DNA from: a virus
Length of the DNA: 57,441 nucleotides
Virus record (IMG/VR): IMGVR_UViG_3300020445_001222
Coordinates: 1 to 57,441 of that record
Direction: 5' to 3' (one strand)
In this document: positions 1 to 57,441 of the stretch, piece by piece
How the letters are laid out: every line of letters begins with the position of its first letter
Numbering within the stretch: position 1 is the first letter of the stretch
Translations under genes and position numbers: made by a program
The notes under the pieces: model-generated
The model's input: the letters and a program-made list of their open reading frames with translations, nothing else
Told to the model about the DNA's origin: nothing
Databases searched by the model: none

Positions 1-530
1 GCGAACTCGTCAAGAAAGATGACATTATAGGATCCACCTCGGACAGCAGATGAAGAAGTAGAGTTTGCCGATATTTTACTCCCATTTTCTAACTCCAGTG
101 ATCCTTTGTTCCATGCAATAATACCTTGCTGCATCCAAGTGGGTAAATTTTCATAAGCAAGTTGTAACCTACCAAGTAGATCTCTAGCAGTTGATGCTTT
201 GTTTGCTAGTATTGCTATATTGACATTATCATTAAAAACTGCATAATGCAACAAATACGACACACAAGTTGTAGATTTACCTGTCTGTCTAGGCATTTTA
301 CAGATATTAAATCTGTTTCCATGGAAGTTTTCTAATAACTTCTGCTGAAATGGATATAATTTAAACGGTTGTAACCCATGATCAAGGGTTACTATTTTTA
401 TATAATTTTTCGCAAAATATACAGGATCTTCCCTGCATTTTATAAATTCTAGTATTTGCTCCTCTGTAAAATTAATTGGAGTATTCGCTTTTTTCAGATT
501 TGGATTACCCAAATATACATTATCACTCAT
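1..530 (-). CDS. 17: Terminase large subunit gp17, N-terminal part (runs off the left edge)
   Basis: DNA-packaging motor ATPase/nuclease of T4-like phages, which acts at the portal of the prohead. Only the first 176 residues lie in the window. Visible are a Q-motif-like FQQKLLE near residue 61, the Walker A RQTGKST at 81-87 and the Walker B strand NVIFLDEF at 169-176, so this is the N-terminal ATPase half; the nuclease domain is outside. The ATG at 530 is preceded by GGAG. It is the last gene of the gp13-gp14-gp15-gp16 run, as in T4. The identification is firm. Confidence 0.95.
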   Translation of the reverse strand, partial: MSDNVYLGNPNLKKANTPINFTEEQILEFIKCREDPVYFAKNYIKIVTLDHGLQPFKLYPFQQKLLENFHGNRFNICKMPRQTGKSTTCVSYLLHYAVFNDNVNIAILANKASTARDLLGRLQLAYENLPTWMQQGIIAWNKGSLELENGSKISANSTSSSAVRGGSYNVIFLDEF

Positions 531-538
531 AGAATCTC

Positions 539-781
539 CTATGTCATTTCATTGGGAAAATGTTTTACAGGTTTGTGGTTTGGAAGCAAACCATTAGCAT
601 GTTGATCATGCTCTATAGTTTGTTGTGCAAGACTTACCATTTTCTCCAAGTTTTGAATCCTCTTTTCAAGATTCTCTACTTGCGGGTCCAGTCCATCTTT
701 GCCAGATTGTGTTTTCTTGTCCAAGTTTTTCTCTCCAGTCGTAATGCGATAACTGAAGTTTCTCACTAGCAATAAGATCAC
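539..781 (-). CDS. Coiled-coil tail reading frame, probably the C-terminal end of the preceding gene after a +1 frame change
   Basis: The frame opens at a GTG inside the 666-1175 gene and has no good ribosome-binding site there. The useful part starts at DKKTQSGKDG and continues into a heptad-like segment (VENLEKRIQNLEKMV). The overlapping zero frame ends in a tail rich in W and G that looks non-coding. Dropping one base near 732-741 (A5 or GG run) would join HYDWRE(K/N)L to DKKTQSGKDG and make one protein of about 210 residues. It may instead be a separate short gene starting inside. Its stop lies 8 bp before the gp17 start. Confidence 0.55.
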   Translation of the reverse strand: MILLLVRNFSYRITTGEKNLDKKTQSGKDGLDPQVENLEKRIQNLEKMVSLAQQTIEHDQHANGLLPNHKPVKHFPNEMT

Positions 782-1175
782 TACCTATACCTTTTGAAGG
801 TCGCAAGGGTTCAGGAGACACAACATCTATAAATTCTGCATAATGTTTACCATTAGCATCCTCTATTGAAACAGAATTCTCCATATAACTGGATGCAGAA
901 TCCATTTTATCTGTAGTTGTTGTTATTTGTGCTTGAACCCACGCAGGTATATCTTTCTCTTTCTTGCCTAATGCTTTTTTAAGTTTAGCGATGTTTCGTT
1001 CAGTTTTGGATAACTGCTTATGCGCCATTGAAACTTCGTGATCCTTGTTCTCCTTTTCTTCGGAGACATCTTTTTTGACTAAAATTCCATCGGGTTGTAC
1101 CATATATCCCTCTGGAATTAACTTACATTTTTCATCGGTATTACAATAGTAATATCCTTTTTTACAGGACTCCAT
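666..1175 (-). CDS. KGYYYC-type virion-associated small protein (possibly frameshifted at its end)
   Basis: 169 aa in this frame. The N-terminus CKKGYYYCNTDEKC is a cysteine pattern that I associate with small structural proteins of T4-like cyanophages. A helical segment (about residues 50-110, with IPAWVQAQITTTTDKM) and a SHYDWRE motif near the end are also typical of that group. The role is unknown. It sits between gp16 and gp17, a place where cyanophages carry extra genes. The last 18 residues differ in character from the rest, which suggests the true C-terminus is read from the other frame (see 539-781). Confidence 0.7.
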   Translation of the reverse strand: MESCKKGYYYCNTDEKCKLIPEGYMVQPDGILVKKDVSEEKENKDHEVSMAHKQLSKTERNIAKLKKALGKKEKDIPAWVQAQITTTTDKMDSASSYMENSVSIEDANGKHYAEFIDVVSPEPLRPSKGIGSDLIASEKLQLSHYDWREKLGQENTIWQRWTGPASRES

Positions 1176-1183
1176 TTGTAAGT

Positions 1184-1621
1184 TTAAGTGTCTGATGTAC
1201 TATTATTTATCATTCCTTGCTTTAGTAACTTTGCTAGATCTGAAGTTGACCCCACATATAATGCATTATTTGTTACGTTATTTGTAGTAGTTTTAGGTGT
1301 ATCCTCTTCTAAAACTTTAAGTTTTTTCTGCAAATCTATTAACTTATCTGTAGTATCTGCAACGCTTTTAATTAATTGCCCTGCAACTTCATATGCTCTA
1401 GCACTAGCACCTTCTTCTGCAACCTCCATGATTCCATTGATTGCTTCCTGGCCCTTTTCAATCAAAGAATATAAGTTACCTCTAGTATATTCATAGTCTT
1501 TTTGAATATCTTTATCATCAGATTTTAGACTTTTTACAATCTTCACCTCTTGAGGTTCTGATTTAACGATATCAGAAGCAGTGTTAAGAGCATTATTTAA
1601 ATCTTCAAATTGATCTTTCAT
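1184..1621 (-). CDS. 16: Terminase small subunit gp16
   Basis: 145 aa, a little shorter than T4 gp16 (about 164 aa). Mostly helical, with RGNLYSLIEKGQEAING in the centre and a long helix (ADTTDKLIDLQKKLKVLEE) followed by a polar TTTNNVTNN tail. This is the family layout of an oligomeric DNA-recognition subunit that stimulates gp17. It follows the gp15 stop immediately (ATG at 1621, stop of gp15 at 1622), which fits translational coupling. Identity rests on sequence flavour plus order between gp15 and gp17. Confidence 0.87.
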   Translation of the reverse strand: MKDQFEDLNNALNTASDIVKSEPQEVKIVKSLKSDDKDIQKDYEYTRGNLYSLIEKGQEAINGIMEVAEEGASARAYEVAGQLIKSVADTTDKLIDLQKKLKVLEEDTPKTTTNNVTNNALYVGSTSDLAKLLKQGMINNSTSDT

Positions 1622-2443
1622 TTACTTTCCGTCCTGAAAGAACTCCAATCCTTCGGAGAATCCAAAATCATCTCCAGGACCAAGTAAAGCATCATCTATT
1701 GTATCAATAACACCATCGCTATTTTTATCTTCTGTTGCTTTTGGTGTAACTGTATACCTCATTTCTCTCTTAGCAGTTACTGGATCAGTATTAGTATAGT
1801 AATCAACTTCAACTTTCTTGATAAGACCTTCAGGACTATCAGCGATTTTACCGAATAGATATGTCTTAGCAGTAAAGTTTAGTGTGTAAATAAGTGCTCT
1901 TCTTGTAGAAAAATCTCCTTCATAATCATCTATAAAAGAAACATTATTTAAAACTATTGGAATATCTCTTTTTTCTCCAATAGATTTAACTAGATCAATA
2001 GTTACATTAAGAGATGGTTGAAAGAATGGTAATATCTGTTCTACGATTTGTAATGCATCATCATTTAACTTACAATATACATTCAATTCAAATCCAATAT
2101 TGTATGGAACAGGCATATAAACTTTTCTCATTGTTGAAGATGCTGTATCAACTGCTCTGAATGTTTGAGTCATTCCTGTCTTTCTTGTTCCATCATAAGT
2201 TAAAGATGTCATTTCAAAAGACATTCTTGGTAAAGATATTGCTACTGCCTTATTTAAATCTGATTGTTGAGTTAATCTTGCTAAAAATTTCTGTCTTGGG
2301 GCATATGCTAATGGAACCCTCATTTCATCAACAACATCATCCGTCTGTCCATCATAATGCTTAATATGAATATTATTAAACAATGTTCCGAAAGATACAA
2401 TGCTCTTTCTCATTATTTCGTGGTAGTAATGACTTCCTAACAT
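1622..2443 (-). CDS. 15: Tail sheath stabiliser and completion protein gp15
   Basis: 273 aa, the same size as T4 gp15 (272 aa). The N-terminus (MLGSHYYHEIMRKSIVSFG) and the following FNNIHIKHYD are characteristic of the family, which forms the ring joining the tail terminus to the neck. The start overlaps the gp14 stop. No insertion or truncation is apparent. Confidence 0.93.
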   Translation of the reverse strand: MLGSHYYHEIMRKSIVSFGTLFNNIHIKHYDGQTDDVVDEMRVPLAYAPRQKFLARLTQQSDLNKAVAISLPRMSFEMTSLTYDGTRKTGMTQTFRAVDTASSTMRKVYMPVPYNIGFELNVYCKLNDDALQIVEQILPFFQPSLNVTIDLVKSIGEKRDIPIVLNNVSFIDDYEGDFSTRRALIYTLNFTAKTYLFGKIADSPEGLIKKVEVDYYTNTDPVTAKREMRYTVTPKATEDKNSDGVIDTIDDALLGPGDDFGFSEGLEFFQDGK

Positions 2444-5400
2444 TATACTTCGCCAAATGGGTTAACTTCTGTAAAATCTAAAATCATATCTGCTTCTCCT
2501 TCAAATAGATCATTTTGATTATAATCATCTATATTCTGAACTGAACCTGCTGCAGGTACTTCAGAGAGTAACATATACTTATCTAAAACATATATAGCAC
2601 CCGAAGACTGTCCAATAATATTTTCTCCTACATCAAATGTTCCATTTTCTTGTCCAATTTGAAGAACACCTTCTTCCTGGTCCCAATTCTTAACTCGTGC
2701 ACTTACACTAGAACTTGCACCAATAACAACCTCATTGAACCAGAATGTTCCTATTCCTGCATTTCCACCAAGTGCTGCTGGATCTTGTACCAATACCGTG
2801 CAAGGTCCGAGATAACCTGCACCTGGACTGGTGATATTAATACGTTCAATATCATTTGCTGTATCATCAAGAACAACAACACCAGTGGCAGTTGAGAATC
2901 CAGATTGTCCATCCCTATCACCAATAGTATTAGCAATACTTACTGTAGGTGGCACAGTATATCCAATACCTGTTTTAGTAAATGTTATACTATCAATCAC
3001 TCCATCAAGACCAACATTTCCATATCCCTCTGCTGTTTGTCCAAGTGGAGCATCAATAGTTACACTAGGAGCAGATAGATATCCTCCACCCATAGTTAGA
3101 ATTTCAAATTCGCTTATCTGTCCATAACCATTTAATTTTGCTCTACCTGTTGCTGTAAATTCAGTAGCAGTTCCAGTTGGATCACTAACCACAATAGTAG
3201 GTGTAGTTAGATAACCAGCACCTGAAGATGCGATAGAAACTGTATTTACAAATCCTTCGCTAATAGTTGCTGTTGCTGTTGCTCTAAAATTAGTTGCAAC
3301 ACCAATTGGTGTATCTATAATTGCAGAATTTACAGCAGTTACTATTCCTGTTAAAGTAGAACTACTATTAACAAGAGATGCCACTTCTCCATTTTCAATA
3401 GTTGTATCAATACTTAATTCTTGCTCAGAACCTATTTGATTTTCAAAATCATCATAAGTTACTGTATCAGAATCTACAGTATATGAGGAAATGCCACTAG
3501 ATGGTGGTGTTGATGAAGCAGACCCAATAATAATAGTTGAGAATATATCATCTACAAAAATACCACTATTATAGGAGTTCTTTAAAATAGGTGGTGTTAA
3601 ATTAGCATTAGTTATCAGTTCTTTATCTCCTGCTAATGGGAAGAATACACTTGAATAATCTCCACCATCTACTGATAGAGAAATTTTCTGAGCACCAAAT
3701 TCATTCTTAGATTCTACGTAAGCATAATGCCAAGCATCATCTCTTACAGATCCACCAACAGTAGATGCAACAGATACTGTTCCAATACCCAATTCAACAT
3801 TTCCATTGGTGTTTATTCTTAAATTAGTATCTTCTGCTTTACTACCATTACTATCTTTATTTAATTCTAAGAATGTTGAAACACCTGTTGTAGAACTTTG
3901 AGTTTTAAAGAATAATTGAACAGCACCTTCTGCACCAATAGTAGTTTGATTTCCTTTCCATGTTAAATTTCTATCGCTATCAGCATCAATTAATTTCCAT
4001 GCTACTGTTCCAAATCTTGGAGAAGTGGCATCAAATCCTGCAGATAATGTAAGATATTTGATAGTAAGTGTTGGTGGACTTAGATAATATCTACCTACAC
4101 TAGTTAAACTATAAGAGAATGTAGATATCCCAAGATTTGATGTGAATGTTGTATTAGCAGTTGCTGTAGATGCAATTCCTGTAGGAGAATCAATTGTTAA
4201 TATTGGATTTCCAACGTAGAATTGTCCAGAAGAAGCAATTGATACAGTCTCAAGGTTTTCATTTGCATTTATTGTAGCACTAACGACTGCAGTAGATCCA
4301 ACTCCAGTAGGAGCAGAAAGTGTTACAGTAGGTTCTACACTATATCCTATACCCGCATTACCAACTGAAAGACTTACTAATTTTTCATTTGCAATTGCTG
4401 TATTTGCTGTTGCTTGTACAAATCCAGAACCAGATGGTGGAGTTATTGTAACACCTATCTTCCCATCTGGATCATAGTTACTTCCACCACTACTTAAAGA
4501 TATTCCAGTAACTATATTATTTGCTACTACTGCTGTTCCTGCTGCCCCAGTATAAGTTGGAGATCCAAAGGTTATTAGAGGAACATCAGTATAACCATTT
4601 CCAGAAGAAATAACATTTGCTCTAGTTACACCTTGCCTATAAGTTTCAATACCTGCAGTTGCAGCTGCACCAACACCTCCACCTCCAGAAATAGTAATTG
4701 TAGGTTCTGAAAGATATCCTTTACCAGCATCAGTCAATACAATTTCTTTTATTGACCTCTGTCCTCCGATGGATGTTGTAATAGCAACTGCAGTAGCAGT
4801 TCTACCACTAGCAGGTGCTGCTGAAAATGTTACTGTTGGTGTTGAATAATAACCATATCCATCATTATCCAAATGTACATTTCTTACATAACCAGTTGCC
4901 ATATCAACACCGATAGTAGCAGTATTTCCATAACCAATCATCTTAAGATTGATAATTTCTCCAACATTAGATACTTTAGTATCAATTGCTTCTATACCAG
5001 TATCAATAACCTCATTTTCATATTCAAATAATTCACACTGAAGTTCATAAACATAATTCTTTTGTAATTGGTAGAATGGATTCTCATGTTCTACAAATTT
5101 TACTTCAAAAAATCTACCACCTAATGGGAAGTATATTAAATCACCCTCTCTAGGTCTATGTGCAAGTTCTGTTTCATATGCATCTCCCATTGCTAAAAAT
5201 GGTGCAATATAGTCTTCCCATCTTTCCTTAGATATAGTTACAACCAATTCATCCTTGAGTTGCATACCAAATTTGGTTAATACATCTCCACCACCTGTAT
5301 ATCCATCATATGTGTTTACATATGCTTCTATTAAAAAATTATCATCAAATTCTGAACTTTGTACTTCCTGAAAAACTTGTTTTCTATTTTTTATTTCTCT

Positions 5401-5511
5401 AGGTAAATAATAAACCTCAATACCAAACATCCTCAACTGTTCGTTGATGAGATCTTGTACAAGTCTTTGTTCTGATGCAGATCCTTGAAGGAAGAATGGA
5501 TTTAATGGCAT
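2443..5511 (-). CDS. 14: Neck protein gp14 with a large repeat insertion
   Basis: 1,022 aa against about 256 aa for T4 gp14. The first roughly 180 residues (SEQRLVQDLINEQLRMFG, EVYYLPRE, GDLIYFPLGGRFFEVKF, YVYELQCELFEYENEVI) and the last 30 (ADMILDFTEVNPFGEV) are gp14-like. Between them lie about eight to ten copies of a glycine-rich beta repeat of the form GxGYxxxPTVTI..GxGAxATA, plus a lectin/laminin-G-like stretch around residues 490-640 (LTWKGNQTT, LSVDGGDYSS). The insertion may decorate the neck collar. The start overlaps the gp13 stop. Confidence 0.9.
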   Translation of the reverse strand: MPLNPFFLQGSASEQRLVQDLINEQLRMFGIEVYYLPREIKNRKQVFQEVQSSEFDDNFLIEAYVNTYDGYTGGGDVLTKFGMQLKDELVVTISKERWEDYIAPFLAMGDAYETELAHRPREGDLIYFPLGGRFFEVKFVEHENPFYQLQKNYVYELQCELFEYENEVIDTGIEAIDTKVSNVGEIINLKMIGYGNTATIGVDMATGYVRNVHLDNDGYGYYSTPTVTFSAAPASGRTATAVAITTSIGGQRSIKEIVLTDAGKGYLSEPTITISGGGGVGAAATAGIETYRQGVTRANVISSGNGYTDVPLITFGSPTYTGAAGTAVVANNIVTGISLSSGGSNYDPDGKIGVTITPPSGSGFVQATANTAIANEKLVSLSVGNAGIGYSVEPTVTLSAPTGVGSTAVVSATINANENLETVSIASSGQFYVGNPILTIDSPTGIASTATANTTFTSNLGISTFSYSLTSVGRYYLSPPTLTIKYLTLSAGFDATSPRFGTVAWKLIDADSDRNLTWKGNQTTIGAEGAVQLFFKTQSSTTGVSTFLELNKDSNGSKAEDTNLRINTNGNVELGIGTVSVASTVGGSVRDDAWHYAYVESKNEFGAQKISLSVDGGDYSSVFFPLAGDKELITNANLTPPILKNSYNSGIFVDDIFSTIIIGSASSTPPSSGISSYTVDSDTVTYDDFENQIGSEQELSIDTTIENGEVASLVNSSSTLTGIVTAVNSAIIDTPIGVATNFRATATATISEGFVNTVSIASSGAGYLTTPTIVVSDPTGTATEFTATGRAKLNGYGQISEFEILTMGGGYLSAPSVTIDAPLGQTAEGYGNVGLDGVIDSITFTKTGIGYTVPPTVSIANTIGDRDGQSGFSTATGVVVLDDTANDIERINITSPGAGYLGPCTVLVQDPAALGGNAGIGTFWFNEVVIGASSSVSARVKNWDQEEGVLQIGQENGTFDVGENIIGQSSGAIYVLDKYMLLSEVPAAGSVQNIDDYNQNDLFEGEADMILDFTEVNPFGEV

Positions 5512-6344
5512 TATCCTATCATATCTAGAGGTGGTAATTCATATGTTGATGACATTTGATCTCTGATCTCCTTAACTTCGTCAACACCATCTTGATAGAT
5601 TTCTCTACCGTTAAATTCTATTCCACCAGGTAATTTTACTCCTCTAAATTTAATTAAATTTTGTCCCCATTGCTTTTTGATAAGGGCAGTGCAATATCTC
5701 TTTAAAAAACTATCATTATAAACATTAGTGAAAGTTGAAGGATCTAATACCCTATAACAATCAAGAACAATATATTGATCTTTATCCTGAGATTCCCAAT
5801 CTATATCAAGATATAATCTATTTTGTCTCTTATTAAATCTTATTTGTTTATCAGTTGTAAGTAAAAAATCAATATCTTCCAAATATCTCTTTGTCATTGA
5901 ATATTGCAATAACTGAACTGAGTTAAAGAAATATAAATCATTTAAAAATAACTGATATTTAATACTAAACATACCACCAGATATTGAACTAGTATCAAAT
6001 TTAAATATCTTTTCAACACCAATTACAGAATCTGGAACATTTATATAATTTGCATTTTCATACCAAGTACTACTTCCGTAACCCCCCGCAGCAGTTCCAG
6101 TTGTTGATGTGACACTAGTTCCACTTGGAGGATCCGCCCTTCCTCTATCAAGATCATCTTGAGTAATTAAATATTTTAAATACATCCTCTCGACACCATC
6201 AAAGTGTCTTTCTTGGAAATATTGAATTGCATCATCAACTATATCATCAAGTTGCTCATCCGATACATTAACTTCGAGAACTGGTGCACCAAGTTGCCTT
6301 AAGCAGTGATCTATTAACTCCTGTTTAGTGGTGGGCTTTGCCAT
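5511..6344 (-). CDS. 13: Neck protein gp13
   Basis: 277 aa, close to T4 gp13 (309 aa). The N-terminus TTKQELIDHCLRQLGAP with VNVSDEQLDDIVDDAIQYF is the diagnostic start of the family, and the RYLEDIDFLLTTDKQIRFN and LDCYRVLDP segments follow in order. The protein caps the portal and joins head to tail. A serine/threonine/glycine linker around residues 73-90 (GTSVTSTTGTAAGG) is the only unusual segment. Confidence 0.93.
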   Translation of the reverse strand: MAKPTTKQELIDHCLRQLGAPVLEVNVSDEQLDDIVDDAIQYFQERHFDGVERMYLKYLITQDDLDRGRADPPSGTSVTSTTGTAAGGYGSSTWYENANYINVPDSVIGVEKIFKFDTSSISGGMFSIKYQLFLNDLYFFNSVQLLQYSMTKRYLEDIDFLLTTDKQIRFNKRQNRLYLDIDWESQDKDQYIVLDCYRVLDPSTFTNVYNDSFLKRYCTALIKKQWGQNLIKFRGVKLPGGIEFNGREIYQDGVDEVKEIRDQMSSTYELPPLDMIG

Positions 6345-6347
6345 TAG

Positions 6348-6653
6348 TTAGAAATCTCCTTCATCCTCTCTATTTATTGTTTTCGGTTTAGTTTTCGACT
6401 TTGATTTAGGAGCAGTAACTATTTCCTCTTCTTTATCTGCTCGTTCCAACTCTGCTCTCTTTAATCCTACTACAACTTCTTTTGCATGTTCTAACTCTTT
6501 AAGCAAGTCAGTAACCTGTTTATTCAGTGCGTCTATAGTATTATTATTTTGACCAACTCTTGCTTCAAGTGCTATTACTTGAGCAAGTAAATCCGCAGAT
6601 TTTCGTTGATATGTAGATAACAAAACCTGATAATCTAATTCATTATTCGGCAT
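6348..6653 (-). CDS. Small coiled-coil structural protein
   Basis: 101 aa from the ATG at 6653; a GTG at 6656 is also in frame. A long heptad-repeat helix (about residues 15-70) is followed by a basic KSKSKTKPK tail. Similar NNELxYxVLLSTYQ-type proteins occur before gp13 in cyanophages, in the place T4 uses for whisker/fibritin genes, so a fibrous neck role is possible but not shown. A late promoter (6674-6681) lies 20 bp upstream. Confidence 0.7.
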   Translation of the reverse strand: MPNNELDYQVLLSTYQRKSADLLAQVIALEARVGQNNNTIDALNKQVTDLLKELEHAKEVVVGLKRAELERADKEEEIVTAPKSKSKTKPKTINREDEGDF

Positions 6654-6673
6654 CACTAATTATTCAATTGTAT

Positions 6674-6681
6674 TATTTATA
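6674..6681 (-). promoter_or_regulatory. T4-type late promoter TATAAATA
   Basis: Perfect TATAAATA on the minus strand, about 20 bp before the ATG at 6653 and between two structural genes. This is the T4 late consensus read by the gp55-type sigma factor. Confidence 0.75.
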
Positions 6682-6684
6682 CTA

Positions 6685-8835
6685 CTAGAAGGAACCTCCG
6701 TCAACAGTTATGTTCTGTAAAACTCTATTACTACCATCGTGCCCAATTACCTGAGACTGTCCTGCAGCATCATTAACCCATAAACCACCAACTTCAAAGT
6801 TTGCGTAAACAATTTCTGTCATAACATTTGAAGATTCAGTAACTGATGATGCAACTGCAACTCTCTGTGCAGAATCATCCCAGTATACTGCAGCAGTTTT
6901 AGCAGCAGATCCTGTATAATAATGCATTATCATACCAACATCAAGGTTACTGTCAGAAGATGGTGCTACTAAGTCGCCACCACTATTAACAAGTCCAAGT
7001 TCAATTATCGGATCTTCAACCTTTAATGCCTCTGTATTAACAATAAACTGAGAACCTAAAACTGTAATATCTCCAGTAACAGTAACACTACTTGCGAAAC
7101 TTACATTACCAGTAGTATTAGCAAGTGTCATTGCATCTGTTCCATCAGACGCTTTAACAGCACCTGCTTGTATATTAGGAACAGTTAGAGTATCTGTGTT
7201 TGCATTATACTTGAGTTGTGGATCAACAAACATGGTCTGTCCAAGACCTGTTGCTGCTAAATCTCCAGCAGATGCATTTACAAATGATAAGTATCTGTCG
7301 TTTGTATCAGCAACTGAACTAACGTCAATAGAACTTGATCTTTGTGCAGTTGAGATAGAACCTGAAATAGTACCGTTAATCTGTCCAGTAACAATTAAGT
7401 CTGAAGTAACTCTTACAGAATCAGATCCAGTAGCAGCTCTTAAATATAAATCTCCAGAATTCGTACTAATAGTATTAGCATCTACTGTAGCAATACCAAT
7501 ATTACCTGCAACAATACCCTTTCCAGGTCCGTGTGTAGCAGTAATACCATTGGTAAATGTAGACATTCCTGTTACATTCTGCTGTGCACTAATATCAATA
7601 GTATTAGAAGAGGCATCTAATTTTAGATTTCCTGCAGAAGTATTGATTGTTGTGTTATCAACAACACCAATTTGAACTTCTGAAATAGTAGCACTACCAT
7701 TAACTGTCTGATTACCTGTTATGGTTTGAGCACCTTGTACTAGTTGAGTTGCATCAACAACAACTTCATTATTCTGAGAATCAAGGATTAAAGGACCATT
7801 ATCAGAGTAAATTGTACGTTCGGAAGTTAATCCAATTTGTACCGTTCCAAAATCAGCACCATTTGTAGCAGTAACAATACCACTTAAACTAGCATTAGCA
7901 AATGTTTTACCTGCTGAAGCATCACCAAGGTTATACGTATTATCAGTTTCAGGTAAGATATTTCCTGCAACATCTGCATTAATAGTAATAACATCAGTTT
8001 CAGCATTACCAAGATTTACGTTACCGTTAATTACGGTAGCACCTTGTAGTGTTGATGTACCAGTAACACTTAAACCTGCACCAATATATGCGTTCTGAGC
8101 TACACTTAATCCACCTTTAATATCTACAGCACCTGTTCCTGCAGCATTTGTTTGTTCTGTACTTGCAAATGTTGTAATTCCAGTAACACTTAATCCTGCA
8201 CCAACATATAAATCTCTAGCAATTCCAGCACCACCATCAACGATTAAAGCACCTGTTTGTGATGAAGATGAAGGAGTAGTTGCATCTATGTTTACAGCAC
8301 CGACAAAAGTACCCATTCCACCAACTTTCAAGTTGGCACCAATATTTGCTGATAGTTCTATACCAAGACCACCTTCTGTTTTTAATGCACCTGTATCTTT
8401 ATCAGATGAATCAGTGGTATTAGTAATATCTACTCTACCTTGGAAAGTTGATAGACCTGTTACATATAAAGCACTTAGAGTAGTCTGTGTTAGTGAACTA
8501 GACCAAGAAAGAGTACCAGCAGCATTCGTTACTAGAGTTCCACCATCTACTGGTGTTTCTGGAAAAACGTATGTTGTAACACCAGATAAAGTATTCGGTG
8601 CTCTTAATGCAATTCTATTGGTTCCGTCTCTATCTACTAAATTTAACCTTAAAGAATCTATACCATCTTCTCTAGTCCAATATCTCGACGCTCCTAAAAA
8701 TTTGTTTCCGTTTGAGGTTCCGTCTAAACCTACATAGAAATCGTACTTGTCAGTTGAAAAACCTGGTTCACCAGCATTTAATGCAGGGAGTCCTGCATAC
8801 GTACCTCGTTTAAACTGAATAACAGCGGCTGCCAT
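6685..8835 (-). CDS. Tail-fibre-like virion protein with beta-helix repeats
   Basis: 716 aa. The N-terminus (AAAVIQFKRGTYAGLPAL, AGEPGFSTDKYDFYVG) is the usual attachment region of phage fibre proteins that begin with a short tape of this kind. The middle consists of repeating units of about 40-45 residues such as TGALKTEGGLGI..NIGANLKVGG and TGALIVDGGAGIARDLYVGAGLSV, expected to form a trimeric beta-prism or helix. No receptor-binding tip can be identified by eye. It is preceded by a late promoter (8898-8905). Confidence 0.72.
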   Translation of the reverse strand: MAAAVIQFKRGTYAGLPALNAGEPGFSTDKYDFYVGLDGTSNGNKFLGASRYWTREDGIDSLRLNLVDRDGTNRIALRAPNTLSGVTTYVFPETPVDGGTLVTNAAGTLSWSSSLTQTTLSALYVTGLSTFQGRVDITNTTDSSDKDTGALKTEGGLGIELSANIGANLKVGGMGTFVGAVNIDATTPSSSSQTGALIVDGGAGIARDLYVGAGLSVTGITTFASTEQTNAAGTGAVDIKGGLSVAQNAYIGAGLSVTGTSTLQGATVINGNVNLGNAETDVITINADVAGNILPETDNTYNLGDASAGKTFANASLSGIVTATNGADFGTVQIGLTSERTIYSDNGPLILDSQNNEVVVDATQLVQGAQTITGNQTVNGSATISEVQIGVVDNTTINTSAGNLKLDASSNTIDISAQQNVTGMSTFTNGITATHGPGKGIVAGNIGIATVDANTISTNSGDLYLRAATGSDSVRVTSDLIVTGQINGTISGSISTAQRSSSIDVSSVADTNDRYLSFVNASAGDLAATGLGQTMFVDPQLKYNANTDTLTVPNIQAGAVKASDGTDAMTLANTTGNVSFASSVTVTGDITVLGSQFIVNTEALKVEDPIIELGLVNSGGDLVAPSSDSNLDVGMIMHYYTGSAAKTAAVYWDDSAQRVAVASSVTESSNVMTEIVYANFEVGGLWVNDAAGQSQVIGHDGSNRVLQNITVDGGSF

Positions 8836-8897
8836 TTAATTATGCCCTCATTTGAGAATATTACATTTATTTCACTTTATTCATTCAATCTAAGATG

Positions 8898-8905
8898 TAT
8901 TTATA
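8898..8905 (-). promoter_or_regulatory. T4-type late promoter TATAAATA
   Basis: Perfect minus-strand TATAAATA in the 77-bp gap upstream of the fibre-like gene whose ATG is at 8835. The leader would be about 55 nt. Confidence 0.75.
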
Positions 8906-8912
8906 ATTTAAA

Positions 8913-9230
8913 CTACCAAACCCCACCATCCATATCAACATTAGCACTTCTGCTAGTATCTGTATCCAATGCATCCAAGAATGCATCGGGCAATCCACTG
9001 CTTCCAATTACTGTTCCAGTAGTAGAAGCTGCTGATGTTAGAACAACATCTGGATCTACAAATTCATATTTTTGAGTATTAGCATTATATGTCAGAACGA
9101 ACCTATGTGCCTGAGTACTAGTATCTACATCAGATACATCTGATAATTTACTCCCCGAACCAGCCAATGAATTTGATGCAATAACTTTAATAGCGTTAGT
9201 TGCTCCAACTCTTGCTCTGATACTTGACAT
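8913..9230 (-). CDS. Small virion structural protein, unrecognised
   Basis: 105 aa, rich in S, T, A and D. It begins MSSIRARVGATNAIKVIAS and contains LSDVSDVDTS and VLTYNANTQKYEFVDPD, phrases common in small fibre or tape-associated proteins of T4-like cyanophages. It ends with NVDMDGGVW, and a similar DGG-aromatic ending is seen in its neighbour (VDGGSF at the end of the 716-aa fibre). That shared ending suggests a related fold or joint assembly. Confidence 0.65.
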   Translation of the reverse strand: MSSIRARVGATNAIKVIASNSLAGSGSKLSDVSDVDTSTQAHRFVLTYNANTQKYEFVDPDVVLTSAASTTGTVIGSSGLPDAFLDALDTDTSRSANVDMDGGVW

Positions 9231-9575
9231 TTAAGTTACCCCTTCTCGTACTAATACACTTCCTTCAATCACTCTTGTTTTTAGAGTTGTGGTATTTGAT
9301 GTTATAACAACGTCATAAACATGTCTTCCTGCTTTTAATGCTGATGTTTGAGTATCAGTTAATGCAAGAGAAACAGTTCCATTAGTAGCATTTTCAATGG
9401 TAGCAGTAAATGAAGTTGCTGTACTATCAGCAGCTCCAGCATGCTTTTTTATAGCAGCTGATATTGAATATCCCGTTAAATTGAAGGAGGTATCACCCTG
9501 TGTATTAGCAAGGTTAAATATCTGACTAAAATCAGCTCCTTGATTGATTTGGAGATTAGCAACGTAGACTGCCAT
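9231..9575 (-). CDS. Ig-like beta-sandwich structural protein
   Basis: 114 aa. The pattern GADFSQIFNL...FNLTGYSISAAIKKH...TNGTVSLALTDTQTSAL..GRHVYDVVIT resembles the short baseplate upper-protein or Ig-like domains used in phage baseplates and fibres. It adjoins the 105-aa gene directly (stop at 9231, next start at 9230), so the two are probably made together. The functional assignment is only by fold resemblance. Confidence 0.6.
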   Translation of the reverse strand: MAVYVANLQINQGADFSQIFNLANTQGDTSFNLTGYSISAAIKKHAGAADSTATSFTATIENATNGTVSLALTDTQTSALKAGRHVYDVVITSNTTTLKTRVIEGSVLVREGVT

Positions 9576-9611
9576 TAATTATGCTCAAATATAATTTCTA
9601 GTTATAATTAT

Positions 9612-9815
9612 TTAGTGTTTAGTCAATTCAGTTAGTAGTTTCTTTATTTCACTTAATTCATTCTTTACGTCATCAAGTTCTTTCTTTTCTAGTATTCTTC
9701 TTTCCTTTTCAGAAACGTATTGTGAATACCCAAAAGTGTCCGTGTTTACAATAGCACCAGACTTTGCATCTCGATACAAATTCCGTTCATTTTCAACTCT
9801 AATCAAATCGGACAT
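9612..9815 (-). CDS. Small conserved coiled-coil protein
   Basis: 67 aa. It starts MSDLIRVENERNLYRDAKSGAIVNTD, a beginning I associate with a small protein next to DUF4815 genes in cyanophages, and ends in a heptad helix (ELDDVKNELSEIKKLLTEL). It may be a chaperone or tether for the adjacent large baseplate/fibre protein. The start overlaps that gene's stop at 9815. Confidence 0.65.
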   Translation of the reverse strand: MSDLIRVENERNLYRDAKSGAIVNTDTFGYSQYVSEKERRILEKKELDDVKNELSEIKKLLTELTKH

Positions 9816-12800
9816 TATGCTAATGCAATTGCACGGAGGTCTTTAAATCTAGGTGCTCTTGCTTCATCAGAACCATTAGCAACAATCTTAATTTGATATC
9901 CTGTAAATTGGTCAACGTTATCAATACTAAATTGATATTCATTAAATTCATCCAAATTACTTGAAGCAATTATTGCATCTGCTCTTCCACTATTTTGGGA
10001 AACATTAATTACAGTATCCCCAAATCCATCATTATTAGTATCATTTAAGTTATCATATCCAGGGAATAGTAAGTATGTTTGTTCAACTTCGCTGGAATCT
10101 GCCTTAAACAACCTATACAATACTCTAAAGTCGGCAGTTGCATCTCTATATGATGCAACAAATACTTTGAGAGATGTTGCAGGTTGCTCAAGATTTACTT
10201 GATTGGAAATATAAACAAATGCATGTGGATCTCCAGTAAGTTGATTAGATCTAGAATCATTTACATAATCTGTAATTGGTTTATTTAAACGATTCCTTCC
10301 AAAGATCGCAAATGCAGTTTGAGTGTCAATTGCAGGAGATAAGTTCGTATCATCTGGATCTCTAGACATAGAGACTCCAACAGTTAGAGAACGATTCTTA
10401 GGTAATGCAGTCAATCTAGTTGTTTCATTTACTTGTGAGCAAACTATTCTTGTACTGGAAAGTTCATTTGCATCATTTATTTGAACTGCTTCAAAACCTT
10501 GATCTATGAAGGATGGTTCAGCACCACCTGCACTTGTTCCACTAACAGTTCTAACTGTTCCAGTAACACTAGATGATCTACCAGGTGTAATAATATCAAA
10601 TTGTGGTTGAATTGTATTGAATTGAATATTCCTTGATACTCTAATATCCTTTCCACCTACAGTAGATTCTTCTCTAAAGTTTAGAGTTCTCTCTCCACTT
10701 GATCTGCTAGTTCTATCGAATTCCACCTGATACTTATCAATATCTCTGTAATTCGTTAAACCACTAGACATATTATGTTCAGTGTTTATTCTTGTTAGAG
10801 AAACATCTCCAACTTCATACTTATAGACAGGATCATTTACAAGATGTTTTTGTATTGCAGTTCCATCTACACCACGAGTTGCAATTCCAAGTTGCCCACT
10901 TCCAATACTATCATAGTAAATGATTTCATTATTTACTTTCAAGTATCCTGATGCAGTTGTAATACCTTCAAATGTTGAATATGAAGTTGTATCTGCAAGA
11001 GATATTTGAGTATCTGTTATATCAAGATCAACTGAAAGAGTTGTAGGTACAGTATCTGGTGCTACCCCAGTTATATCAACTAAGTTATTATCTGCACTCA
11101 TACCATGATTATAATGCGTTAACTCAACAACATTACCACTATACAATCCACCAACAGCATCAGAACTTGTAATCTGAGTACTTGCTAATGATACGCCAGG
11201 TGTTTCATTTACATATATTTGTAAATTGCCACCAACAGTAAAGTTATCTCCTTGAACATTAGTTAAAAATAGGGTATCAACATCCATTGTATCCCTAATA
11301 GTCATTCTTGCTCCACTACCTTTACCACCGACATCAGCAGTTGTAATTCCAATCACATCTCCAGCAACCCAACCGTTTCCAGTTTGTAAACCTAATGTGT
11401 TTAATATAACTCCATCTAAGGATCCGTTAGCAGTAAATGTAACTGTTTGAGCAACTAAATTTCTTCCTCTACCCACAATTGGATATAGAGATACATTTCC
11501 ATAAGTTCCTGCTGAATAACCAAGACCAACATTTGAAGTTGTAATACCTGTAAAGGAAACTCCACCACCAACATTTTCAATATAACCATTTGCTAGAGAA
11601 GAACTTCCTTTTACTCGTGCACCTGGTACTAACTGATCCACAACTGAAGTTAATGTTGAACTAGTAATACCTACATCAATCTTTCTAGGATAGGTCTTAA
11701 CTGCATCTGGTTGTAGTCTAGGTACATTTTCATTTACACTCTCTAAAGCAGGATTATAGAAGAACGCTGTTCCAGATTCTGGAACAAAGTTTGCTTTATA
11801 AAGTTTGAATTTCATATCTTCAAACTGACTTGGAGTCCAGATAGTTCCGTTTTGGGACTTGAATAAACTACCACCAATATACTGTCTAGTTACCATTACT
11901 GCTTCAGCATCAGGTAAATTCTGTCCATTTACAGTTCTTTCTCCCATCTGAGCAATCCAGACTTCATAATTATTTGTTGTAGGTGCAAGAAGAACTATTG
12001 CATATTCCCTGTTCTGTTGTAAAAATACTGGAGATGGGAATTTAACGTTTGTTGCAACAGAAGCATCAGTAGATATTGTTATATCTGATGGATATAAAAC
12101 TGCTCTTGCATAATCATGAACTAATCTGTTTGTTGGAGTTCCAAGTTCAACTTCTCTAATCTCAACAAATAATTTTTCATTTTCATCCTTATGTGAGAAG
12201 AATAAATCTACAGATGTTAGGAATGCTCCTGTTTCATCTACAGTAAATGATTGTGCTAGAGGATCCTTTCCACCTCTCCTTCTTCTACGACGTTGACGTA
12301 CTGTTTGAACGACAGTATCTTCTCTAAATGTTTCAACTATTCCACTTGCAGAATATATTCCTTCTCCATGACTTATTATTAAACTACCAGGTAACTGTTC
12401 AGCATCAGATACACTAGTACTTACTCTAAATGTTCTGTCTCCTGTTTTAATTCTAATCGTAGGTGGTGGACTTGTATTAGGATCTCTAATAAAGAATGTT
12501 CCTATTAAGTCCCCAAAGGTATCAGCAACTAACCTTACATCTGTAATGGTCGCTGTAGCACCACTAGTTGCCCCTACAAGACTCATTCCTGTCGTTACAT
12601 ACCCAAAGTATGATCCTTGAGCATTAGCGGACAGAGAGCGAGTGTCAACGTTTAGTGTGGTTCCTGATGCAGAATATTGAGTAGAGAAAGATTCTGATGT
12701 ATTATATGGGTTTGCATTATAGGTTATAGTTGGATCATTATAAGGTCCATCTTTATGATCAGGTCGTGCTGTTCTAAATGTTATTAATTTTTCTGAACCA

Positions 12801-15800
12801 ACAAATCCTTCAACAGTTTCTCCTACATTAAATGTACCAGATGTCATTGAAACTTCAAGTACTTTAGGTACAACATCTATACCTGATATTCCATCCATAA
12901 ATGGATAGAATCTTGCAACAGGTCTTAAACCACCAGCTTGGAACTGAACGTTCCTGGAACGCATGAAAGTATCTGGTTCGCTACTAATTAAGACTTGATC
13001 AAGGAATGTTCTTGCAGTATTTCCTGTAATATTCCTAGTTCCGCCTGGTACAACTACAGTTCTTGTCCAATTATCAGAAGCTGGTGTTACAACAATTCTT
13101 CCAACAAATTCAACCATGTTAAATGGGTTAACATTTTCTGATCTAGATGCTAATGGTTGCTCTAACCAAGTTTTTTCGTCATATTTTAATGTTATTAGAT
13201 CTCCAGTCTTTTGAACATTACTATCAAGTAATTGCAAATCTTGACTTAAATCTGAACTTGTAGTATTAACATTAGTTGCAAAAGCAGGTTCTAATTCTAA
13301 TGAGTAAACATCAATAGGTGTAACTAATTCTTTATCTCCTGCATTTACAGCGACCTTAGTGTCAAAATTACCAAAGTTTATTCTACCACCATCAGCAAAA
13401 TCATCAACAAAGAATCCAGACTTAAATCTGTTTAATCCTTGAGCATCTTGAACTTGTAAAGTAGATGTACTTAACTCAAGTAAACTTAATGAAGTTACAG
13501 ATTCTAGTAAATCAATTCTATCTTCAAGAACACCAATATCTTTCATGGTGAATCTCTTGTTATCAATTACACTTATCTCAGCATCATCTGGATGGAAAAG
13601 ATATGGTGGGAATTTGATAACCGCAAGTGTCATCGAATCATTAACAATTGATGGTTCTTTTGGATTCCTAGCAGATGTTCCTTTAACGACGGATATATTA
13701 CCATCAATGTCTATAATAATTTTATCAATTCTTCCTAAGTAATATTCAACACCTAATATTGAACTTTCATTAGGTGCAGAAACTAACGTTGTATTTACAC
13801 TAGTTGATCCAAAAGTACGACTTGCAAAATCAAAAGGAGATTTATTAGGAGCAGCAGTACTGAAATCAGAAACTCTTGGTCTGAAATCAAGAATATCCGA
13901 TACTCTAGTTCCATCTGTTAATCTTGGTATATCTGTACTATATCTTTCTTCATCATAAGAATTAACAGTATAAAAATCTCCATTATCATTAGCAGGAACG
14001 ACATATCTATCGCAAATAACTAATAATTTCCTAGAAGGTGGAATGGATTGATTATTTCTTACTAATCTCGAATAATCATAATATTGCTCTTTTTGTCCAC
14101 CATCAAGTACGAATCTATCTGTGATATCAAGGTAACTTCCAACAGTAACTCTTTGTACAGAACTTTCAATACCCGAATCTTCAAAGATTACACTTTCTCC
14201 AAGTTGGAATTTATTGGCATTTAGTGAAACATATGAGATATCAGTTGCAGAATTAGCAACTACTATTTGCCCAACAGCATTACTAACTTTACCTATAACC
14301 TTTTCTCCTATTATTGCATTTACATCTAACCCTAAACCACTAACAAATGTGAGTTTGTCTAATACTGGTGCTTCTTTACCTAAAGATTCAAGTACTCTAT
14401 GAACTTTAACAACATCTGGAGTATTTAAAGATACTTCTCTATCTTCTACCCTTAAACCATAGTAGAAACTAGTAGTAAGACCAGTTATAGCAGTGCTAAC
14501 TCCAGTAACACATTTGTCAACAATAACCTGATGACTTCTATCATAATTCTTCTGCTTACTCCTTATACCTTGTCTCTTAATTGTAGTATTGATAGTTACA
14601 TCACTCTTACTAACCTCAAGACCAGCAAAATTAATTGTTGTTCCATTTGCACCAAAAGTAATTTGAGATGAACTTAATGGTTCAAATGTACCATCATCAT
14701 ATGCTACACTGTATGATTTACCCTCATATGGTTCAAAGAATGCACTTGTAAATCCTATATTACCCGTATTTAAACTTAAAGCACCGAGATTACTTGTAGA
14801 TTTACCTGTTTCTTGATGTACAATTGTAAGAGTTGAATCACTTAAATCTACAGAAGCAACACTTTCAGAGGATAATTTAGAATATAAGTAACCATCTTTT
14901 TGATTTTCAATACTTGGTTCTCCTACCGTAAATGTTGTTGTTACAGTATCAATACCAACAACGCCACCATCACAAACTCCAGTTACTGAAGATACACCAG
15001 TTAAAGTCAAAAACTGAAGATCATTTGAAACAGATACAACTCTTGCATATGTTTCTGTTGTAAATTGATCTCTTTGATAACGAATTATACTATTAGTAGA
15101 TATTCCACTGAAAGTTCTTCCTGCACAAGATGCAATTCCTGTTGGTGAAATTGTAATTTTATCAGTTTCTTTGAAATTTCTTGGACTAATATTTTTGAGA
15201 ATTGTATCTGCTGAGAAATCAGTAGTAATACCACCTACAGTTGCAGAAGCTTGATATACTGATTTAATATCTTTTACATTTTTTGATTCAACATCAACAA
15301 TAGTACGAACATATTCTGTACTTCCATTAATAGAAATTTGTTCTCCAACAATAAATTGTCCAGAAGTTTGTGTTAGTTGTATTCCTGTACTTCCTGATCC
15401 TGGTGAAGTAACAACATAACCTGTAGCACCACTACTTAAACCCTGTATGTAACTAGATGCAGGACAATATGCACTTGCAACCGTATTACCTAAAACTATT
15501 TTTGTATATGTTTGAACATCGAATAAGTATAGATCAAATGTAGATGATGCATTACTATATGAAGAATCTGCTAAAGCAAAGTTATATACTCTTGCTTGTC
15601 CTATAGTTTCTCCATCTGCACCAAGACTTTCATCTTTTCTATAACTCTGTAGTGTTACTACGTTATTATTATTGTTAATTCCAACAAATGGACTACCCTG
15701 AACATTATTAACTTTCAGCAAATTACCCATTTTAAAGGGTACAGATGCTCCAACAAGTGTTGTTGTATCTCTAGGTTTGTCTAAATCTAAAATTGTTGTT

Positions 15801-16906
15801 CCAGCAAAATCAACATCATAACCTCTAACGTATGCTGTTCCAGATGATACTCTGGCACAAACTAAATCATCGCTAGGATCATTAAGTTGTTCTGTTTTTT
15901 GATCTGATGTGTATATTCCGTTATTTGATACCTTATCATTTAAAGATTCTTCAAGATCAATAGTAAACTGATTTACTGTATAATCTCCAGATTCATCAAA
16001 AGTTCTCTTAGCAAAATAATCTTTAATTATAGAATAAGTTGTTTTATCCTGTAATTTCTTTATTTCTCCCCTATCAATTCTTACTAACTCTACAAAATTC
16101 TTATCGTCAAAGTCAGTTAATATTTTCTTTCCTAATTTAGCAGTTATCTTTAACCTATCTGCACCAGGTGCAGCAAAGTTAGAGAATCCTCTAGCATTAT
16201 CATATAAATCAGAATCATCCCCTGCAGAAATTAATTCTTCATTTACAACTAATCCAACTCTATAAGAAGAATCATTTTTATATGAATCTAATACAATAGT
16301 ATCTGTTTGAACACTTACAAATGTTCCACGAATGAAATATATTCCACTAGATACATGAACTGCAGCTGCAGTTGCTGTAGCATCTACATCAAGAACAGAA
16401 GCAAAACTATCTCCTGCACTAATTGTAGTATTACCATAAGTTACCGAATCTTCAGCAATTAGAGTTTCTCCATCTGAAAATGGGTTAAATTGGAAACTAT
16501 TGTCAGAATTGAGATATTTTACATAAATTGTTGGATATTCTATTCCATCAGTAGGTGGAAAAACAACTTTTTGAATAGTTCCTGTTACACCAGAAGTTGC
16601 TCCAGATATTCTCTTACCAACAAAATCATTCAAGTATATATTTAAATCTAATCCAAAATGCGTTGGATTGATCTTTACCGCCTCAAAAAATCTATCATAT
16701 GTAACCCCACCTGGAATTACCATAGATCCTTCTTTGAAAATATGGCTACCAAATGATTCAATCTGACCTTGCAGTATTGATTGTAAGGTCGTTAATTCTC
16801 TTGCCTGAATAGGATATCCTGGCTTGAAAAGGACTCGATAAAAATTATTATCCTTATCGAAGTCATCATAATACGGATTTATATTTAAATTAGTCTTTTG
16901 GGGCAT
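9815..16906 (-). CDS. DUF4815-type giant baseplate/tail-fibre protein
   Basis: 2,363 aa. The first 100 residues (INPYYDDFDKDNNFYRVLFKPGYPIQARELTTLQSIL) are the DUF4815 signature. A long beta-rich body follows, with a polyarginine patch (RQRRRRRRGG near residue 1540) just before a conserved DPLAQSFTVDETGAFLTSVDLFF block. GxGY-type repeats appear near residue 1790. Position between gp8 and the fibre genes matches the gp9/gp10/gp11 slot of T4, so a baseplate-to-fibre connector is the best guess. Confidence 0.8.
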   Translation of the reverse strand: MPQKTNLNINPYYDDFDKDNNFYRVLFKPGYPIQARELTTLQSILQGQIESFGSHIFKEGSMVIPGGVTYDRFFEAVKINPTHFGLDLNIYLNDFVGKRISGATSGVTGTIQKVVFPPTDGIEYPTIYVKYLNSDNSFQFNPFSDGETLIAEDSVTYGNTTISAGDSFASVLDVDATATAAAVHVSSGIYFIRGTFVSVQTDTIVLDSYKNDSSYRVGLVVNEELISAGDDSDLYDNARGFSNFAAPGADRLKITAKLGKKILTDFDDKNFVELVRIDRGEIKKLQDKTTYSIIKDYFAKRTFDESGDYTVNQFTIDLEESLNDKVSNNGIYTSDQKTEQLNDPSDDLVCARVSSGTAYVRGYDVDFAGTTILDLDKPRDTTTLVGASVPFKMGNLLKVNNVQGSPFVGINNNNNVVTLQSYRKDESLGADGETIGQARVYNFALADSSYSNASSTFDLYLFDVQTYTKIVLGNTVASAYCPASSYIQGLSSGATGYVVTSPGSGSTGIQLTQTSGQFIVGEQISINGSTEYVRTIVDVESKNVKDIKSVYQASATVGGITTDFSADTILKNISPRNFKETDKITISPTGIASCAGRTFSGISTNSIIRYQRDQFTTETYARVVSVSNDLQFLTLTGVSSVTGVCDGGVVGIDTVTTTFTVGEPSIENQKDGYLYSKLSSESVASVDLSDSTLTIVHQETGKSTSNLGALSLNTGNIGFTSAFFEPYEGKSYSVAYDDGTFEPLSSSQITFGANGTTINFAGLEVSKSDVTINTTIKRQGIRSKQKNYDRSHQVIVDKCVTGVSTAITGLTTSFYYGLRVEDREVSLNTPDVVKVHRVLESLGKEAPVLDKLTFVSGLGLDVNAIIGEKVIGKVSNAVGQIVVANSATDISYVSLNANKFQLGESVIFEDSGIESSVQRVTVGSYLDITDRFVLDGGQKEQYYDYSRLVRNNQSIPPSRKLLVICDRYVVPANDNGDFYTVNSYDEERYSTDIPRLTDGTRVSDILDFRPRVSDFSTAAPNKSPFDFASRTFGSTSVNTTLVSAPNESSILGVEYYLGRIDKIIIDIDGNISVVKGTSARNPKEPSIVNDSMTLAVIKFPPYLFHPDDAEISVIDNKRFTMKDIGVLEDRIDLLESVTSLSLLELSTSTLQVQDAQGLNRFKSGFFVDDFADGGRINFGNFDTKVAVNAGDKELVTPIDVYSLELEPAFATNVNTTSSDLSQDLQLLDSNVQKTGDLITLKYDEKTWLEQPLASRSENVNPFNMVEFVGRIVVTPASDNWTRTVVVPGGTRNITGNTARTFLDQVLISSEPDTFMRSRNVQFQAGGLRPVARFYPFMDGISGIDVVPKVLEVSMTSGTFNVGETVEGFVGSEKLITFRTARPDHKDGPYNDPTITYNANPYNTSESFSTQYSASGTTLNVDTRSLSANAQGSYFGYVTTGMSLVGATSGATATITDVRLVADTFGDLIGTFFIRDPNTSPPPTIRIKTGDRTFRVSTSVSDAEQLPGSLIISHGEGIYSASGIVETFREDTVVQTVRQRRRRRRGGKDPLAQSFTVDETGAFLTSVDLFFSHKDENEKLFVEIREVELGTPTNRLVHDYARAVLYPSDITISTDASVATNVKFPSPVFLQQNREYAIVLLAPTTNNYEVWIAQMGERTVNGQNLPDAEAVMVTRQYIGGSLFKSQNGTIWTPSQFEDMKFKLYKANFVPESGTAFFYNPALESVNENVPRLQPDAVKTYPRKIDVGITSSTLTSVVDQLVPGARVKGSSSLANGYIENVGGGVSFTGITTSNVGLGYSAGTYGNVSLYPIVGRGRNLVAQTVTFTANGSLDGVILNTLGLQTGNGWVAGDVIGITTADVGGKGSGARMTIRDTMDVDTLFLTNVQGDNFTVGGNLQIYVNETPGVSLASTQITSSDAVGGLYSGNVVELTHYNHGMSADNNLVDITGVAPDTVPTTLSVDLDITDTQISLADTTSYSTFEGITTASGYLKVNNEIIYYDSIGSGQLGIATRGVDGTAIQKHLVNDPVYKYEVGDVSLTRINTEHNMSSGLTNYRDIDKYQVEFDRTSRSSGERTLNFREESTVGGKDIRVSRNIQFNTIQPQFDIITPGRSSSVTGTVRTVSGTSAGGAEPSFIDQGFEAVQINDANELSSTRIVCSQVNETTRLTALPKNRSLTVGVSMSRDPDDTNLSPAIDTQTAFAIFGRNRLNKPITDYVNDSRSNQLTGDPHAFVYISNQVNLEQPATSLKVFVASYRDATADFRVLYRLFKADSSEVEQTYLLFPGYDNLNDTNNDGFGDTVINVSQNSGRADAIIASSNLDEFNEYQFSIDNVDQFTGYQIKIVANGSDEARAPRFKDLRAIALA

Positions 16907-16908
16907 CT

Positions 16909-18486
16909 CTAGAATTCCAGAATGATCTTAATGTCTTCTTTTTGCCTTGCGTCTCTAGTAACTAATGGTCTATTATCCAAGTATATTAGATCGCCAGATG
17001 TTTTATTTATCTCAGGTTCGGCAAGTCCCTTTGTAAATTGAATCCCAAGGTTGATATTTTTATTACCAGTAGGGTTAGTGGTAATACCAGTAAATCCATT
17101 ATCTATTTTTCCAGAGAACCCATTACTCGTTTTAATTTGTGGACCATCTGAATCAAAATCATATCTCCTACCCTCACTACTTACACCAACATAATCTTGT
17201 TGATTATATTCTGTTGGGTGATAATTTTGGGATCTATCTTGGAAAAACTTAAGGACTTTTGTTTTTTCATCATATGATGCAACATATCCTCCAGCAGTAA
17301 CATCTTTACCATCTACTGTGATACTTTGAGTTATCTTATTACCAACAGTTAAGAAATTTTCTCCTGATATTGTTCCATCATCTAATAATTTAATAGCATT
17401 TGTACCACTAAATTGATTATCATTGAAAATATTAGTAGAACTTCCCCTTAAAGGATTCTTAACTACTGCAATTTGTGCAAATTTGGTATCTGTTGGGAAA
17501 TCCTTATCAGAATCATCAAATCTTGCATATAATAAAACTCTGTCAGTTCCTAATTCCTTATAAAGATCATGCCCATGTCCTTTGGATGGGGGAATGATTG
17601 GAATTAATTTAGCAGGATTAGGTATACTGCCAGTTGGTTGCCTTGTTCCCAAATCAACCATTGCATAAGTATATCCCTTACCACCAGATGAAATAACAGC
17701 ATCTGTTATTCTACCAAGACTATCGACAGTTATTACTGCTTTAGCACCTGTACCATCTCCAACAATAGGAACTTCTCCACCAGAATAACCAGCACCAGGA
17801 TCTTCAATAAAGATGTTTTTTATCTGATTTTCATTTGAATCCGAATTACCATTCTCTCTAACTGCTTGAATTTGAGAGTCGGTTGATGTTGCCCAATCAT
17901 TAGGAACAGAAATATACTCTGTAGAATCAAATTTGATTATATCGCTTGGTGCAACAGTAAACAGATATTTCCAAACATATCCATCTCCACTCTCTCCTGC
18001 TTTAGATGGTTCTAAATCAGTGAAAAATGGTTCATCTTCTGAACCTTTACCAGTTGTATTGATACCAGAAGAACCATTGTTAATACAAACATAGACTCTG
18101 AAATCAGTATTCATTACATAATATCTTGCATCATATAGTCTTGATGAAGAAGTTTCTGGAGATTTATTATCAGGACCATAATCATGCCTGAATATTTCAT
18201 ACGTGGTTCCACGTTTCCAGTCAACTCTTCTTATTAATCTTCTAATATTAGAAGTACCTAATTTTTTACCAAATAGAATAGTATCTTGTGCATGATTAAT
18301 ATAATTAAAATTATCTGTGGGATCAGGCGTTGCAGTATCCCAATTATCAACTCTACCAAATCCAACTGCAGCAGCTGGATTTGCTAAACCCACGGTAATA
18401 TAATACGAGTTACTGGTATTACCTACCGACTCAATAAAATTGTTCGCGTTTAATATTCTAAATTGGTCAGTAATTATTGCCGACAT
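16909..18486 (-). CDS. 8: Baseplate wedge protein gp8
   Basis: 525 aa against 334 aa for T4 gp8. The N-terminal half (MSAIITDQFRILNANNFIE, RVDWKRGTTYEIF, YVMNTDFRVYVCINN, GYVWKYLFTV) is typical of gp8. A GxGY repeat pair (GAGYSGGEVPIVGDGTGAKA, SSGGKGYTY) is inserted near residues 232-272, the same module seen in gp14 and the gp7-like protein. The gene lies directly after the gp7-like gene as in T4. Confidence 0.88.
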   Translation of the reverse strand: MSAIITDQFRILNANNFIESVGNTSNSYYITVGLANPAAAVGFGRVDNWDTATPDPTDNFNYINHAQDTILFGKKLGTSNIRRLIRRVDWKRGTTYEIFRHDYGPDNKSPETSSSRLYDARYYVMNTDFRVYVCINNGSSGINTTGKGSEDEPFFTDLEPSKAGESGDGYVWKYLFTVAPSDIIKFDSTEYISVPNDWATSTDSQIQAVRENGNSDSNENQIKNIFIEDPGAGYSGGEVPIVGDGTGAKAVITVDSLGRITDAVISSGGKGYTYAMVDLGTRQPTGSIPNPAKLIPIIPPSKGHGHDLYKELGTDRVLLYARFDDSDKDFPTDTKFAQIAVVKNPLRGSSTNIFNDNQFSGTNAIKLLDDGTISGENFLTVGNKITQSITVDGKDVTAGGYVASYDEKTKVLKFFQDRSQNYHPTEYNQQDYVGVSSEGRRYDFDSDGPQIKTSNGFSGKIDNGFTGITTNPTGNKNINLGIQFTKGLAEPEINKTSGDLIYLDNRPLVTRDARQKEDIKIILEF

Positions 18487-18505
18487 TGTTTGACAGTTTT
18501 CTTTC

Positions 18506-18513
18506 TATTTATT
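18506..18513 (-). promoter_or_regulatory. Late promoter variant AATAAATA
   Basis: NATAAATA-type element 20 bp before the gp8 ATG at 18486, in the 30-bp gap after the gp7-like gene. It would allow independent late transcription of gp8. Confidence 0.5.
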
Positions 18514-18516
18514 ACA

Positions 18517-21500
18517 TTAATCTGGGAGAGTTTTTCTGATCGCTCCATTATCCCTCAAACCGTAACCTCTTCTTTGAATTAGAGGGTATGTTGAAAGACC
18601 TGCAGTAACAGTTCTACCAGAGATTCCTATTGCAATTGGTTCAGAATTTCTTACAAGATTAGTAAGTCTTCCCCAAGAATAGTATCCGTTAGGATTATAT
18701 ATCGAAGTTCCAAGTGTCTGTATTCCAGTTGTTACTGTATCAGACTTAATATTGCACACAATTTCATTTGCAACAGGGATTTGATGAACCCGATAAACGT
18801 TATCAGCAAATTCTGTTCCTACTCCGATAATATCATTATCATGAGTGTAAATTGAGGTAACACCACTTCCAACTGCGGTATCGGTAACAACAATATGATA
18901 ACCAACCTGTAAATCAAGAGTGTTGTTAGTAAAGAACTTGATTGCTAAATCAGTTCCAATACCAGCAACTGTTGAAATACCAGTTATTATTCCAGTGTTA
19001 CCTTGGACAGATTGAATGTTTGTTACTTCCTCTTTTATTAACCTTGGTTGAGGTATGATTATTTGAGGAGGAACAGGTGTATTAAGTGAATTAGTGTATC
19101 CAAGACCTACATTAGTAACACTTATTGATGCAACTGATCCATTTGTGATGGTAGCAGTTCCTATTGCTGTTGTACCAATACCAACTCCAATGAATTTAGG
19201 AGCAGAGAATTTAATATCAACAGTTGCTGTTGTGTATCCAGAACCCACATTGGTTATATCAATTGTTGATGTATCAACCCTTCCGAGAGCATCAACTCCT
19301 ACAGTTGCAGCAGCAGAAACGATATTAATATCATCCAATACAACAGCATCAACATATGCGGTTACTACACTAGACTCATTTTCTTCATAATTGAAGAATT
19401 GTCCATTATCAACAAGTATGTCAGTATCTCCAACATTAACATCTCTGATAATTCTTGAAGTTGGGAATACCATTCCCTCAATAGAATCTCTTGCTTTAGA
19501 AACTAACCTTCCATTTATAAAGATATCTCTCTTTTGCTTAGTCCAATTAACATTTCTATCATTGAACTCATCAATACCAACATCGCTGTAAATATTAGTT
19601 TCAATTTTATCTGATGATGATACATCATAAATTGTTCTGCCTTCTGATTGATTTACAGAAGTGTCAATACCAGCTGCTTTTCTAACTGATAGAATATCTC
19701 CAACCTTTACTGTTTCTGGAACATCAGTTTCTACACTATCAATCAATCTTGTTCCATTATAGAAGAATATAGAAACATGATCTTCTGGTTTAGGTGCTTC
19801 AATGAATTGTACTGATGATCCACCATCAAAAATGTATGCTTTCTTAGGTTCTTGTAAAATACCATTTATGAATATTAATAATACCGCATCAATATCAATC
19901 AATGTTGAATCGTTATCAGTGGCATCTTTTTGGAAACTAACCAATTCAGCATTATAGAACAGTGGGAATACTGATCTAACTCCATCTTGAAGAGTGCTAA
20001 TAGGATCAATAAAGTCTAATTGTCCAAACTGCCAAGAAGCAAATCTGTCAGAGAATACATCAACAACTTCCAATTCAAATGGTTTTATTGGTTTTTTCAA
20101 TCCTTTTGCTGTTACCAATCCAACGGGTGCAAATACATCTCCAAGTTGGAATGAATATCCTGCACCTTTAACTGAGAAATCAGAAACTTCAAAGAACTTA
20201 GCAGGAGCAAATGATTTTTTAGATGTTACTGTACCAAAACCAATAGCACTAGTAACAATACCAATAAATGAATTTACTGAAGACCTTACATTTGCACATC
20301 CATTAGCATCTGTATTGAATCCAACAACAGGATCTGCTGTAATTGTTAGATCAAAGACTTGATCTCTTGTTGTGTAATCGGACTTAGCAATTGCTACGTT
20401 GTTAATAACTTTATTTGCTAAATCGCGAGCAGCATGGAATACAAAGATTGATTCTTGTTCTTCTCCAGCAACATGTGCTCCAGTAATATAAAGATTAGCA
20501 GCATCCCATGTTTCATCGTTACCACCAAATCTTAAGTTAAATGAAACTGATTCAAGAACATCAATAACATCATCCTTACAATTTTGACTTCCACCAGCAA
20601 CAGTGAATGATGGATATACATCCAACATCTCTCCAACAGAAACATCAGCAATAAATTCTTTGTTTGCTTCTATTAAATCTGCAGCATCTGCAAATCTGTT
20701 TCCAAATATTGGATTAGTATTAGATCCTACTTTAAGATTAATTAATTCGTTTATACCAGTTTCGCTTGTTTGTCCTATACCTCTTCTTGATACACCTGTG
20801 ATATCCAAGTCTGTATATGTTGGTTCATCAACCAATACATCTGGATTAACATACCCAGTACCACCATCTACAATAGTAAACTTAAGTTGTCCACCTGTTC
20901 CATTTACAGATGTTCCTGCGTTAATTGTAATTGTATCAGTTGTTGTTGCACCTATACCTAAAACTGCACCATATATTGGATCCGATGCTCTTGGGTATGC
21001 ATGGAATGATCCATGATTATCTTGAGCACAAGTAAAGGTTAAACTTCTTGTGTGTATACCAACTGAACCACCTGGATCATCAGTTCTAATATTAGCAAGT
21101 TCTGCCCTAACAAAAGTATGTGTAGATGTGTCTGAAGATTCACCTACGAATACAGTAAATGAGTCTGCATCAACTTTAGTTATTGCTAACCATTTAGCAC
21201 TAGAAGGATCATCTTCTCTTGGATAATAATGTTCGGTTAAATTATTATCTTTCGCACATTTAAATGTAAATGATTCATTTGCAAGTTGAACTCTTTCACC
21301 AGTTACCATACCATGATTAGTGGTGGTATTTACTGTCAATAAACCCGTAGATGGGTTATAAGACGCAGTATTGGTTGTTAATATACCTGCAGCTATAAAT
21401 CCATGACCAGCACCAACATTCAATACAAGATCGCCTGTGGATGGTTCGTAAGATGCTGTGGATATTGATACACTAGAATTTAAACTTCTTCCAACATTAA

Positions 21501-24500
21501 TAGTAAAACTAGTCGTTGTGTCAACAGTAACAGCAGTAGTTATTCCTGCAATTGGATCATGAGGACGAGGATAAGCATGAACAGTAGCAAAATTATCTCT
21601 TGCACATTTAAACTTAAGACTACCCTCATCAATAGTAATAGTATCGTTAGTGCTCATTCCATGTACACCAGCAAATATTAATCTTAATGCACCAGTTGCT
21701 GGATTATATTCTGCACCATTAGGTGTCTTCTGACTTCCTACCTCTGAACCACTTTGGACATTTAAAGTACCTGTAGTGGCAGAATCAAAGGTATGTGCAT
21801 ATTGTCCACCATAATGAATATTATTTGCTGTACTGGACCAGAACTTATGTTCGTTAGTTAGAACTTCTGCAGTTATATTTGCAGAATCTCCTGTATGTCC
21901 AGGTTCGTATACACTAATACCAATTGCTACTCTTCCATTATAACCAGATCCAAATGCTCTAGAAGTAGAATTGTAATATGGATATACAGTTCCAAATCCA
22001 ACATAAGTTTGATCGAATGTGGAGATTCCAATTTTTACTTTAATATTTGTGGAATCAACAATTTGAGTTATTGGGAATATATTACCTAATGTAGTATTTC
22101 CATATGTCGTAATACCCAATGCACTAGTAAACTTCATACCATCTATGAAGACATCTTGATTCTGTGCATTTAAATTATGAGCAGTTCCTGTGGTTATGTC
22201 TAATATTCCAGTTTGATAATCAAAAGAAGCAGTACTTATTGATTTTCCAGGTGTAGTATAAGTTGGAATACCAATTATTCCTGAAATAGAACCACCTGCA
22301 CCAATAACAGGTAATACATCAGCACCTAATAGAGGAGCAAATCCTAAACCAGTCGTAGAACCTAGAGAAATAATTAATCCACCTTTAGGGAAAGCATTTT
22401 GATTAGGATCCTCTAATGAAACTACAGGAGTACCATCAGTAGATGTTATACCTGTGAATACAATTTCAGAATTTGATCCAGATTCATTATAGTAGAAATT
22501 ATTTCCTGCATTATTATCTGTTGTTGGAGTTTGGAATATTCCATTTATTAATACTAAACCATTTCCAGTCTCTATACCAGTTGTACTAATTCCTGATTGT
22601 GTAACTGTAAATGTTTGGGCAATTCCTGTAAATTCGCTAGAAATATCATCATATATTAAATTATTTGTATAATCTTTTCTTAAGAAAACCCTTCCATTAA
22701 ATTCAGAGAATCCTTTAGGAAGATTACTTTCGTTAACAGTTAACAAACCACTTCCTTTTGGAGGTTCGCTAAAGAATATATTTTGTCCAGAGAAGTTATA
22801 AGAACCTCTATAAATTCTTGCTGCTGTTCCATCAGTATGTAATGTTGCTGCAGTACCAACATGACCTCTTACAACCTCAACAAGTTTTACATCACCATTG
22901 CTTATTGGCCCTATTGATGTTGTTCCTAAACCAACACCACCAACTTTCATAAATTCATTATCAACTTTTAGTATATCTCCATTACGTATAGAAGTAATAC
23001 CAGACATTGAGAATACTGTTGTTGCTGTTCCTATTTGACCACCATTTGCTTCTAAATCATAAACAATTGGTGTATATGAAAGTGGAGATTGTATTACATC
23101 ATCAATTGAAATTACTGCTTTCTCCAACTTTTTAACCATTTCAAATGAATGATAATTACCACTTCCTTCATCTATAAATGTTACTGCAATTCCAGCAGAT
23201 GCATATTCAGGTCTTGTAGCAATTTGGAATTTTTCATTATTAGTTCTAATTGCATAAACTTGATATGGTAGTTTGTTAGTTACAACACCAACTGAATCTG
23301 CAGTTAATCCAATACCAATAGAAGTAGATGTAAGACCAGATACTGATGATCCTGCTCTGTAAATCAATTCTTCTCCAGTTTCAAAGAAGTGATTGGTTAT
23401 TGAAAATTCGCCAGTTGTCTTGTTTAAAACTGCAGTATCTGCTGGATCCCAGAATTTTTGGAATATAGGAGTATCCTTATATTCCATTTTAAAGAATTTC
23501 TTATTAATTCTATCGCTATTAGTTGCATCAAATAAACCAATATTATATTCTTGCGTTTTTATAGAACCATAATTAATATTTTGATATGCATTTTCGGTCT
23601 CTAACTCTTGGTATAAAACTTCATTGAATGATTTAATAGTAACAATACCTGTTACAGAAGAGTCGGGATAGAATTTAAGTGCAACATCTGAACCATCAAT
23701 AATAGTACCAAATGTTCCTATTCCAGTTGTACTTCCTATTGATAAGAAAGGATATTGAGTAGAGTAGGTATTTGTACTATCAGGACTCAATGTTAATATT
23801 TGGTGTAATGCGTATGTTGAACCATAACTTACACTAACTAAAGATTTGATAGAATTAGTTAATGTTGAATCTGCACTAAAGATTGTAGTTTCTCCAGTAC
23901 CAACTACAGAATTACCTGAGAAATATGCACTTCTTTCATTACCATCTGGTTGAGATGTTCCTATCTTAAACCTTAAAGCACCATCAGCATTTGATGTAGC
24001 ACCAAATCCAACAGCATTTGCTCTAACAGTTACTGGAACGGTAAGTGGGTTTGTATAAGATAATGTAAGTTTTCCATTTGCTATAGAAGCATCAAAGTTT
24101 GAGAAATCATTTCCACTAAATCCTTGAGCTGAATCGGAATCAAAATAGTAATCACTTACATAAGTGTTAGTCCCATCATGATGAACATATAGTTCTGTAT
24201 AGTTTTGAGTATACAAATCATTTGCATTTAGATGTAAATGAACGTGCATAGCATCAAAGTTATCAGAACTATATTCAAGTATAGTATTAGTAGAACCAAC
24301 TCCTACAATGGCATTTGTAGACTGATTTTTTATTAAACCAATAGATGTAGATGCTAATCCAACTATGTTGCCATTAAATGTGTCTTTAACGAATTTAATA
24401 TCATAATCAATATTAAACACATCATATGGCGTAAATCTTAGAGATAGAATATCAAACTCATCAACATGTCCTGTTACATCAGCAAATTCCTGTTCAGTCC

Positions 24501-27500
24501 AACCATATTCATTAGTTGTTGTGTTTGCTACACCTGTATTTGATAGATATCCTTTCTTCAAAACAAATGCAGATTCAAATTGTGGATCATGGAGTACTAT
24601 AACTTCATGAATTGCATTTTGTAGTTCCGCAGCACCATTGCTTCTAACTTGAACCAAATATCTTGCAAAATCTTTTCCAGATTCATCTAGATCTATAAAG
24701 GTATCACTTACATTTTCTTTATTTGTAAATTGCTTACTTACATCATCTATTACAAGAACTCTATTTGTTTTACAAATAACACTATCAACAAAACTTTTAC
24801 CTCTAAATTGAAGGAATTTAGAAGAGTTCTGAGCATCTATTACCTCTGTATCAAAATCTCTTGCTTGAGCATATCCATATATTGTATCTACTCTGTTATC
24901 TTCAATAATATCAGCATATTGCAAAGATTGTACAGTTGTCATTCCAAAACTAACTGTAGTGTTAGTTGCTAATCCAACATCAACAAAGTTTTTCAATCCT
25001 GTAGTATGAACTAAACGATTAATTGCATCAATAGAATCTTTAAACAGAATAGGACTCTTAACTGAATATGATAGATTTTGATAGTAATCATTATCAGGTA
25101 GAACCTGTATATCATTATTAAGTTGTCCTGTATTCTTCTTCCAACCTCTGTTTGATCTTACAGAGAAGTCAATATCAAACTTACCATCACTCTTTATAAT
25201 CTTAGATATATCTCCCGTTGAACCAGACTGTACACCTCTAACAGAATCTCCAGATTTAACTTCATAGTTCCCAGAAGTTTTAATATAATCTGGTAAAACT
25301 GTAGTTACATTTAAATCTGTTGATTCTCCATTTACGAATAATTGCTCTCCATCTATAAATGAACTCTTTCCTTGAGTAACTTTAAATGTTGGATACTCGC
25401 TTCTTTTTACGATATTTGCAAATGATCCTTGAGTAGTATTTGCTAGACCTGGATTAGTAGTTAATCCTGCTACACTAAATTTAAGTTTTGCAGGGATAAA
25501 ATTCTCATATGAAATAACCTTAAAGAAATTAAATTGATAGTCTTCAGAGTTAAATCCACTACCCTCTGTACCAGATTTAGTTATTCCCTCTACAAATATT
25601 TCATCACCAACAGTAAAGATAGAAGTACTGAATCCAAGTAAAGGTGTAGTTAAGAAACATGTAACAATTCCACTGGTTGATGTTTGCATAGTGGATATAC
25701 CAACACCATTAGTATTATTGATAGCAAATAATGTCTTAGTATTAAAGTTGAGTCCTCTTGGTTGTTCAAAAATATTAACAGCAGAAATTGAACTTGATTG
25801 AACTTCTGTTGTTAATATACCATCATCAATTTTTTCTCCTGTTATTGAATCTACAATTGCAAGATTTGGTGGTGATGTATAATTATTTCCACCATTTAAT
25901 ATTTCTACATCTGTTATTGTTAAATTAGATCTTAATTCAAGTGTAGGTGCTACATTTGCTTCAGGTCTAAGTGTTTTATCTGAATTATACTCAAATGCTT
26001 GATCAATAACTCTTATTTCTTTTATACTACCTACAGTGTTAGATTGTGCAAATAATACAGCATCAGTACCATTTACAGTTGTAATACTAGAAATACCAGG
26101 TAATTGTTTATAATCATTACCCTCTGAAACCATTTGAACGTTAGCAATAGCACCAGAAGCAGTCTTTGAAGTAGTAGTATACTTCAAAGTTTCGGTATTA
26201 TCTGTAGTATAAAGTTCTAATTCTGGATCTTTAAGTAAAGATACAATAAACGAAGTTGAAGCTACACCAACAACTGAATATGTTCCATCATATTTACTAT
26301 CATTAAATGTAATTTGGTTATAATCAACAACTGTTGAATCTGCTGTAGATATAAATCCACCCTTTTCTACGTTATAGAACAATGGTTGTGTAGGATCTGG
26401 TACTACATCAATTAAAGAATCTGTGTAAGTTAGGGTAAATGAAGCAGTTGATGTTACACCAACAGTTCCTACACCAGAAGTTGAAAATGTTGTTGTATTT
26501 GCAACAGATACAAACTGATTTTGGAATGTTTGATCCGTATATAAATTAAACTTAAATCCCTGTAATGTAGAATCTGATAAATCAAATACAACATCATTAC
26601 CTCTAGTTGGATATAATCTTGGATTAATTGCTGAGAACTCTTGTTCTGCTCCTCCTGTAGACCCTATAGAAATAATTTTAGGAGGTGATGCAATAGCATC
26701 TTCATAAGTAAGACCAAGTTTAAATCTATTTTTATCAATCTTATAAACATAGAATAGACCAGGTTCCAATCCAGTTGCTACTTCATCTGTAGCATTATAA
26801 TAAATTTTTTCTCCAGTTATAAATGGATGGTTATTAAGTGTTATTACATTTTCTATAGTATCAATAGCAGTTGAAGTAAATCCTATAGGATCTATAACAA
26901 GTTTTTCTATATCAAAATTATACTTAACTCTGACTTTAGTGGATGTTCCAATACCAACACTTCTATCTGGTACAACTTTTAATGAAATTTTATCATTTGG
27001 TTGTAAATTATGTGCAGTTGATACAGATACTACTGCATCATTTTTCTGAACTACACATACAATTTGATTTTTAGTTGGTTCTAAAGAGTATTCATAATTA
27101 TCAGAACCATTACTATAGAAATATAAACCATTTGTTGATGTAGTTAATCCAATTTGAGTTACAATTCCAATGGAATCTTGAGATTTATTAATAACATATA
27201 AAGTTTCAGCAGTATCTCCAATATCAAATGTTGCAGATGACTCTGTATTTGCCACAGAAATGGAATTACCACCACCATTTTTTCTAAATGTTACTCTTTC
27301 TCCTGTTTTAAAAGAATGACTAGGTAAGTATATACTTTGTGTAGGTATAGAAATATCATAATTTTTATCCCCTAAAGGATATTCTACTGCAATACCAATA
27401 CCAGGTGTAGATCCAACACCAACAGATTCGGTTGGATTGAAGTATACCTTTTCATTTAATGAAGATTCAAAGAATGGAGAATCTACTGGAATTTTAATTG

Positions 27501-30500
27501 TATTAGTATAAACATACCCTACAACAGAAGTTGTATGTGCTGATCCAGTAATACCTCTCTTTGCCCTAATTATACTTTTATCTGCAAATATATTCAATAC
27601 CGATAATACTTCCGTACCAATTCCAATAGTAGATCCAATTGATAATATAGATGGTATATTAGACACATAGATGTCTGTCATAATACCAGAAGAACTATTA
27701 GCAGGTAAATCCCTATACAAATTAAAGGTTGCTGTAGATATAGCGACTTTTCTTAATCCAGAAATTTTATCAACAAATGTTGAAAGACCACTTATAGAAA
27801 TTATGTCATCTTTTTGGAAATCATGGAAAGGACTTATTTTAATGTCTATACTACCTTTGTCCCAAAGTAAAACAGATCCTGTATATTCTCTAAAGGATGA
27901 TGCTATAGAAGTTACTGATGCTCCATCAACTTTAACAACTCTTGCACTAGCACCACCACCATTAGTACCAGTATTATCAAAATTAATTAAATCGTCTACT
28001 TGATAATTTACTCCTGGATTTCTAATATCTACACTAGTTATAGATCCCTTAGTTGTAGATTCAACAGATGCTTCCTGATTAAACAAACTTTGAGATTCAA
28101 TAATAAAATCATTTCTTGATCCAGTTACACTTAATTGATGAGGGAAAGTATTTCTAACTATACCTGAAGAATTTAAATTAAAATCTTGATCTTTACTATC
28201 TAATTGATTCAGAGATCTAAATCTCTTACCAACAAAGTAAGGGAATTTGGGAGTAAAAGTACCATCAGTTGTTATACCTGCAAAGTAAGCATAAGTTCCA
28301 TTTGGATATTCTGGTGTTTTGCAGAATCTTGTATTATGTACATCTAAATCTCCAGTAGCATCATAAGTATAATCCTCAACAAAGAATCCATCTAAGAACC
28401 CACTAGGACGATCTACAACAGTAGATGAATCTAATTTATAACCAGTTTTTAATACTTGTATACCTGATGAACTATCAAGAGGATCTACAAATCCATAAGG
28501 ACCATATATTGGATGGCCATCATAAGCATATCCAATTATTGGAGAGTGTGTTGATCCTGTATCATTGAATTCTCCAGATGCTATTTCATTTGAATATGAA
28601 ATATTAACATATTCTAAACCCCTCTTAAGAGTAGGATGTAAATATTCAGATCCATATCTTACACCATCATTTAATGTTAAAGATCTAATTTTTGTAGAGA
28701 ATTTAGCATTTCTACCTGCAGGTGTAACACTAATACTAGTTTTTTCTTGGGTATAATTAGTTCCTTCCGAGATAACAACTACTTCAGTTATTTGCCCATT
28801 AACAATAACAGGACGAACGACTGCACCTGTTCCATTTCCATTTACTGCCAATTCAGGAATAGAGAAATATTCACTTCCTCTTGATCTAACATCGACTCTT
28901 ATTAATTTACCACCTACAACAACAGGATATAAAGATGCTCCCTTACCATTTTTAATGGTAACACCTGGAGATCTTTCAAAATTTAATGTAGTACTTCCAT
29001 AACCTGTACCAGTTTCATATAGATAAGAATCTATAATATTACCCCTAACATAAGGTGTTGCTGTGATAACCCCAGAGGTTCCAGAACCGTATGAAACATT
29101 AATGTTTAACTTTATATCTGGATACTTAAATTGGTGATATCCAGACCCAACAGAGTCTAGTTTAATATGAAGTCTGCTATCATAATTATCTGTAATAGTT
29201 CCACCAATACCAGCATCTGCAACTCTAAATTGATCTTTATTCTTTTCAAAGATATAATATTGGTTAGTAGTAACTAATCCAGATATAACAGTTCCTGTAT
29301 TTTGATATTCAACTAAATCTCCTTCTTTAAATCCATGATCTTTAAAATTAACGAGATGATCTATGGTTGAAATACCAACTGCTTTAACATTTAACTGTCT
29401 ATTTTGATAATTAGAACCACCTTCAATAACTTTAATTGATTTTAAAGTCTTCTTACCATTAAATGTTCTAAATCTATGAATACCAGAATTAGAAGTAGTA
29501 GTAAATCCAATTGTATTGATTCCTGCTTGGAAATCACTTTTAGAAAAATATAATCTAACTGTTTGTGAGTTTACAAATTCTGCGATATATTTTGTATTTT
29601 CAACTAAAAATCTATTCTGATCCGCATTAGAAGCAGCAAATGTTCCAATACCTAATGCAACATTACCTTCTGTTCGATATACAACTTCCTCTCCATCAGT
29701 AAAGTTATGATCCCCCAAAAATGTAATAGTTTCTGCATTTTCTCCTATACCACCACCAAATGTTAATAATCTAGCATCAAAACTAGCACTTAAAAACTTA
29801 TCTTCAACAACTGGTTCTAAAGCAACACCATCACCAGGACCTCCGCCAGTTATACTAACAGAAAGAACTTTATCCAACTCTCTTGTCTGAGGATCTACTA
29901 AGATTTTCTCAACAGATCCACTAAGAACAGGTGTTACTAGTGCTGTTGTTCCTGATCCAGTATTAGCAACTTCAATAAGTGGTGGATTTATAACATCATA
30001 TCCAGTTCCTGAATTTAATACATCCGCAGAAAGTAATGGCCCTGAATAAATCTTATCTTTAGACCTATAATTCTTAATTTCAACACCATTTACCATCATA
30101 CCAACAGTTTCAGTTGTGGTATCTGTCCCATCATTCTCTCTAGGTATTAATGGGAACTTTCTAAGAAGTTTTTGTGGTTGAATTTGCTTTTGATGTACGG
30201 ATTTTACAGTAAAAGTATGTTTACCACCAATTCCAACAAGTAAAGGTTCAAATTCAAGATTTAAATCCCCTTGAATAAAAGAGTTAGATGCATATAATTT
30301 AATCTGTTGCTTGTTAGATAATACTCTAACATAATATGATTTACCTGTATCTAATCCTGTGATTGCGGTAGTTTCTGGTTCATAAACAACTTCATCACCA
30401 GTTAAGAATGGGACCTCTGTAGGGAAATTAATAATAGAATATGCTAATTCTCCTACCTCTGTTTGTATAGCATTAGATTCAGTGTTTCCTGCACCAATAA

Positions 30501-32289
30501 AAGTTATACCAGTTCCAACCACTATAGATGGTGTTGAAGGTGTAGTATCTTGTCTAAAAGTGTATGATGGGAGAGAGTTAGATGCAACATACATAAACTC
30601 TTCGCCATAGAATCCATAATCTAGGTCTTCGCTATAAACGTTCTGTACGTCCGCAAAAAGGTCTGAATATTGTAGAGGTACAAATTGACTTGTAGTCTTT
30701 TTAGGAACCCTTCTGATGGCGTGTGGGATACTCTCATCAGTAGAGAATCCAACAAACTCTAAAGTTACTTGTTTAAGTGAAGAATCAATAGCAGTAACTT
30801 TAGCATTTTCTACTTCTACATTTTTAGTAATATCGTTTATAATATCAACACGATCATCTATTTTTAAAAATGCATTATCAATTGAAGATTTTAGGGTTAA
30901 TTGTTTTGTGCTTGTATTAATACCAGAACACTCAAAAGTAGAACTAGTATTATAAACCCATGAATTGGCAAATCTTTCTTTGTCTGTTCTATCGGAGGCA
31001 ATGCCTGGATTATTAATTATATCTCCTAATTCTTTAATTCTAATTTTTTCATTAGGTAATGCAAGACCTGCATCTTTTGCTAATTTTAAATCAGATATTA
31101 TTCCTGCTACTCTTAAATTAACTGGTTTTGTAACATCTCCATTCTCATAACCAAATATAATATCATCTGATCTAATATCATCAGTTGCTGTAATAGGATT
31201 ATCAATACCAGAACAATTTAAAAATTGATTTAGAGTCTTATCAGTATATGTTATGGTGTTAATGCCACTTATAATAGTACCAGATCCATTAAATCCAACA
31301 GTAGAATCAACAGTAATTACAGAAGATCCAGCTGAAACATTAGTTATTGATTTTGTATTTGGAGTTACTTGAAACTCCCCTTCTATAAGATCCTTATTAC
31401 TGTAACCAATGAATAATGATAACTTATAATAAGTCTTATTGTTTCTAGTTACTATTTCAATTTCAGATATTGCTGCTTTTGTTCTAGGATTAGACTTGCT
31501 ATAAATTGTCTGCCCTACTAATTGATTTACGTCTCCTGTTATTTTTTCTACTAAAACAACTTCTCTTCTGATGTATTCAGCATCAGATGGTTTTAACAAA
31601 TACTTTTCTAAGTCGATAACAGAAGGTGTTACTCCAAAAAGAACTTTATAGAGTATTCTAAATGATTCTTCTGTACCTTTTGCTTGATAAAATGACCTTG
31701 CTTCCTTTATAAAATTACCAGCATCTAATTCTGGAACAAAATTTACATCTTCTAACCCAGGTGCAAGAGAGTATTTTACTTTTTTATAAAACTCTTTTAA
31801 AAATAAAGAACTTAAATTTTGTACTGGAGATTCATTATCATGATTTGCACTAGTTGAAGTATTAAATACTAACTCTTCTGAATCAAGAATATTATGATAT
31901 GATGTTATACCACTAAAACCACGAACACATCCTGTAAATGTATTAGTAGTTAAACCAGTGTATGTAATTATCTCATCATCTATCTTTAAAAGACCATACT
32001 CATTAGGAAATCCTCTTGTACTTTCAACACTTACAGTCTTACCTATTGAGGTTACAGATGCAGTAAGGGAAGTAACACCTACAACAACCTGTGGTGTTAA
32101 TTGGTCAAGACTTAAATATTGATCAAGATTATCAACTAAATCGACAGGACCTCCCTGATACTCCTGAGAACGGTAGTATTGTTGAAATAACTCTACTGTC
32201 TTAGGACTTTGATCTAAAATATACTCAGGTAATTGTCCCTCTATCAGTTGATGAACCTTTACTCTCGATTCGATACCAGTTTGTATCAT
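18517..32289 (-). CDS. 7: Giant gp7-like baseplate wedge protein with a YHYH domain
   Basis: 4,590 aa, more than four times T4 gp7 (1,032 aa). It occupies the gp7 slot between gp6 and gp8, and residues 1-280 (YILDQSPKTVELFQQYYRSQE, NFIKEARSFYQAKGTEESFRILYKVLFG) look like a wedge-initiator domain. A YHYH-type domain is visible near residues 1240-1290 (PIIGYAYDGHPIYGPYGF). Many GxGY beta repeats fill the body. Three related blocks (cysteine, then AYPR or YYPR, then DP) lie at roughly residues 3560-3770. The frame is uninterrupted over 13.8 kb. Confidence 0.82.
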   Translation of the reverse strand: MIQTGIESRVKVHQLIEGQLPEYILDQSPKTVELFQQYYRSQEYQGGPVDLVDNLDQYLSLDQLTPQVVVGVTSLTASVTSIGKTVSVESTRGFPNEYGLLKIDDEIITYTGLTTNTFTGCVRGFSGITSYHNILDSEELVFNTSTSANHDNESPVQNLSSLFLKEFYKKVKYSLAPGLEDVNFVPELDAGNFIKEARSFYQAKGTEESFRILYKVLFGVTPSVIDLEKYLLKPSDAEYIRREVVLVEKITGDVNQLVGQTIYSKSNPRTKAAISEIEIVTRNNKTYYKLSLFIGYSNKDLIEGEFQVTPNTKSITNVSAGSSVITVDSTVGFNGSGTIISGINTITYTDKTLNQFLNCSGIDNPITATDDIRSDDIIFGYENGDVTKPVNLRVAGIISDLKLAKDAGLALPNEKIRIKELGDIINNPGIASDRTDKERFANSWVYNTSSTFECSGINTSTKQLTLKSSIDNAFLKIDDRVDIINDITKNVEVENAKVTAIDSSLKQVTLEFVGFSTDESIPHAIRRVPKKTTSQFVPLQYSDLFADVQNVYSEDLDYGFYGEEFMYVASNSLPSYTFRQDTTPSTPSIVVGTGITFIGAGNTESNAIQTEVGELAYSIINFPTEVPFLTGDEVVYEPETTAITGLDTGKSYYVRVLSNKQQIKLYASNSFIQGDLNLEFEPLLVGIGGKHTFTVKSVHQKQIQPQKLLRKFPLIPRENDGTDTTTETVGMMVNGVEIKNYRSKDKIYSGPLLSADVLNSGTGYDVINPPLIEVANTGSGTTALVTPVLSGSVEKILVDPQTRELDKVLSVSITGGGPGDGVALEPVVEDKFLSASFDARLLTFGGGIGENAETITFLGDHNFTDGEEVVYRTEGNVALGIGTFAASNADQNRFLVENTKYIAEFVNSQTVRLYFSKSDFQAGINTIGFTTTSNSGIHRFRTFNGKKTLKSIKVIEGGSNYQNRQLNVKAVGISTIDHLVNFKDHGFKEGDLVEYQNTGTVISGLVTTNQYYIFEKNKDQFRVADAGIGGTITDNYDSRLHIKLDSVGSGYHQFKYPDIKLNINVSYGSGTSGVITATPYVRGNIIDSYLYETGTGYGSTTLNFERSPGVTIKNGKGASLYPVVVGGKLIRVDVRSRGSEYFSIPELAVNGNGTGAVVRPVIVNGQITEVVVISEGTNYTQEKTSISVTPAGRNAKFSTKIRSLTLNDGVRYGSEYLHPTLKRGLEYVNISYSNEIASGEFNDTGSTHSPIIGYAYDGHPIYGPYGFVDPLDSSSGIQVLKTGYKLDSSTVVDRPSGFLDGFFVEDYTYDATGDLDVHNTRFCKTPEYPNGTYAYFAGITTDGTFTPKFPYFVGKRFRSLNQLDSKDQDFNLNSSGIVRNTFPHQLSVTGSRNDFIIESQSLFNQEASVESTTKGSITSVDIRNPGVNYQVDDLINFDNTGTNGGGASARVVKVDGASVTSIASSFREYTGSVLLWDKGSIDIKISPFHDFQKDDIISISGLSTFVDKISGLRKVAISTATFNLYRDLPANSSSGIMTDIYVSNIPSILSIGSTIGIGTEVLSVLNIFADKSIIRAKRGITGSAHTTSVVGYVYTNTIKIPVDSPFFESSLNEKVYFNPTESVGVGSTPGIGIAVEYPLGDKNYDISIPTQSIYLPSHSFKTGERVTFRKNGGGNSISVANTESSATFDIGDTAETLYVINKSQDSIGIVTQIGLTTSTNGLYFYSNGSDNYEYSLEPTKNQIVCVVQKNDAVVSVSTAHNLQPNDKISLKVVPDRSVGIGTSTKVRVKYNFDIEKLVIDPIGFTSTAIDTIENVITLNNHPFITGEKIYYNATDEVATGLEPGLFYVYKIDKNRFKLGLTYEDAIASPPKIISIGSTGGAEQEFSAINPRLYPTRGNDVVFDLSDSTLQGFKFNLYTDQTFQNQFVSVANTTTFSTSGVGTVGVTSTASFTLTYTDSLIDVVPDPTQPLFYNVEKGGFISTADSTVVDYNQITFNDSKYDGTYSVVGVASTSFIVSLLKDPELELYTTDNTETLKYTTTSKTASGAIANVQMVSEGNDYKQLPGISSITTVNGTDAVLFAQSNTVGSIKEIRVIDQAFEYNSDKTLRPEANVAPTLELRSNLTITDVEILNGGNNYTSPPNLAIVDSITGEKIDDGILTTEVQSSSISAVNIFEQPRGLNFNTKTLFAINNTNGVGISTMQTSTSGIVTCFLTTPLLGFSTSIFTVGDEIFVEGITKSGTEGSGFNSEDYQFNFFKVISYENFIPAKLKFSVAGLTTNPGLANTTQGSFANIVKRSEYPTFKVTQGKSSFIDGEQLFVNGESTDLNVTTVLPDYIKTSGNYEVKSGDSVRGVQSGSTGDISKIIKSDGKFDIDFSVRSNRGWKKNTGQLNNDIQVLPDNDYYQNLSYSVKSPILFKDSIDAINRLVHTTGLKNFVDVGLATNTTVSFGMTTVQSLQYADIIEDNRVDTIYGYAQARDFDTEVIDAQNSSKFLQFRGKSFVDSVICKTNRVLVIDDVSKQFTNKENVSDTFIDLDESGKDFARYLVQVRSNGAAELQNAIHEVIVLHDPQFESAFVLKKGYLSNTGVANTTTNEYGWTEQEFADVTGHVDEFDILSLRFTPYDVFNIDYDIKFVKDTFNGNIVGLASTSIGLIKNQSTNAIVGVGSTNTILEYSSDNFDAMHVHLHLNANDLYTQNYTELYVHHDGTNTYVSDYYFDSDSAQGFSGNDFSNFDASIANGKLTLSYTNPLTVPVTVRANAVGFGATSNADGALRFKIGTSQPDGNERSAYFSGNSVVGTGETTIFSADSTLTNSIKSLVSVSYGSTYALHQILTLSPDSTNTYSTQYPFLSIGSTTGIGTFGTIIDGSDVALKFYPDSSVTGIVTIKSFNEVLYQELETENAYQNINYGSIKTQEYNIGLFDATNSDRINKKFFKMEYKDTPIFQKFWDPADTAVLNKTTGEFSITNHFFETGEELIYRAGSSVSGLTSTSIGIGLTADSVGVVTNKLPYQVYAIRTNNEKFQIATRPEYASAGIAVTFIDEGSGNYHSFEMVKKLEKAVISIDDVIQSPLSYTPIVYDLEANGGQIGTATTVFSMSGITSIRNGDILKVDNEFMKVGGVGLGTTSIGPISNGDVKLVEVVRGHVGTAATLHTDGTAARIYRGSYNFSGQNIFFSEPPKGSGLLTVNESNLPKGFSEFNGRVFLRKDYTNNLIYDDISSEFTGIAQTFTVTQSGISTTGIETGNGLVLINGIFQTPTTDNNAGNNFYYNESGSNSEIVFTGITSTDGTPVVSLEDPNQNAFPKGGLIISLGSTTGLGFAPLLGADVLPVIGAGGSISGIIGIPTYTTPGKSISTASFDYQTGILDITTGTAHNLNAQNQDVFIDGMKFTSALGITTYGNTTLGNIFPITQIVDSTNIKVKIGISTFDQTYVGFGTVYPYYNSTSRAFGSGYNGRVAIGISVYEPGHTGDSANITAEVLTNEHKFWSSTANNIHYGGQYAHTFDSATTGTLNVQSGSEVGSQKTPNGAEYNPATGALRLIFAGVHGMSTNDTITIDEGSLKFKCARDNFATVHAYPRPHDPIAGITTAVTVDTTTSFTINVGRSLNSSVSISTASYEPSTGDLVLNVGAGHGFIAAGILTTNTASYNPSTGLLTVNTTTNHGMVTGERVQLANESFTFKCAKDNNLTEHYYPREDDPSSAKWLAITKVDADSFTVFVGESSDTSTHTFVRAELANIRTDDPGGSVGIHTRSLTFTCAQDNHGSFHAYPRASDPIYGAVLGIGATTTDTITINAGTSVNGTGGQLKFTIVDGGTGYVNPDVLVDEPTYTDLDITGVSRRGIGQTSETGINELINLKVGSNTNPIFGNRFADAADLIEANKEFIADVSVGEMLDVYPSFTVAGGSQNCKDDVIDVLESVSFNLRFGGNDETWDAANLYITGAHVAGEEQESIFVFHAARDLANKVINNVAIAKSDYTTRDQVFDLTITADPVVGFNTDANGCANVRSSVNSFIGIVTSAIGFGTVTSKKSFAPAKFFEVSDFSVKGAGYSFQLGDVFAPVGLVTAKGLKKPIKPFELEVVDVFSDRFASWQFGQLDFIDPISTLQDGVRSVFPLFYNAELVSFQKDATDNDSTLIDIDAVLLIFINGILQEPKKAYIFDGGSSVQFIEAPKPEDHVSIFFYNGTRLIDSVETDVPETVKVGDILSVRKAAGIDTSVNQSEGRTIYDVSSSDKIETNIYSDVGIDEFNDRNVNWTKQKRDIFINGRLVSKARDSIEGMVFPTSRIIRDVNVGDTDILVDNGQFFNYEENESSVVTAYVDAVVLDDINIVSAAATVGVDALGRVDTSTIDITNVGSGYTTATVDIKFSAPKFIGVGIGTTAIGTATITNGSVASISVTNVGLGYTNSLNTPVPPQIIIPQPRLIKEEVTNIQSVQGNTGIITGISTVAGIGTDLAIKFFTNNTLDLQVGYHIVVTDTAVGSGVTSIYTHDNDIIGVGTEFADNVYRVHQIPVANEIVCNIKSDTVTTGIQTLGTSIYNPNGYYSWGRLTNLVRNSEPIAIGISGRTVTAGLSTYPLIQRRGYGLRDNGAIRKTLPD

Positions 32290-32291
32290 AT

Positions 32292-34190
32292 TTATCCTCT
32301 TTTTAGCTCTCCGTTGCTATAACTAGATGTTACTTTAAATCCAACGCCAGAAATCTTCTCACCTGAAGATATTGTGTCTTTAACCATATTTATCGTACTT
32401 TTTGAAACATCAAACTCAAGATATAAATCTTTTAATCCAACTACATCATTGGATTCTGGGAATGCTTGAATTTCAATGACATCATCTGCTACAACAGTAC
32501 TTGTAATTAGAGTCGTTGATAAAATAACTTCTCCTTTTTCATAATCAACAACACCTGCAGATTTTATAACAACTCTATTTTCTCCAGTTTCTTCGATTGG
32601 TTTAACAATTGAAAGAACACCTTTCTTTTTGTCTGGGTTTGGAATATCTGTCAAATAAACAACGTCTGATTCGTTAACAATCTTAAATCCACTACTTTTT
32701 ATGTTAAATCCTGCAGGATTTACATGGAATTTGTTACCAAAACACAATTCATACTGTGCTTCTTGATTTATAAGTGCTCTTAAATTTCTTCTGACTATAA
32801 CTCTAGTAATATTAGAGGTTATAGAGCGATCTACATCATCAACTACATTCAAAATCTTACTATATTTAAATCTACCACCAAATTTACTCAATTCTACTGA
32901 ATCTGAGTAAGATTGGAGAGCATTTACAACATTTGTTTTTAGATTATTAACATTTGTAACTTGAGATGAGTTATAATAGACTGAAGAATCCACTTCAACA
33001 TAAAGAATTTTAATATCAACAAGTTTTTGGTTGATTCCTGTTAATGAATAACTCTTTAATTTACTTAAAATAAAATCTTTATCAAAATCAGACACAAAAT
33101 CGCCATTTTTTGGTTTAATACTGATTTTAACAGTACCAAATTCAGGTGGATCTAACTCTTCACCACCTACAACTGAGATAGATTCGGTGTTTGGGTAGAT
33201 GTTTTGTATAATTGCCTCATAATCTCTTGCTGTAACTGCTCTAAATTGTGCAGCATACAGTCTTGGAGCAAAATATTTAACAGATTCTATTGGTTCTATG
33301 TCTGTTCCACTTGTACTTTTTGTAAGTGTGGTTAATTTTGCTGTTGTTACAGTAACAGGATTGTTTAAATTGTCTTTAAATGTACCTGAAAAAGAGAAAT
33401 TAGCAGCACCATTACCTCCTGATCCATCTGTAACTATGTAAGAAATGAATATTTCTGTACCATTTTCCAATTTTTTACCAAAAATACCATCACCAAAGAG
33501 TAATTCATACTTTTCATCTTGTACTTCTTGAATTAAATATATCTCTGAATCGCTATCAATGCCAATAATGTTGTCTACGAGAGAATATTCTCTCCCAGGA
33601 CCAGTTTCTCCATCACCTCTTACCGTAACAACGATGGTTTGTATGTCTATAAATGAGTTATCAAGTAAAAAACGTTGATCTAAACTACCATCAACCTTAA
33701 ATTTCTTCCTTAAAAGCGATCCCTGATACACTAAAACTGGATTTTCAATGGTTCCAAACTGTGCTTTACCATTTACTACTGATGTAGTAATAGTTTCTGG
33801 TATTGAAAATATATAAGAACTATCATTTGTTGCACCAACACACACAGGTCCTCTTGCTTCAAGTGTTATTGATGGTAAACTTGTAGAACATTCTACATCT
33901 AATAGTATACTTGCCCTAGAAGCTGTTCTAGAACGAGGAACATATCCTATTCCTCTTGCTAAAGAGACAACATTTTCCCTTAAAGTTGCAGAATCTAAGA
34001 AAGATTCATTAACAATCATATTCGCATTAAACGAATTTATGTAAGTATTATATGCTAAAGTGTTTAAAAGAACCGAAAAGTTGGATCCTTCAAAATCAAA
34101 ATCAGTAAAAGTAGAGTTTGCTCTCAGATAATCTTTTAACTGGGTCTTGATTTGATCAAAATCTAAGTTTGTAAATTTAGTAAAAGGCAT
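32292..34190 (-). CDS. 6: Baseplate wedge protein gp6
   Basis: 632 aa, near the T4 length of 660. The start PFTKFTNLDFDQIKTQLKDYL followed by DFDFEGSNFSVLLNTLAYNT and SLARGIGYVPRSRTASRA is diagnostic for gp6 (baseplate J-like). It dimerises to form the wedge ring of the baseplate. It sits two bases after the gp25 stop and two before the gp7-like start. Confidence 0.95.
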   Translation of the reverse strand: MPFTKFTNLDFDQIKTQLKDYLRANSTFTDFDFEGSNFSVLLNTLAYNTYINSFNANMIVNESFLDSATLRENVVSLARGIGYVPRSRTASRASILLDVECSTSLPSITLEARGPVCVGATNDSSYIFSIPETITTSVVNGKAQFGTIENPVLVYQGSLLRKKFKVDGSLDQRFLLDNSFIDIQTIVVTVRGDGETGPGREYSLVDNIIGIDSDSEIYLIQEVQDEKYELLFGDGIFGKKLENGTEIFISYIVTDGSGGNGAANFSFSGTFKDNLNNPVTVTTAKLTTLTKSTSGTDIEPIESVKYFAPRLYAAQFRAVTARDYEAIIQNIYPNTESISVVGGEELDPPEFGTVKISIKPKNGDFVSDFDKDFILSKLKSYSLTGINQKLVDIKILYVEVDSSVYYNSSQVTNVNNLKTNVVNALQSYSDSVELSKFGGRFKYSKILNVVDDVDRSITSNITRVIVRRNLRALINQEAQYELCFGNKFHVNPAGFNIKSSGFKIVNESDVVYLTDIPNPDKKKGVLSIVKPIEETGENRVVIKSAGVVDYEKGEVILSTTLITSTVVADDVIEIQAFPESNDVVGLKDLYLEFDVSKSTINMVKDTISSGEKISGVGFKVTSSYSNGELKRG

Positions 34191-34191
34191 A

Positions 34192-34593
34192 TTATCTTGT
34201 TGCTTCTAATAGGAATGTGTAATTTTGTACTGGTGCCGATAATCCAACTAACGCAAACGAAATATGTACCTCAAAAGCATTATCATCTGGTTGTGCGTCT
34301 ACTTTAACTCTTAAATTGGATACTCTTGGCTCAAAATTAAGTATTGATTCTTTAATTTCACGTTCAATTACCGATGCTGTAGCAAAATCGACGAAGTCAA
34401 ACAATGATTTACGAACATTTGATCCGAAGAGACTATCAAAAAATCTTTCTCCACGAATAGTTTGAACGATATTACTTACTGATTTACGAATACACGCAGT
34501 ATCTTTTAATACAACTAGGTCTTTTGTAACAGGGTGTGGTTCAAAAGACAAACTTATATCTCTAAATCCTCGTGATACTAATTGATCAGGCAT
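34192..34593 (-). CDS. 25: Baseplate wedge protein gp25 (lysozyme-like fold)
   Basis: 133 aa, matching T4 gp25 (132 aa). The GPW/gp25 pattern is clear: RGFRDISLSFEPHP, DTACIRKSVSNIVQTIRGERFF and a C-terminal FALVGLSAPVQNYTFLLEATR. It joins gp6 and gp53 in the wedge and helps start sheath polymerisation. It is the most upstream gene of the late block in this window. Confidence 0.93.
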   Translation of the reverse strand: MPDQLVSRGFRDISLSFEPHPVTKDLVVLKDTACIRKSVSNIVQTIRGERFFDSLFGSNVRKSLFDFVDFATASVIEREIKESILNFEPRVSNLRVKVDAQPDDNAFEVHISFALVGLSAPVQNYTFLLEATR

Positions 34594-34602
34594 TTATACA
34601 AT

Positions 34603-34610
34603 GATTTATA
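34603..34610 (-). promoter_or_regulatory. Possible late promoter TATAAATC
   Basis: One of two tandem TTGTATAAAT copies (34591-34614) just before gp25. The last base departs from the TATAAATA consensus and the distance to the ATG is very short, so this is a weak call. Confidence 0.3.
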
Positions 34611-34650
34611 CAATACTTCTTCATTGTATTTAGCATGGTTTTACAATAAG

Positions 34651-35157
34651 TTAGAAAGGCCAATGATTATTTGGTTGTTCCCACCAAAAATGGAGGTCAA
34701 ATTGCTCATTATCATAGTATAAAGATACAAAATCGCTCTTAAAACTACTATGTATGTTCTCACAAAGAGCAACAGACCATATATCAGCACCTGATGCCTT
34801 AGTCATAACATCACACATCCAAGTATAGTTACTTCCACGAATTACTCCTGCTTCAATTAAGACGAATTTATCCCATCTATTCTGCCATTTCATGAAGTTT
34901 TGAGTAAATTCAGTACGATATTCTCGTATATCTTCATCAGGAAAGGGTACATTAACTGCTTCAACATGAAAAATCTCCCTATCCACTGAAAGCGAATGAG
35001 AGAGATGTTGCGTTACTATAGCAGAATAATCAGGAGAGACCATTAAAAAGCAGGTATCAGAAGGATTAATAGGCAAATTCGCCATTTTTATCCTATAGGT
35101 CATCTCTTGGATGAGTGCCCTTTCTTTATCTTCCGATATAAAGAGCAGATTCTTCAT
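34651..35157 (-). CDS. Phosphoribosyltransferase-like protein
   Basis: 168 aa. The segment DKFVLIEAGVIRGSNYTWM (about residues 97-115) resembles the PRPP-binding loop strand of type I phosphoribosyltransferases, and the alternating beta-alpha pattern before it fits such a fold. The acidic DD of classic enzymes is replaced (EAG), so catalysis is uncertain. It forms a short operon with the two micro-genes and the glycosyltransferase to its right, and overlaps the 40-aa gene by ATGA. Confidence 0.4.
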   Translation of the reverse strand: MKNLLFISEDKERALIQEMTYRIKMANLPINPSDTCFLMVSPDYSAIVTQHLSHSLSVDREIFHVEAVNVPFPDEDIREYRTEFTQNFMKWQNRWDKFVLIEAGVIRGSNYTWMCDVMTKASGADIWSVALCENIHSSFKSDFVSLYYDNEQFDLHFWWEQPNNHWPF

Positions 35158-35276
35158 TTTTTACCCTGTCCTCTATATCTTTTACGAGCCGAGTTACGCG
35201 AGGATGCAGCAAATTTTGAGTGTTTTCCTCTTCCTTGCCGAGATTTTTTCGGGTGTGCTTCGATTTTGTTTGCCAT
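35154..35276 (-). CDS. Very basic 40-aa micro-protein
   Basis: MANKIEAHPKKSRQGRGKHS, then a second half rich in S, R and K ending RKRYRGQGKK. It has about fourteen K/R in 40 residues and almost no acidic residues, so nucleic-acid or RNA-polymerase binding is plausible but unproven. It overlaps the next gene by ATGA. It is similar in style to small basic proteins that I recall in other T4-like cyanophages. Confidence 0.7.
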   Translation of the reverse strand: MANKIEAHPKKSRQGRGKHSKFAASSRNSARKRYRGQGKK

Positions 35277-35279
35277 AAG

Positions 35280-35438
35280 TTAATGTCTTACTGTTTCAAG
35301 TGTTTCAGGTCGAGGGGTTCCCTCGCTATAAAATTTCTGAGAAAGATCCATCATAGTATCGAAGTATTCTTCCTCAGTTAAGTCTTGGTAGACGAGTTTC
35401 CCGCCCACCTTGATATCAAATAATTCTACTCTTTTCAT
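35280..35438 (-). CDS. 52-aa hypothetical protein
   Basis: MKRVELFDIKVGGKLVYQDL then TEEEYFDTMMDLSQKFYSEG. The beta-hairpin followed by an acidic helix is a common small cyanophage protein layout (target motif RVExFD...LTEEE). The start lies 22 bp inside the end of the glycosyltransferase gene in another frame, so the two are translationally linked. Function unknown. Confidence 0.7.
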   Translation of the reverse strand: MKRVELFDIKVGGKLVYQDLTEEEYFDTMMDLSQKFYSEGTPRPETLETVRH

Positions 35439-36315
35439 GTCCTACACGAATACGAGGATCGCACCAGATTTCAAAACCTGCTTCTTTCGCATCAAGACAG
35501 AAAGATACATCCTCCCCGCACATATCCTGCACTTCTCCTGAATCAAAGACTTGCATCTTAGGTGCGAACCATGGATAAGGCATTTCCTTATGCTCAAATA
35601 CTCCATTTTTAATCAGTAACCATCCAAAACCTGTATAGTCTACTGTAAAAGGTTTGCGTCTCTTCTGTATAGTTTCAAGAGTTTCATGATTCATAACTCC
35701 ACCATTGTTGCGGAAATCATCTTCCTCCAACCAGTGTGCAACTGAAGTAGTATGACCATCTTCAGTACAATACCAACCACCACAGATAGATCTTTCCTTA
35801 GTTGGATCAACATTAAGTTTCTCTCCAACTTTCTGTTTTGATACGTTTCCGTCTGCATCTAATACTGGATTACCATCCTTATCAATTATTTCCTGAATTA
35901 CATCTTCTCTAGTGACTGCTTCTTCTGGTACAGACATCAATACTAATTGATAGAACTTCTCAGAGTTGAAAACAATATCACTATCAATCCATAATTGATA
36001 ATCATATTTTAATTTACCATCCCAAGGTATCTGATCAGGACCACGAAGAACGTTTGCTCCTAAACATTTACATCTTGCAAAGTTCACCATTGAACTATAG
36101 TCTTGAGAAATCTGAATACTTGCTCCTGCTTGTACTAGATCAAAACATAGTTGAACGAATGACTTTAAAAAGATATAACTTACACCTCTACCAGGTAAAC
36201 AGAATACTACTGTTTTTCCTTTTATTAATTGTCTTGCTAAAGCATAATCCCATTCTTCCTTCTTTGGTTTAGACTTGACAGGGGTCTTTGCTTTAACGGT
36301 AAATCCTTTAGCCAT
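35416..36315 (-). CDS. GT-A-type glycosyltransferase
   Basis: 299 aa. A KGKTVVFCLPGRGVSYIF strand near residue 32 precedes WIDSDIVF (DxD-like metal and nucleotide-sugar site, about residue 109) and a late GEDVSFCLDAKEAGFEIWCDP..VGHEK, the acceptor-side pattern of Anp1/GT2-like enzymes. It probably glycosylates DNA, a virion protein or a host surface component; the target cannot be read from sequence. A strong sigma70-type promoter lies just upstream at 36339-36367. Confidence 0.65.
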   Translation of the reverse strand: MAKGFTVKAKTPVKSKPKKEEWDYALARQLIKGKTVVFCLPGRGVSYIFLKSFVQLCFDLVQAGASIQISQDYSSMVNFARCKCLGANVLRGPDQIPWDGKLKYDYQLWIDSDIVFNSEKFYQLVLMSVPEEAVTREDVIQEIIDKDGNPVLDADGNVSKQKVGEKLNVDPTKERSICGGWYCTEDGHTTSVAHWLEEDDFRNNGGVMNHETLETIQKRRKPFTVDYTGFGWLLIKNGVFEHKEMPYPWFAPKMQVFDSGEVQDMCGEDVSFCLDAKEAGFEIWCDPRIRVGHEKSRII

Positions 36316-36338
36316 AATTACGTAACTGTTACATACAC

Positions 36339-36367
36339 ATCATACACTATTATATAGTGGTTGTCAA
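36339..36367 (-). promoter_or_regulatory. Sigma70-type promoter TTGACA-17-TATGAT
   Basis: Consensus -35 (36362-36367) and near-consensus -10 (36339-36344) with a 17-bp spacer on the minus strand. The spacer contains a near-palindrome CACTATATAATAGTG. It drives the glycosyltransferase operon. Confidence 0.75.
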
Positions 36368-36580
36368 TCAATAAGAATGTTCATCTAAAGAGGGTTTTTC
36401 TTTATGCATTTCTTTTACTTCGGTATATGATAAGTCTTCTTCTTTATATGATGTATGCATTAGACCAACCATTGCTTTAAGTGTAATCCAAGTTATTCTA
36501 AAATCCTCTTCTTTTACTGAATGTAGTATGCATTCATCCTTTGCATAGAAATGATATACAGTTTCAGTGTCTTTAACCAT
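36368..36580 (-). CDS. 70-aa conserved cyanophage hypothetical
   Basis: MVKDTETVYHFYAKDECILH, SVKEEDFRITWITLKAMVGL, then EEDLSYTEV. The VYHFYAKDxCILHSV and TLKxMVGLM patterns are shared with small proteins I recognise from other T4-like cyanophages. No functional motif. It overlaps the AbrB-like gene by 8 bp. The stop is directly followed by the -35 of the next promoter. Confidence 0.75.
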   Translation of the reverse strand: MVKDTETVYHFYAKDECILHSVKEEDFRITWITLKAMVGLMHTSYKEEDLSYTEVKEMHKEKPSLDEHSY

Positions 36581-36752
36581 CTTTCTTTTCTGATAAAATT
36601 ATTTCATCCTGATCGGATAAGTCTAATTGTAGCACAGTTCCTTCATACCAACCCATATCGTTAACCATCCACTCAGGTAAATCAATCATAAAGTTTCCAG
36701 TTATAGGATCGACTTCTACGGGCGAAAAATTTTCTGCGGAATTTTTTTGCAT
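36573..36752 (-). CDS. AbrB/MazE-like swapped-hairpin DNA-binding protein
   Basis: 59 aa. PVEVDPITGNFMIDLPEWMV followed by GWYEGTVLQLDL and EIILSEK matches the AbrB/SpoVT/MazE beta-hairpin (dp.tG...i.lPe.....gw..Gd.l.l). AbrB repressors are widespread in cyanobacteria, so the phage copy may bind phage or host promoters. Start chosen at ATG 36752, with AGGAG 11 bp upstream; an earlier out-of-frame ATG lies between. Confidence 0.6.
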   Translation of the reverse strand: MQKNSAENFSPVEVDPITGNFMIDLPEWMVNDMGWYEGTVLQLDLSDQDEIILSEKKDG

Positions 36753-36927
36753 ATCATGTAATTCTCCTTAAGGTTTCGTAGAGTATTTGACTTTATGTAT
36801 AATGTTCAATATTTACCTCTCGAATCGGGTCGTTTATAGCTTAATGGTACCTATGGATTTTATATACGGGGGGCATAAACAAACCCCCGATCAACGGGGG
36901 ACTGCTGTTCCACGAACTAATAAACTT
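36753..36927. other. Intergenic region with a minus-strand terminator
   Basis: No gene of useful length. It holds the terminator at 36884-36900, a run of G (36868-36873) and a D-arm-like word (TAGCTTAATGGTA) that does not fold into a tRNA. Part of it must be the promoter and leader of the AbrB-like gene. Confidence 0.4.
36884..36900 (-). terminator. Intrinsic terminator after the 62-aa gene
   Basis: Stem CCCCCG / CGGGGG with a 5-nt loop, followed on the minus strand by TTTGTTT. Ends the 37541-36928 pair. Confidence 0.7.
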
Positions 36928-37116
36928 TCATGGTTCGTAGACGTAACCTGATACAGGACACTTAGGAAGTGAAGAACCTGTATAATGAGGAGACCAATAA
37001 CCTGCAAGTTCAACGGTTGGGAGTGCGGGTTGATCAGTTACATAGTTTCCCGTATTGGAAAGAGTAACCCATTTACGACCCCTGCTTTTGAGGTCGCTTG
37101 CCATAATCAATCTCAT
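36928..37116 (-). CDS. 62-aa hypothetical protein
   Basis: Contains SRGRKWVTLSNTGNYVTDQP and ends GYWSPHYTGSSLPKCPVSGY. Unrecognised. Start at 37116 overlaps the stop of the 142-aa gene by ATGA; an internal ATG at 37104 is an alternative. A terminator follows. Confidence 0.6.
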   Translation of the reverse strand: MRLIMASDLKSRGRKWVTLSNTGNYVTDQPALPTVELAGYWSPHYTGSSLPKCPVSGYVYEP

Positions 37117-37541
37117 ACTGCAAACCTCTTAACGCTGTGGTACGAATTGTACTGTCTGCAGATCCCACGAATCTGTTGATCAGTATCCCACTTGGTGTCG
37201 TCGGGGAACTGATTATCTAACGTTCTGATTCTGCTGATTTTCTGCCAAACGGATGCAGTACTGTGTTTTGTCTCTGGGAAGAACTTGAAGAAAACTGCCC
37301 GTGCTTTTTCCATGTCTGCCTGATTCAGTAAGTACGCATTCAACAGGCACTCTGTTTCTTCATCCGTGTAAGGTGTCTTTTTAGCAGATGCTGCTTTCTT
37401 TGCATCCTCTAAAAGTTGCCTTCCTTTTTTGAATAGCAGTCTCTCCTCCCTATCAAAATTGTGGAGACCGAATGCTTTAACCTGATTCTGTAGATCGTTG
37501 AAAGTGTCTACTGCGTACTGTTCGGTTTCAGAAAATGGCAT
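37113..37541 (-). CDS. Helical protein, possible Myb/SANT-like DNA-binding domain
   Basis: 142 aa. The central segment YTDEETECLLNAYLLNQ...ARAVFFKFFPETKHSTASVWQKISRIRTLD resembles a Myb/SANT-type helix-turn-helix (acidic first helix, aromatic spacing, STASVWQKISRIR as recognition helix). Residues 1-60 are coiled and basic. It may regulate transcription. A TATAAT at 37567-37572 lies about 26 bp upstream of the ATG. Confidence 0.5.
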   Translation of the reverse strand: MPFSETEQYAVDTFNDLQNQVKAFGLHNFDREERLLFKKGRQLLEDAKKAASAKKTPYTDEETECLLNAYLLNQADMEKARAVFFKFFPETKHSTASVWQKISRIRTLDNQFPDDTKWDTDQQIRGICRQYNSYHSVKRFAV

Positions 37542-37566
37542 GATGAATGTTTTTGTGTATAGAACT

Positions 37567-37572
37567 ATTATA
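37567..37572 (-). promoter_or_regulatory. -10 element TATAAT
   Basis: Minus-strand TTATAATAG upstream of the 142-aa gene; no convincing -35 at 16-18 bp. Confidence 0.45.
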
Positions 37573-37601
37573 AGGGAGGAACCCTACGAATAGAATGGAA
37601 A

Positions 37602-37625
37602 GTGGACGGTTTAAGAAACTGGCAC
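37602..37625. repeat. 3'-end palindrome, copy 1 of the dispersed family
   Basis: GTGGACGGTTT-aag-AAACTGGCAC, nearly perfect inverted repeat. It covers the stop codon of the zinc-ribbon gene. Other copies lie near 38073, 38549, 38842, 39231, 39683, 40653, 40889, 41172, 41586, 42455, 43005, 43407, 43753, 44101 and 57053. Confidence 0.7.
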
Positions 37626-37778
37626 TTCCCAACTTGATTTTTCTATGTATCCACTACACTCTGTGCAGTAGAGTGCCGACCAACTAAAATGGTAGACCTT
37701 GGAAACTGTGGAGCAATCAGGGCAAGTGATTTCTTTTCCACTCTGCCCTGCTCTGGTGTAACGATCAACTTTTCTCAT
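37611..37778 (-). CDS. 55-aa zinc-ribbon-like protein
   Basis: MRKVDRYTRAGQSGKEITCP with CPDC (residues 19-22) and CTEC (about 38-41) giving a CxxC-x15-CxxC zinc ribbon. The YHFSWSALYC link is typical of a conserved small cyanophage protein. It may bind RNA polymerase or nucleic acid. The start overlaps the stop of the 78-aa gene by ATGA. Confidence 0.7.
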   Translation of the reverse strand: MRKVDRYTRAGQSGKEITCPDCSTVSKVYHFSWSALYCTECSGYIEKSSWEVPVS

Positions 37779-38011
37779 ACCAAAGAATCCAAACGTGATT
37801 GAGGAACCTCTTTAAATTCTGGTAGGTCATCATGCCCATCTTTAAACCACTTGTTGATATGGCGGGAGGTCGTTACAGACCAGAATTTCTCAGTCTTTAC
37901 AAATCCTTCACCGAAGATGTATGCTGCAACAGGTGTGCGGTATGAAAACAAAATCCGTGCGTCGGGTGTTTCTACCTCTGTCATGTTGGAAGCGATTGGT
38001 GTAAGTTGCAT
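37775..38011 (-). CDS. 78-aa conserved cyanophage/cyanobacterial hypothetical
   Basis: MQLTPIASNMTEVETPDARI and later FWSVTTSRHINKWF. This pattern (SNMTE, ILFSYxTPVAA, SVTTxRHIxKWL) belongs to a small family that I associate with picocyanobacterial phages. SD AGGAG lies 8 bp before the ATG, and a TATAAT at 38038-38043 lies immediately after the next terminator. Function unknown. Confidence 0.72.
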   Translation of the reverse strand: MQLTPIASNMTEVETPDARILFSYRTPVAAYIFGEGFVKTEKFWSVTTSRHINKWFKDGHDDLPEFKEVPQSRLDSLV

Positions 38012-38037
38012 TGATGCTCCTATTGGTGTATGTATTC

Positions 38038-38043
38038 ATTATA
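38038..38043 (-). promoter_or_regulatory. -10 element abutting a terminator
   Basis: TATAAT two bases after the T-tract of the 38044-38070 terminator on the minus strand; it would start transcription of the 78-aa gene. Confidence 0.5.
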
Positions 38044-38070
38044 CTAAAAAACCCCCAGAGGTTGGGGGTT
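38044..38070 (-). terminator. Intrinsic terminator after the 134-aa gene
   Basis: Stem AACCCCCA / TGGGGGTT with a 5-nt loop and T6 tail on the minus strand. Confidence 0.8.
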
Positions 38071-38080
38071 GTGTGTGCCA

Positions 38081-38485
38081 TTATTTGAATTGGTTGCTGG
38101 TTGCCAATTTTGAAGGAAGTTCGACCAACTGCTGAACTTTTGGTTTTGCCTGTTCTACAAGTTGAAGAGCGTGGGGTCTTACAAGGTTGAATCCTTTTAC
38201 AAGATCAGAAACCAGTGCATTGATTTCATACTCATGAATTGCCCATCTTTGCTTTACATCTTGAAGATAGCGTTGGGGGGTAATCAGTCCTCTTGCACTT
38301 GGGCGTTTTGGTGCTTTGGGTGCTGCTGATTTTTTGGAGACTTTCTTCAGAGGTGTTTTGTTTGCCTCTGGTAGATTTACCGTAACACCCCCTGAGAGTT
38401 CAACGGTTTGTCTCTTTACTGCTGTTGCCTTTGGTTTGCGAGTTCTGGTCTTGCGTACCGTAGGTGCTTTAGCAGATGCTGTCAT
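38081..38485 (-). CDS. Basic 134-aa hypothetical protein
   Basis: The first 65 residues are a Lys/Arg/Ala/Pro-rich disordered tail (TRTRKPKATAVKRQ, KKSAAPKAPKRPSARG). The second half is a helical domain, ITPQRYLQDVKQRWAIHEYE..LVSDLVKGFN. The layout suggests a DNA-associated protein. RxxxRGLIT..RY followed by a helical HEYE region recalls a family seen in T4-like cyanophages. No known function. Confidence 0.68.
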   Translation of the reverse strand: MTASAKAPTVRKTRTRKPKATAVKRQTVELSGGVTVNLPEANKTPLKKVSKKSAAPKAPKRPSARGLITPQRYLQDVKQRWAIHEYEINALVSDLVKGFNLVRPHALQLVEQAKPKVQQLVELPSKLATSNQFK

Positions 38486-38513
38486 AGGAATTGATTCCGA
38501 TGTTTACTTTTAT

Positions 38514-38519
38514 ATTATA
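38514..38519 (-). promoter_or_regulatory. -10 element after a terminator
   Basis: TATAAT on the minus strand between the T6 tail of terminator 38524-38547 and the 134-aa gene. The -35 position falls in the hairpin but matches poorly. Confidence 0.5.
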
Positions 38520-38523
38520 GACA

Positions 38524-38547
38524 TTAAAAAACCCCTTTAGGGGGTTT
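38524..38547 (-). terminator. Intrinsic terminator after the 67-aa gene
   Basis: AAACCCC / GGGGTTT stem with 5-nt loop and T6 on the minus strand. Confidence 0.8.
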
Positions 38548-38595
38548 AGTGTGCAGTTTGGTAACTGTCTTTAAAAATCATTGAGGATTGATGAT

Positions 38596-38799
38596 TTACG
38601 CATCCTCAACTGTGTTCCAGACGGAGATGAATTCGCTGATCCACAACGCTTGACGTTCTGGGAGTAATCCAAGGTCTTGCTCATCAGCACTGCATGCTGG
38701 AAGGTTGTGTTTTTTGCAGTAGTCTGAATAGACGTCACAGAGGAAGGCGATTGCATCATACTGGTTGTTTGGGATTTGAAAAGGGTTGTTTGTTGCCAT
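38596..38799 (-). CDS. 67-aa conserved hypothetical, possibly from a leaderless mRNA
   Basis: MATNNPFQIPNNQYDAIAFL then CDVYSDYCKKHNLP and ERQALWISEFISVW. Conserved-looking in cyanophages, role unknown. The ATG has no Shine-Dalgarno. A TTAACA-17-TATAAT promoter ends only 6 bp before the ATG, so transcription should begin at or next to the start codon. Confidence 0.7.
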   Translation of the reverse strand: MATNNPFQIPNNQYDAIAFLCDVYSDYCKKHNLPACSADEQDLGLLPERQALWISEFISVWNTVEDA

Positions 38800-38805
38800 G
38801 TCTGT

Positions 38806-38834
38806 ATTATAAGCAAAAAAGAGACCCCTGTTAA
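38806..38834 (-). promoter_or_regulatory. Promoter TTAACA-17-TATAAT nested in a terminator
   Basis: The -35 hexamer (38829-38834) is exactly the 6-nt loop of the terminator hairpin 38822-38841, and the -10 (38806-38811) follows the T6 tail. Confidence 0.7.
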
Positions 38835-38841
38835 GGGGTCT
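38815..38841 (-). terminator. Intrinsic terminator after the 36-aa gene
   Basis: AGACCCC / GGGGTCT stem, TTAACA loop, T6 tail on the minus strand. Confidence 0.8.
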
Positions 38842-38860
38842 TGTACCACTTATTCAATTG

Positions 38861-38971
38861 TCATAGAACTGTGCCTTCTTCGGATACTTCAACAATATCC
38901 TCAAGAACTGCAAGGATTTCATTTCCATTGTCAGCGTTGTCAAGAAGGAATTCTGCGAATGCTTGTGACAT
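38861..38971 (-). CDS. 36-aa acidic micro-protein
   Basis: MSQAFAEFLLDNADNGNEIL then VLEDIVEVSEEGTVL. Acidic, helical; the AFxxFxxDNAxxGNE(I/L)L pattern is common in small cyanophage proteins. It is preceded by a long transcribed leader (38972-39190) and followed by a terminator. Confidence 0.6.
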   Translation of the reverse strand: MSQAFAEFLLDNADNGNEILAVLEDIVEVSEEGTVL

Positions 38972-39194
38972 GATAATAGGAGTGTCGGTTTACAAGGTGG
39001 GACTTACAGGACGTAATTTCTCTGCTGAACAGAGACAACCATAGATCCTTGCCCTGAAAAAATGATGTGGGACTTACATCTTCAAAACTCGCAATGAGTA
39101 CAAGAGGTTCGTCTTAAAGAGATTTCCACAGCGTCACCAAAAATGGAATTACTGAATTGGTTCTCACCCGTGCCTTGCGTTTGCCCACAATGTT

Positions 39195-39223
39195 ATTATA
39201 CAAGTTTTAAGGGGACTTGTAAC
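39195..39223 (-). promoter_or_regulatory. Promoter GTTACA-17-TATAAT nested in a terminator
   Basis: -10 at 39195-39200, -35 at 39218-39223, the latter mainly in the loop of the GGGG/CCCC hairpin 39211-39226. Confidence 0.65.
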
Positions 39224-39226
39224 CCC
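39211..39226 (-). terminator. Weak terminator after the 42-aa gene
   Basis: Four-pair G/C stem with an 8-nt loop, followed on the minus strand by TTAAAA. Confidence 0.45.
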
Positions 39227-39238
39227 AATTGTGCCAGT

Positions 39239-39367
39239 TTAAGAAATGTCCTCCTGTAGTCTGAAGGTTGAACGTGGTCTGATACAATCTACAATGAGAT
39301 GATACTCATCTCTGTCCTCGTAGATTTTAAGTAGTGCTTCATACACTTTAGGATCAAGCGGTTGCAT
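39239..39367 (-). CDS. 42-aa hypothetical protein
   Basis: MQPLDPKVYEALLKIYEDRD then EYHLIVDCIRPRSTF. Unrecognised. Its start lies inside the last codons of the 90-aa gene in another frame (14-bp overlap), and its stop lies in a copy of the dispersed 3' palindrome. Confidence 0.6.
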   Translation of the reverse strand: MQPLDPKVYEALLKIYEDRDEYHLIVDCIRPRSTFRLQEDIS

Positions 39368-39626
39368 AAGACCTCCCGAATCTTTCTGCGTAGTATGAGA
39401 TGTTAACATAGTCCCTCTTCAGAGTACAGATTTGGACGATTTCCGCCAATGCCAACCAATGGTCTGATGAATAGACATCTGGATTGCCCCATTCAGAAAC
39501 TGCTATTTCATTTTCAATATCGAAAGATCCATTCTCTAAAGCGGGACAACTCATAAGAGTTCCATCTTCAGATATCCAGAATCCCATTCCAAATGAGTGG
39601 GAGAAAACGATTTCAGGTTTTGGCAT
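39354..39626 (-). CDS. 90-aa hypothetical protein
   Basis: MPKPEIVFSHSFGMGFWISE, then CPALENGSFDIENEIAVSEWGNPD and a C-terminal helix with DYVNISYYAERFG. A compact beta-rich protein with no recognised family. Strong SD (GGAGG) before the ATG, and a TATAAT at 39649-39654. Confidence 0.62.
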   Translation of the reverse strand: MPKPEIVFSHSFGMGFWISEDGTLMSCPALENGSFDIENEIAVSEWGNPDVYSSDHWLALAEIVQICTLKRDYVNISYYAERFGRSYATA

Positions 39627-39648
39627 TTACCTCCGTGTGTATGGTCTT

Positions 39649-39654
39649 ATTATA
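39649..39654 (-). promoter_or_regulatory. -10 element directly at a hairpin base
   Basis: TATAAT begins one base after the GTGGGGG arm of the hairpin 39656-39677 on the minus strand. Confidence 0.5.
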
Positions 39655-39655
39655 A

Positions 39656-39677
39656 CCCCCACCAGTAGCAGTGGGGG
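39656..39677 (-). terminator. Hairpin after the KxDG nucleotidyltransferase gene
   Basis: CCCCCAC / GTGGGGG stem with an 8-nt loop. There is no T-tract after it, so termination may be weak. Confidence 0.5.
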
Positions 39678-39690
39678 AAAAAGTGGACAG

Positions 39691-40611
39691 TTATGCAACT
39701 GGTACAAATCGTCCACTGTTGAAGTTCGCATATGAGAAAATATGCCTATAAACTAATTTGTGCATCCCGTACTGATTAGTCTTTACAAACCCTTCACCTA
39801 TATGCTTATCATATCCTAGGTATGCCTGAACAGAATCATTATGGGTCAACCTACTCATGACCTCCCCTTTAATCGATTGTACTAATTGCCAGTACTTCAT
39901 TAACCCTGCATGGATCCCGTAATTTTTGGGATCCACTTCTCTACCTTCCCTATAATCTTTATTTATTTTTTTCTTTAACTCCTTCGCCGTTTTCTCATCT
40001 ACAAACTGGACCCCCTTCGCCATGTACCTGACAAAGTCAATTGACTTTTCCAACTCACTAATCGGTTCTCTTTCTCTGACCTCAGTGCCAACAAACAGAC
40101 ACTCATCCTGCTTTTCCCAATTATAAAAATAGGGAAACGACTTCATAGGGTGTGCTTCGGCATTTGCAAGATTGCCTTCACACTGCGTGGTAATGTACTG
40201 GGTATGTGGTGCAATTATTATTTTCTGCTCTACCACGTCGGGGAATTTATAGGTAAGGGTATTGGGTTTATATTCGTCAGAACCCCCGAACCCTATGAAG
40301 TCACCTTGAAAAACCATGTAACCTAAGCGGTGTGGTATGTGGTCTAAACACGCATGGAGAATTCTTGCAACTTCTCCACTGTGATTTGCGTCTATGTCCT
40401 CGTGTGAGTAATTGATCTTGATTTTGATCTTATTAAAGACGCTTTTAGTTCCCACAAAGAATTTGTGAGTTTTGGGATGATTGCCCCATACCACGGCGGG
40501 TGCACCATCATATTTCAATGAGGTATGCCCACCCCCTGTGAACCAATCCAACACGGATAAATCCCCTGTTAGGATTGTATCTTCGGGATGCTCTAGGTGT
40601 GTGTTTTTCAT
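39691..40611 (-). CDS. KxDG-type covalent nucleotidyltransferase (ligase-like)
   Basis: 306 aa. SLKYDGAPAVVWG (about residues 31-43) is a motif I with the nucleotidyl-lysine KYDG. GYMVFQGDFIGFG (about 97-109) fits motif III, and a late EGFVKTNQYGMHKLV (about 272-286) fits motifs IV/V with two lysines. This set is shared by ATP-dependent DNA/RNA ligases and capping enzymes. No OB-fold is obvious after motif V, so it is a minimal enzyme; RNA ligase or end-repair is the likeliest role. It stands alone between two terminators. Confidence 0.6.
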   Translation of the reverse strand: MKNTHLEHPEDTILTGDLSVLDWFTGGGHTSLKYDGAPAVVWGNHPKTHKFFVGTKSVFNKIKIKINYSHEDIDANHSGEVARILHACLDHIPHRLGYMVFQGDFIGFGGSDEYKPNTLTYKFPDVVEQKIIIAPHTQYITTQCEGNLANAEAHPMKSFPYFYNWEKQDECLFVGTEVREREPISELEKSIDFVRYMAKGVQFVDEKTAKELKKKINKDYREGREVDPKNYGIHAGLMKYWQLVQSIKGEVMSRLTHNDSVQAYLGYDKHIGEGFVKTNQYGMHKLVYRHIFSYANFNSGRFVPVA

Positions 40612-40627
40612 ACTCTTAGTATAGCAA

Positions 40628-40650
40628 TAAAAAACCCCCTCTTGGGGGTT
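40628..40650 (-). terminator. Intrinsic terminator after the 49-aa gene
   Basis: AACCCCC / GGGGGTT with a 4-nt loop and T6 on the minus strand. An extended -10 (TGCTATACT) for the nucleotidyltransferase gene follows at once. Confidence 0.8.
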
Positions 40651-40676
40651 GAGTGTGCCACTTTAAAGACTGTCCT

Positions 40677-40826
40677 CTATTGGAGTAATGAGAGATGAGA
40701 ACGAAGGAAATCCTTTGTGAATACATCTGTACCAAAGAATTCTTCAATGAAATAATCAACTGTTATTTCTTCCCTAGCACAGAAAATCTCAACGACTTTC
40801 CACTCAAGGTCAGTTAGTTCAGGCAT
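40677..40826 (-). CDS. 49-aa acidic hypothetical protein
   Basis: MPELTDLEWKVVEIFCAREE then ITVDYFIEEFFGTDVF. Helical and acidic, with an AAGGAG Shine-Dalgarno. Unrecognised. Confidence 0.62.
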   Translation of the reverse strand: MPELTDLEWKVVEIFCAREEITVDYFIEEFFGTDVFTKDFLRSHLSLLQ

Positions 40827-40930
40827 AAGACTCCTTTGGGGTGTACTCTTTTAATATAAGCGATCTTATGCACGAATGGGAATTATGGGTGCCACTTTGC
40901 CAACTGGATTCAGGCTGGAATTTTTGCCAA

Positions 40931-40957
40931 TAAAAAAGGACAGTTGGGTTACTGTCC
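40931..40957 (-). terminator. Intrinsic terminator overlapping the 53-aa gene stop
   Basis: GGACAGT / ACTGTCC stem, 6-nt loop, T6 tail. The TAA of the gene is within the stem-loop, and the stem uses the same GGACAGT word as the dispersed palindrome. Confidence 0.8.
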
Positions 40958-41110
40958 GTTTGTGTAAGATCCCATCAGGCAATTGCCGTATCTTACTTCT
41001 GCGTATCCGTACTCTTCGGATAAGTCGAGGCATAATCCCCAACAGTCGTCAAGGTCAACAAATGAGGAATTCTCATAAGGTGCGGATGGGCAGTGAACTG
41101 AATATCTCAT
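40949..41110 (-). CDS. 53-aa hypothetical protein
   Basis: MRYSVHCPSAPYENSSFVDL then DDCWGLCLDLSEEYGYAEVR. Four cysteines; small alpha/beta layout. Unrecognised. A TATAAT (41137-41142) lies 26 bp upstream. Confidence 0.62.
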   Translation of the reverse strand: MRYSVHCPSAPYENSSFVDLDDCWGLCLDLSEEYGYAEVRYGNCLMGSYTNGQ

Positions 41111-41151
41111 AGTTTTAAATTCGTGTGTATGCTATTATTATAGACACGCAA

Positions 41152-41168
41152 CCCCCCCATTTGGGGGA
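41152..41168 (-). terminator. G/C hairpin after the 62-aa gene
   Basis: CCCCC / GGGGG hairpin with a short AT loop between 41180 and the TATAAT at 41137-41142; few T residues follow. Confidence 0.5.
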
Positions 41169-41180
41169 TTGGTGTACACT

Positions 41181-41369
41181 TTACGAATTGACCCTAGGTG
41201 GGTCAACCTTACAGTCGCCCGATGCAATCCCCAAAAGGACTTTATCAGATAACGAATCAAATGCCTTAAAATCGAAATCAGGTGGCAGACCTTGATCGAC
41301 AAAATATGCGATGATGTCTGTTAGACACTCATCCTCAGAGGATGAAAAAGAGTAATTGAATTTTGGCAT
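41181..41369 (-). CDS. 62-aa acidic hypothetical protein
   Basis: MPKFNYSFSSSEDECLTDII then AYFVDQGLPPDFDFKAFDSL. Unrecognised. It overlaps the stop of the 51-aa gene by TGATG. It ends in a copy of the dispersed 3' palindrome. Confidence 0.62.
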   Translation of the reverse strand: MPKFNYSFSSSEDECLTDIIAYFVDQGLPPDFDFKAFDSLSDKVLLGIASGDCKVDPPRVNS

Positions 41370-41524
41370 CAGTTCAACTCCTCGAATCTTTCAAGAGCAA
41401 ATTCTTCTGCCAATGAATTCAGAGTTTCAACGGATTCCTGAAGTCCAATTTGACTTGCTTGTAAATCTGCAAGCATCTCATCAAAAAAATCCTCTTTGAT
41501 GATTTCATTTTCTAGGCAACTCAT
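41369..41524 (-). CDS. 51-aa acidic helical protein
   Basis: MSCLENEIIKEDFFDEMLAD then LQASQIGLQESVETLNSLAEEF. Predicted to be fully helical. AAGGAG Shine-Dalgarno and a TATAAT at 41551-41556 precede it. Unrecognised. Confidence 0.62.
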   Translation of the reverse strand: MSCLENEIIKEDFFDEMLADLQASQIGLQESVETLNSLAEEFALERFEELN

Positions 41525-41558
41525 TCAGAACTCCTTTGGTGTACTTTTAAATTATAGT

Positions 41559-41637
41559 CCCCCAACCCTACGAATTGGGGGTTTAGTGGACAGTCTGGAA
41601 ACTGTCCATGGGCAGCTGGAATTTTTTACAATTCCAG
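41559..41637 (-). terminator. Three consecutive hairpins after the DUF1281-like gene
   Basis: On the minus strand the order is CTGGAAT/ATTCCAG, then GGACAGT/ACTGTCC (a perfect member of the dispersed palindrome family), then CCCCCAA/TTGGGGG. A TATAAT follows immediately. Confidence 0.65.
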
Positions 41638-41644
41638 TTTATAA

Positions 41645-42157
41645 TCATAAGTATCCTGCGAACTCCATTCCTGGTTCATCATAGAACCATTGAATTGAAA
41701 CCCTATCATATTTCTCTTTCAATTCTGCTGCAATCTCTTCGGGTGGACTCCATGCAGTATCAAAATGAATTACGCAGTAATCTTCATCATCATCCCCCCA
41801 TTCTATATGATCTCTGTGTACATCCCATTTAGTTCCCCAATTTTCAACTTGCCAATTATACCATCTATCATCATGAACACCAGTTGATTCAAATACTAAA
41901 GTCTTACTTTCAATCGGGTTCCCATTTGGGTGGAAGTACTGTTTTTCAACTGGTAATTCTCCAACTTCGCCACGCTTGCGTCCTAAGTATTCAAGATCTT
42001 CTTCACTTAAAGGTAGGTTCTTCCAATCGGGTGGTGGGAGAATCTTTTGAAAAATATTGTCTGATAGGAACAATTCCTTGATTTCTTTAAGTTGTTCTAG
42101 TGCCTCTTCGCTATCTTGACAGGAAAAGGTTACTCTATTGCTGCACCAATTTGGCAT
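41645..42157 (-). CDS. DUF1281/YubB-like MPNWCSN protein
   Basis: 170 aa from the ATG at 42157, chosen because it overlaps the preceding stop (TAATG) and gives the family start MPNWCSNRVTFS. The body (FQKILPPPDW near residue 41, WYNWQVENWGTKWDV near 105, FDTAWSPP near 140) is the ferredoxin-like pattern of DUF1281 proteins from plasmids and phages. The biochemical role of the family is unknown. Confidence 0.8.
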   Translation of the reverse strand: MPNWCSNRVTFSCQDSEEALEQLKEIKELFLSDNIFQKILPPPDWKNLPLSEEDLEYLGRKRGEVGELPVEKQYFHPNGNPIESKTLVFESTGVHDDRWYNWQVENWGTKWDVHRDHIEWGDDDEDYCVIHFDTAWSPPEEIAAELKEKYDRVSIQWFYDEPGMEFAGYL

Positions 42158-42393
42158 TAGTTTAACCTCCAATCAATTTTTAGATGATCATCATCATGGC
42201 AACGATCTAATGCATCTAGGTCTTCATTGCCATCTTCATCATAACAAGCAAAGACGAACTCTTCGCAGAAATACTCAACAGAGATGCCACCTAGTCGTTC
42301 ACATGCCCTGAGTATGTCACCAATTTCATCATTGGAGAGTTCAAGGTCATCAATGCAGAATGCAATGTCTTTTTCAAGTTGTTCAGTACTCAT
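42157..42393 (-). CDS. 78-aa acidic hypothetical protein
   Basis: MSTEQLEKDIAFCIDDLELS, CERLGGISVEYFCEEFVFACYDEDGNED. Strongly acidic, helical then mixed. Pairs with the DUF1281-like gene in a two-gene operon led by the nested promoter at 42420-42448; SD AAGGAGG. Unrecognised. Confidence 0.66.
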   Translation of the reverse strand: MSTEQLEKDIAFCIDDLELSNDEIGDILRACERLGGISVEYFCEEFVFACYDEDGNEDLDALDRCHDDDHLKIDWRLN

Positions 42394-42419
42394 GATCCTC
42401 CTTGATTGTGTACATTCTT

Positions 42420-42448
42420 ATTATAAGGGTAAAAGGGGGTCATGTAAC
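42420..42448 (-). promoter_or_regulatory. Promoter GTTACA-17-TATAAT nested in a terminator
   Basis: -10 at 42420-42425, -35 at 42443-42448. The -35 spans the loop of the terminator hairpin 42435-42452. Confidence 0.65.
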
Positions 42449-42452
42449 CCCC
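42435..42452 (-). terminator. Intrinsic terminator after the 156-aa gene
   Basis: GGGGGT / ACCCCC stem with 6-nt loop, TTTT on the minus strand. Confidence 0.7.
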
Positions 42453-42474
42453 TAGTGGACACTTTGGTTACTGT

Positions 42475-42945
42475 CTATCTTAGGTAAAGATATCCTCCTG
42501 CCCAATCTACGAAATTTGGATCTAGTAACTTACGTAGATCTGTTGGTTCGCAGAATGAGAATCTAACGTATTTTGTGTGTGGTGCCCTCCATGATGCGGG
42601 TTTGTATACGTTACCTAGGACAGATTTCTCTTTTCCTACGAACGAATGAACAGACCCATCGCGCCACTCATTCCTATCTCGGAAGGTGTCGAATTCTTGT
42701 TGTATGATCTTATAATACTTTCTTCCCACTTCAAAGCGGAACTTCATTAGGTTAGCAGTCCCGTTTGCAATTTCGTCTAATTGCTGCTGTGCAAAACTTT
42801 TCTCTATATCCCCACGCTCTTGATCAAGATTTCTTTCCAAGCACCTTTTATGGTAGTTCAGATAGTTTTGAGTAATGGCATTGCAGTAATCCTTTACGTA
42901 CTCCAAAAGGAAGTTTTGGTCTGTAGTTTCAGTGAGAAGAGTCAT
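42475..42945 (-). CDS. 156-aa hypothetical protein
   Basis: The start at 42945 (MTLLTETTDQNFLLEYVKDY) is preferred over an upstream in-frame ATG at 43035, because that one overlaps the neighbouring gene and the TATAAT at 42970-42975. The first 100 residues are helical and charged; the C-terminal half (VHSFVGKEKSVLGNVYKPASWRAPHTKYVRFSF) is beta-rich. Unrecognised. Confidence 0.65.
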   Translation of the reverse strand: MTLLTETTDQNFLLEYVKDYCNAITQNYLNYHKRCLERNLDQERGDIEKSFAQQQLDEIANGTANLMKFRFEVGRKYYKIIQQEFDTFRDRNEWRDGSVHSFVGKEKSVLGNVYKPASWRAPHTKYVRFSFCEPTDLRKLLDPNFVDWAGGYLYLR

Positions 42946-43016
42946 GGGTGTGTTTGTTAACTTAGTTTTATTATAAGCGCGGTAGTTTAAATCCGCACTG
43001 AGTTGTATGCCAGTTT

Positions 43017-43223
43017 CTAATCTGTCCCTTCCCAACCCGTTACATTTTTTACTATCGTATCATATGATGTAATCTCATTATTATCTGCCACTCTATTCTC
43101 TTCCTCTTCAGTCTCGCACGGTACCGAGAAATTTACCTCAAACTCATCAGTGTAATCTTTGTAGTTGGTAATTTCCACAGGGCACTGGTCTAACCATTCC
43201 TGAAATTGCTCATATTTGGTCAT
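43017..43223 (-). CDS. 68-aa acidic hypothetical protein
   Basis: MTKYEQFQEWLDQCPVEITN then DEFEVNFSVPCETEEEEN. Small acidic beta-rich protein, unrecognised. Coupled to the 48-aa gene by ATGA. Confidence 0.65.
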   Translation of the reverse strand: MTKYEQFQEWLDQCPVEITNYKDYTDEFEVNFSVPCETEEEENRVADNNEITSYDTIVKNVTGWEGTD

Positions 43224-43366
43224 GGTGAAATAATCTCCTCATAAAGATCATCAAATTCCTGAGAGTCCCAACCCTTGGCATCGGGCACGTCCATCTCATA
43301 TGCAAACCCAACTAGTTCAACAAGCATTTCTAATTGGGAATCGGTGAAGGTCTTAATGTGTTTCAT
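43220..43366 (-). CDS. 48-aa acidic hypothetical protein
   Basis: MKHIKTFTDSQLEMLVELVG then FAYEMDVPDAKGWDSQEFDD. Acidic helical micro-protein. First gene of a pair; a TATACA box follows the terminator at 43382-43405. Confidence 0.62.
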   Translation of the reverse strand: MKHIKTFTDSQLEMLVELVGFAYEMDVPDAKGWDSQEFDDLYEEIISP

Positions 43367-43381
43367 AATTCCATTGTATAC

Positions 43382-43405
43382 TAAAAATCCCCCTTGAAGG
43401 GGGAT
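43382..43405 (-). terminator. Intrinsic terminator after the 84-aa gene
   Basis: ATCCCCC / GGGGGAT, 5-nt loop, TTTTT on the minus strand. Confidence 0.8.
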
Positions 43406-43417
43406 TATGGGACACTT

Positions 43418-43672
43418 CTAGAAGTGGACTAATGCAGACTTCCAATATTGAAAGTCGGTTGTTGCTTTCATCTCATTGAACATTGACTGGACCTCAGAGT
43501 AATCAGCATCACCCCATTTAACCCCGTCGCCAGTTACTGGACACCCACACCCGATCATGTCATTCATGAAATCTTGAAATCCCGCAGATGCAAGGGCAAG
43601 GTTGTAAAGGGTCTCATCATTCTGAATCCAGAGAGAAACGTTCCAGGTCTCGTAGTTTTTCCAACCGTTCAT
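43418..43672 (-). CDS. 84-aa NGWKNYETWNVSLW family protein
   Basis: The N-terminus MNGWKNYETWNVSLWIQNDE is the hallmark of a small phage family common in cyanophages (a DUF7249-like group, from memory). The rest includes a GCGCPVTGDGVKWGDADYSEV region. Function unknown. It is alone between two terminators. Confidence 0.78.
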   Translation of the reverse strand: MNGWKNYETWNVSLWIQNDETLYNLALASAGFQDFMNDMIGCGCPVTGDGVKWGDADYSEVQSMFNEMKATTDFQYWKSALVHF

Positions 43673-43729
43673 GATGAATCCCGTAGAGTGTGATGTGTGG
43701 AAGTCCTTCCACTTCTTTATAATACCAAT

Positions 43730-43750
43730 AAAAAACCCCCTGTGGGGGTT
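43730..43750 (-). terminator. Intrinsic terminator after the 89-aa gene
   Basis: AACCCCC / GGGGGTT with 3-nt loop and T6 on the minus strand; a TATTAT box follows. Confidence 0.8.
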
Positions 43751-43773
43751 TAGTGGACAGTTTCTCAGGTGGT

Positions 43774-44043
43774 CTACCTGATATCAAAATGATTTACCCT
43801 GTCTTGTTGGGATGCATACTCATACCCATAGATCTCCATCAGATAATCACGGACCCTTTCTCTGTCGAGACTGTCGCCATTGCCCCATGTCATCCCAGGG
43901 AATCTAGTGTCTGGATTTTCCAAATCATCAAGATACTTGAGTGTGGCAAATGCTATCTCTTCCTTGCTGCATCCAAAATCATACAGACCACCTGCCCCAT
44001 AGAATGAGAACACGTAATCAACGAATTCCTGAAAGTTGTGCAT
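43774..44043 (-). CDS. 89-aa hypothetical protein
   Basis: Start chosen at ATG 44043 (MHNFQEFVDYVFSFYGAGGL). The open frame extends to 44124, but the extra 27 residues overlap a copy of the dispersed palindrome at 44101. The VDYVFSFY...GLY and NGDSLDRERVRDYLMEI patterns recall a small cyanophage family. It is the first gene left of the palindrome island. Confidence 0.65.
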   Translation of the reverse strand: MHNFQEFVDYVFSFYGAGGLYDFGCSKEEIAFATLKYLDDLENPDTRFPGMTWGNGDSLDRERVRDYLMEIYGYEYASQQDRVNHFDIR

Positions 44044-44386
44044 AGAGATTTGTGTATCTAGAACCAATATAGCAAATCCTCCAACGAATGGGACAAATTT
44101 GTGCCAGTTTGATCTTTGGCACATCTAGATCATCGATTGCATGCTGCGCAGCTGCGATTGTTGTAATTCTTATTATATTCTATCTCTTTTTCATCCAATT
44201 CTCGTACTGGCACACTCGCTGTTGCCCTTTTCTAGTATCATGATATAATCTCGGTTAAACCCATACAAAGGTATGTATAATATTCCAATTTTTAAAGTGT
44301 CATAATGTGCCAGATACCTAGGTGCACATATGATATCATGTATACATGTAATCTAGATGCGACGTATCATATTATACATGCGCAGG

Positions 44387-44771
44387 CTCGTCGAGATGCA
44401 TGCAGTATATGTGCGCAGATATGTGCGCGTTCTCGTCGAGATGTACATACGTGACGCACATGGGCTCGTCGAGATTACATGTGTATATGCAGGCTCGCTC
44501 GACTAGATGCACGTATGTGTGCAAGCTCGTCGAGATTCATCATGCATAATACTGTAATGAGAGCTCGTAGAAATCTTGAGAGTCTCGTCGAGAGTAATAT
44601 TCCTCGTCGAGATCATGTAAGTTATCGTGATTAGATCTAGAAGTCTCGTCGAGATCACCTTGAGTAGTATAGTCGAGATCGTACCAGTCGCAACAGTCGT
44701 CGTACATAGTCGAGATGAATTAGAATACTTATAGTATAGCAGGTTCTCGACTAGATTGCAAGCTCTTCGAG
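44387..44771. repeat. Array of about 13 copies of the 9-bp palindrome CTCGTCGAG
   Basis: Exact copies start at 44387, 44432, 44465, 44526, 44584, 44603 and 44645. Variants are at 44498 and 44746 (CTCGACTAG), 44564 (CTCGTAGAA), 44669 and 44706 (ATAGTCGAG) and 44763 (CTCTTCGAG). Most are followed by AGAT or AGA. Spacing is 17-45 bp and irregular. The copies look like binding sites for a dimeric protein. Confidence 0.85.
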
Positions 44772-44827
44772 AAAACTCATAGTAGTATATATGTACATAC
44801 CAGATCTTTGTGTTACAATTTAGTAAC

Positions 44828-45126
44828 ATTGTACTTATAAGATTACAAGTACTTTCCGATCCTGTGTGTTACGAAATCGCGACCCGTGGGTTGACAAACT
44901 CCGCGTCTCATGGTACGCTCGCTAAGTCAACATAATATCTGAACATTAAATCATAATACTTTTTACCTTCTTTATGCACATATTATAACACACTATAAAC
45001 AATATTGCAATGTACTTGTACTTATGGTATAATTAAAAGAACCAGTTATTTAGTCAGTTTACCAAAACCTATTCTCAATGTACTTGTACTTATAAAATAC
45101 TAATAAGTACAATCTATAAGTACAAT
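44828..45126. repeat. Cluster of five ATTGTACTTAT repeats in both orientations
   Basis: Forward copies are at 44828-44838, 45016-45025 and 45084-45093; the last two lie in a perfect 18-bp direct repeat CAATGTACTTGTACTTAT at 45008-45025 and 45076-45093. Reverse copies ATAAGTACAAT are at 45103-45113 and 45116-45126. The group surrounds the plus-strand promoter of the HNH gene, as operators would. Confidence 0.75.
45005..45033 (+). promoter_or_regulatory. Plus-strand promoter TTGCAA-17-TATAAT with operator in the spacer
   Basis: -35 at 45005-45010, perfect -10 at 45028-45033. Its spacer is largely one copy of the 18-bp repeat. It points to the HNH gene, giving a leader of about 155 nt with further repeats. 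Confidence 0.6.
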
Positions 45127-45195
45127 GATGGGTTCATCGGTAGAAGTTATTGGTATAACTGGGTTTTGCCCTTTTATTATGTGTTGCTCTCTAAG

Positions 45196-45714
45196 ATGAG
45201 AAAGCATAAAGTATTGAATGAAATAGAAGACTTAGAGGACTTCAGTGGTTATTCCATTGATACTGATGGAAACCTTTGGTCTCTTAAGTATAAGGTTCCT
45301 AAGTTAAGAAAACCTGTATGGTCTGGTAAAGATGAGTGTGCATATCTTACCTGTAGACTTAGAGATGATAACGGTAAAGCAAAGACTCTCTATATTCATA
45401 AGTTAGTTGCATTAGCATTTCTTCCTTGCGATGATCCTACCCGAAGGGTGATTCATAAAGATAAGAATCGAAGTAATAATCGCCTTGAGAATTTAGAGTG
45501 GGTTGCCAATATAAAAGAGAAGAAGAAAGCATTAGACTTTGTATTACAAGAAGAACTGGTAAATAAGATACAACGTATACATGTAGTTGCTCAAAAGAAA
45601 GGACTTCGTAATGTGTCGTCTGATTCATATCAGTTTACCACGAAGATGATCGAAGATGCTATTGAAGCATACATTAAAGAGTATGGACTACGTAAAATAG
45701 ATCGCAGTTTGTAA
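45196..45714 (+). CDS. NUMOD4-HNH homing-type endonuclease
   Basis: 172 aa from the ATG at 45196; a TTG at 45166 is also in frame. Residues 1-40 carry a NUMOD4 pattern (LEDFSGYSIDTDGNLWSL). An HNH core follows: YIHKLVALAFLP, then VIHKDKNRSNNRLENLEWV at about residues 85-103 with the H-N-N arrangement. The C-terminus is a helical DNA-binding region. Free-standing enzymes of this kind cut related phage genomes and spread their own gene. It is on the opposite strand to nearly all neighbours, which suggests recent entry. Confidence 0.85.
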   Translation: MRKHKVLNEIEDLEDFSGYSIDTDGNLWSLKYKVPKLRKPVWSGKDECAYLTCRLRDDNGKAKTLYIHKLVALAFLPCDDPTRRVIHKDKNRSNNRLENLEWVANIKEKKKALDFVLQEELVNKIQRIHVVAQKKGLRNVSSDSYQFTTKMIEDAIEAYIKEYGLRKIDRSL

Positions 45715-45830
45715 AACAAGATTGGTATAGAGACTTATGATAGATACATCCCCAGAATCGATTAGAATATTTTTTATAATTGTATTGGCACTTGCAGGTT
45801 AATTGTCTTTAATACTCCGACTGAAGATTA

Positions 45831-45977
45831 ATGTCATTACAAGATTATATTAAGGAACCACGTAAGGATTGGAATGATAAGCAATGGTTACAACATGCCC
45901 ATATAATGGTTCATTCTCCTTGGATTACTAGTGCTGATAAGGAGTATTGGGCAGATATGATAAAGAGACTTACTTAG
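45831..45977 (+). CDS. 48-aa hypothetical protein
   Basis: MSLQDYIKEPRKDWNDKQWL then QHAHIMVHSPWITSADKEYW. Tryptophan-rich and charged, with codon use like true genes. On the plus strand 116 bp after the HNH gene, so probably in the same transcript. SD is weak (GAAG). Unrecognised. Confidence 0.5.
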   Translation: MSLQDYIKEPRKDWNDKQWLQHAHIMVHSPWITSADKEYWADMIKRLT

Positions 45978-46146
45978 TATCATATTATACAAAATTGCTC
46001 CCTTCAGAATCGCCTGTGAGGTGCTTGAAATTAGTTGCCCTTATGGTAGTAACCCCCTTATAAGACTTATATTAGACAAAAAAATTTCCTCGCGCCTCTC
46101 GATGGGGGAGAACCATAGAGAAGTGGGAAGAAGAGAAGATATAGAG

Positions 46147-46440
46147 TTAGGTTATAGAATATGAATATCCATCGAACCTCTCCATAATATTAAGCATCGT
46201 TTCTTTACCGTAGCAGATTATAGTATACTTTGGGTATGGGGGTTTTTCGCTTCCATTATGATCTTGATATGTAAAGGTATACTTTTCTTGATCTTGGCAC
46301 CAATAACAATCTGTTACAGTGCTATCTGTTTCAACCGTAACTGTACCATTAATCTCTTGGGGGATTTCTTCTTCAAGCTTTAAGGGTTTCATAGATTCTA
46401 CTAGGTGATCGACACAGGATGCGTATTCTGAATCATTCAT
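46147..46440 (-). CDS. 97-aa hypothetical protein
   Basis: Start chosen at ATG 46440 (MNDSEYASCVDHLVESMKPL), which overlaps the upstream stop in the sequence ATGAATGA; the longer open frame to 46545 lies inside the oxygenase gene. The second half (TVTDCYWCQDQEKYTFTYQD, KYTIICYGKETMLNIMERF) is beta-rich with CxxC. Last gene of the metabolic operon. Unrecognised. Confidence 0.62.
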   Translation of the reverse strand: MNDSEYASCVDHLVESMKPLKLEEEIPQEINGTVTVETDSTVTDCYWCQDQEKYTFTYQDHNGSEKPPYPKYTIICYGKETMLNIMERFDGYSYSIT

Positions 46441-46930
46441 ATTTAAGTGCGACTGTGAATCGGTGTTTGTTACGGAAAGCAGTTGCTCTGTGCAATATGG
46501 ATGCATCAAAGAAACATAATCGATTTGGTTCGGGTGCAACTGCATAGGACTTGTCGTTTACATAGAACTCTGTCTGTCCTAAGAAGTTAGGTGTCCACAT
46601 TTGTTGATGTGGATAGTATAGGAAGGTCATTCCTTGATCTGCATCTGTATGGAAGTATGGTACTTCATTCTGTGCGAACAGATTAACATACATTCTAACC
46701 AGACAAAGATCTGGCACAAGGGATTGAGTCTTCTCATAGAAAAAACGGTACATTAGTTCTGAAGATTTAATTTCAGCACTCATACCTGTAGGGGCTACAT
46801 CATTATCATCTTTTTCTCCAAAGGTGTAGTTTGCATGTTGGCAATACATCAAAACATTCTTTTGTTCTTCTGCAGTTAACCAATTGTCCCGTATATGAAT
46901 TGGAACATCCTTACCATAAACAAAATCCAT
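46433..46930 (-). CDS. Fe(II)/2-oxoglutarate oxygenase (prolyl-hydroxylase-like)
   Basis: 165 aa. Double-stranded beta-helix core with the HxD metal motif YFHTDADQG (about residues 91-99), a LGQTEFYVND strand (about 117-126) and the distal LHRATAFRNKHRFTVALKY (about 146-164), supplying the third metal ligand H and the 2OG-binding R. It is a minimal single-domain enzyme. The substrate is unknown. The TAATG overlap with the next oxygenase upstream suggests joint expression. Confidence 0.8.
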   Translation of the reverse strand: MDFVYGKDVPIHIRDNWLTAEEQKNVLMYCQHANYTFGEKDDNDVAPTGMSAEIKSSELMYRFFYEKTQSLVPDLCLVRMYVNLFAQNEVPYFHTDADQGMTFLYYPHQQMWTPNFLGQTEFYVNDKSYAVAPEPNRLCFFDASILHRATAFRNKHRFTVALKYE

Positions 46931-47538
46931 TACCTTGTTCCGTATGAAGTTACTGCGAAGTTAAATGAAATGGTAATACGTGGATTACCTGGTGTTGGTT
47001 TACTTGCCTTAACCTCATGCATTAAGTATGAAGGGAACATTAATAGGTCTCCTTCATTAATATCAGGAGAAATTGCTTCCTCATAATTATGGGAATCTAA
47101 CTCTAATGAATGAGATCTGGTAATTCCCATTGGATCTGTAAAGGTCAATGGACTGTGTACCTTCTTATCATAGCATAGAAAATGAACACATGCAAAATGA
47201 TTTGGATCTAAAGAATCGCCAATATGATTATGGGATTCTTGCCACTCCTCATCTTCATAACAATTATACCAACATTCATCGACCTCCAATTGAAACTTCT
47301 TATCAAAGAAAGTTTTAATTAGATCATGGTATTGTCTTTGTAGTTCTCCTTGAGATATGAAGAACCGATTAATATCGTCTCTCTCATGACTTGTCTTAAT
47401 TTTTGTTGTTAACCATCCTTCTGGTGGTGTTAACGTATTCTTTGTACTATTAATGAAAGGTAAAAGATCAGTCTTCAACCTTTCATTGTTCTCAACCTGT
47501 CCTTGATAATAAGATACAGGAAATATTGTATGTCGCAT
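46930..47538 (-). CDS. Fe(II)/2-oxoglutarate oxygenase, phage 2OG-FeII_Oxy_5-like
   Basis: 202 aa. WQESHNHIGDSLDP (near residue 99) gives the first histidine, with an acidic residue supplied nearby. GDLLMFPSYLMHEV (about 162-175) and RITISFNFAV (about 187-196) give the distal histidine and 2OG-binding arginine. This pattern is typical of the oxygenases abundant in marine T4-like phages. The substrate is unknown. Confidence 0.8.
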   Translation of the reverse strand: MRHTIFPVSYYQGQVENNERLKTDLLPFINSTKNTLTPPEGWLTTKIKTSHERDDINRFFISQGELQRQYHDLIKTFFDKKFQLEVDECWYNCYEDEEWQESHNHIGDSLDPNHFACVHFLCYDKKVHSPLTFTDPMGITRSHSLELDSHNYEEAISPDINEGDLLMFPSYLMHEVKASKPTPGNPRITISFNFAVTSYGTR

Positions 47539-47556
47539 TACTGTCCTCTATGTGTT

Positions 47557-47904
47557 TTAACTGTCGTTACCAGAAATGTTATCATACTCTGCATAATGAT
47601 CTGGTGCCTTTTTATCTCTCCTCTTGACAAACTTCAATTCATGCCAAGAAGCTTCACAACATAACAATAATGTATGAATATATTTGTGCGGATCATTATT
47701 AGCATGCACACAGGATGGTTTTCTTCTAATACCAGTTTCTATCGTAATATAACGTGGAACTGGATTCCATCCAAACTTAACTCTTTTCTCATTGTCTACT
47801 GGATCTCCTTTAAAATAGACCCAACCTTCATCCTTACCATACTCACCTCGATCCCAGATTACGTAGTCATCAACTTCTGGTTCGTATTGTATGTTATCAT
47901 CCAT
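47557..47904 (-). CDS. 115-aa conserved cyanophage hypothetical
   Basis: MDDNIQYEPEVDDYVIWDRG, EGWVYFKGDP, RYITIETGIRRKPSC, LLLCCEASWHELKFVKRR. This is a beta-barrel-like pattern (DYVxW..GEGWVYFK..YITIE...L..CY..W.EL.YVK) that I recognise in many marine T4-like phages. No assigned function. It overlaps the 55-aa gene by TGATG. Confidence 0.75.
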   Translation of the reverse strand: MDDNIQYEPEVDDYVIWDRGEYGKDEGWVYFKGDPVDNEKRVKFGWNPVPRYITIETGIRRKPSCVHANNDPHKYIHTLLLCCEASWHELKFVKRRDKKAPDHYAEYDNISGNDS

Positions 47905-48071
47905 CAGTCGGGAACTGCTTTAAGGTCATTAGGATTGAATCCTTCATTCATCAATTGTTCTAATCTAACCTTACATTGTTCCTTAGTGAGTCCAGTACAA
48001 TTTGGCTCATCTATTTTAGTCCATCCCATTGTGGTTTCTTGGATGATCTGCCATGTTTTAATTGCTGCCAT
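47904..48071 (-). CDS. 55-aa hypothetical protein
   Basis: Start chosen at ATG 48071, one base after the oxygenase stop (MAAIKTWQIIQETTMGWTKI), rather than the ATG at 48107 inside that gene. Contains CTGLTKEQCKVRLEQLMNEGFNPNDLK, a conserved-looking helix-loop. In marine phages similar small proteins sit next to the VYFK gene. Confidence 0.7.
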   Translation of the reverse strand: MAAIKTWQIIQETTMGWTKIDEPNCTGLTKEQCKVRLEQLMNEGFNPNDLKAVPD

Positions 48072-48072
48072 G

Positions 48073-48894
48073 TTATGAAAATCGAATTGGTGCGGTGCGG
48101 GTGTCAATATTTCCTACCATCATTGCATTAAATGCAATGGTGATGCGAGGAATACCATTATAATCACGATATGAATTTGCATTTACTCCATGTGGCAACC
48201 ACGATGGAAATATAAACAAACTACCATTATTTACAATTGGTGAAACTATACCTGAATTATGAGCAGCAAAGTCTTTATTGACATTTGGTTCAATAACTCT
48301 TGCTCCAGGTCTTGGATCACTAAAAGTTGTTGTTTGGCAAAATTGTGTTCCAACATTTGGACAACTTATATGCCATACTCCACTAAAGAGAGAATTTGGG
48401 TGGGTATGATTCATATGAGCATAGTATGGTTTAAATCCAACATTTGCCCACATTGAAGTCAAATAGACTTGTTCTACCTTATAATCATAATATTGAAAGA
48501 CCTGTGCAGCTTCTCTAAGTAAAAAGTTATGTACATCTTCAAAACCTTCTTTTTGATGAAGATCATCGAAACTGTACCAACCTACAGGATCTGGTGCTCC
48601 AGGTTCTCCTGAAAAAGTTCCTGCTTTCTCATCTTTTGTTGCTGCTATGATTCTCTCTTTAACAGAATCAATGAATTCTGTATCATCAACTCTTGATTTA
48701 AAGAGTAAAGATGGAAAAAGAACACCGATATCTCTATCAGTTACTTTTATTTCTTTTTCCTCCTCAAAGGGAGATACTGGTCTTTCATTATGTATTTCAT
48801 TAATTCCAGTATTAATGGTAAATCCTCCAGCAGGACCACCATTCGGAACTTTTGAATCACTATTCCATGATAATTTATTATCTTTAGATGTCAA
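48073..48894 (-). CDS. Fe(II)/2-oxoglutarate oxygenase, 2OG-FeII_Oxy_5 type
   Basis: 273 aa. HMNHTHPNSLFSGVWHI (about residues 159-175) is the diagnostic metal-binding stretch of this family. GSLFIFPSWLPHGV (about 224-237) and PRITIAFNAMMVG (about 248-260) carry the distal histidine and the 2OG arginine. The N-terminal 50 residues are glycine-rich and variable. The substrate is unknown. It begins a sub-operon 43 bp after the small halogenase-partner gene. Confidence 0.85.
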   Translation of the reverse strand: MTSKDNKLSWNSDSKVPNGGPAGGFTINTGINEIHNERPVSPFEEEKEIKVTDRDIGVLFPSLLFKSRVDDTEFIDSVKERIIAATKDEKAGTFSGEPGAPDPVGWYSFDDLHQKEGFEDVHNFLLREAAQVFQYYDYKVEQVYLTSMWANVGFKPYYAHMNHTHPNSLFSGVWHISCPNVGTQFCQTTTFSDPRPGARVIEPNVNKDFAAHNSGIVSPIVNNGSLFIFPSWLPHGVNANSYRDYNGIPRITIAFNAMMVGNIDTRTAPIRFS

Positions 48895-48937
48895 TTATGT
48901 ATCTCCGAATGTAATTATTGTAGCATAAAAAATTAAT

Positions 48938-49111
48938 TTAAACAAGGAACTCATCCTTGTAGTAATCAACTGTAACCTGCATTTTGGTAGCCTCCTTAAC
49001 TAAACTGTTATAATATTCTTGTCTCTGGTTCCACTTGATAATTTCAAGTTCAGATCGAATCATATAACTCCTCATTAGTTCTACAAATTGTTCAATTTCT
49101 TCATCATTCAT
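48938..49111 (-). CDS. 57-aa helical partner of the halogenase gene
   Basis: MNDEEIEQFVELMRSYMIRS then ELEIIKWNQRQEYYNSLVKE. It overlaps the halogenase stop in ATGAATGA, so it should be made in step with the enzyme. It may be a flavin-delivery or stabilising partner, but that is only inferred from coupling. Confidence 0.7.
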   Translation of the reverse strand: MNDEEIEQFVELMRSYMIRSELEIIKWNQRQEYYNSLVKEATKMQVTVDYYKDEFLV

Positions 49112-50876
49112 AAGTAACGAAACCTTTGGGTCTTTGTTTCCATTTTTGTTTCTTATCTCTCTGAGACAATGGAATACCTTTTCTCTTTTCTTTTTTTACC
49201 TTTTCTTTAATACGATTAGGCATTTGATCATATATCCCTTGTGGCACATTATCTTCTGTCCCAACAAAAGTCATATCCTCATTTGATCCGTGTATATTCT
49301 TAGATAAGTATTCATAAAGAGATGGACAAGTATCTGCATAAATTATATATTTTTGTTGAGTATCTTTATATAATTGATCTAACCTATCACAATGCGTATC
49401 TGGATCAAATTCTTTCAAGACTCCCAATGCTCTATGTAATTTCGCATCAATTGGAGAATAATTCATTCCTGCAGCAATAACAGGGAACCCTGCGTTACCC
49501 TCAGTATACTGATGATACTTATGTGTAGATATAGCATAGTATAACAATTCAAGATTCTCTCCCATGTCAGTTTCATAGTTTAATGAATTATTAACTGTTG
49601 GGTCAATTCTTACTCTCTCTGTTACATCCTGCCAGTATGGTGTATCATCTCTTGAACTCAATGCATAGTGCATACCAACAAAGTTTGCATGTCCATAGAA
49701 AACATTTGTAAGTGCATGGTTAAGTGAATCTCTATCCCACTGATTAACAAAACCTTTACGTAATATGGAGATTAATGATAACAACCATTCATATGTGGTC
49801 ATTAATCCTGTACTCTCTAATGGTTCAACAAATCCACTTGATAAACCAATTGCAACTACATTCTTCTCCCATACCTTTTCATGTATTCCATTTCTCATTG
49901 TAATGGGTTTGAATTCAAGATCCTCAATAGGGATATTATCATAACGTGTGCGGATGTAATCCTTGAACTCATCAAGAGCTTCATCATCACTAATATACTT
50001 ATCACTATAAACATACCCTGCACCAATACGTGACCATAAAGGTATGTTCCATGCCCATCCATTGTTGAGAGCAGTACAATTAGTATATGGTTGTAACTGA
50101 TTATTTTTATCTGTATATGGTATATGAGTTGCCCATGCTTTATTATTTGGAATTATATTCTCAATAGTATTAAATTTAACTCCCAATGCCTCCTCTAACA
50201 ACAAACTCTTGAAACCAGTGCAATCAATGTATAAATCAGCAGTTAATTTCTGTTTATCTGATAAAACCAGAGACTCTACTCCATCATCATTTGTATTAAC
50301 CTCTTCAACTGTAGAATTAATTAACTTTACACCCTTTGGAAGACATACTTTCTTTTTAAGATATTGTCCAAATGCGGTAGCATCAAAATGAAATGCAGTA
50401 TCAGTTGCAAAGGAAAAACCAGGTGTCTTACCAGTGCTATCATCAGACATTTTATTGCTCTCTGCAACTGCTGTAATAGGATAATGGCAACGTGAGTATG
50501 AATTACTATCAAGACCACCTCTATTTCCTTTTAAAAACCACCAATCGTTTGGTCCTACTTGTTCTATTGGTCTTTGGAACTCTCCAAATGGATAATGAAA
50601 TCCTCCTGTATCTTTTCCCAACCAATCTGTAAATTTAATGCTTAATTTATAACTACCATCTATCTCTGTTAGAAAATCTTTATCAGTAAGACCTATCAAT
50701 GATGTCCAATGTTTTATACCACCAAGAGTACTCTCTCCAACCCCCAATGTAGGAAAGTCGGGACTCTCAATGATGGTAACATCCATCTTTGGAAACTGTG
50801 TTGCAAATGTTGCAGCAGCCATCCAACCAGATGATCCACCACCTACGATGCATACACTCTTAATCTTTTTGCTCAT
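49104..50876 (-). CDS. FAD-dependent tryptophan-halogenase-family protein
   Basis: 590 aa, a little longer than PrnA (538 aa). GGGSSGWMAAATFATQFP (residues 12-29) is the FAD-binding dinucleotide fold. SYKLSIKFTDW (about 80-90) carries the lysine that in PrnA binds the chlorinating species. GWAWNIPLWSRIGAGYVYS (about 271-289) is the GWxWxIP signature that separates halogenases from mono-oxygenases. FVEPLESTGL (about 351-360) carries the conserved glutamate. The C-terminal 30 residues are basic. The substrate may be tryptophan or another indole or phenol; it needs FADH2 from a host reductase. Confidence 0.88.
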   Translation of the reverse strand: MSKKIKSVCIVGGGSSGWMAAATFATQFPKMDVTIIESPDFPTLGVGESTLGGIKHWTSLIGLTDKDFLTEIDGSYKLSIKFTDWLGKDTGGFHYPFGEFQRPIEQVGPNDWWFLKGNRGGLDSNSYSRCHYPITAVAESNKMSDDSTGKTPGFSFATDTAFHFDATAFGQYLKKKVCLPKGVKLINSTVEEVNTNDDGVESLVLSDKQKLTADLYIDCTGFKSLLLEEALGVKFNTIENIIPNNKAWATHIPYTDKNNQLQPYTNCTALNNGWAWNIPLWSRIGAGYVYSDKYISDDEALDEFKDYIRTRYDNIPIEDLEFKPITMRNGIHEKVWEKNVVAIGLSSGFVEPLESTGLMTTYEWLLSLISILRKGFVNQWDRDSLNHALTNVFYGHANFVGMHYALSSRDDTPYWQDVTERVRIDPTVNNSLNYETDMGENLELLYYAISTHKYHQYTEGNAGFPVIAAGMNYSPIDAKLHRALGVLKEFDPDTHCDRLDQLYKDTQQKYIIYADTCPSLYEYLSKNIHGSNEDMTFVGTEDNVPQGIYDQMPNRIKEKVKKEKRKGIPLSQRDKKQKWKQRPKGFVTYE

Positions 50877-51000
50877 TCATTCTCTCTTCAATTTTTCTTA
50901 AGAACTCCTCATCTGGAGTGAATATAATAGGACCTTGTGCAATTGCTTCATCTAAATCATCCAATAATGGATCTCTCTCTTCATTTGATTGTGTAGTCAT
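50860..51000 (-). CDS. 46-aa acidic micro-protein
   Basis: MTTQSNEERDPLLDDLDEAI then AQGPIIFTPDEEFLRKIEER. Excellent SD (AAGGAGG) 4 bp before the ATG. It overlaps the halogenase start by 17 bp. Together with the 57-aa gene it brackets the halogenase, which supports a functional link. Unrecognised. Confidence 0.7.
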   Translation of the reverse strand: MTTQSNEERDPLLDDLDEAIAQGPIIFTPDEEFLRKIEERMNEQKD

Positions 51001-51083
51001 TTGTCCTCCTTAGGCCATTTTTCTTTACTGCGAATGATCCTTTCTAGTCTCTCAGGATATTTTGGAAGTGGTGGTTCAGTCAT
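50997..51083 (-). CDS. 28-aa micro-protein
   Basis: MTEPPLPKYPERLERIIRSK then EKWPKEDK. It ends in ATGA with the 46-aa gene, and its last codons form that gene's ribosome-binding site. It may be a real peptide or a coupling device. Confidence 0.5.
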   Translation of the reverse strand: MTEPPLPKYPERLERIIRSKEKWPKEDK

Positions 51084-51102
51084 TTTAAAAATAAGTTAGT
51101 TG

Positions 51103-51504
51103 TTAATTACATCCATAAGATGATCCTCCTATAAATGCTCCTAAAGGTATTGCCCACCAACGACCATCTCCTCTACTTAAAGCAGCTCCAAGACCACCTC
51201 CACCGATGGCACCAAGAGTTGTTTTATTTGAATCACATTTACCTGAATGTTTGGTAGGAGTATGCTCATGATGACGATAAATCTTTGTTCCATAAGTGGA
51301 ATTTGTCCTTCTACAAGGCACTTCAAACTTATCAAGTGTTACATACCCACGCATCCACATTCCATCATCACGAAATCTACCAGGAATATATTCTTCTCTA
51401 GTCTGATAACATCTTGATCCATCTACATGTCTCCATGAAGCATAAGACGGTGCAGCAGATAATAATACTGCTGCTGTTGTCGTAAGTAGGATTGATTTTT
51501 TCAT
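51103..51504 (-). CDS. Exported glycine-zipper protein
   Basis: 133 aa. A classical Sec signal peptide (MKKSILLTTTAAVLLSAAPSYAS, cleavage after AxA-like YAS near residue 23) precedes a region with RCYQTREEY and PCRRTNS (paired cysteines). A C-terminal glycine zipper follows (LGAIGGGGLGAAL..GAFIGGSSYGC). Such proteins sit in the periplasm or outer membrane. In a phage it could alter the host envelope during infection. Similar ones occur in other cyanophages. Confidence 0.75.
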   Translation of the reverse strand: MKKSILLTTTAAVLLSAAPSYASWRHVDGSRCYQTREEYIPGRFRDDGMWMRGYVTLDKFEVPCRRTNSTYGTKIYRHHEHTPTKHSGKCDSNKTTLGAIGGGGLGAALSRGDGRWWAIPLGAFIGGSSYGCN

Positions 51505-51508
51505 ATCT

Positions 51509-51766
51509 CTATGATAACAGGTCTAAGTCCTTTCCATGTCGTTCTCTATCCACTTTAAGAGGTGGCACATAGGTATTGAAATTATTTTTAATTTCTTCTA
51601 ATCTATCTGCCTGAGCACCTAATTTTTTCAAAACTGTTCGAGCATTAACATCAAACTTTTGTTTAGATGCATCAATATCTTTTCCTAAGAGAACATCAAT
51701 TAGGAAATCGCATTCAGATTCATTTAAATCTGATTCCATTCTATGTATGGTTCCCATAATACTCAT
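51509..51766 (-). CDS. 85-aa helical hypothetical protein
   Basis: MSIMGTIHRMESDLNESECD then LIDVLLGKDIDASKQKF and LGAQADRLEEIKNNFNTY. Helical, no recognised family. ATGA overlap with the 48-aa gene upstream. Confidence 0.62.
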   Translation of the reverse strand: MSIMGTIHRMESDLNESECDFLIDVLLGKDIDASKQKFDVNARTVLKKLGAQADRLEEIKNNFNTYVPPLKVDRERHGKDLDLLS

Positions 51767-51909
51767 TTGGATACCTCCTTTAGTTTACTGATTAACTCAA
51801 GTACTTCCTGATCACTATGACCTGAAGGATCATCGAACAAAATTCTATAAACTCTGTCCTTAAAGTTTGCATCTCTTTGTGCATAGAACTTTTCATCAGA
51901 AATACTCAA
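51763..51909 (-). CDS. 48-aa hypothetical protein with a TTG start
   Basis: MSISDEKFYAQRDANFKDRV then YRILFDDPSGHSDQEVLELI. It begins at TTG 51909, with AGAGGT 7 bp upstream and the oxygenase stop immediately before. No ATG fits. Unrecognised. Confidence 0.6.
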   Translation of the reverse strand: MSISDEKFYAQRDANFKDRVYRILFDDPSGHSDQEVLELISKLKEVSK

Positions 51910-51910
51910 T

Positions 51911-52801
51911 TTAAATACCTCTATCCTGTGTACTTTCATCTACGATGGTATCTAATTCAGATAACTTTGGATACATTCCTTTAAATGTATCTGCATTTTG
52001 TTTCTGTTTTTTCATAGCATCGTCCAGTTCTATTCTACCTGTAGTTTGATTAAATTGCAATAGCATTTTTCTACCTGCTGATTTAGCATCTTTTCTAAAC
52101 TGTTCTGATAAACCAGTTGTATCATTTGAAAATGTAGTTACATGATCACTTAACCATCCAGTACATACATACTTACTACCCTTAGTAACAATATCTCCTC
52201 TATGGTGAAAATACCATGAAGCAGGGAAACAAATTAATTTACCCTGTTTTGGTGCCACACTGAATATATCATCCTTTCCTGGTCCTACTCTAAATTGTGT
52301 TTCTCCACCAGAAAAATCATCATTCAGATACCACATATATGTGAATAATCTTCTTGCACATAGAACACTTCCAGAATCTGTGTATCCTCTTAAAGGGAAT
52401 ACAATTGTATCTAAAATTGGAGAAACATCATCATCAGCATGCCACCCATATCCTTCTCCAACATTAGTCCTTTGTATTTGATATCCAGAGTCAACTAAAT
52501 CTCCTTTTGATTGAACATCATCACCTAATCTTTCTTTTATGAACATTAGATATTGTTTTACATGGGGAGAAAGTTTCTCAAAAAAGTAATGATCATATTC
52601 TTCCCACTCTGGCCATTGAGATATCCATAAATCAGTTGATTTTTTGATGCTCTCTTGGGTAGCTTTTCCCTCAGTATCAGCTGCTGTAATACCCTTACTC
52701 TTACGCTGATCATATTCAAACTTATCAATGATCTCTTTACATTTATCTGCAGGTATTACATCATCATACTCTGCTATCATGTCAGAAAAATTAGTTATCA
52801 T
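51911..52801 (-). CDS. Fe(II)/2-oxoglutarate oxygenase, prolyl-4-hydroxylase-like
   Basis: 296 aa. YGWHADDD (about residues 119-126) is the HxD motif, and FTYMWYLNDDFSGGETQF (about 153-170) is the P4H-type core strand. WYFHHRGDIVTKGSKYVCTGWL (about 197-218) supplies the distal histidine and the lysine that binds 2OG, the lysine form being usual in prolyl hydroxylases. A basic helical tail of about 70 residues follows. The N-terminal helix (DVIPADKCKEIIDKFE) is family-like. Confidence 0.85.
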   Translation of the reverse strand: MITNFSDMIAEYDDVIPADKCKEIIDKFEYDQRKSKGITAADTEGKATQESIKKSTDLWISQWPEWEEYDHYFFEKLSPHVKQYLMFIKERLGDDVQSKGDLVDSGYQIQRTNVGEGYGWHADDDVSPILDTIVFPLRGYTDSGSVLCARRLFTYMWYLNDDFSGGETQFRVGPGKDDIFSVAPKQGKLICFPASWYFHHRGDIVTKGSKYVCTGWLSDHVTTFSNDTTGLSEQFRKDAKSAGRKMLLQFNQTTGRIELDDAMKKQKQNADTFKGMYPKLSELDTIVDESTQDRGI

Positions 52802-53322
52802 GTTAATGTATCACCTTTTGTTAAATTAAATGCTAAAATTATTCTTCTTTCCATTACAGGTGGACTGAAATGATATATTTCTGGATCCCAAATCAATACA
52901 TCACCACATTCAACTTTAGAAGTTGTTGTATTACATCGATGTAATGGATCTTGAAAATAAGTAGATTGTCCTTCTGTTAAGAACAAACAACCAGAACCAC
53001 TTATATTTGTTCCTGCATGATTATGTATTGGATGAAATCCACCAGGTTCATATACTTGAACCCAAGAATTATCAAATGCTTCTGGGGGAGCTAAAGGTTC
53101 TAACACTTTGTAAATCCAAGGAACTACATGTGCTCGGTTATTTGAACCATAAGTTGTCCAAAGTCTGCCATGATCAATGTACTTCCCATACTTCTTACAC
53201 CATTCCTCACATTTATCAATCCACCCCTCTGGGATGGAAATGTTATCCTTAATAATAATTGAAGGTGGGAAAAGTTGATGATGCTTTGTACCTTCTTTCT
53301 TTTCTTCAATTTCTTCAGTCAT
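52798..53322 (-). CDS. Fe(II)/2-oxoglutarate oxygenase, 2OG-FeII_Oxy_5 type
   Basis: 174 aa. GGFHPIHNHAGTNISGSGCLFL (about residues 94-115) carries the metal ligands, and YHFSPPVMERRIILAFNL (about 151-168) the distal histidine and 2OG arginine. It lies directly between the methyltransferase subunit gene (8-bp overlap ATGACTGA) and the P4H-like oxygenase (ATGA overlap), so it is locked into the same transcript. Confidence 0.82.
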   Translation of the reverse strand: MTEEIEEKKEGTKHHQLFPPSIIIKDNISIPEGWIDKCEEWCKKYGKYIDHGRLWTTYGSNNRAHVVPWIYKVLEPLAPPEAFDNSWVQVYEPGGFHPIHNHAGTNISGSGCLFLTEGQSTYFQDPLHRCNTTTSKVECGDVLIWDPEIYHFSPPVMERRIILAFNLTKGDTLT

Positions 53323-53719
53323 AAAATACCTCTAATCCAACTGGTTCTCCGAAACTATAATCATAAGTTAATGCATCATGACAAACATAATGCGGATGAT
53401 CGGATTCTACACCCAATCTCTTACACAATTCAAGATGATTATCCTCCATAAGTTCTACTGCATACAACATATTGTTTAATATGTGTTCCTCATCATGATA
53501 CTGCAGTAATATATTTTTAAGAGTAACTAAAAAGTTACCACTACCTGCTGAATTATCTATGAAAGTAGAATTGGGGTTCTTTTTTATATCATCTGGTATA
53601 TCATTTATTATTCTAACACAAATATCCATAGGTGTAAACACTTCGCTAGTAGCGTTTATCCTATCATCCGATCTCTCAATTGCAGATCCTACACTTTTAT
53701 TATGGTCGTTTCTCTTCAT
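53315..53719 (-). CDS. Split N6-adenine methyltransferase: SAM-binding (motif X-I-II-III) subunit
   Basis: 134 aa. TSEVFTPMDICVRII (residues 24-38) is motif X. FIDNSAGSGNFL (53-64) is motif I, the SAM-binding loop. LYAVELMEDN is motif II and HYVCHDALTYDY is motif III. The protein stops just where the catalytic NPPY (motif IV) should come, and that motif is instead found at the C-terminus of the upstream gene. The pair overlaps by ATGA. It is expected to work only as a complex with the 1,039-aa protein. Confidence 0.78.
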   Translation of the reverse strand: MKRNDHNKSVGSAIERSDDRINATSEVFTPMDICVRIINDIPDDIKKNPNSTFIDNSAGSGNFLVTLKNILLQYHDEEHILNNMLYAVELMEDNHLELCKRLGVESDHPHYVCHDALTYDYSFGEPVGLEVFYD

Positions 53720-56700
53720 AAAATATCAGGAATAGTTCTGAATAATTCTTTTGAGTTAGTATTAACTATTCTGTTCTTTAGAACCATTTGATGTACCTTA
53801 TCAGATCTTAAATAATCTGCAAGTTTGTTACTATCTTCTTCCGAAGATGTTTTTATAATAACTGTAGATCCACTGATAGCATGATCATATGGTTTAATAC
53901 GAACTTGTCCAAAACCTTGTCCACCATATTTACTATTCATTACAACTCCATGTTGATTAACACAACAAGTATACTGAGACTTATCAACATTAGTAACTTG
54001 CATCTCTCCATTTTTACCACCCATTGTGGTTATCATAGGATACTCCCCCTCAATCAACTGATTTAAGTTCAAATCTCCACGTTGATAACGATGTCCCATA
54101 TTGTTAGGAACATCTGAAACAAAATCTGGATTAGTAAATCTAATGCAAGTATCAGCAGTAATTTGAATATTCTTTACTGTACCATCAAGATAGGTTAATT
54201 TTGTTGTACCAGTATACCCACGTTTCCATGTACAGATACATGTTTCTGTCATTGATATAGATGGAAATGTATCAGGAGATAATGCTTCAATAGAAACAAT
54301 ACCTGGTGTTGAAAACAAAGTTCTTCTAAACTTTGATGTGGATTTGGCAAAGTGTTTTGATCTGATTACTTCTGATACATAATCAGACCTATTCATTGCA
54401 TTTAGATAGAAATGTGTATCTAAAGTTTTTGCACATCCACCTGTGGTTGCACCTGTTACTGTAGATGTATCCGTATATGGTGGATTGCCAACTGTCGCAC
54501 TAAATTGCATATTGTAATTAGAAAGATCGTCAGTTACATTAATTTTAGCATTAATCTGCTTTATTGCATAGTGATGTGTAGGATCATTCTCCCATACCAC
54601 TATATCATCAGGTTCCCAATCCTTATTCTCTATTGCATATAAAGAATGAAGTCCAGAGGGATCTCCATGTATATACAACTTTTCAGTTGTATACTTTTTT
54701 AAAGGAATTATTCTATCAAGAATATCTAATGAAAGTGTCTTTTGATTCTTCCTAGTAGTTGCAAGTTTCTGTAAAGTTCCACATTCATCTTTAGACATAG
54801 AATGTTCTATATCTACAATCCCTTGATCGATTCTATTAATCCATGATTTAGGTATAACCTTCTGATCTAAACAAGTCTTAATAATACCAGTAGTATCTCC
54901 TGTATCATGTTTATAATATTCTGAATTAAGAATACTATCCACACTTTTAGGTGTTGATTTATTCTTAATCATATGAAAGATGACTAATCCTATTCTCTCC
55001 ATATATGCTTGAATAGTCTCTGTCTTCTGTGCTATCTCAGACTTATCATAGTGTGTAGAAAATTTAGATGAACTGGTAAGTTTCTTATTACTCTTTGCGT
55101 TAGCATTGTTCTCATTTACTGTAAAAGAACTCCATGAAGATAACTTTGCACTCTTCTGAAAGTTATCAAATTCAATGTCTCCTAACTTAAGAAAATCTAA
55201 TTGAGATACAATACCTGATATTAAAGATACTGCACTGTCTACATCATTAGATAAGATTTCATTTAGACGTTCTGGAGTTACTTCTTCAAAATCAGAGAAG
55301 TATTCAAAGATAGGAACTAAATCAAGAAGTTCATACTCAGATTCTGTTAACTCATGATTCAAATCACATGCAGTAAAATACATGTTTCTGATTGTAGTAA
55401 AACAACGTTCTGGACAAAAATCAATTACATCCCAAGAGTTTCTCTTTGTGGATCCACCACGAAAAGCAAACTGTGTCCATTGTTCTCTTGATGATCCTTC
55501 TGCACAATTCATAACAGTATCAATACCTTCTGCAGTTAAACCAAGAACATTTGCAGTTTTAGTTAAAATAACTGTAGATGTATTAGTATCAATATGTGAT
55601 CGGATTGTATCAGAATTTTCTCTAGTATCTGAAGTTACAACTAATGGTTTAAATCTTGTTGATTTAAAATAATCTACAAGTGCATGACATGATGCCATAG
55701 AAGGCAAAGTTATCATTATATGTCTAGAATTCTTTAATATTCTTTTGTTATACTTTATTCCATCTTGAGTAAAAACTTTACTCATAAATTCATCAACTAA
55801 TATTGGTTCAACAAAATCATCTTCATCCTTGTTTACCCTAAAAATGTTACCCATCGCATCAGGATCATCTCCATACAAATCTTGATATTTACTAGACTCA
55901 TACTTTGCAAGAATCAATCTCATCTGTGGAGAATTTGCATACTCTTTTATACCTTGCAGTCTATACAACTGCTCCTCAAAGTATGAATATACAAATCTAA
56001 ATCTAGGAAAATCCTCTAAGATTTTATTTGCAGTTCCTGAGACATACAATACTTTTGTATCAAAGTGATCTCTAAGACTTATCCATTGATCTCCCTCATA
56101 TCCAAGATGTGCTTCATCAAATACTATCAGATCAATATTACAAGGTAAGTTTTTATATCTGTTAGGAGCTTGAATAGTTGAATATAAAACTATCTGTTTA
56201 TTAGTTCCCATCCAATACTCTATCTCACTCTTAAACTGATCTACCTCTCCATCACGAATATCAATGAATACAATATTATCAAAGTTTTTAAACTCTTGGG
56301 AATCATCTCTCCATGATTGTTTAGGAGAGTTTCTATATGAAACAACTAAGGATACTTTAACACCACTCTCTACAATAGAGGAAAGAACCATTGTAGATTT
56401 ACCTGCACGACACTTAGCAAATAACAAATACTCTTTCCATTCATCCCATGTTGAAGTTATCTCAGATACAAACTCTTCCTGATGTTTGCGAAGTTTACGA
56501 TATTCTTTTTCCTCTACATTATCTGTAAAGAACTCTTCTTCAATAAGATCCTTAACAACGTCGATACTTAAACCATAACCTTCTTCAATTCTAAAGGTCT
56601 CTCTACCAGTTTGTGTAATACCACGTTGTTTTTTTAACCATCTATGTATCTTATGATCTCTACCATCAAAATCTGTCCACCATCCTCTCTTTATTCTTGC

Positions 56701-56835
56701 ACTACCAACTGCTGCTAAATCTTGCTTTGACTTACCATAATCTCTACCTTTATGTCTATCTTTATATGTGGTTGTGGTTTCTCCTAAACCAAAGGCAGAC
56801 GGATTACCTTTAAACCCGTCAAGGTAAATGTTCAT
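53716..56835 (-). CDS. DEAH helicase fused to methyltransferase motif IV/target-recognition half, possible GIY-YIG-like N-terminus
   Basis: 1,039 aa. Residues 1-85 (GLGETTTTYKDRHKGR, KIHRWLKKQR...GRETF) resemble the second half of a T5orf172/GIY-YIG domain, with R27, H64 and E79 as candidate active residues; this is uncertain. A superfamily 2 helicase follows: RKHQEEFV Q-like motif, Walker A CRAGKST (142-148), FDEAH box (239-243), SGTANKI motif III and a degenerate WTQFAFRGG motif VI near 458. The catalytic VGNPPYTD of an N6-adenine methyltransferase is at about 782-789, followed by a target-recognition-like region. No motif I is present here; it is supplied by the next gene. Confidence 0.78.
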   Translation of the reverse strand: MNIYLDGFKGNPSAFGLGETTTTYKDRHKGRDYGKSKQDLAAVGSARIKRGWWTDFDGRDHKIHRWLKKQRGITQTGRETFRIEEGYGLSIDVVKDLIEEEFFTDNVEEKEYRKLRKHQEEFVSEITSTWDEWKEYLLFAKCRAGKSTMVLSSIVESGVKVSLVVSYRNSPKQSWRDDSQEFKNFDNIVFIDIRDGEVDQFKSEIEYWMGTNKQIVLYSTIQAPNRYKNLPCNIDLIVFDEAHLGYEGDQWISLRDHFDTKVLYVSGTANKILEDFPRFRFVYSYFEEQLYRLQGIKEYANSPQMRLILAKYESSKYQDLYGDDPDAMGNIFRVNKDEDDFVEPILVDEFMSKVFTQDGIKYNKRILKNSRHIMITLPSMASCHALVDYFKSTRFKPLVVTSDTRENSDTIRSHIDTNTSTVILTKTANVLGLTAEGIDTVMNCAEGSSREQWTQFAFRGGSTKRNSWDVIDFCPERCFTTIRNMYFTACDLNHELTESEYELLDLVPIFEYFSDFEEVTPERLNEILSNDVDSAVSLISGIVSQLDFLKLGDIEFDNFQKSAKLSSWSSFTVNENNANAKSNKKLTSSSKFSTHYDKSEIAQKTETIQAYMERIGLVIFHMIKNKSTPKSVDSILNSEYYKHDTGDTTGIIKTCLDQKVIPKSWINRIDQGIVDIEHSMSKDECGTLQKLATTRKNQKTLSLDILDRIIPLKKYTTEKLYIHGDPSGLHSLYAIENKDWEPDDIVVWENDPTHHYAIKQINAKINVTDDLSNYNMQFSATVGNPPYTDTSTVTGATTGGCAKTLDTHFYLNAMNRSDYVSEVIRSKHFAKSTSKFRRTLFSTPGIVSIEALSPDTFPSISMTETCICTWKRGYTGTTKLTYLDGTVKNIQITADTCIRFTNPDFVSDVPNNMGHRYQRGDLNLNQLIEGEYPMITTMGGKNGEMQVTNVDKSQYTCCVNQHGVVMNSKYGGQGFGQVRIKPYDHAISGSTVIIKTSSEEDSNKLADYLRSDKVHQMVLKNRIVNTNSKELFRTIPDIL

Positions 56836-57017
56836 TGTCTCCTAATAAAAAACACGTGGGATGTTAGTTCTTTCTTCGGTTGCGAACCGAGAGGCACATC
56901 CATCTCCTCGTTTATTGGTGGAGGAAAACAAAACTGAGGGGACAGTGCATTACCTTAACATCATGTCTCTGCTTCTAAGTCAGAGTAGTTAGGAACCTCG
57001 TTTGTTTTCCTGTAAAT
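56836..57017 (-). other. Structured leader RNA of the helicase/methyltransferase operon
   Basis: About 175 nt between the promoter and the ATG, with no reading frame. A perfect 10-bp inverted repeat, GGAAAACAAA (56923-56932) with TTTGTTTTCC (57001-57010), is extended by GAGG/CCTC and encloses a CTCTG/CAGAG hairpin (56967-56985). Nearer the gene is a TCGGTT/AACCGA hairpin (56876-56890). CCTCGTTT occurs twice (56906, 56996), allowing alternative pairing. It does not match any riboswitch I know. Confidence 0.55.
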
Positions 57018-57045
57018 ATTATAGCATTAAAAAACCCCCTGTAAA
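57018..57045 (-). promoter_or_regulatory. Promoter TTTACA-16-TATAAT nested in a terminator
   Basis: -10 at 57018-57023, preceded by TGC (extended -10), and -35 at 57040-57045 in the loop and stem edge of the terminator 57031-57050. Confidence 0.7.
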
Positions 57046-57050
57046 GGGGG
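57031..57050 (-). terminator. Intrinsic terminator after the CP12 / 89-aa pair
   Basis: CCCCCT / AGGGGG stem with 4-nt loop and T6 on the minus strand. Confidence 0.85.
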
Positions 57051-57062
57051 TTGTGACACTTT

Positions 57063-57332
57063 TTAAACTGTCTTAGATCTTCGCATTCTTGTCTTACTTT
57101 CAGTGTAATTTACAGGTGCCCATTCAACTTCCTTTGATTTGGTTTTTCTTAAATTAGCACTCTCTTTTTTTACAAAGGTACTAGACTCTTCCCTAACATT
57201 TTTTGCAAGGGATTGTCCACCATTTAATTCTTTCTCAACTGTTGGTGATTCAAACTGTTTTAGATAACCTTTTCTACTAAAAAGTTTATTCGATTGTACA
57301 GCATCCTCAGATGTTATTGGTTCATCATTCAT
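57063..57332 (-). CDS. 89-aa basic hypothetical protein
   Basis: MNDEPITSEDAVQSNKLFSR, then a Lys/Glu/Ser-rich disordered body and a basic end (SKTRMRRSKTV). No recognised family. It overlaps the CP12-like stop (ATGAATGA), so it is coupled to that gene, and its last codons lie in a copy of the 3' palindrome (57053). Confidence 0.65.
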   Translation of the reverse strand: MNDEPITSEDAVQSNKLFSRKGYLKQFESPTVEKELNGGQSLAKNVREESSTFVKKESANLRKTKSKEVEWAPVNYTESKTRMRRSKTV

Positions 57333-57441
57333 CGTATACTCTACACTCTAATGCGTCTGGATGGTTGTCACAATAAATTTCAAGTTTTGAATCTTGATGT
57401 CTTGTATGCCAGTCATTAATGGTAGCACCACCTTCATTCTC
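57325..57441 (-). CDS. cp12: CP12-like Calvin-cycle inhibitor, C-terminal end (runs off the right edge)
   Basis: Only the last 38 residues are in the window. They end YCDNHPDALECRVYDE, which matches the CP12 C-terminus (Cys-x7-Cys redox pair followed by RVYD/E) that inserts into the GAPDH active site. CP12 bridges GAPDH and phosphoribulokinase and switches off the Calvin cycle; cyanophages carry it to direct carbon into NADPH and nucleotide synthesis. The first part (NEGGATINDWHTRHQDSK) is less conserved. Confidence 0.75.
   Translation of the reverse strand, partial: ENEGGATINDWHTRHQDSKLEIYCDNHPDALECRVYDE

What the first reader, a model, noticed from the sequence alone, without database searches (positions are those of the whole stretch)
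37602..44122. Family of at least 16 dispersed imperfect palindromes at gene 3' ends
Plus-strand consensus GTGnCAsTTT, 3-4 variable bases, then AAnTGTC. Copies lie near 37602, 38073, 38549, 38842, 39231, 39683, 40653, 40889, 41172, 41586, 42455, 43005, 43407, 43753, 44101, and far away at 57053. In nearly every case the stop codon of a minus-strand gene lies in or next to the repeat, and the G/C terminator follows on the minus-strand side. It is therefore a third part of the terminator-promoter cassette. The two copies not at a stop (40889, 44101) may mark lost genes. The repeat could be a recombination seam that lets small genes be exchanged as cassettes, an mRNA 3'-end processing site, or a protein-binding site.
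Basis: seen in the sequence. Interest (0 to 1): 0.8.

Follow-up and report, generated by a model that had tools for sequence, protein, structure and literature searches.

The report
Host-type promoter switch in cyanophage genes
The repeated palindrome is not a gene-end signal but the upstream half of a promoter, the same control element that photosynthetic bacteria place before a small-RNA gene, and viruses of these bacteria carry it many times in front of small genes, probably to borrow a regulator of the host.

Summary
The palindromes are real: 16 of 16 listed copies were found. Their tie to stop codons (12 of 16) is a by-product of tight packing. In all 16 a -10 box (TATAAT-like) lies about 31 nt beyond the repeat on the gene strand, so the repeat is the upstream part (centre near -53) of the NEXT gene's promoter, and the terminator is nested between operator and -10. 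The same architecture occurs in all 10 T4-like cyanophage isolates scanned with a promoter model; a simpler palindrome search found it in none of T4, P-SSP7, P-SS2, Ma-LMM01 and S-TIM5. The arms do not covary, so it is not an RNA hairpin. A model trained only on phage copies finds the start sites of host Yfr2 (Cyano-1) sRNA genes in 14 of 30 host loci. The literature says yfr2 promoters are bound by the cyanobacterial GntR regulator PMM1637/PlmA through a motif named CGRE1; none of 10 cyanophages encodes a GntR protein. Best reading: an operator for that host regulator, copied many times. The cassettes also serve as recombination seams. Binding, direction of regulation and timing are untested, and the original CGRE1 paper could not be read.

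The parts
37605..37624 (-). palindromic operator; -10 TATAAT at 37572-37567
   Evidence: weakest operator score, 3.2
38076..38095 (-). palindromic operator; nested terminator 38070-38050; -10 TATAAT at 38043-38038
38551..38570 (-). palindromic operator; nested terminator 38547-38529; -10 TATAAT at 38519-38514; junction where a relative holds an extra gene cassette
38844..38863 (-). palindromic operator; nested terminator 38841-38822; -10 TATAAT at 38811-38806
39232..39251 (-). palindromic operator; -10 TATAAT at 39200-39195; long leader with a 56-nt conserved segment, then a small gene
39685..39704 (-). palindromic operator; -10 TATAAT at 39654-39649
40656..40675 (-). palindromic operator; nested terminator 40650-40633; -10 TATACT at 40623-40618; homology to relatives starts here
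40890..40909 (-). palindromic operator not at a stop; upstream terminator 40957-40938; -10 TATATT at 40858-40853
41174..41193 (-). palindromic operator; -10 TATAAT at 41142-41137
41588..41607 (-). palindromic operator; nested hairpin 41581-41559; -10 TATAAT at 41556-41551; homology to relatives starts here
42457..42476 (-). palindromic operator; -10 TATAAT at 42425-42420
43008..43027 (-). palindromic operator; -10 TATAAT at 42975-42970
43410..43429 (-). palindromic operator; nested terminator 43406-43386; -10 TACAAT at 43378-43373
43755..43774 (-). palindromic operator; nested terminator 43751-43733; -10 TATTAT at 43724-43719
44102..44121 (-). palindromic operator not at a stop; -10 TATATT at 44071-44066
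57054..57073 (-). palindromic operator (best score); terminator-like hairpin seen in the sequence; -10 TATAAT at 57023-57018

Best explanation
The palindrome is a DNA operator that forms the upstream part (centre near -53 if +1 is 7 nt beyond the -10 box) of a sigma-70-type promoter for the following gene. It is the same element that cyanobacterial hosts place before Yfr2 (Cyano-1) sRNA genes, whose promoters are bound by the GntR-family regulator PMM1637/PlmA. T4-like cyanophages carry several to dozens of copies, mostly in the block of small genes upstream of g25-g6, and thereby hook these genes to a host regulator; an activator touching RNA polymerase from this position is the most likely mode. 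The terminator of the preceding gene is folded into the spacer between operator and -10, giving a compact cassette: operator, terminator, -10, gene. Because the cassettes are direct repeats they also serve as places where homologous recombination gains and loses genes. Shown here: fixed spacing, phage-wide occurrence, sequence and spacing identity with host Yfr2 promoters, lack of GntR genes in phages, cassette loss. Taken from a paper: PMM1637 binds yfr2 promoters that contain CGRE1. Inferred: that this palindrome is CGRE1, that PlmA binds the phage copies, that it activates, and that the genes are early.
For: (1) Spacing: in 113 distinct IMG/VR copies chosen by palindrome alone, -10 boxes (>=5/6) peak at 30 and 31 nt past CAC (54 of 113, background 0-3 at most other offsets); the mirror side peaks at the same offsets (26), as expected for a symmetric operator also used divergently. 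The peak recurs in 7 isolate genomes plus window. 16 of 16 window copies have it on the gene strand with a model trained without the window. (2) Distribution: palindrome with <=1 mismatch in 14 of 15 T4-like cyanophage isolates and in 0 of 5 others: T4, P-SSP7, P-SS2, Ma-LMM01, S-TIM5. Composite promoter hits 6-47 per genome in 10 of 10 isolates against 0-2 in one block shuffle each. (3) DNA, not RNA: over 123 copies paired positions vary independently; 44 paired against 53.2 expected at the most variable pair. (4) Host identity: strict palindrome in 36 of 386 cyanobacterial genomes, reversed control 0; these sites precede Cyano-1 RNA (RF01701) in 3 of 8 loci tested and another RNA-like locus in 13 of 20, -10 at 31-32. 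The phage-only model scans 30 host Cyano-1 loci (92 kb): 25 hits, 14 at the RNA start in 14 loci, 4 more before further GTGTGAGGAG copies, 1 in shuffle. Yfr2-core pattern: 43 of 386 genomes. (5) PMC6778093 passages: PMM1637, common to all cyanobacteria, binds yfr2 promoters with CGRE1; high light and nitrogen starvation induce Yfr2 through it. (6) GntR (PF00392) in 0 of 10 cyanophages, 3 of 3 hosts.
Against: The letters of CGRE1 were not seen: Lambrecht et al. 2018 is not held. In two low-GC 1.7-1.8 Mb host genomes, probably Prochlorococcus, only the distal half-site TGACAGTT is intact and the proximal half is degenerate; in 61 genomes of that family the half-site pattern occurs in 13, and some of those matches are at other spacings. 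16 of 30 host Cyano-1 loci have no hit at the RNA start. 32 of 113 IMG/VR copies lack a -10 at 28-32. Nothing here shows binding, activation or early timing; a repressor, or another regulator using the same box, is not excluded.
Confidence: 0.68

Rival explanations
1. The operator is read by a phage-encoded regulator (a MotA analogue) that has come to use the same box as the host regulator.
For: Phage copies are more numerous and usually more symmetric than host ones; T4-like cyanophages lack motA/asiA (passage in PMC5780444), so a replacement is expected; other cyanophages do encode regulators (a MarR-type one in P-SSP7, passages in PMC9692554).
Against: No GntR protein in 10 cyanophages. The host element is found at the same place before host RNA genes with the same spacing, so a host reader exists anyway. 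Other DNA-binding families in phages were not screened.
Confidence: 0.17
2. The site is a repressor operator or decoy: the phage uses it to keep genes off, or to titrate PlmA away from yfr2.
For: Many GntR proteins are repressors (recalled); PlmA is scarce, given as 200 dimers per cell in S. elongatus (figure legend in PMC7344720), so dozens of replicating sites could titrate it.
Against: Strict 30-31 nt spacing to -10 is not needed for a decoy; the site lies upstream of the -35 position, where activators act (recalled); the Synechocystis Yfr2a promoter, though its operator was not checked here, is very strong (PMC2662882 passages), and Yfr2 is induced through PMM1637.
Confidence: 0.17
3. The primary role is recombination: a seam for exchange of small genes, like integron attC or T4 PeSL.
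For: 24 of 80 indel borders at palindromes against 11.8% at random; 11 of the 17 borders with direct-repeat overlap >=20 nt are at palindromes; clean one-cassette difference between window and L455; homology to relatives restarts at 40664-40678 and 41606.
Against: 56 of 80 borders lie elsewhere; host copies stand before RNA genes, not in cassette arrays; fixed spacing to -10 has no role in recombination. The seam is adequately explained by ordinary homology between repeated promoters.
Confidence: 0.07
4. RNA hairpin: a 3'-end processing, stability or antitermination signal of the preceding mRNA.
For: Inverted repeat directly before terminators; stops lie in or within 5 nt of it in 12 of 16 copies.
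Against: Arm positions vary independently and mismatches (C-C, G-G) outnumber pairs at position 6/15; present where no gene ends; spacing is fixed to the next promoter, not to the stop.
Confidence: 0.02

Closest known systems
CGRE1 element of yfr2 promoters, bound by the cyanobacterial GntR regulator PMM1637/PlmA
   Same: Upstream element of a promoter before Yfr2 RNA genes; phage-trained model finds host Yfr2 start sites with the same operator-to--10 spacing.
   Different: Phage copies drive protein genes, are many, usually more symmetric, and often enclose a terminator; the published CGRE1 letters were not read.
T4 PeSL (promoter-early stem-loop) composite terminator/promoter cassettes
   Same: Repeated terminator plus early-type promoter between small genes of hyperplastic regions, with gene gain and loss at the repeat (title seen in a reference list; details recalled).
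   Different: PeSL has no operator for a host regulator that I know of (recalled); here a palindromic operator precedes the terminator at fixed distance from -10.
T4 middle promoters (MotA box plus -10)
   Same: Regulator box plus sigma-70 -10 without need of a good -35 (recalled).
   Different: MotA box is at -30 and not this palindrome (recalled); cyanophages lack motA/asiA.
P2/P4 Ogr/Delta late promoters
   Same: Partial palindrome centred near -55, activator contacting RNA polymerase (recalled).
   Different: Different sequence and protein family; phage-encoded activator (recalled).

Membership tests
Yfr2-type (CGRE1) operator of the cyanobacterial GntR regulator | Sits upstream of yfr2 RNA genes | tested here: met
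   Phage-trained model hits the start of 14 of 30 host Cyano-1 loci; pattern in 43 of 386 genomes
Yfr2-type (CGRE1) operator of the cyanobacterial GntR regulator | Same sequence as the published CGRE1 | not tested
   Paper not held; in probable Prochlorococcus genomes only one half-site matches well
Yfr2-type (CGRE1) operator of the cyanobacterial GntR regulator | Bound by PMM1637/PlmA | not testable with these tools
   Literature passage for yfr2 promoters only
T4 PeSL cassette | Composite of terminator and promoter repeated between small genes | tested here: met
   16 of 16 with -10; 7 of 15 with tool-called terminator between operator and -10
T4 PeSL cassette | Gene indels bordered by the cassette | tested here: met
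   Window against L455; 24 of 80 borders, 11.8% expected
T4 PeSL cassette | T4-type early promoter sequence | not tested
   Simple sigma-70 scan not above shuffles (21 against 16.9); T4 early consensus not compared
Integron attC site | Recombinase core sites at the ends and an associated integrase | not tested
   No integrase search was run; by eye the palindrome ends (GTG...CAC) do not resemble the recalled core site
RNA structural element | Compensatory changes between arms | tested here: not met
   123 copies, pairs independent; no Rfam match in window

The most novel reading that the evidence does not exclude
T4-like cyanophages, which lack the T4 middle-transcription proteins, run a large array of small takeover genes from a host regulator of nitrogen and light response (PlmA, tied to PII-PipX), by copying its sRNA-gene operator dozens of times. 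Phage gene expression would then read the nutrient and redox state of the cell, and each gene travels as a self-contained host-regulated cassette.
Probability: 0.5. Interest if true: 0.86.

Novelty: new variant of a known kind. Interest (0 to 1): 0.76.

Why it matters
How T4-like cyanophages order early and middle transcription without MotA and AsiA is, as far as I know, open. A shared, easily scanned promoter element with a named host candidate makes this testable: it predicts transcription start sites, a regulon in every genome, and dependence of infection on nitrogen, light and redox through PlmA. It would link a widespread cyanobacterial sRNA circuit (Yfr2) to phage takeover, and it gives a concrete cis-element behind exchange of flexible genes.

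Tried and rejected
Rfam on the window: no match. First paper searches for cyanophage palindromes or promoter motifs gave nothing on this element; Sullivan et al. 2010 (passages) searched cyanophage genomes for sigma-70, T4 late, Pho and NtcA promoters. PMC2988022 holds none of the PeSL terms. Exact GTDB scan for palindrome plus TATAAT gave 11 contigs, none labelled Prochlorococcus or Synechococcus, and at first suggested a phage-only element; that was wrong because host -10 boxes are often TATTCT/TATCCT, and was corrected. RNA hairpin rejected. Lost genes at 40889 and 44101 rejected. Claims about print rest on searches: no held paper has CGRE1 together with cyanophage, but the key papers (Lambrecht 2018, Doron 2016, Comeau 2014) are not held, so the phage link may already be in print.

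Known weakness: indel borders come from related contigs and are not independent. Shuffles are two-base blocks, one per genome. Hits on both strands of one palindrome are counted separately.
Full report
What the window is. The window is a whole IMG/VR record of 57,441 bases. Its g6-type baseplate protein is 59-63% identical to T4-like cyanophages, S-SKS1, S-SRM01 and P-SSM2 among the closest, and other baseplate proteins agree. Nearly all genes are on the minus strand. The palindromes lie in a block of small genes next to g25-g6, the same place as in P-SSM2 and P-HM2.

Observation. All 16 copies are there. Aligned on the symmetry axis they read (G)TGNCA(C/G)TT-N4-AA(C/G)TGNCA(C). By the ORF list and sequence 12 of 16 have a minus-strand stop inside or within 5 nt. 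In window 1-36300 the element is practically absent: one composite hit.

The turn. Written in gene orientation they show a TATAAT-like hexamer about 30 nt beyond the repeat, with either a terminator or a TTGACA-like hexamer in between in many. Among 113 distinct copies, -10 boxes with at least 5 of 6 matches lie at 30 or 31 nt in 54, with 0-3 at most other offsets; 81 of 113 have a looser match at 28-32; 32 do not. The other side of the palindrome shows the same peak in 26, as expected if a symmetric operator also serves promoters pointing the other way. Seven isolate genomes plus the window give the same peak (31-32 nt from the 20-mer end), and the listing of copies shows operator, spacer, -10 and ATG.

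Independent check on the window. A promoter model built from 67 isolate promoters without the window finds 16 of 16 copies with -10 on the minus strand at score 11 or more; at that cut the window has 36 hits on both strands, against a mean of 1.55 in 20 shuffles. The two copies not at a stop are ordinary promoters too. Terminator-like hairpins called by tool lie between operator and -10 in 7 of the 15 copies in 37300-44500. A plain sigma-70 scan is not above shuffles there (21 against 16.9), consistent with a weak -35 and a need for help from the operator; this last step is inference.

Not an RNA structure. Over 123 isolate copies no pair of arm positions covaries; at the most variable pair 44 are paired where 53.2 are expected from independence.

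Which phages. With at most one mismatch the palindrome occurs in 14 of 15 T4-like cyanophage isolates (8 of 9, 6 of 6) and in 0 of 5 others: T4, P-SSP7, P-SS2, Ma-LMM01 and S-TIM5. With the promoter model all 10 isolates scanned have 6-47 hits, including SynMITS9220M01 (6), against 0-2 in one block shuffle each; the window has 25 against 0. Counts include both strands of some palindromes.

The host side. The strict palindrome is in 36 of 386 cyanobacterial genomes, usually once, with no reversed-control match. I fetched 20 of these loci. In 13 of 20 the site precedes the same RNA-like segment beginning AAGGAGTGATA. Of 8 given to Rfam, 3 have a Cyano-1 RNA (RF01701) directly downstream. A search of 117 genomes for Cyano-1 gave 48 with matches and 30 loci. 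The model trained only on phage promoters found 25 hits in these 30 loci; 14 sit at the start of the Cyano-1 RNA in question, 4 more before other GTGTGAGGAG copies, most others are the opposite strand of the same palindromes; 1 in shuffle; 16 of 30 loci have none at the start. The pattern Yfr2 core plus operator half occurs in 43 of 386 genomes. Equating Cyano-1 with Yfr2 is from recall plus the shared GTGTGAGGAG core. In two small low-GC genomes, probably Prochlorococcus by size and GC, only the distal half-site TGACAGTT is well kept; a half-site search found 13 of 61 genomes of that family, control 0, not all at the same spacing.

The regulator. Passages of PMC6778093 state that PMM1637, a GntR-family regulator common to all cyanobacteria, binds yfr2 promoters that contain CGRE1, that the motif occurs nowhere else in MED4, and that nitrogen starvation and high light induce Yfr2 through it. 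Passages of PMC7344720 name the homologue PlmA, tie it to PII-PipX and, in a figure legend, give 200 dimers per cell. No GntR domain was found in 10 cyanophages, while three host genomes have one or more. A passage of PMC5780444, citing Doron et al. 2016, says that T4-like cyanophages lack T4-like middle promoters and motA and/or asiA. I therefore read the palindrome as an operator of the host GntR regulator. The step from similarity to binding is inferred, and the CGRE1 letters were not seen.

How it would work. With +1 seven bases after the -10 box, the operator centre is near -53, just upstream of the -35 position. A dimer there is placed like an activator that touches RNA polymerase; a repressor is possible. 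The terminator of the upstream gene occupies the spacer.

Seams. Against a 97-98% identical contig (L455) the window lacks one whole cassette: operator, terminator, -10 and a gene of about 52 codons whose stop lies in the next operator. The window has one hybrid operator-terminator at 38551-38570. Against more distant relatives homology restarts at 40664-40678 and 41606, that is, at operators. Among 80 distinct indel borders from 341 sequences (340 viral loci and a window segment), 24 lie within 45 nt of a palindrome centre against 11.8% of random positions nearby; of the 17 with direct-repeat overlap of 20 nt or more, 11 do. So the cassettes are used as seams, but most borders are elsewhere.

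Novelty. The kinds are known: CGRE1/PMM1637 in hosts, PeSL cassettes in T4-likes. Their union in cyanophages was not found in the held papers, but the three most relevant papers are not held, so the claim of novelty is provisional.

Noticed in passing
window 38998-39066 (minus strand), also P-SSM2 55969-56033 and L223, L566-L571: A 56-65 nt non-coding segment (GGGCAAGGATC...GTAAGTCCCAC) nearly identical in otherwise unrelated marine phages; in the window it lies in the long leader of an operator-type promoter, before a small gene. No Rfam match in the window. Possibly a phage small RNA or leader element.
   Followed up: partly
window 44385-44773: Eleven dispersed copies of a 13-nt repeat, GGCTCGTCGAGAT, in a stretch of about 400 nt at the upstream edge of the small-gene array.
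   Followed up: no
window 40938-40957 (minus strand): A perfect palindrome GGACAGTAACCCAACTGTCC followed by T6: an operator-like sequence that serves as, or has become, an intrinsic terminator just upstream of the operator at 40890-40909.
   Followed up: partly
L369-L374, L376, L379, L380, L383-L386: In 13 of 20 host loci the same operator precedes another RNA-like gene starting GCAAGGAGTGATACC, without an Rfam match in the five loci of this set that were tested (L369, L371, L374, L379, L384); a candidate second target RNA of the same regulator.
   Followed up: partly
G002 contigs C52, C54, C70 and C26 (genome labelled Flavobacteriales TMED113 in L218): 14 palindromes on a few short contigs of a non-cyanobacterial MAG, probably cyanophage contigs binned by mistake.
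   Followed up: no
P-SSM2 44651-68764 and other isolates: Some palindromes have -10 boxes at the right distance on both sides, suggesting bidirectional promoters sharing one operator.
   Followed up: no

Follow-up and report, generated by a model that had tools for sequence, protein, structure and literature searches.

Operators located between the -35 and -10 boxes of repressed bacterial promoters are a known arrangement, and plasmid iterons are directly oriented repeats near AT-rich DNA and DnaA boxes. T4-like cyanophages are among the most abundant marine viruses and are thought to be lytic; to our knowledge, neither an operator system nor a mapped replication origin has been described for them. 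In T4 itself, the origin oriE has 12-nt repeats whose role is not established (PMC3016281). The locus described here is a dense array of a short repeat in a marine viral sequence, and would best be explained as a multi-operator control region of an early promoter, bound by a putative protein, a reading to which we assign a probability of roughly 0.6.

The window, the whole stretch of DNA analysed, is an IMG/VR virus fragment of 57,441 bp. It belongs to a T4-like cyanophage of the Kyanoviridae type, and its gp25 and gp6 are 52-60% and 57-63% identical, respectively, to their homologues in S-SRM01 and S-T4 (Kyanoviridae). Both genes lie about 10 kb downstream of the array. The array, its promoter and these landmarks are as follows.

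32292-34190, minus strand: gp6 baseplate gene, a syntenic landmark
34192-34593, minus strand: gp25 baseplate gene, a syntenic landmark
44387..44771, plus strand: array of 13 sites, consensus CTCGTCGAGAT read on the plus strand and AATCTCGACGAGA on the minus strand
44387, 44432, 44465, 44526, 44584, 44603 and 44645, plus strand: the seven exact copies of CTCGTCGAG
44498, 44564, 44669, 44706, 44746 and 44763: the six variant sites, with 1-2 mismatches
44387..44534, minus strand: five sites past the 3′ side of the small ORF, in TG/CG-alternating sequence
44540..44707, minus strand: small acidic ORF of 55 aa, MYDDCCDWYDLDYTTQGDLDE...ELSLQYYA, with several sites inside
44733..44761, minus strand: P_A, predicted sigma70 promoter, TTGCAA-17-TATACT
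44756-44761, minus strand: -35 box of P_A, TTGCAA, followed by the 17-nt spacer
44733-44738, minus strand: extended -10 box of P_A, TGC-TATACT, 31 nt from the -10 to the ATG
44746..44754, minus strand: one-mismatch site CTAGTCGAG, lying in the spacer between the -35 and -10 boxes of P_A

The first-pass annotation had counted about 13 copies, seven of them exact, in 385 bp of CpG-rich sequence, and this count was reproduced at 44387-44771, with a CpG observed/expected ratio of 1.66 in the array versus 0.43 in the window. Its description of a true palindrome in a non-coding island did not survive: the dyad is imperfect, its centre is fixed and one orientation is preferred, and the supposed island holds a predicted minus-strand promoter and a conserved small ORF. 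With up to one mismatch allowed, CTCGWCGAG has 11 matches in the window against 1.5 expected (maximum of 5 in 100 shuffles), and 10 of these fall inside the array. All seven exact copies in the 57,441-bp record lie in the array, every one in forward orientation and none in reverse, with no exact copy elsewhere in the record. An even spread of the 9-mer over the genome, which the annotation had named as evidence against the array, is likewise not seen in the complete phage S-SRM01, where the 11 exact copies form three clusters at 85.6-91.0 kb, all within 5.4 kb of a 240,842-bp genome. The five-site extension downstream of the small ORF is shared by close relatives of the window, such as contigs L167 and L029. 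Site spacings show a period peak of 10.3-10.5 bp (scan-corrected p about 0.01, similar spacers collapsed), a helical phasing that rests largely on the 31-33 bp class and drops to p 0.12 without the 29-35 bp spacings. A search of Rfam gave no match.

Elsewhere in the window, two short intergenic stretches (39000-39067 and 56858-56914) match, at 95-98% identity, unannotated sequence of P-SSM2 (55969-56090) and several single-cell marine virus records. They are far more conserved than their surroundings and have no Rfam match. Translations judged by eye also point to one halogenase-like ORF in the window, together with several ORFs resembling 2OG-Fe(II) oxygenases (49104-50876, 46433-48894 and 51911-53322).

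Viral contigs were screened for three exact copies falling in a span of about 100 bp, and also for two copies, a scan that mixed in GC-rich coding repeats. With the coding repeats separated by GC content and open frames and set aside, more than 100 IMG/VR contigs of about 40% GC were found to carry arrays. These contigs come from one collection and are mutually related, a relatedness that clustering reduces but does not remove. The array copies in them are nearly always followed by AT. Searching isolate phages by blastn with the array regions of the window and of L167 gave no array match; the isolates were reached instead through contig L163 and through the protein family phrog_661. The same layout of promoter, small ORF and array is found in S-SRM01, S-T4 and P-SSM2, in the last at 66.0-66.3 kb (PSSM2_098). 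In S-T4 and P-SSM2 the word at or adjoining P_A is CTCGACTAG. S-SKS1 has the same layout with a different word, ACGAGATAC, and its ORF has ARDT in place of DLDE. S-CAM7 carries a different array (CGCAGTATA) upstream of its phrog_12516 homologue. The S-T4 record contains two array loci, at 2.7 kb and 174.3 kb; counted across the record ends they are separated by 9.5 kb, and they are not a simple identical end duplication. No paper naming the repeat was found in the literature, and the words promoter, palindrome, motif and intergenic are all absent from the S-SRM01 paper.

The first-pass annotation had taken presence in close relatives with the same neighbours as a test, and among relatives fetched through the left-hand neighbour gene (phrog_7799) only 1 of 28 carries an exact array. 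We read phrog_7799 as not being the syntenic partner of the array, since what accompanies the array is the promoter, the small ORF and, in most relatives, phrog_12516, which comes after the small ORF in 79 of 87 loci and was not found in the window.

In the window P_A reads TTGCAA-TCTAGTCGAGAACCTGC-TATACT (44761-44733). Across relatives, -10 boxes were picked blind to the motif, and all promoters are predictions. A good -10 box, usually with an extended TG, lies 25-42 nt before the ATG in 93 of 101 unique upstream regions, and in about 84 of these 93 a site (up to one mismatch) begins 15-18 nt before the -10, directly following a -35 box of TTGCAT, TTGCAA or TTGACA. No site in the 93 regions starts between 10 nt upstream and 9 nt downstream of the -10 start. 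The next peak lies just before the ATG, and more sites are found within the ORF and upstream. When promoters are grouped at 70% identity, a site begins 15-17 nt before the -10 in 32 of 38 divergent clusters, so that repeated sites occupy a fixed core-promoter position across divergent relatives. Exact sites in the spacer occur in both orientations (15 versus 7 clusters), whereas sites outside it are mostly in one orientation.

The small ORF, unannotated in the window, is conserved. Its relatives, found in most array contigs (more than 100), comprise 101 distinct coding sequences, and its annotated homologue is PSSM2_098 of P-SSM2. It is a real gene, because variation in its C-terminal part falls mainly at third codon positions (heterozygosity 0.19, 0.16 and 0.41 at positions 1, 2 and 3). 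The protein has no Pfam match. Inside the LDE codons wobble heterozygosity falls to 0.07-0.19, and CTCGACGAG, which accounts for 5 of 110 LDE codings in other ORFs, is dominant here. Motif copies number 295 upstream of the small ORF, 153 inside it and 19 downstream. The nearly frozen wobble bases and the many upstream copies show that the word is constrained as DNA, beyond coding need.

From this arrangement we infer protein binding, repression and a phage-encoded binder. The imperfect dyad of 13-15 bp, AATCTCGACGAGA(TT), would be recognised by a DNA-binding protein at many places in the array: at the copy locked between the -35 and -10 boxes of the predicted early sigma70 promoter P_A, at copies several turns of the helix further upstream, at those immediately preceding the start codon and at those within the small acidic gene. 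Because both boxes of P_A are good, the protein would probably act as a repressor, switching P_A off or tuning its activity, and the extra sites would add cooperativity or block transcription along the leader. Among the roles suggested in the first-pass annotation, a multi-site binding platform is the best reading, as the 9-mer is kept while its spacers drift in many phages and the sites are precisely placed in the promoter; nothing specific was found for partition, packaging or a site-specific enzyme. In S-T4 and P-SSM2 the array is present with no annotated homing endonuclease beside it.

A second site cluster counts against this reading. In S-SRM01 (L270, 38140-38260) and its relatives L163, L166 and L179, three copies spaced at 38-40 bp surround a TGTGCCACT..AGTGGCACA hairpin in the gap separating two small genes, upstream of a phrog_1653 gene. 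No promoter was recognised by eye in this short intergenic gap.

A candidate for the binder emerged when small S-SRM01 ORFs were compared over six other genomes for genes linked to the array.

36573..36752, minus strand: phrog_661 protein of 59 aa, predicted AbrB/MazE-like swapped-hairpin fold

The phrog_661 gene was the only plausible one shared by the array-bearing S-T4, S-SKS1 and S-CAM7 that S-SM2, Bellamy and S-SCSM1 lack, apart from a weak 24-residue match in S-SM2 (E 0.004). It lies downstream of the small ORF in all five loci with at least 10 kb of downstream sequence, at a distance of 2.8-9.9 kb, and in 12 of 18 loci with 7-10 kb, compared with 4 of the 28 loci fetched via the neighbour gene, which are mostly without an array. 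The search that started from phrog_661 led to the P-SSM2 array. For the structure model of the phrog_661 protein (pLDDT 86.6), the closest folds are those of MazE, AbrB and SpoVT, with E about 0.1-0.3 and probability 0.97-1.0. The candidate is nevertheless a lead only, because the protein is acidic, the gene is far from the array in S-CAM7, and ACG-2014f has phrog_661 but no such array in the 24 kb examined.

The surroundings of the array resemble an origin.

44829..45125, strand not assigned: second repeat family, TTGTACTT/AAGTACAA, around an AT-rich (0.74) stretch at 45001-45100
44891..44919, plus strand: P_div, conserved opposite-strand promoter-like element, TTGACA-17-TACGCT
44972..44980, plus strand: DnaA-box-like TTATGCACA; the window has two TTATNCACA, of which this is one
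45166..45714, plus strand: HNH homing-endonuclease-like ORF, downstream of P_div

The locus may therefore be considered as a phage replication origin of the T4 oriE type, with P_div supplying a primer into the AT-rich DnaA-box region and the array serving as an iteron platform, which is possible but rather unlikely. More tentative still is the specific proposal that P_div, the DnaA-box/AT-rich region and the array form the first recognised origin of a T4-like cyanophage, with the array coupling firing to the early small gene. The DnaA-box-like word TTWTCCACA occurs 0.40 times per 790 nt on the upstream side of the small ORF against 0.018, an enrichment of about 22-fold, and AT content peaks there at 0.75; the locus holds two of the four copies in S-SM2 and three of the nine in S-SKS1, exactly 21 bp apart. 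P_div occurs in 59 of 85 loci versus 1.2% of control windows, and where isolate regions were read, its strand has no annotated gene immediately after it; as predicted from sequence, it is an opposed promoter leading into an AT-rich region. The second repeat family adjoins P_div and is common to L167 and L256. The position upstream of the gp6 baseplate gene is also of the oriE type: in all seven isolates gp25-gp6 follow the locus at a distance of 2.6-13 kb, and T4 oriE lies 1.7 kb upstream of gene 6. Beyond the array, TATAAATA late-promoter words occur in 23 of 85 loci versus 1.6% of controls. Against an origin, the TTWTNCACA box is present in only 39% of loci, and the small protein, read side by side with RepEA and RepEB by eye, has no evident similarity to them. 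GC skew, which the first-pass annotation had proposed as a check, is not distinctive at the locus in seven genomes. S-SM2, Bellamy and S-SCSM1 have P_div-like elements, and some of them DnaA-like boxes too, but neither array nor small ORF; much of the platform is thus retained in these phages, where an origin would not require the array. A replication origin was also among the roles which that annotation had raised.

Stoperator-like road-blocks, in which an asymmetric, transcription-oriented site halts elongating RNA polymerase in the leader, the intergenic gaps and the small gene, are unlikely. Sites outside the spacer are mostly oriented with transcription, and those of S-SRM01 cluster around the promoter, within one short gap between genes and at gene ends, the same distribution and orientation rule as for mycobacteriophage stoperators (PMC9283540). 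The spacer sites, however, take both orientations, the sites are packed in clusters rather than dispersed, and the phages that carry them are regarded as lytic.

A decoy or sink for a host DNA-binding protein is improbable: the array does offer many near-identical sites in one place, but a passive sink, also named in the first-pass annotation, would not explain or need a site locked into the -35/-10 spacer, and a paired-site scan of 84,980 bacterial and archaeal species gave 81 scattered matches, none titled as a cyanobacterium. A mere coding repeat, in which acidic DLDE units of the small protein were duplicated in DNA, fits 149 of 153 in-ORF copies being in the DLDE frame and is very improbable, being largely refuted by the copies outside the ORF (in the window, five downstream). 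One in-ORF copy of the window in another frame (SRR) and the frozen wobble bases also count against it.

Read as a multi-operator control region, the array would represent a conserved control locus whose site word differs between phages while its layout is constant. Because the laboratory phage P-SSM2 carries it, the locus can be tested directly in culture, and it is relevant to what the T4 oriE iterons do. Next to T4 oriE, inside gene 5 (L289 2903-3070; T4 79402-79569), the 24-nt repeat units look like coding sequence for a repeated C-terminal part, which bears on doubts about those iterons.

Compared with T4 oriE (AF158101 79355; iterons, RepEA/RepEB), both loci lie upstream of the baseplate gene gp6 and combine a direct-repeat cluster, very small ORFs, a nearby homing endonuclease (segC in T4) and an early promoter opposed to the late-gene direction. 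Their sequences are unrelated, the repeats of T4 are spaced at 24 nt within gene 5, and the cyanophage small ORF is on the late-gene strand; the array is missing in relatives that keep the platform. Plasmid iterons share the directly oriented repeats near AT-rich DNA and DnaA-like boxes, whereas here spacing is irregular, no Rep gene was found, and sites overlap a promoter and an ORF. Operators and stoperators of Cluster A mycobacteriophages are likewise short and asymmetric, are found both at a promoter and within short gaps between genes, and mostly point in the direction of transcription; the cyanophage sites differ in their clustered array, a spacer-locked site in either orientation, a nearly palindromic core and their occurrence in T4-like phages. 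Spacer-located operators of repressed bacterial promoters share the site between the -35 and -10 boxes and a spacer of 17-18 nt, to which the cyanophage locus adds up to a dozen more sites, several of them inside coding sequence.

What the first reader, a model, noticed from the sequence alone, without database searches (positions are those of the whole stretch)
53315..56835. Split, motif-permuted helicase-methyltransferase with a possible nuclease-like N-terminus
In ordinary amino-methyltransferases of this type the order is motif X, I, II, III, then NPPY (IV) and target recognition, in one chain. Here the helicase protein ends with NPPY plus a target-recognition-like region and has no motif I. 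The next gene (ATGA overlap) is a 134-aa protein with motifs X-I-II-III and no NPPY. The coding order is thus helicase - IV/TRD // X-I-II-III, the order of a circularly permuted enzyme broken by a stop/restart. With a GIY-YIG-like segment at the N-terminus it would be a single-operon translocating modification or restriction system carried by a phage. Reasonable roles are self-protection against host restriction, exclusion of rival phages, or attack on host DNA.
Basis: partly seen in the sequence, partly recalled or inferred. Interest (0 to 1): 0.88.

Follow-up and report, generated by a model that had tools for sequence, protein, structure and literature searches.

The report
Split phage DNA methylase, swappable target half
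In this marine T4-like phage the enzyme that would methylate adenines in DNA appears to be cut into two genes: a small, conserved half that binds the methyl donor and a second half, here fused to a helicase, that recognises the target; related phages keep the small half and swap the other, which could let them change methylation specificity by exchanging one gene module.

Summary
The 134-aa gene (53315-53719, motifs X, I, II, III, no NPPY) overlaps by ATGA the end of a 1039-aa gene (53716-56835) made of an N-terminal domain, an SF2 helicase and a C-terminal NPPY/target-recognition half. It is not a frameshift: at least 358 viral contigs encode the 134-aa 'cassette', and 74 of 74 checkable IMG/VR copies (sample: 80 best) sit beside an NPPY half without motif I. 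These halves are very diverse and often start 5-8 residues before NPPY. Aeromonas phage Aeh1 carries both halves in one chain (NPPY-TRD-X-I-II-III). Phages lacking the cassette (ESCO37, XbC2) keep their own X-I-II-III in front of the same NPPY half. Within species S-CAM7 and ACG-2014f the NPPY/helicase/nuclease module is replaced next to a conserved cassette. ACG-2014f has two further NPPY halves 100 kb from its cassette. A close relative of the window lacks exactly the helicase module. Best reading: a two-subunit N6-adenine DNA methyltransferase with a shared SAM-binding subunit and exchangeable target subunits. The helicase and N-terminal domain are an optional add-on. GIY-YIG kinship is supported in relatives, not shown for the window; no activity has been measured.

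The parts
53716..56835 (-). 1039-aa protein: N-terminal domain, SF2 helicase, NPPY/target-recognition half of an N6-adenine methyltransferase
   Evidence: phrog_22930 over aa 10-708, E 9e-192; phrog_3689 'DNA methyltransferase' over aa 718-1035, E 6e-13
56485..56835 (-). N-terminal domain (aa 1-117), possible diverged GIY-YIG/T5orf172 relative; catalytic state doubtful (YIG Tyr is Phe)
   Evidence: structure search negative
54736..56499 (-). SF2 helicase region (about aa 113-700; AKCRAGKS, FDEAH, SGTA motifs)
54512..57001 (-). stretch absent from relative L012, where the NPPY half stands alone: the optional helicase module, ending at the Met codon before NPPY
   Evidence: blastn L012 against window
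54505..54690 (-). degenerate Rossmann-like mini-domain (about aa 716-777, GDPSG...VWENDP), found before the NPPY half where this helicase is present
   Evidence: no profile similarity to the cassette
53719..54510 (-). NPPY/target-recognition half (aa 776-1039)
   Evidence: free-standing in L012-L015, 89% identical
54475..54486 (-). motif IV NPPY (aa 784-787)
53716..53719 (-). ATGA stop/start overlap
53315..53719 (-). 134-aa SAM-binding 'cassette' subunit (motifs X, I, II, III)
53630..53644 (-). motif X (EVFTP, aa 26-30), invariant in the family
53528..53557 (-). motif I (DNSAGSGNFL, aa 55-64)
53438..53464 (-). motif II (YAVELMEDN, aa 86-94)
53357..53383 (-). motif III region (CHDALTYDY, aa 113-121)

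Best explanation
The two genes encode the two halves of one N6-adenine DNA methyltransferase. The 134-aa cassette is the SAM-binding half (strands 1-3: motifs X, I, II, III). The C-terminal 264 residues of the large protein are the other half (strands 4-7: catalytic NPPY plus target recognition). Translated from overlapping genes, they are inferred to assemble into one active Rossmann methyltransferase. The cassette is a conserved, shared subunit; the NPPY/TRD half is an exchangeable specificity subunit, so a phage can alter its methylation target by swapping or adding one module. In this allele the specificity half is fused to an SF2 helicase with an N-terminal domain probably related to GIY-YIG/T5orf172, an optional module likely to act on DNA lacking the mark. 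Most likely use: the phage marks its own DNA against host (and rival) restriction. Shown by sequence: the split, its conservation, the natural single chains, module swapping, dispensability of the helicase. Inferred: complex formation, adenine product, sharing of one cassette by several halves, biological role.
For: Cassette conserved at about 134 aa in 43 phage records and at least 358 IMG/VR contigs. NPPY half without motif I beside 74/74 cassettes, against 4/444 other ORFs. Complementary Pfam coverage: cassette N6_Mtase 26-93, several partners from about 103 on. Natural single-chain fusion in Aeh1-type phages (NPPY at aa 9-12, motif X at aa 294-298), whose N-part matches a separate S-CAM7 NPPY protein (E 1e-14) and whose C-part matches cassettes. 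Its profile maps to BseCI methyltransferase in permuted order. Its model's best PDB matches are adenine DNA methyltransferases, TaqI first, and viral matches include both the separate NPPY halves and the separate cassettes. Phages without the cassette (ESCO37, XbC2) carry the same NPPY half with its own X-I-II-III in front. P-SSM2-type halves start 5-8 aa before NPPY. Module swaps next to a conserved cassette in S-CAM7 and ACG-2014f. Two NPPY halves with one cassette in L074 and L135, L137, L138, L139. Orphan NPPY halves at 137 kb in 26/26 ACG-2014f records, all of which carry a cassette. Same specificity half with and without the helicase.
Against: No biochemistry. That model is moderate (pLDDT 76, pTM 0.66) and PDB TM-scores are low, as expected for a permuted chain but not proof. 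A degenerate Rossmann-like segment precedes NPPY in the window, so a cassette-independent role is not excluded there. One helicase+NPPY locus (L147) shows no cassette within 4.5 kb. ACG-2014f isolates are one species, so 26/26 is not independent evidence.
Confidence: 0.83

Rival explanations
1. The cassette is an independent SAM-binding or regulatory protein (for example a decoy against host methyltransferases), and the NPPY protein is a self-contained but diverged enzyme using its own GDPxG mini-domain.
For: A degenerate Rossmann-like segment precedes NPPY in helicase-linked forms. Some loci have two NPPY genes per cassette.
Against: Many NPPY halves have no such segment and start 5-8 aa before NPPY. 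Cassette and NPPY half are one chain in Aeh1-type phages. The mini-domain shows no profile similarity to the cassette. Single-chain homologues in cassette-less phages have a normal X-I-II-III there.
Confidence: 0.08
2. A full phage-borne restriction-modification system: helicase and N-terminal nuclease-like domain (or, in sister alleles, a separate PD-(D/E)XK-like nuclease and DEAD helicase) cut unmodified DNA of host or rival phages, while the split methyltransferase protects the phage's own DNA. This is an extension of the best explanation, not an alternative to the split.
For: Helicase always linked to an NPPY half. T5orf172 domains in relatives. LEM-3 GIY-YIG domains fused to NPPY halves in PSD9 and phi-ST2. 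Alleles with FEW-x2-E...G(I/V)DG...QxK proteins plus a DEAD helicase.
Against: The methyltransferase pair is common without any nuclease beside it. The window's N-terminal domain lacks the YIG tyrosine and the position of the usual glutamate varies, being Lys in the window. No fold match.
Confidence: 0.35
3. Pseudogene or sequencing artefact: one methyltransferase gene broken by a stop or frameshift.
For: Order and overlap resemble a broken gene.
Against: The same break point in dozens of diverse phages, 0 of 67 overlapping pairs in the same frame, purifying selection on both genes, and partner halves that are unrelated in their TRD.
Confidence: 0.01
4. The enzyme methylates RNA or protein rather than DNA (NPPY also occurs in HemK and rRNA methyltransferases).
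For: Motif IV alone does not tell the substrate.
Against: Closest solved relatives are adenine DNA methyltransferases (BseCI, CamA, TaqI, PacII). Variable recognition-like regions, helicase and nuclease-like partners point to DNA.
Confidence: 0.06

Closest known systems
Gamma-class N6-adenine DNA methyltransferases (M.TaqI, M.BseCI, CamA)
   Same: Motifs X, I, II, III, NPPY and a recognition region; sequence or fold matches of each half to this group
   Different: There one chain in order X-I-II-III-IV-TRD; here two genes with the cut between strands 3 and 4
Naturally split C5 methyltransferases M.AquI and M.EcoHK31I (PMC3404938)
   Same: One methyltransferase made of two polypeptides
   Different: Those are cytosine-C5 enzymes cut near motifs VIII-X with a fixed partner; here N6-adenine type, cut between SAM-binding and catalytic halves, with many alternative partners for one conserved subunit
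Type I HsdM/HsdS
   Same: Specificity changed by exchanging a subunit; overlapping, translationally coupled genes (PMC6158711)
   Different: HsdM keeps SAM binding and NPPF together and HsdS is pure recognition; here catalytic NPPY travels with recognition
Type ISP enzymes (LlaBIII, LlaGI) and Type IIG enzymes
   Same: Nuclease-like domain, SF2 helicase, methyltransferase and recognition region in one assembly
   Different: Those are one chain with a complete methyltransferase and a PD-(D/E)XK nuclease; here the SAM half is a separate, shared protein
Beta-class (IV-TRD-X-I) amino-methyltransferases
   Same: Linear order of motifs across the two genes and in Aeh1 p090
   Different: The EVFTP / D.SAGSGNFL / NPPY motifs and closest relatives are of gamma type; gene order varies among relatives
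phrog_4376, phrog_22930, phrog_3689, phrog_11371
   Same: Direct families of the cassette, helicase, NPPY half and single-chain fusion
   Different: Listed separately; three of unknown function, one as 'DNA methyltransferase'; no link between them is stated there

Membership tests
N6-adenine DNA methyltransferase (gamma type) | Motifs X, I, II, III for SAM binding | tested here: met
   all in the 134-aa protein; invariant E26-P30, D55, G59, G61, E89 across 10 relatives; N6_Mtase hit E 1e-3
N6-adenine DNA methyltransferase (gamma type) | Catalytic (D/N/S)PP(Y/F) | tested here: met
   NPPY at aa 784-787 of the partner
N6-adenine DNA methyltransferase (gamma type) | All motifs in one chain in order X-I-II-III-IV | tested here: not met
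   two genes in at least 74 loci; one chain only in Aeh1-type (order IV-TRD-X-I) and in cassette-less phages
N6-adenine DNA methyltransferase (gamma type) | m6A activity on DNA | not testable with these tools
   needs expression and methylation calling
Naturally split methyltransferase (M.AquI kind) | Both polypeptides required for activity | not testable with these tools
   only linkage, fusion and complementarity shown
Naturally split methyltransferase (M.AquI kind) | C5-cytosine chemistry | tested here: not met
   NPPY and all matches are amino-methyltransferase type
Type ISP / Type IIG restriction-modification enzyme | Nuclease, helicase and complete methyltransferase in a single chain | tested here: not met
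   SAM half in a separate gene; helicase itself a separate gene in many relatives
Type ISP / Type IIG restriction-modification enzyme | Sequence-dependent cleavage | not testable with these tools
   no assay
GIY-YIG / T5orf172 nuclease domain | Family profile match in the window's N-terminus | tested here: not met
   no hit in the window; hits in relatives L045, L060, L054, L026, L057 (T5orf172 E 3e-7 to 9e-5)
GIY-YIG / T5orf172 nuclease domain | Relationship by profile or structure comparison | tested here: inconclusive
   hhalign 87% probability, E 3.6e-6, with T5orf172-positive relatives; Foldseek finds nothing
GIY-YIG / T5orf172 nuclease domain | Catalytic residues (two Tyr, Arg, Glu) | tested here: inconclusive
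   IY tyrosine near-invariant, second Tyr is Phe, Arg mostly present, one Glu invariant (E79) and another position E/D/K
Type I HsdM/HsdS | Separate non-catalytic specificity subunit | tested here: not met
   NPPY is on the same chain as the recognition region

The most novel reading that the evidence does not exclude
A plug-in DNA methylation system. One conserved SAM-binding subunit is kept by T4-like phages as a platform, and any of a large pool of catalytic/target-recognition subunits, adjacent or elsewhere in the genome, single or in tandem, alone or fused to helicase and nuclease-like modules, docks to it to set the methylation specificity. Phages would then change or stack specificities by exchanging one gene module.
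Probability: 0.6. Interest if true: 0.87.

Novelty: new variant of a known kind. Interest (0 to 1): 0.8.

Why it matters
Split DNA methyltransferases are known as rare cytosine-C5 enzymes with fixed partners. Here the amino-methyltransferase fold itself is cut between its SAM-binding and catalytic halves, and the SAM half is shared by many unrelated target halves. If true, it gives phages a cheap route to switch or accumulate DNA marks against host restriction. It would explain a family of 'unknown function' in P-SSM2 and other T4-like phages, bring many overlooked adenine methyltransferases into annotation, and offer a natural two-part scaffold for programmable methylation. It makes directly testable predictions: closely related isolates should have different methylomes caused by one module.

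Tried and rejected
Frameshift artefact: rejected (conservation, selection, no in-frame overlaps). A first mixed alignment (A2) misaligned cassettes onto NPPY halves and was discarded. A GIY-YIG fold for the window's N-terminus was tested by structure and not supported, so it is kept only as a possibility from relatives. The mini-domain as a duplicated or degenerate cassette: no profile similarity. Cellular origin: the only hit among about 85,000 prokaryote genomes is one Rhodobacteraceae MAG contig carrying the same helicase neighbour, probably phage DNA. Literature searches of the open library found no description of this split; subscription papers and REBASE were not available, so prior description cannot be excluded.
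Full report
WHAT IS IN THE WINDOW. The window is a 57-kb IMG/VR virus record from a T4-like phage: its gp14-type neck protein is closest to P-SSM2, P-SSM5 and other marine cyanophage records. On the minus strand a 1039-aa gene (53716-56835) ends in ATGA with a 134-aa gene (53315-53719). The large protein has an uncharacterised N-terminal domain, an SF2 helicase (ResIII, aa 113-268) and a C-terminal Eco57I-like half with NPPY at aa 784-787. The small protein has motifs X (EVFTP), I (DNSAGSGNFL), II and III and matches N6_Mtase profile positions 26-93 and phrog_4376 end to end.

THE SPLIT IS OLD AND CONSERVED. Relatives of the 134-aa cassette occur in 43 phage records of marine Synechococcus and Prochlorococcus phages, with 43 invariant columns in 10 representatives, and in 358 IMG/VR contigs of which the best 80 were fetched. 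In that sample 74 of 74 cassettes with at least 700 nt upstream have, directly upstream or one small gene away, an ORF with an NPPY-type motif and no motif I; only 4 of 444 other ORFs of at least 150 aa in the same loci have such a motif. In 67 overlapping pairs the two frames always differ (49 by +1, 18 by +2), the pattern of translational coupling and not of a broken gene. The window and its near relatives show purifying selection on both genes. A scan of one genome per species for about 85,000 prokaryotes gave a single hit, in a MAG.

THE PARTNER HALF IS DIVERSE. NPPY partners range from 186-202 aa proteins starting 5-8 residues before NPPY (P-SSM2 gene 36) to 270-480 aa proteins and 1015-1120 aa helicase fusions. 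Partners match N6_Mtase from about profile position 103 on, the cassette positions 26-93: complementary halves of one family, cut between strand 3 and strand 4 of the fold.

NATURAL ONE-CHAIN VERSIONS. (i) Aeromonas phage Aeh1 p090 (415 aa) and relatives in Aeromonas T4-like phages have NPPY at aa 9-12, a recognition region, then motif X at aa 294-298, I, II and III. Its N-part matches a separate NPPY protein of a S-CAM7 isolate (E 1e-14) and its C-part the cassettes. The profile matches BseCI methyltransferase in permuted order. An AlphaFold model (pLDDT 76, pTM 0.66) finds adenine DNA methyltransferases as its leading PDB matches (TaqI, PacII, CamA, LlaBIII; E about 2e-3, low TM as expected for a permuted chain). 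Among viral models it finds both the free NPPY halves of S-CAM7 and ACG-2014f and the free cassettes of KpV477 and P-SSM2. (ii) Phages ESCO37 and XbC2, absent from the cassette hit list, encode homologues of the P-SSM2-type half that carry their own X-I-II-III in front of NPPY in normal order. Where the cassette is missing the half is complete; where the cassette is present it is not. (iii) Split pairs with more distant cassettes occur in Shigella phage PSD9, Klebsiella phage KpV477, Vibrio phage phi-ST2 and Lak phages.

MODULE SWAPPING. Three isolates of species S-CAM7 share 97-99% identical flanks, but the block next to the cassette is different in each and the homology resumes exactly at the cassette start codon. 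The three blocks are helicase + NPPY; two other helicase-like genes + NPPY; PD-(D/E)XK-like protein + NPPY + DEAD helicase. In ACG-2014f the cassette comes first and the block after it differs among isolates C16, C58 and US17. The order is therefore not fixed, and 'circular permutation' describes gene order here, although Aeh1 is a true permuted chain. Five loci have two NPPY genes and one cassette (L074; L135, L137, L138, L139). All 26 ACG-2014f records have an orphan 301-aa NPPY half near 137 kb (with a 248-aa half beside it in isolates read), and all 26 have a cassette near 36 kb; in C16, the isolate searched with the family model, that is the only one. This suggests, but does not prove, sharing in trans.

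THE HELICASE MODULE. A scan for the helicase gave 58 loci. Every complete copy is fused to or followed by an NPPY half, and every one but L147 has a cassette nearby. Three parts that appear as one-plus-one, or as three genes, thus form one functional set. It is nevertheless optional. Relative L012 has the same specificity half (89% identical over 263 aa) and cassette but lacks exactly the stretch corresponding to window 54512-57001, which ends at the Met codon before NPPY. A 60-aa GDPSG...VWENDP segment lies before NPPY in helicase-linked forms; it is not detectably related to the cassette, and its role, perhaps as helicase contact, is unknown.

THE N-TERMINAL DOMAIN. Relatives L045, L060, L054, L026 and L057 have significant T5orf172 (GIY-YIG clan) domains here, and enterophage and vibriophage NPPY halves carry LEM-3-type GIY-YIG domains. 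The window's own domain has no such hit. hhalign links it to the T5orf172-positive group (87%, E 3.6e-6), but a fair model (pLDDT 80) has no structural match in the PDB. The YIG tyrosine is Phe, and a usual acidic position is Lys in the window but Glu or Asp in its closest relatives. An active nuclease is not shown.

HOW IT MOST LIKELY WORKS. Shown: two complementary, co-inherited halves; natural fusions; swapping of the target half; purifying selection. Inferred: the halves assemble into one N6-adenine DNA methyltransferase, the cassette supplying SAM, the partner supplying catalysis and target choice; the phage uses it to mark its DNA; the helicase module acts on unmarked DNA or couples methylation to translocation. 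I put the split enzyme at 0.83, sharing of one cassette by several partners at about 0.6, and a true restriction function at about 0.35.

KNOWN OR NEW. Split C5 methyltransferases exist (M.AquI, M.EcoHK31I; PMC3404938). Permuted amino-methyltransferases and exchangeable HsdS subunits also exist (PMC6158711). A jumbo-phage survey lists cyanophage adenine methylases but, in the passages read, not this split (PMC7824862). No paper in the held library was found to describe it. I rate it a new variant of a known kind: a split amino-methyltransferase with a conserved SAM subunit and interchangeable catalytic/target subunits.

Noticed in passing
window 2443-5511 (-): T4-type neck protein gp14 (PF11649 at aa 4-173) is 1022 aa; tblastn matches P-SSM2 gp14 at both ends only, so it carries a large internal insertion.
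   Followed up: partly
window 49104-50876 and 51911-53322 (-): A 590-aa tryptophan-halogenase-like FAD protein and two 2OG-Fe(II) oxygenase-like proteins (52798-53322 matches PF13759) lie directly downstream of the cassette gene, the last overlapping its end by 8 nt.
   Followed up: no
L003:5439-6002, L049:2886-3458, L101:5485-6087, L109:2527-3138, L099:321-1055: About 190-240 aa proteins with FEW-x2-E...G(I/V)D(G/A)...QxK patterns, likely PD-(D/E)XK nucleases without a clear Pfam family, sit between NPPY half and cassette or next to them: candidate new phage restriction nucleases.
   Followed up: partly
L096:2029-3962, L098:1482-3447, L110:1337-3495: T4-like enterophages and a vibriophage have a GIY-YIG domain fused to an NPPY half, followed by an overlapping distant cassette; in KpV477 the large gene is broken in two.
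   Followed up: partly
L006, L101, L102, L004, L005, L109: Short 40-90-nt repeats (75-100% identical) recur between genes at the module borders and elsewhere; they may be promoters and sites of module exchange.
   Followed up: no
L001:8008-9198 and most P-SSM2-type loci: A second, separate 390-430 aa ResIII/DEAD helicase is very often just downstream of the cassette.
   Followed up: no
L102:5486-6022: ACG-2014f isolate US17 keeps the cassette but has only a 178-aa nuclease-like gene beside it; its NPPY halves are 100 kb away.
   Followed up: partly
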